From Sediminibacterium sp. (GTDB taxonomy: Bacteria > Bacteroidota > Bacteroidia > Chitinophagales > Chitinophagaceae), in contig JALRFB010000018.1 in assembly GCA_023256555.1 (NCBI GenBank), positions 1 to 10,300 on the forward strand: 10,300 nt of DNA. The letters run 5' to 3'. A program made the translations under genes and the position numbers. The notes beneath the pieces were generated by a model that worked only from the letters and a program-made list of their open reading frames with translations, was not told the DNA's origin and made no database searches. Shown piece by piece: positions 1-10,300 of this stretch. The number at the start of each line of letters is the position of its first letter. Position 1 is the stretch's first letter.

Positions 1-658
1 CCATGCTATGAATTAAAGTGAAATCTTTTTCTAAAGATTGTAACACATAATTATAAATTCTAGCCATCTCGTTGTTATAGACACCAATTAGTTGATACTT
101 TGGTTGGGCTGGATTGACAATTGGACCTAACATGTTAAAGAAGGTTCTCACTCCCATATTTCTGCGCATAGGTCCCACAGCTTTTAATGCAGGATGAAAT
201 AATGGCGCATGTAAAAAACAGATACCTGCTTCTTTTACTTCATTTGCTAAAGGTGCTTCTTCATTCTTGAATTTATAACCCATTTTTTCCATCACATTCG
301 AAGCTCCACTCACACTTGAAGCGCCATAGTTACCATGTTTAATCACTTTCTGACCTGTACCTGCAACAATAAAACATGCTAGTGTAGAAATATTGAAAGT
401 GTCTTTTCCATCTCCACCTGTACCCACTATATCTATAGCATCATCTGCTCCTAGATTTACTCTCACTGCTAATGAAAGTAATGCATCTCTAAATCCCATT
501 AATTCCTGAATAGTAATACTACGCATTAAGAACACGGTCACAAAAGAAGTAACTTCATGTTCTGAATATTGGCCTTCCGAAATTTGAATCAAAATCTCTT
601 TAGCTTCTTCACGGCTTAAAGTTTTATGTTCAAATAAATATTGTAATATCTTTTTCAT
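1..658 (-). CDS. trpD: Anthranilate phosphoribosyltransferase (N-terminal part, runs off left edge)
   Basis: TrpD transfers a phosphoribosyl group from PRPP to anthranilate, the second step of tryptophan synthesis, in the cytoplasm. The frame starts at the ATG at 658-656 and stays open for 219 codons to the window edge; the family is usually about 330-345 residues, so roughly two thirds is visible. The diagnostic PRPP-binding loop GTGGDGKDTFNIST is at residues 79-92, KHGNYGASS at 107-115, and the conserved GPMRRNMGVRTFFNMLGP stretch falls near residues 163-180. It follows trpG by an 18-bp gap, the same gap as between trpE and trpG, and is the third gene behind the trp attenuator. The remaining trp genes probably lie beyond the left edge, but that is inference. 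No frameshift is seen. The identification is secure. Confidence 0.96.
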   Translation of the reverse strand, partial: MKKILQYLFEHKTLSREEAKEILIQISEGQYSEHEVTSFVTVFLMRSITIQELMGFRDALLSLAVRVNLGADDAIDIVGTGGDGKDTFNISTLACFIVAGTGQKVIKHGNYGASSVSGASNVMEKMGYKFKNEEAPLANEVKEAGICFLHAPLFHPALKAVGPMRRNMGVRTFFNMLGPIVNPAQPKYQLIGVYNNEMARIYNYVLQSLEKDFTLIHSM

Positions 659-676
659 TCTATTCTTTTCAAATGT

Positions 677-1243
677 TTAATTTTTCAACCAATTTGCAAT
701 AATCTTCACCCCATTTGGAGTCAATACGCTTTCTGGATGGTATTGCACTCCCTTTACATCTAAACTGGCATGCTCTAATGACATAACATACCCTTCTTCA
801 TCTTTAGAAGTAATCACTAATTCTTTGGGTAAATCTTTTTCATTCACCACCCAGCTATGATACCTCCCCACTTTAAATTGTTTAGGTAATCCTTCAAATA
901 ATACAGAGTCATTAATGACTTGAACATCTGTAGCAATACCATGATATACCTTACTCAAATTACTTAAACTGCCGCCAAAAGCTTCTGCAATGGCTTGCTG
1001 ACCCAAACAAACACCAAAAATAGATTTAATAGCTGCATACTCTTTAATCAATGGTAACAACAAACCAGACTCAGAAGGAATGCCAGGACCAGGTGATAAT
1101 AAAATTTTATCGTATTTTTTTATTTCTTCTAATGCAATTTCATCATTCCTGAAAACATCCACTGAAGCAGTGGTCAACTCTTTGATCATTTGGACCAAAT
1201 TGTAAGTAAAGGAATCATAATTATCAAAAACTAATATTTTCAT
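677..1243 (-). CDS. trpG: Anthranilate synthase component II, glutamine amidotransferase subunit
   Basis: This 188-residue class I glutamine amidotransferase releases ammonia from glutamine and passes it to TrpE for anthranilate formation. The catalytic triad is visible: Cys79 in GVCLGQQ, and His169 and Glu171 in QYHPES. The oxyanion-type PGPG motif is at 51-54 and the family N-terminus MKILVFDNYDSFTYNL is intact. Length is normal for a free-standing subunit. It sits between trpE and trpD with 18-bp gaps on each side. In some bacteria the same protein also serves p-aminobenzoate synthase (PabA). The trp operon position argues for trpG as the main role, but a shared role cannot be excluded from sequence. 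Confidence 0.96.
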   Translation of the reverse strand: MKILVFDNYDSFTYNLVQMIKELTTASVDVFRNDEIALEEIKKYDKILLSPGPGIPSESGLLLPLIKEYAAIKSIFGVCLGQQAIAEAFGGSLSNLSKVYHGIATDVQVINDSVLFEGLPKQFKVGRYHSWVVNEKDLPKELVITSKDEEGYVMSLEHASLDVKGVQYHPESVLTPNGVKIIANWLKN

Positions 1244-1261
1244 TATCTTTTTTTATACTTT

Positions 1262-2662
1262 TTATGAATGTATGTCTTGAGCAAGTACCATGGCATTTTT
1301 CAATGCATTCAATTTGTTGTTCACTTCTTGTAATTCACTTTCAGGAACACTTGCAGCTACAACACCTGCACCTGCTTGATAAGTCAAGGTATTTTGGCTG
1401 CTTAAAAATGTCCTGATCATGATAGCTTGATTGCAAGTGCCATTAAAACCCACAAAACCAATACAGCCACCATAATAAGATCGTTTGGTAGGCTCTATAG
1501 CATCAATCAATTGCATTGCTTTAAATTTTGGAGCGCCACTTAAAGTGCCAGCAGGGAATGTCTTGGCAATTAAATGGAATGGATTAGCGCCTTCCGCCAC
1601 TTTCCCTTCCACTTCACTTACTAAATGTATTACATGACTATAATAATGTACCTGCCTGTATTCTTTTACCCTTACCTCAGTGCACACCCTACTCAAATCA
1701 TTTCTAGCTAAATCCACTAGCATGACATGTTCTGCATTCTCTTTAGGATCTTCTAATAATTTTTGCGTCATTGCTGCATCCTGCGCTTCATCTCCTGAAC
1801 GTTTGAAAGTGCCTGCAATTGGATGAACCACTGCCTTGCCATTGTTTATAATAATTTGTGCCTCTGGAGAAGATCCCATCAATTTATAATCTCCATAATC
1901 AAAGAAGAATAAATAAGGTGATGGATTAATATTTCTTAAAGATCTATACACATTAAATTCATCTCCTTTAAAAGATTGTTGGAATCTTCTACTCAATACA
2001 ATCTGAAATACATCTCCCCTCATACAGTGTTGAATCCCTTTTTCAACGGCCTTTCTATATTGATCATCTGTTTGGTTAGAACTTTCATTGCCTACCAAAC
2101 TAAATGGATATTGAGGAACGTCTTTGCTTTTGATATACCCCACTAAAGCATCTAACTCAGAATCAATTCCTTCCAATTTATTCTCGCAGATATATAATTC
2201 ATCTTTGAAATGATTAAATGCTAAAACATATTGATACAATCTATAACGCATCAGCGGAATCACTGGAGCACCTTCTTTAAATTGGATGGTATCAAAAAAT
2301 GGAATTGCGTCATACGCTGTGTAACCATATAAGCCTTGGGCGAACTGTGCTTCTTTACTTGAACTGGTCATGGTATACTCTTGCATATAAGCCCAAATTC
2401 TATCAGGAGCTGTTTGAACATGTTGGATGGTTTCTTTGATGGGTTCTTGATTAGGATACTTGTATTCAATTTCGTTCATCGAAGAAATCTCAATACCTCC
2501 AATAGCATTTACTCCAATAAAAGAATAACTATTCTCAGAAGCATGAGAGTCGGTACTTTCTAATAAAACCGTATCCCTGAATCTATCTCTTAATCTTAAA
2601 TAAATCCCCACCGGCGTATAAGTATCTGCCAGTATCTTTTTCACTTCTGTATGTATCTTCAT
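1262..2662 (-). CDS. trpE: Anthranilate synthase component I
   Basis: TrpE converts chorismate, with ammonia from TrpG, to anthranilate, the committed step of tryptophan synthesis. I place the start at ATG 2662-2660 (MKIHTEVKKILADTY), giving 466 residues, the family's usual size; ATG 2671 (MQQ) is a close alternative. The frame stays open to 2770, but that stretch reads through the attenuator hairpin and encodes nothing TrpE-like. The LLES motif at 33-36 corresponds to the tryptophan feedback-inhibition site of known TrpE proteins. The chorismate-binding domain fills the C-terminal half, with GTFKRSG at 284-290, EHVMLVDLARNDLSRVC at 311-327 and PAGTLSGAPKFKAM at 370-383. Expression is likely controlled by the leader peptide and terminator just upstream, with activity controlled by tryptophan binding. 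Confidence 0.96.
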   Translation of the reverse strand: MKIHTEVKKILADTYTPVGIYLRLRDRFRDTVLLESTDSHASENSYSFIGVNAIGGIEISSMNEIEYKYPNQEPIKETIQHVQTAPDRIWAYMQEYTMTSSSKEAQFAQGLYGYTAYDAIPFFDTIQFKEGAPVIPLMRYRLYQYVLAFNHFKDELYICENKLEGIDSELDALVGYIKSKDVPQYPFSLVGNESSNQTDDQYRKAVEKGIQHCMRGDVFQIVLSRRFQQSFKGDEFNVYRSLRNINPSPYLFFFDYGDYKLMGSSPEAQIIINNGKAVVHPIAGTFKRSGDEAQDAAMTQKLLEDPKENAEHVMLVDLARNDLSRVCTEVRVKEYRQVHYYSHVIHLVSEVEGKVAEGANPFHLIAKTFPAGTLSGAPKFKAMQLIDAIEPTKRSYYGGCIGFVGFNGTCNQAIMIRTFLSSQNTLTYQAGAGVVAASVPESELQEVNNKLNALKNAMVLAQDIHS

Positions 2663-2692
2663 TTGTTGCATTCCAATTCCAATTTGATCATT

Positions 2693-2728
2693 AAAAAAAT
2701 AAACCCCGACAATGCTGTCGGGGTTTAT
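2693..2728 (-). terminator. trp attenuator terminator hairpin
   Basis: On the minus strand a perfect 13-bp stem (arms 2728-2716 and 2711-2699; core CCCCGACA/TGTCGGGG) closes a GCAT tetraloop and is followed directly by six T residues (2698-2693). This is a textbook intrinsic terminator, yet it lies 30 nt before the trpE start and after the Trp-rich leader peptide, so it is best read as an attenuator. Its 5' arm can also pair with 2771-2764 inside the leader gene, which would prevent the hairpin from forming. Confidence 0.93.
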
Positions 2729-2771
2729 GTATATCTTGACAATAATGGCTATGTCATTACAATACCCCAAC
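2717..2771 (-). promoter_or_regulatory. trp antiterminator (alternative pairing, regions 2:3)
   Basis: Minus-strand segment 2771-2764 (GTTGGGGT) can pair over 8 bp, with one G-U wobble, with 2724-2717 (ACCCCGAC), which is the 5' arm of the terminator. A small hairpin (2759-2755 TAATG with 2747-2743 CATTA) sits in the loop between them. Segment 2771-2764 is part of leader codons 15-17 and begins 12 nt after the last Trp codon. A ribosome stalled on Trp codons would leave it free; a ribosome reaching the stop at 2759 would cover it. The pairing is read by eye; no folding energy was calculated. Confidence 0.82.
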
Positions 2772-2813
2772 GGAGTTTGTATGCCACCACCAAAAATTGT
2801 TTATTGTTTTCAT
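2757..2813 (-). CDS. trpL: trp operon leader peptide with three consecutive Trp codons
   Basis: An 18-codon frame runs from ATG 2813 to TAA 2757-2759 and encodes MKTINNFWWWHTNSVGVL. Codons 8-10 (2792-2784) are TGG TGG TGG. Three tandem codons for the rarest amino acid in so short a frame, just before a terminator hairpin and trpE, identify it as a ribosome-stalling leader peptide analogous to enterobacterial TrpL. The peptide itself probably has no function; the act of translating it senses charged tRNA-Trp. The frame ends 28 nt before the terminator stem and overlaps the antiterminator segment. A TAAATTTG promoter box ends 7 nt upstream of its ATG, so the mRNA may have almost no 5' UTR. It is shorter than gene callers normally report. 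Confidence 0.92.
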   Translation of the reverse strand: MKTINNFWWWHTNSVGVL

Positions 2814-2820
2814 TGCAGAG

Positions 2821-2853
2821 CAAATTTACTCATTTTACCCTTTCGATACCAAA
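2821..2853 (-). promoter_or_regulatory. Candidate Bacteroidetes-type promoter of the trp operon
   Basis: On the minus strand TTTG (2853-2850) and TAAATTTG (2828-2821) are separated by 21 nt. This agrees with the Bacteroidetes sigma-ABfr consensus TTTG (-33) and TAnnTTTG (-7). The -7 box is a full match. The box ends 7 nt before the trpL ATG, placing the start of transcription at or very near the start codon. The TTTG overlaps the T tail of the candidate terminator after hisB. Confidence 0.72.
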
Positions 2854-2872
2854 AAAAGGTTAAAAAACCCTT
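2851..2872 (-). terminator. Candidate weak intrinsic terminator after hisB
   Basis: Downstream of hisB, the minus strand reads AAGGGTT TTTT AACCTTT followed by four more T residues (2854-2851). It can form a 7-bp stem with one G-U wobble and a TTTT loop. It would separate the his transcript from the trp promoter. The stem is short and AT-rich, so it may be leaky and allow read-through into the trp leader. Confidence 0.5.
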
Positions 2873-2904
2873 GAAATATTTAAATTCCTACCAGCCGTTA
2901 GCAC

Positions 2905-4035
2905 TTAAAGTACCCCTTTGGTACTTGGAAGAGCATCACTATAAGGATTTCGTTTCACAGCCATCTTAATAGCTTTAGCAAATGCTTTAAAAATGGCTTC
3001 GATTTTATGATGCTCATTATCTCCCTGACAACTGATATTGACATTGGCTTTGGCAGCATCACTAAAAGATTTAAAGAAATGGAAAAACATTTCTGTTGGC
3101 ATTTCACCAATTTTTTCTCTTTTAAAACTAGCATCCCAAACCAACCAATTTCTTCCTCCAAAATCAATTAATACTTTAGCTTCAGCTTCATCCATTGGCA
3201 AGGCAAATCCATAACGCTCCATACCTCTTTTATCCAATAAGCCTTTGGCAAATGCTTCACCGAGTGCAATACCTACATCTTCAATAGTATGATGTTCATC
3301 AATATGCAAATCTCCCTGACAACGCACTGTTAAATCCAATCCGCCATGTCTAGCTATTTGATCTAACATATGATCAAAAAAACCTAACCCTGTTTCAATT
3401 GAAGCATTCCCATTTCCATCTAAATTCAATTCAATTTGAATTTTAGTTTCCTTGGTATTTCTTTCATGAGATACTTTTCTTAAACCTAATTTTAAGAAAC
3501 TATAAATATCATTCCAGTGATCTGTTTCAAAAGCAATATAGGGTCTTAATTCAGCTTCTTGTTCTGGTGTTAATGAATGTAATGCAGATTTCAAATAAAT
3601 TGCTTTACAACCAATATTTTTAGCCAAAGCAATATCAGACCATCTATCTCCAATTACAAAAGAGTTGGAGATATCAAAAGCTTCATTAGTTAATAGAGCA
3701 GTCAACATACCTATACCTGGCTTTCTTGTGGGTTGATTGTCTTTTGCAAAAGTTTTGTCTATGAAAATTTCATCAAATTCAAAGCCCTCAGCAGCAAGGG
3801 TTCTTAACATCAAAGATTGATAAGGTTCGAAATCTTCCAAAGGATAAGATGCAGTTCCCAATCCGTCTTGATTAGTCACCATTACTTTATAATAACCAAA
3901 ATCTTCTGCAATTTTTTTTAAATTAGAAATAGCTCCTTTAACAAAATTAGTTTTAGCAATGCTGTCAATTTGAAAGTCGTTGGCAGGTTCTTCTAAAATC
4001 ACACCATCCCTATCAATAAATAATATAGGTCTCAT
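2905..4035 (-). CDS. hisB: Bifunctional histidinol-phosphatase / imidazoleglycerol-phosphate dehydratase
   Basis: This 376-residue fusion catalyses two non-consecutive steps of histidine synthesis. The N-terminal HAD-type phosphatase (about 1-170) has the nucleophile motif FIDRDGV with Asp8 and Asp10, VTNQDG around Thr54, Lys105, and the acidic motif GDRWSD from Gly129. The dehydratase domain (from about 191) shows the metal-binding repeats: FFDHMLDQIARHGG at 219-232, DEHHTIED at 246-253 and EHHKIE at 341-346, ending in the typical STKGVL. The region before Lys105 (FIDKTFAKDNQPTRKP) lacks the cysteine cluster that binds zinc in the E. coli enzyme. The start is 3 bp after the cytochrome gene's stop, so it is translated within the same unit. 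It is the last his gene here. Confidence 0.96.
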   Translation of the reverse strand: MRPILFIDRDGVILEEPANDFQIDSIAKTNFVKGAISNLKKIAEDFGYYKVMVTNQDGLGTASYPLEDFEPYQSLMLRTLAAEGFEFDEIFIDKTFAKDNQPTRKPGIGMLTALLTNEAFDISNSFVIGDRWSDIALAKNIGCKAIYLKSALHSLTPEQEAELRPYIAFETDHWNDIYSFLKLGLRKVSHERNTKETKIQIELNLDGNGNASIETGLGFFDHMLDQIARHGGLDLTVRCQGDLHIDEHHTIEDVGIALGEAFAKGLLDKRGMERYGFALPMDEAEAKVLIDFGGRNWLVWDASFKREKIGEMPTEMFFHFFKSFSDAAKANVNISCQGDNEHHKIEAIFKAFAKAIKMAVKRNPYSDALPSTKGVL

Positions 4036-4038
4036 TGT

Positions 4039-4431
4039 TTATTTCTTTTTTACTTTTTGCACTTGTGCCAATGTTACTTTCGAAGCTTTATTGGACCATG
4101 AATTTCTGATATAAGAAAGTACATCAGCAATATCTTGATCTTTTAAATCTGGATTAGCAGTCATTGCATTGCTATAATAATAACCATCCAAAGCCACTCT
4201 TTCGTTATATCCCCCTCTGATAATTTTAACCATTCTAGCTATATCATTACCCACCACATTACTAGCTCCATCTAATGGTGCATTCATATTTGGAACACCA
4301 CCACCATCTGCTTGATGACAAACCAAACATCTAGTCTCATAAATTTTTTTGCCATTCGACATATTTTGTGCCGAAATTGTATTCACTACAAAAAGTCCTA
4401 AAACAAAAAAGAAAACATTGATTGATTTCAT
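4039..4431 (-). CDS. Small secreted c-type cytochrome
   Basis: The 130-residue product has a hydrophobic signal peptide (residues 1-21, likely cut after ISA before Gln22) and one haem-attachment motif CLVCH at 35-39. Met90, in the YYSNAMTANPDLKDQDIADVLSYIRNSW stretch, is the probable second axial haem ligand; the helix that follows is typical of class I cytochrome c domains paired with dehydrogenases. The tail (about 114-130) is lysine-rich. It starts 2 bp after the stop of the sorbosone-dehydrogenase-like gene, so it is most simply the electron acceptor of that enzyme in the periplasm or at the envelope. It is followed 3 bp later by hisB. The electron partner role is inferred from gene adjacency and family habit, not shown directly. 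Confidence 0.9.
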   Translation of the reverse strand: MKSINVFFFVLGLFVVNTISAQNMSNGKKIYETRCLVCHQADGGGVPNMNAPLDGASNVVGNDIARMVKIIRGGYNERVALDGYYYSNAMTANPDLKDQDIADVLSYIRNSWSNKASKVTLAQVQKVKKK

Positions 4432-4433
4432 AA

Positions 4434-5681
4434 TTATTTATTGAAACTAATTTTAAAAATAGCACCCTTGTTGTCATCACAAACATATAATGCACCATCA
4501 GGCCCTTCGGCTAAACCACAAGGTCTTGCTTTAGCCAATCTTGGATTGGTCACAATATCTGTTCCTGCAAAACCATTTGCAAAAATCTCCCAATCACCAG
4601 AAGGCTTGCCATCTTTAAAAGGCACAAATGCTACAAAGTATCCTTCTTGAGGCAATGGAGCTCTGTTCCATGAACCATGAAAAGCAATGAATGCCCCTTG
4701 TTGGTATTTTGCAGGGAACTGGGTTCCTTTATAAAACAATAAAGACATGGGTGCCATATGCGCTGGGAAAGCCACCATTGGACTTAATGCATTAGGTGCA
4801 CCTTCTTTTTTACCATCACCACCATATTCAGGAGACAATATTTTTTTCTTTTGGTAAGGATCATAATACACATAAGGCCATCCACAATCATCCCCTTCTT
4901 TTACTTCATACATGGTTTCTGCAGGCAACTCTGCGTTTTGATTATCACTATAATATTGAGGATAGAAAGAATTTAATTGATCTCTACCATGTTGTGTTAC
5001 AAATAGACTATTGGTTTTTGTATTCCAATCTAATCCAATGACGTTTCTTAAACCAGTAGCATAACGTTTGCCATCTCCATATACTTGATTTTCTTTTTGT
5101 CCATCAAATTTCCAAATACCACCTGCAGAATCTAAAATAGGACAAGGCATCATCCCTTTAGAACCGGGCATTCTGTCTTTTTCTTGACAAGCATTTGAAT
5201 AAGCGCCAATATTAACATAGATATTTCCTTGAGGATCTAAAGTGATCGATTTTGAAGAATGTTGTCTTCTATCAATCAAATCTTTCACTATGACTTTGGG
5301 TTGTGTAGGGTTCACTACTTCATCTTTTTCATTTAATTGATATAAAAATATGCCCTGATCTGAAGAAGCATATAAATTATTGTCTCTTACATAGATACCT
5401 GTTCCTCCATAATTACCCCATCCAGTAATTTTATCAGCAATACCATCTTTATTAGCATCTTCTAATCTAATGATTGCTTTTCCGTCTTTATTGGGTGCAT
5501 TCAACTTTGCGAATACCACTCCTGACTTTGTTATAGTAATATGTCTTGAACTGCCAATATTGTTAGCAAATAAAGTAGCAGAAAATCCTGCTGGCAATCT
5601 TAATCCAGCATTGTCTTGAGCTTTAGCAGTACATGCCATCATTAAGATAGACAATAAGAATAGATTTTGTAATTTTTTCAT
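4434..5681 (-). CDS. Secreted sorbosone/glucose dehydrogenase-like beta-propeller protein
   Basis: The 415-residue product resembles the L-sorbosone dehydrogenase branch of the soluble PQQ-type sugar dehydrogenases, which oxidise aldoses or aldehydes outside the cytoplasm. Supporting stretches are RLPAGFSATLFA (28-39), an EF-hand-like calcium loop DANKDGIAD (75-83), RRQHSSKSITLDPQGNIYV (138-156), TGLRNVIGLDWN (209-220), GDDCGWPY (263-270), HGSWNR (335-340) and RPCGLAEGPDGALYVCDD (386-403). The N-terminus is a signal peptide; cutting after AKA21 is one option, while MMAC17 is a poor lipoprotein box. It sits 32 bp after hisC and 2 bp before the cytochrome gene, inside the his operon. I see no clear internal promoter in the 32-bp gap. 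Substrate and true PQQ dependence cannot be told from sequence. Confidence 0.87.
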   Translation of the reverse strand: MKKLQNLFLLSILMMACTAKAQDNAGLRLPAGFSATLFANNIGSSRHITITKSGVVFAKLNAPNKDGKAIIRLEDANKDGIADKITGWGNYGGTGIYVRDNNLYASSDQGIFLYQLNEKDEVVNPTQPKVIVKDLIDRRQHSSKSITLDPQGNIYVNIGAYSNACQEKDRMPGSKGMMPCPILDSAGGIWKFDGQKENQVYGDGKRYATGLRNVIGLDWNTKTNSLFVTQHGRDQLNSFYPQYYSDNQNAELPAETMYEVKEGDDCGWPYVYYDPYQKKKILSPEYGGDGKKEGAPNALSPMVAFPAHMAPMSLLFYKGTQFPAKYQQGAFIAFHGSWNRAPLPQEGYFVAFVPFKDGKPSGDWEIFANGFAGTDIVTNPRLAKARPCGLAEGPDGALYVCDDNKGAIFKISFNK

Positions 5682-5713
5682 TTTCAGTATTTATATAGCA
5701 AGTTAACAAATAA

Positions 5714-6778
5714 TTATGCCAATTGTTGATCGATCCATTCTATCATAGCATCTACTAGTGCAGTATTTTCTTGTTCTGTACCGACTGTGATTCTTAATGT
5801 GTCCGCACAATTTGGTAAGCTTGAACGATCTCTTACCACAATACCTTTGGTCAACAAGAATTTATATAATTGAGTGGCATTAGGAATTTTAACCAATAAA
5901 AAATTGGTATCAGAAGGATACACTGCTTCTACTAAGGGCATTTCTTCAAAAACCCCCGCTAAGGCAATTCTTAATTGTACTAATTCTTGAATCATGTCAT
6001 TTACTTGTCCTACTTCATCCAATGCCTTTAAAGCTAATTCCTGCGCAGGCAGGTTGATATTATAAGGTGCTTTTACTTTATTTAAATATCCCACAATCTC
6101 TTCGCTTGCAAAAGCCATTCCCAATCTTAAACCTGCTAGTCCCCATGCTTTACTTAAAGTTTGTAAAACCACTAAATTGGGATAATCAATTAAAGATTGG
6201 CAAAAAGATTTTTGCTTAGAGAAATTGATATATGCTTCATCTACTACTACCAACCCATCAAAATGGTTTAAGACCGTTTCAATATCTATTCTATCCAAAG
6301 AATTTCCTGTAGGATTATTAGGTGAACATAGCCAAATAATTTTTGTATGTGCATCTACCAATTGTTCAATATGAGCAATATTTAATTGAAAATTGGGTAA
6401 TAAAGGTGCAGACTTGATTTCGATATTATTGATATTCGCATTTACTTCATACATTGGATAAGTAGGAGGACAAATTATAATATTGTCTTTCCCTGGCTCA
6501 CAAAATGCAGTAAATAACAAAGCAATAATTTCATCACTACCATTACCCAAGAAAATTTTACTAGCAGGCAATTGTTTGATAAAAGCAATTTTTTCTTTTA
6601 CCTCATTTTGATAAGGGTCTGGATACCTATTATACCATTTAGTCAATGGGGAACCTAAAGCATTTTCATTGGCATCCAATAAAACATTTGCCTCACCACT
6701 ATATTCATCTTTTGCAGAAGAATATGGTTTTAATGTTGCAATATTGGGCCTTACCACTTTTAAAATATCAAATGCCAT
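5714..6778 (-). CDS. hisC: Histidinol-phosphate aminotransferase
   Basis: HisC is a PLP-dependent fold-type I aminotransferase that converts imidazole-acetol phosphate and glutamate to histidinol phosphate. The 354-residue protein has normal length. Visible features are LDANENALG at 34-42, GNGSDE at 78-83 in the cofactor phosphate region, NNPTG at 154-158, DEAY at 180-183 and the PLP lysine Lys210 in LSKAWGLAGLRLG. It begins 8 bp after the hisD stop, consistent with cotranscription behind the his attenuator. Some family members also act on aromatic keto acids; the gene order makes histidine synthesis the primary role. Confidence 0.96.
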   Translation of the reverse strand: MAFDILKVVRPNIATLKPYSSAKDEYSGEANVLLDANENALGSPLTKWYNRYPDPYQNEVKEKIAFIKQLPASKIFLGNGSDEIIALLFTAFCEPGKDNIIICPPTYPMYEVNANINNIEIKSAPLLPNFQLNIAHIEQLVDAHTKIIWLCSPNNPTGNSLDRIDIETVLNHFDGLVVVDEAYINFSKQKSFCQSLIDYPNLVVLQTLSKAWGLAGLRLGMAFASEEIVGYLNKVKAPYNINLPAQELALKALDEVGQVNDMIQELVQLRIALAGVFEEMPLVEAVYPSDTNFLLVKIPNATQLYKFLLTKGIVVRDRSSLPNCADTLRITVGTEQENTALVDAMIEWIDQQLA

Positions 6779-6786
6779 TTTAATCC

Positions 6787-8079
6787 TTATTTATTTTTAT
6801 TAATTAAATCTACTCTTATTTTTACTGCTTGGGCATGTGCTTCTAAACTTTCTGCCTTCGCCATATCAATAACCGTTTGTGCGATATTGGTCAAACCCCT
6901 TTCGGTTAATTGCTGAAAAGTAATTTTCTTTACAAAGCTATCTACACTCACTCCACTATAGGCTTTTGCATATCCATTAGTAGGTAAAGTATGATTAGTA
7001 CCACTTGCATAATCTCCAACCGATTCTGGAGAATAATTACCAATAAATACAGATCCTGCGTTCCAGATTTTTTCTGCCACTGCTTCTGCGTTTTGTATGG
7101 ATAAAATTAAATGTTCTGGGGCATATTCATTGATTAATTCTATAGCAAGGAATGCTTCTTGTATAACAATTGCCTTAGAATTCGCTAAAGCTTGTGCTGC
7201 AAATTCTTTTCTTGGTAAAAGACTTAACTGAATAGCCAATGCCTCATCTATTTTTGAAACAATTTGTTCATTAGTTGCCACTAATAAAACTTGGCTATCT
7301 GCACCATGTTCCGCTTGAGACAATAAATCAGCAGCCACAAATTCTGGTATAGCAGTTTCATCTGCCCAAACACAAACCTCACTTGGGCCAGCCGGCATAT
7401 CTATTGCAGTACCAAATTGTTGTACCAATTGTTTTGCAGCAGTGACATATTGATTTCCAGGACCAAATATCTTGTAAACCTTAGGCACTCTTGCTGTCCC
7501 AAATGCCATCGCACCAATAGCTTGAACACCACCAATAGTATAGACATTTTTGATGCCAATCAATTGAGCTGCATAGGCAATGGCAGGATGTATAGAGCCA
7601 TCTTTATTTGGAGGGGTACATAAAACAATTTCTTTACAACCTGCTATTATTGCAGGTATTCCCAACATTAACACAGTAGAAAATAGTGGCGCAGTGCCGC
7701 CTGGTATATAAATACCTACTTTTTCTATTCCAACAGATTTTCTCCAACACCATACCCCAGGCATGGTCTCCATCTTTTCTACTTTTTGTAATTGAGTCTG
7801 ATGAAATTTTTCAATATTTACTTTAGCAACTTCAATGGCTTTTTTTACATTAGTATCCAATGAGCTAGCAAACTGATTAATTTGTTCTGCAGATAACTTA
7901 CAATCCACCACATTTACTTGGTCAAAGGCCAGTGTATATTCTTTAATAGCTTCATCACCTCTTGTTTTTACTGCATCCAATACTTCTTGCACTTTAGGCA
8001 ATAAATTATTGGCGTCAAAACTAGGCCTTTGTAAAAGTTCAGGCCACTCATTTTTATTTGGATTAATAACAAGTTTCAT
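6787..8079 (-). CDS. hisD: Histidinol dehydrogenase
   Basis: HisD is a zinc enzyme that carries out the last two NAD-dependent oxidations from histidinol to histidine. The 430-residue protein is full length. By alignment with the E. coli enzyme, the zinc ligands are Gln255 and His258 (LLSQAEHGADSQ), Asp356 (SVGDYASGTNH) and His415; the catalytic pair is Glu322-His323 in YAPEHLIL. Other signatures are VGIYIPGGTAP at 121-131, FGPGNQYVTAAK at 205-216 and MPAGPSEV at 228-235. Its ATG lies 1 bp after the hisG stop, indicating tight translational linkage. No key residue is missing. Confidence 0.97.
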   Translation of the reverse strand: MKLVINPNKNEWPELLQRPSFDANNLLPKVQEVLDAVKTRGDEAIKEYTLAFDQVNVVDCKLSAEQINQFASSLDTNVKKAIEVAKVNIEKFHQTQLQKVEKMETMPGVWCWRKSVGIEKVGIYIPGGTAPLFSTVLMLGIPAIIAGCKEIVLCTPPNKDGSIHPAIAYAAQLIGIKNVYTIGGVQAIGAMAFGTARVPKVYKIFGPGNQYVTAAKQLVQQFGTAIDMPAGPSEVCVWADETAIPEFVAADLLSQAEHGADSQVLLVATNEQIVSKIDEALAIQLSLLPRKEFAAQALANSKAIVIQEAFLAIELINEYAPEHLILSIQNAEAVAEKIWNAGSVFIGNYSPESVGDYASGTNHTLPTNGYAKAYSGVSVDSFVKKITFQQLTERGLTNIAQTVIDMAKAESLEAHAQAVKIRVDLINKNK

Positions 8080-8080
8080 T

Positions 8081-8935
8081 TTATAAAATCATTTTTTCGA
8101 TTGGAACCACTAAAATCCCCTCTGCGCCAGCACCTTTCAATTGTTCAATAATATCCCAGAAATCACTTTCCGCAATTACACTATGCACACTACTCCATCC
8201 TGGAGAAGCCAAAGGCAAAACAGTAGGGCTTTTCATGCCTGGAAGTAATGAAATAATCTTTTCTAATTGATCATTTGGCGCATTTAATAAAACGTATTTA
8301 TTCTTTTTGGCTTTTTTTACAGATTCTATTCTGAATAACAAACGCTCTAAAATTGATTGTGCTTCTGTGCCAAAATCTTTTCGCTTAATTAGTACTGCTT
8401 GTGATGCTAAAATGGTTTCTGCTTCTTTTAATCCATTCATAAATAAAGTAGATCCGCTACTCACTAAATCACAAACCACATCTGCCAATCCAATACCAGG
8501 AGCTATCTCAACACTTCCACTAATTTCATGTATTTCTGCCTTCACTTTATTTTTATTCAAATACTCCTGCACTAATACCGGATAGCTCGTGGCAATTCTT
8601 TTACCTGCTAAAAATTGTGGGCCAGAAAAATTTTCTTCTTTTCGAACAGCAAAACTTAACCTGCATTTGCCAAAACCTAATGCATAAGCCACATCTACTT
8701 TCTTATTTTTCTCATACACCACATTTTCACCAACAAATCCGATATCTGCTACACCATCTTCTACATATTGGGGAATATCGTCGTCTCTAAGAAAGAATAA
8801 TTCGATAGGAAAATTTGCAGCCTCTGCCTTTAATTTATTGACACCATTGCTTATATCAATGCCACACTCTTTTAATAGTTTCATAGAGTCGTCGTGCAAT
8901 CTCCCTGATTTTTGAATGGCCAATTTTAATTTCAT
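8081..8935 (-). CDS. hisG: ATP phosphoribosyltransferase, long form
   Basis: HisG couples ATP with PRPP, the first committed step of histidine synthesis. At 284 residues it is the long (HisG-L) form, with a C-terminal ACT-like regulatory domain (about 210-284, including LLPGMKSPTVLPLASPGWSSVHSVI) through which histidine inhibits the known enzymes. The catalytic part shows MKLKLAIQKSGRL at the N-terminus, DIGFVGENVVYE at 64-75 and the PRPP-binding stretch EISGSVEIAPGIGLADVVCD at 137-156, followed by LVSSGSTL. The long form does not need HisZ. It is the first structural gene of the operon; its ATG lies 12 nt after the T-rich tail of the his attenuator hairpin. Control is therefore likely dual: attenuation of transcription and feedback inhibition by histidine. 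Confidence 0.97.
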   Translation of the reverse strand: MKLKLAIQKSGRLHDDSMKLLKECGIDISNGVNKLKAEAANFPIELFFLRDDDIPQYVEDGVADIGFVGENVVYEKNKKVDVAYALGFGKCRLSFAVRKEENFSGPQFLAGKRIATSYPVLVQEYLNKNKVKAEIHEISGSVEIAPGIGLADVVCDLVSSGSTLFMNGLKEAETILASQAVLIKRKDFGTEAQSILERLLFRIESVKKAKKNKYVLLNAPNDQLEKIISLLPGMKSPTVLPLASPGWSSVHSVIAESDFWDIIEQLKGAGAEGILVVPIEKMIL

Positions 8936-8947
8936 TTTGGTTATTTT

Positions 8948-8984
8948 AAAAATTAAAAGGGCTTACTATGTTAGTAAGCCCTTT
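8948..8984 (-). terminator. his attenuator terminator hairpin
   Basis: On the minus strand a perfect 13-bp stem (arms 8984-8972 and 8968-8956; AAAGGGCTTACTA with its complement) closes an ACA triloop. The tail is T-rich but interrupted (T AA TTTTT, 8955-8948). It lies between the His-rich leader peptide and hisG, so it is read as an attenuator rather than the end of an upstream gene. Its 5' arm can alternatively pair with 9024-9017. The broken T tract suggests termination may be less complete than at the trp hairpin. Confidence 0.92.
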
Positions 8985-9024
8985 GGTTGAATATAGTAAT
9001 TACATACCTACACCCCAGCTTACC
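8973..9024 (-). promoter_or_regulatory. his antiterminator (alternative pairing, regions 2:3)
   Basis: Minus-strand segment 9024-9017 (GGTAAGCT) can pair over 8 bp, with G-U wobbles at each end, with 8980-8973 (GGCTTACT), part of the terminator's 5' arm. The segment overlaps the leader stop codon (9022-9020) and begins 13 nt after the last His codon. A ribosome stalled at His codons leaves it free, while one reaching the stop hides it. A small competing hairpin (9033-9029 TATCC with 9025-9021 GGGTA) could act as the 1:2 pairing. This was found by eye without energy calculation. Confidence 0.8.
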
Positions 9025-9070
9025 CCTTGGATAGCAAATGATGGTGATGGATATGTTTGTTTAATGTCAT
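9020..9070 (-). CDS. hisL: his operon leader peptide with five His codons
   Basis: A 16-codon frame from ATG 9070 to TAA 9022-9020 encodes MTLNKHIHHHHLLSKG. His codons occur at positions 6 and 8-11 (9055-9053 and 9049-9038). Such density directly before a terminator hairpin and hisG marks a ribosome-stalling leader peptide, the counterpart of enterobacterial HisL, though that one carries seven consecutive His codons. Translation would sense the level of charged tRNA-His. A TAAATTTG promoter box ends only 4 nt upstream of the ATG, so the transcript may begin at or close to the start codon. The frame is too short for routine gene prediction. Confidence 0.92.
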   Translation of the reverse strand: MTLNKHIHHHHLLSKG

Positions 9071-9074
9071 GCTG

Positions 9075-9109
9075 CAAATTTACACTGGTTTTATAAAATA
9101 AGCAACAAA
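9075..9109 (-). promoter_or_regulatory. Candidate Bacteroidetes-type promoter of the his operon
   Basis: The minus strand has TAAATTTG at 9082-9075, a full match to TAnnTTTG and identical to the box before trpL. Upstream are TTG at 9105-9103 (20-nt spacer) and TTTG at 9109-9106 (23-nt spacer); the first spacing is closer to the usual one. The box ends 4 nt before the hisL ATG. This places transcription start at about the A of the ATG if the usual box-to-start distance applies. Confidence 0.7.
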
Positions 9110-9176
9110 AAACAAGGTTTTTGCTTAAATTGGCAGTCATTATAGTAAAACGAACAATCATTAACCCCTTATAATT

Positions 9177-10034
9177 ATGCGATTGCTACCATTTACCCTA
9201 GTTATTGGAATATTGTCTTTGAGTTTTTGTGCTCAAAAAGAAGCACCTACACCAACCCCACCTGTAGTTACCACCCCCACTACACCGACCACACCTCCAA
9301 CTACCACAACTGATACTACTAAGAAATTAGTTTGGTCAGATGAATTTGGAACAGATGGTGCTCCAGATGCAAATAAATGGGCATATGATATTGGCACTGG
9401 CACCAATGGCTGGGGTAATAATGAAGCAGAATATTATACCAGTGATTTAACCAATGCAAGAGTAGAAAATGGAAAATTGGTCATTGAAGCAAGAAAAGAA
9501 AATAAAGGTGGCAAATTTTACACTTCCGCTAGAATGTTAACGCAAGGTAAAGCAACATGGACTTATGGAAGAATTGAAGTAAGAGCAAAAATTCCTAAGG
9601 GTGTGGGTACTTGGCCTGCCATTTGGATGTTAGGAGATAATATTAAAACTGTTGGTTGGCCTGCTTGCGGAGAAATAGATATAATGGAGCATGTTGGCAA
9701 AGATTTAGATAAAATGTTTTGGTCTGCACATTCTAAAAAACTGAACTGGACATTGGGTACTCAACAAACATATACCACCTATATCAATGGTATAACCAAT
9801 GATTTTCATGTATTTAAATTAGACTGGACTAAAGAAAGTTTAAAATATTATGTAGATGATGTTTTATACTACACGGCAGTGAATGATGGAAGAGGCACAG
9901 ATTATTATCCATTTGTGGATCCGCAATTCTTAATTTTGAACTTAGCTATTGGTGGCAATTTAGCAGGTAATACAATTGATGATACTATCTTTCCCGTAAG
10001 AATGGAAGTGGATTATGTTAGAATATATCAATAA
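9177..10034 (+). CDS. Secreted glycoside hydrolase family 16 beta-glucanase (laminarinase-like)
   Basis: The 285-residue protein has a signal sequence (1-17), a Cys18 within LSFCAQ, a Pro/Thr-rich linker (about 23-48) and a GH16 catalytic domain to the C-terminus. The active-site signature is GEIDIMEHVG at 165-174: Glu166 as nucleophile, Asp168 and Glu171 as acid/base. This is the laminarinase-type E-x-D-x-x-E form with the extra residue. Other family stretches are LVWSDEFGTDGAPDANKW (51-68), GWGNNEAEYYT (78-88), YGRIEVRAKIPKGVGTWPAIWML (130-152) and MEVDYVRIYQ at the end. It probably cleaves beta-1,3- or mixed beta-1,3/1,4-glucans at the cell surface. Phe before Cys18 is unusual for a lipoprotein box, so anchoring is uncertain. 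It is transcribed away from hisL; I found no convincing TAnnTTTG box in 9083-9176. Confidence 0.92.
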   Translation: MRLLPFTLVIGILSLSFCAQKEAPTPTPPVVTTPTTPTTPPTTTTDTTKKLVWSDEFGTDGAPDANKWAYDIGTGTNGWGNNEAEYYTSDLTNARVENGKLVIEARKENKGGKFYTSARMLTQGKATWTYGRIEVRAKIPKGVGTWPAIWMLGDNIKTVGWPACGEIDIMEHVGKDLDKMFWSAHSKKLNWTLGTQQTYTTYINGITNDFHVFKLDWTKESLKYYVDDVLYYTAVNDGRGTDYYPFVDPQFLILNLAIGGNLAGNTIDDTIFPVRMEVDYVRIYQ

Positions 10035-10048
10035 TAGAAGAACATAAA

Positions 10049-10300
10049 ATGAATAAAAAATTTCTTTTTTTCTTATTGGTTTTAGTATCAAAACAATTAT
10101 TATCACAAGATGCCAATTTATTAATTGGAACTTATACTCTAAAAGGAAGCAAGGGAATTTATGTGTATCATTTTGACACCGCTACTGGGAAAGCCACTGA
10201 ATTAAGTCATACCAATATGATTTCTAATCCTTCTTTTCTAACTATTACAAAAGACAAACAAAATGTCTACGCTGTTAATGAAGATATGGAAGGGGGTGTA
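10049..10300 (+). CDS. Lactonase-family beta-propeller protein (N-terminal part, runs off right edge)
   Basis: The frame starts at ATG 10049 and is open for 84 codons to the window edge. It has a signal peptide (MNKKFLFFLLVLVSKQLLSQ, 1-20) followed by LLIGTYTLKGSKGIYVYHFDTATGK (24-48) and NPSFLTITKDKQNVYAVNE (60-78). This pattern matches the start of the seven-bladed 6-phosphogluconolactonase/carboxymuconate-cyclase-like family (lactonase, PF10282). The start lies 14 bp after the GH16 stop, so the two are probably cotranscribed. The signal peptide implies an exported protein, unlike cytosolic Pgl, so a role on extracellular sugar lactones is possible but unproven. Only about a quarter of a typical family member is visible. 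Confidence 0.82.
   Translation, partial: MNKKFLFFLLVLVSKQLLSQDANLLIGTYTLKGSKGIYVYHFDTATGKATELSHTNMISNPSFLTITKDKQNVYAVNEDMEGGV

Follow-up and report, generated by a model that had tools for sequence, protein, structure and literature searches.

A histidine-rich leader ahead of hisG in Sediminibacterium and its relatives is very probably a ribosome-operated attenuator

Results

The his–trp locus and its two leaders

The window, by which we mean the whole 10,300-nt stretch of DNA analysed here, comes from an incomplete Sediminibacterium sp. genome (1.33 Mb, 58.4% complete). Its minus strand carries, in order, hisG, hisD, hisC, a glucose/sorbosone-dehydrogenase-like gene, a cytochrome c gene, hisB, trpE, trpG and a partial trpD-like frame that was named from its sequence and the gene order. 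Between positions 8935 and 2 of this strand the his genes continue directly into trp genes, each part with a leader of its own. By hand count, hisG and trpE lie on the same strand within ~10 kb in 22 genomes of the family; gene order was checked in five. The dehydrogenase-like and cytochrome c genes (4039–5681, minus strand) separate hisC from hisB, and this redox-gene insertion is present in four of the five relatives checked and absent in L342 (labels beginning with L and f are our handles for loci and families).

Ahead of trpE the window holds a second attenuator-like leader (2699–2828, minus strand), which encodes MKTINNFWWWHTNSVGVL at 2813–2757. It has a -7 box, TAAATTTG, at 2828–2821, 15 nt before the ATG, and a 13-bp terminator at 2728–2699, and a WWW leader precedes trpE in all 30 of the 30 family loci examined. 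Weak Rfam matches at 2680–2856 (rnk_pseudo, MicC, rimP, BSnc120, STnc180 and Trp_leader) fall on or beside this trp leader and were rejected, all being below gathering scores.

The leader ahead of hisG, the subject of this report, is made up of the following parts.

8081–8935, minus strand: hisG, first gene of the controlled operon (TIGR00070, 6.4e-57; PF01634)
8948–8955, minus strand: interrupted T tract TAATTTTT, from the sequence
8956–8984, minus strand: intrinsic terminator of 13 bp with loop ACA (regions 3 and 4), from a terminator scan
8973–8980, minus strand: antiterminator partner GGCTTACT within the 5' arm of the terminator (region 3), from sequence and folding
9002–9016, minus strand: G-rich stretch predicted by folding to pair with the His run when the ribosome is absent
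9017–9024, minus strand: antiterminator strand GGTAAGCT, which contains the leader stop codon (region 2), from sequence, spacing and conservation
9020–9070, minus strand: leader ORF encoding MTLNKHIHHHHLLSKG, 16 codons, ATG at 9070–9068 and TAA at 9022–9020
9038–9055, minus strand: His codon run CAT ATC CAT CAC CAT CAT (region 1), from the sequence
9075–9082, minus strand: -7 promoter box TAAATTTG (consensus in Bacteroidota TAnnTTTG), beginning 12 nt ahead of the leader ATG, from the sequence
9177–10034, plus strand: glycoside hydrolase 16 gene upstream of the leader, from a domain scan

Read from 9070 to 9020, the leader codons are ATG ACA TTA AAC AAA CAT ATC CAT CAC CAT CAT TTG CTA TCC AAG GGG TAA. 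Five of them specify histidine (9055–9053, 9049–9047, 9046–9044, 9043–9041 and 9040–9038), with one Ile codon after the first; across the leaders of the family, CAT is used 669 times and CAC 113 times. The terminator stem, AAAGGGCTTACTA with TAGTAAGCCCTTT, forms 13 perfect pairs around the loop ACA, and the T tract that follows it (TTTTAATTTTTAA) is interrupted. The alternative structure joins 9024–9017 (GGTAAGCT) to 8980–8973 (GGCTTACT) by eight pairs, two of them G-U, across the leader stop codon. A preliminary description of this DNA had drawn attention to a 16-codon frame with five His codons broken by Ile, a 13-bp hairpin before hisG, an 8-bp alternative pairing overlapping the leader stop and a broken T tract. 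All four are borne out: the frame is exact in the sequence, the hairpin is located at 8984–8956 on the minus strand and is perfect, the alternative pairing is exact with two of its eight pairs G-U, and the T tract reads TAATTTTT, an interruption that is common among the closest relatives listed. The -7 box at 9082–9075 and the pairing between the His run and ~9016–9002 go beyond the parts listed there.

Two exclusive structures and a predicted third

The segment from 9072 to 8940 folds better than 200 of 200 dinucleotide shuffles (z -4.17). Which structure prevails in the modelled folds depends on the ribosome and on how much of the RNA has been made. When a ribosome is stalled in the His run and the 5' arm of the terminator has only just been transcribed, the 8-bp antiterminator forms (-14.8 kcal/mol), whereas a ribosome at the stop codon leaves the terminator to fold. 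Once the 3' arm is present, the terminator prevails in the fold despite a stalled ribosome, and the switch must therefore be kinetic, decided during transcription, as it is in classic attenuators. In the ribosome-free fold of the window, the His run is paired with ~9016–9002, the antiterminator strand is tied up inside this protector hairpin and the terminator is formed.

The protector hairpin is the part of this scheme that we predict with less certainty than the others. Pairing of the His run with downstream sequence was found in 144 of 168 relatives and in 229 of 504 controls in which that sequence was shuffled, and the frequency of comparable pairing in the controls makes the support for a hairpin favouring termination without translation moderate. 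The same controls lend weight to a two-state attenuator, in which the pairing of the His run with 9016–9002 is not real and an untranslated leader reads through. We consider this version unlikely, since the real leaders not only have the pairing more often but in this comparison fold ~4.5 kcal/mol better than the shuffled ones on average, and since the no-ribosome fold of the window keeps the protector hairpin with or without the 3' arm.

Conservation within the family

To follow the leader through the family we assembled 110 hisG loci, duplicates included (the window plus 80 and 29 from two listings), whose hisG is 74–100% identical to that of the window. One record among our loci, L003, is titled Comamonas sp.; its hisG is 88% identical to the window's and it has the same leader, and the title probably reflects a mislabelled bin. 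A short His-rich ORF lies within ~300 nt upstream of hisG in 109 of the 110 loci, window included, the sole miss being L044, with 145 nt of upstream DNA. These 109 loci give 100 distinct leader-to-hisG sequences, and in 97 of them the antiterminator strand overlaps the leader stop. The three exceptions are L069, where the stop falls just before the strand, L106, where a longer leader has four pairs at the stop, and L108, where the strand lies some nucleotides ahead of a later stop. Conservation of the His codons and of the alternative pairing had been set beforehand, in the preliminary description, as a test that could refute it; both are kept in relatives, and at a fixed spacing. Together with the shuffled folds, this recurrence at hisG loci confirms the original observation far beyond chance.

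This spacing runs from the last clustered His codon (its first base) to the start of the antiterminator strand and measures 16 nt in 105 of 168 distinct leaders and 17 nt in a further 20. A bacterial ribosome covers ~12 nt beyond the codon being read (PMC4833913), so that at this distance the strand would be free when a ribosome stalls at the last His codon and covered when it reaches the stop.

With the register anchored on the stop codon, 1199 of 1339 cells (89.5%) are standard pairs; sliding the strand by 1–3 nt lowers this to 24–47%. All eight antiterminator pairs form in 103 of 168 family loci, and in a control that shuffled the leader side the median real score was reached in 2.15% of shuffles. 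When the strand is permuted among family members, pairing still stands at 88.8% (sd 0.26%), and among 500 permutations the highest value matches the observed 89.5%; this indicates that within the family the antiterminator is conserved more than it covaries. L108 and L141, which pair GGTGAGCC with GGTTCGCC, have both sides changed, but inside the family we claim conservation, the signal of covariation there being weak. The terminator exceeds the 98% level of shuffles after the leader in 72 of 73 surveyed family loci.

A predicted start at the leader ATG

In Flavobacterium psychrophilum the -7 box TAnnTTTG occupies positions -12 to -5 relative to the transcription start (PMC9723704). In the window TAAATTTG begins exactly 12 nt before the leader ATG, and we thus predict that transcription of the his leader starts at, or near, its own ATG, the position of the box pointing to the A. 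Of 168 distinct family leaders, 144 have such a box between -30 and -8 relative to the leader start, 62 of them exactly at -12; from upstream background 0.0085 per locus would be expected. The predicted 5' UTR is 0–6 nt in 118 of the 168 and 10–16 nt in 25; one has its box at -9, and 24 have no exact box in that range. Among these 24 are one-base variants (L010, L026, L031) and loci in which the start chosen by the script lies upstream of the box (e.g. L054, L062). The arrangement is not general across the phylum, as family f5 has the box at -26/-27 in at least three loci and at -15 in at least one, among the loci listed.

Leaderless mRNAs are rare in the phylum, at 5.5% in F. psychrophilum (PMC9723704), and ~3.7% of 5' UTRs in Bacteroides thetaiotaomicron are shorter than 10 nt (PMC7366714). 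There is precedent for an attenuator RNA of this kind in Sinorhizobium meliloti trpL, which begins at the ATG of its leader ORF (PMC7298713). That case concerns tryptophan in an alphaproteobacterium and was shown experimentally, whereas the start of the his leader here is predicted.

Reach across Bacteroidota

Beyond the family we surveyed 166 Bacteroidota loci, each with at least 100 nt upstream of hisG. They comprise sets of 27, 74 (hand-picked from the hisG listing) and 66 (hand-picked for family spread), less L183, which has 2 nt upstream; a group of weak-match hisG genes (E ~1e-23 to 1e-33; for example in families f12, f13, f17, f20 and f28) was left out. Counting any start codon, a His-rich leader is present at 145 of the 166 loci, 73 of 79 in the window's family and 72 of 87 elsewhere, and in 19 of 26 families. 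One of the six window-family loci that lack it, L166, has 123 nt upstream. Restricting the search to ATG ORFs of 6–45 aa with at least three His in five residues gave 133 of 166 loci on the hisG strand and two on the complementary strand, and the next commonest residue by this criterion on the hisG strand, Leu, gave 46 of 166. Some single His ORFs in GC-rich loci (e.g. L131, L226, L234, L254) may be due to chance.

Outside the family the pairing strands differ in sequence, for example TCAAGCG:CGTTTGA in f5 and GCCGG:CCGGC in f16, and taken singly 15 of the 45 non-family loci with a terminator reach p<0.05 for the pairing. Across 13 families, leaders score 8.63 against their own terminator arm and 6.74 (sd 0.45) against exchanged arms, a difference that none of 2000 permutations reaches; in f29 (two loci) the own arm does no better than exchanged ones. 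The alternative pairing noted at the outset therefore covaries between families, where we claim covariation, and hardly at all inside the window's family.

These comparisons bear on two further explanations. The His run might belong to a conserved small protein with a function of its own, such as metal binding, while the hairpin would act in attenuation or RNA stability without any link to translation of the ORF. The peptides are indeed strongly His-rich and conserved, but outside the His run their sequences differ widely from family to family, and the stop lies inside the antiterminator strand at a fixed spacing from the last His codon, features that matter only if a ribosome on the leader ORF acts in cis; we regard this explanation as very improbable. 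A chance arrangement of a short ORF and an ordinary terminator with no regulatory link, conceivable in AT-rich DNA where short ORFs and hairpins are common (the window has 11 terminator-like sites against 5.4 expected), is refuted by the conservation and spacing (leader at 109 of 110 loci, stop overlap in 97 of 100, 133 loci against two by strand, fixed spacing and 0 of 2000 permutations) and retains a negligible likelihood.

Lineages in which the scan found few or no terminators

Our terminator finder allowed loops of 3–9 nt and misses longer ones (L127 and L128 have hairpins by eye), so that terminator counts outside the family are lower bounds. As such, a terminator after the leader was found in 0 of 9 loci in f23, 0 of 4 in f3, 0 of 2 in f21, 0 of 2 in f9 and 3 of 7 in f8. 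At L244–L247 in f3 and at L116, L118, L121 and L215 in f8, the scan placed no terminator between the His leader and hisG; each of the four f8 peptides ends in HHFHHSS.

Family f23 was looked at in 30 loci, which include genomes already in the 166-locus survey. A His leader is present in 25, and 21 of the 25 have 8–11 His. Spacers of 82–104 nt, with 6–12% G and 20–33% C, separate leader and hisG in 21 of the 25, and 20 of those 21 spacers fold no better than -6.3 kcal/mol. In the four exceptions (L308, L314, L325 and L335) the spacer is longer or more structured, and L308, whose hisG is far closer to the window's, has a terminator-like hairpin by eye. The start is GTG in 15 of the 25, as chosen by the script, and TAnnTTTG stands at -12 in eight and at -13 in three. 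Within f23 (L311–L337), the His region of some leaders (e.g. L326, L332) can by eye form a hairpin of the GATGTCC/GGACATC type. G-poor, C-containing spacers resemble Rho loading regions. With no terminator and a nearly unstructured spacer, f23 could use Rho-dependent or translational control.

Discussion

Our analysis defines, ahead of hisG, a His-rich leader and two mutually exclusive structures, together with their conservation, their spacing and their covariation between families. Three features of the mechanistic class are found here by sequence and fold evidence: a leader with His codons before a his operon, a terminator before hisG and a suitably placed, exclusive antiterminator. The leader is very probably a ribosome-operated switch that lets transcription go on only at histidine shortage, and we are highly confident that the element is a ribosome-mediated transcription attenuator of the his operon that works like that of E. 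coli without matching the Rfam His_leader model.

From this arrangement we infer the start site, leader translation, stalling, termination and read-through. Transcription would begin at or beside the leader ATG, given the -7 box, and a ribosome would translate the 16-codon leader behind RNA polymerase. If charged His-tRNA is ample, the ribosome would reach the stop and cover 9024–9017, the terminator at 8984–8956 would fold and the transcript would end before hisG. If His-tRNA is uncharged, the ribosome would stall in the His run with its leading edge just before 9024, leaving 9024–9017 to pair with 8980–8973; with the antiterminator formed, the terminator would come too late and hisG would be transcribed. 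With no ribosome, the His codons would pair with ~9016–9002 and 9026–9017 would be tied up inside the hairpin, a sequestration that would make termination the default. Upstream, the glycoside hydrolase 16 gene (9177–10034) lies on the plus strand, so that there is no preceding minus-strand gene for which the hairpin could serve as terminator.

The results further raise the possibility, which we put forward tentatively, that His-sensing leaders are widespread in Bacteroidota and that their sensor is kept while the actuator is lineage-specific. The sensor would be a short His ORF, often starting at or next to the transcription start and needing no Shine-Dalgarno sequence. The actuator would in many lineages be a terminator and antiterminator at the end of the ORF, with family-specific sequences, and in at least one family (f23) would do without a terminator.

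How does this leader relate to known systems? The preliminary description had likened it to the his attenuator of Salmonella and E. coli. The likeness holds for the logic and does not extend to a match with Rfam His_leader (the hisL attenuator, presumably accession RF00514), which is absent from the 12 matches to E 10 in the window and has no match to E 0.1 in eight relatives. Bacteroid-trp, a leader-peptide attenuator, likewise had no match to E 10 in the window, trp leader included, or to E 0.1 in the eight relatives. Control by some other trans-acting means (a metabolite riboswitch, a T-box or an RNA-binding protein) that uses the hairpin and leaves the His ORF secondary found no point in its favour, no T-box or riboswitch being among the 12 window matches to E 10 or in the eight relatives to E 0.1, and we give it next to no credence.

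Our preferred reading, a ribosome-mediated attenuator, shares with hisL of E. coli and Salmonella a short leader with a run of His codons, a terminator before hisG and an exclusive antiterminator (PMC9413887). It differs in that the antiterminator strand contains the leader stop and the start is predicted at the leader ATG. Firmicutes his attenuators, described from comparative genomics in another phylum, have 3–5 consecutive His codons with a terminator and antiterminator (PMC9413887). Within Bacteroidetes, Bacteroid-trp (Rfam RF01692; PMC2864571) is likewise a cis-regulatory RNA of an amino-acid operon, for a different amino acid. Closest by phylum and gene is the hisG element of F. psychrophilum and other Flavobacteriaceae, which is structured, conserved in Flavobacteriaceae and without an Rfam match; in the available text of that report it is described without a His leader, peptide, antiterminator or distribution, and strong clues for leader-peptide attenuation before amino-acid operons are given separately from it (PMC9723704). 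A structured hisG leader in Flavobacteriaceae is thus already in print (PMC9723704), and what seems most worth testing here is the predicted leaderless start and the differing actuators. We found no report of a his leader peptide in Chitinophagaceae in the open-licence literature; older subscription work, including that of Lopatovskaya and co-authors (2010), may have predicted cases in Bacteroidetes.

Leader-peptide control is textbook knowledge in Proteobacteria, and Bacteroidota is a phylum with few descriptions of leader-peptide switches. Flavobacteria have no Shine-Dalgarno sequences (PMC9723704), which makes timely loading of a ribosome onto the leader a real question. Placing the leader start codon at the 5' end of the RNA would be a simple answer to it, and the distance from the last His codon to the antiterminator, which matches one ribosome edge and is 16–17 nt in 125 of 168 leaders, would serve as a natural ruler.
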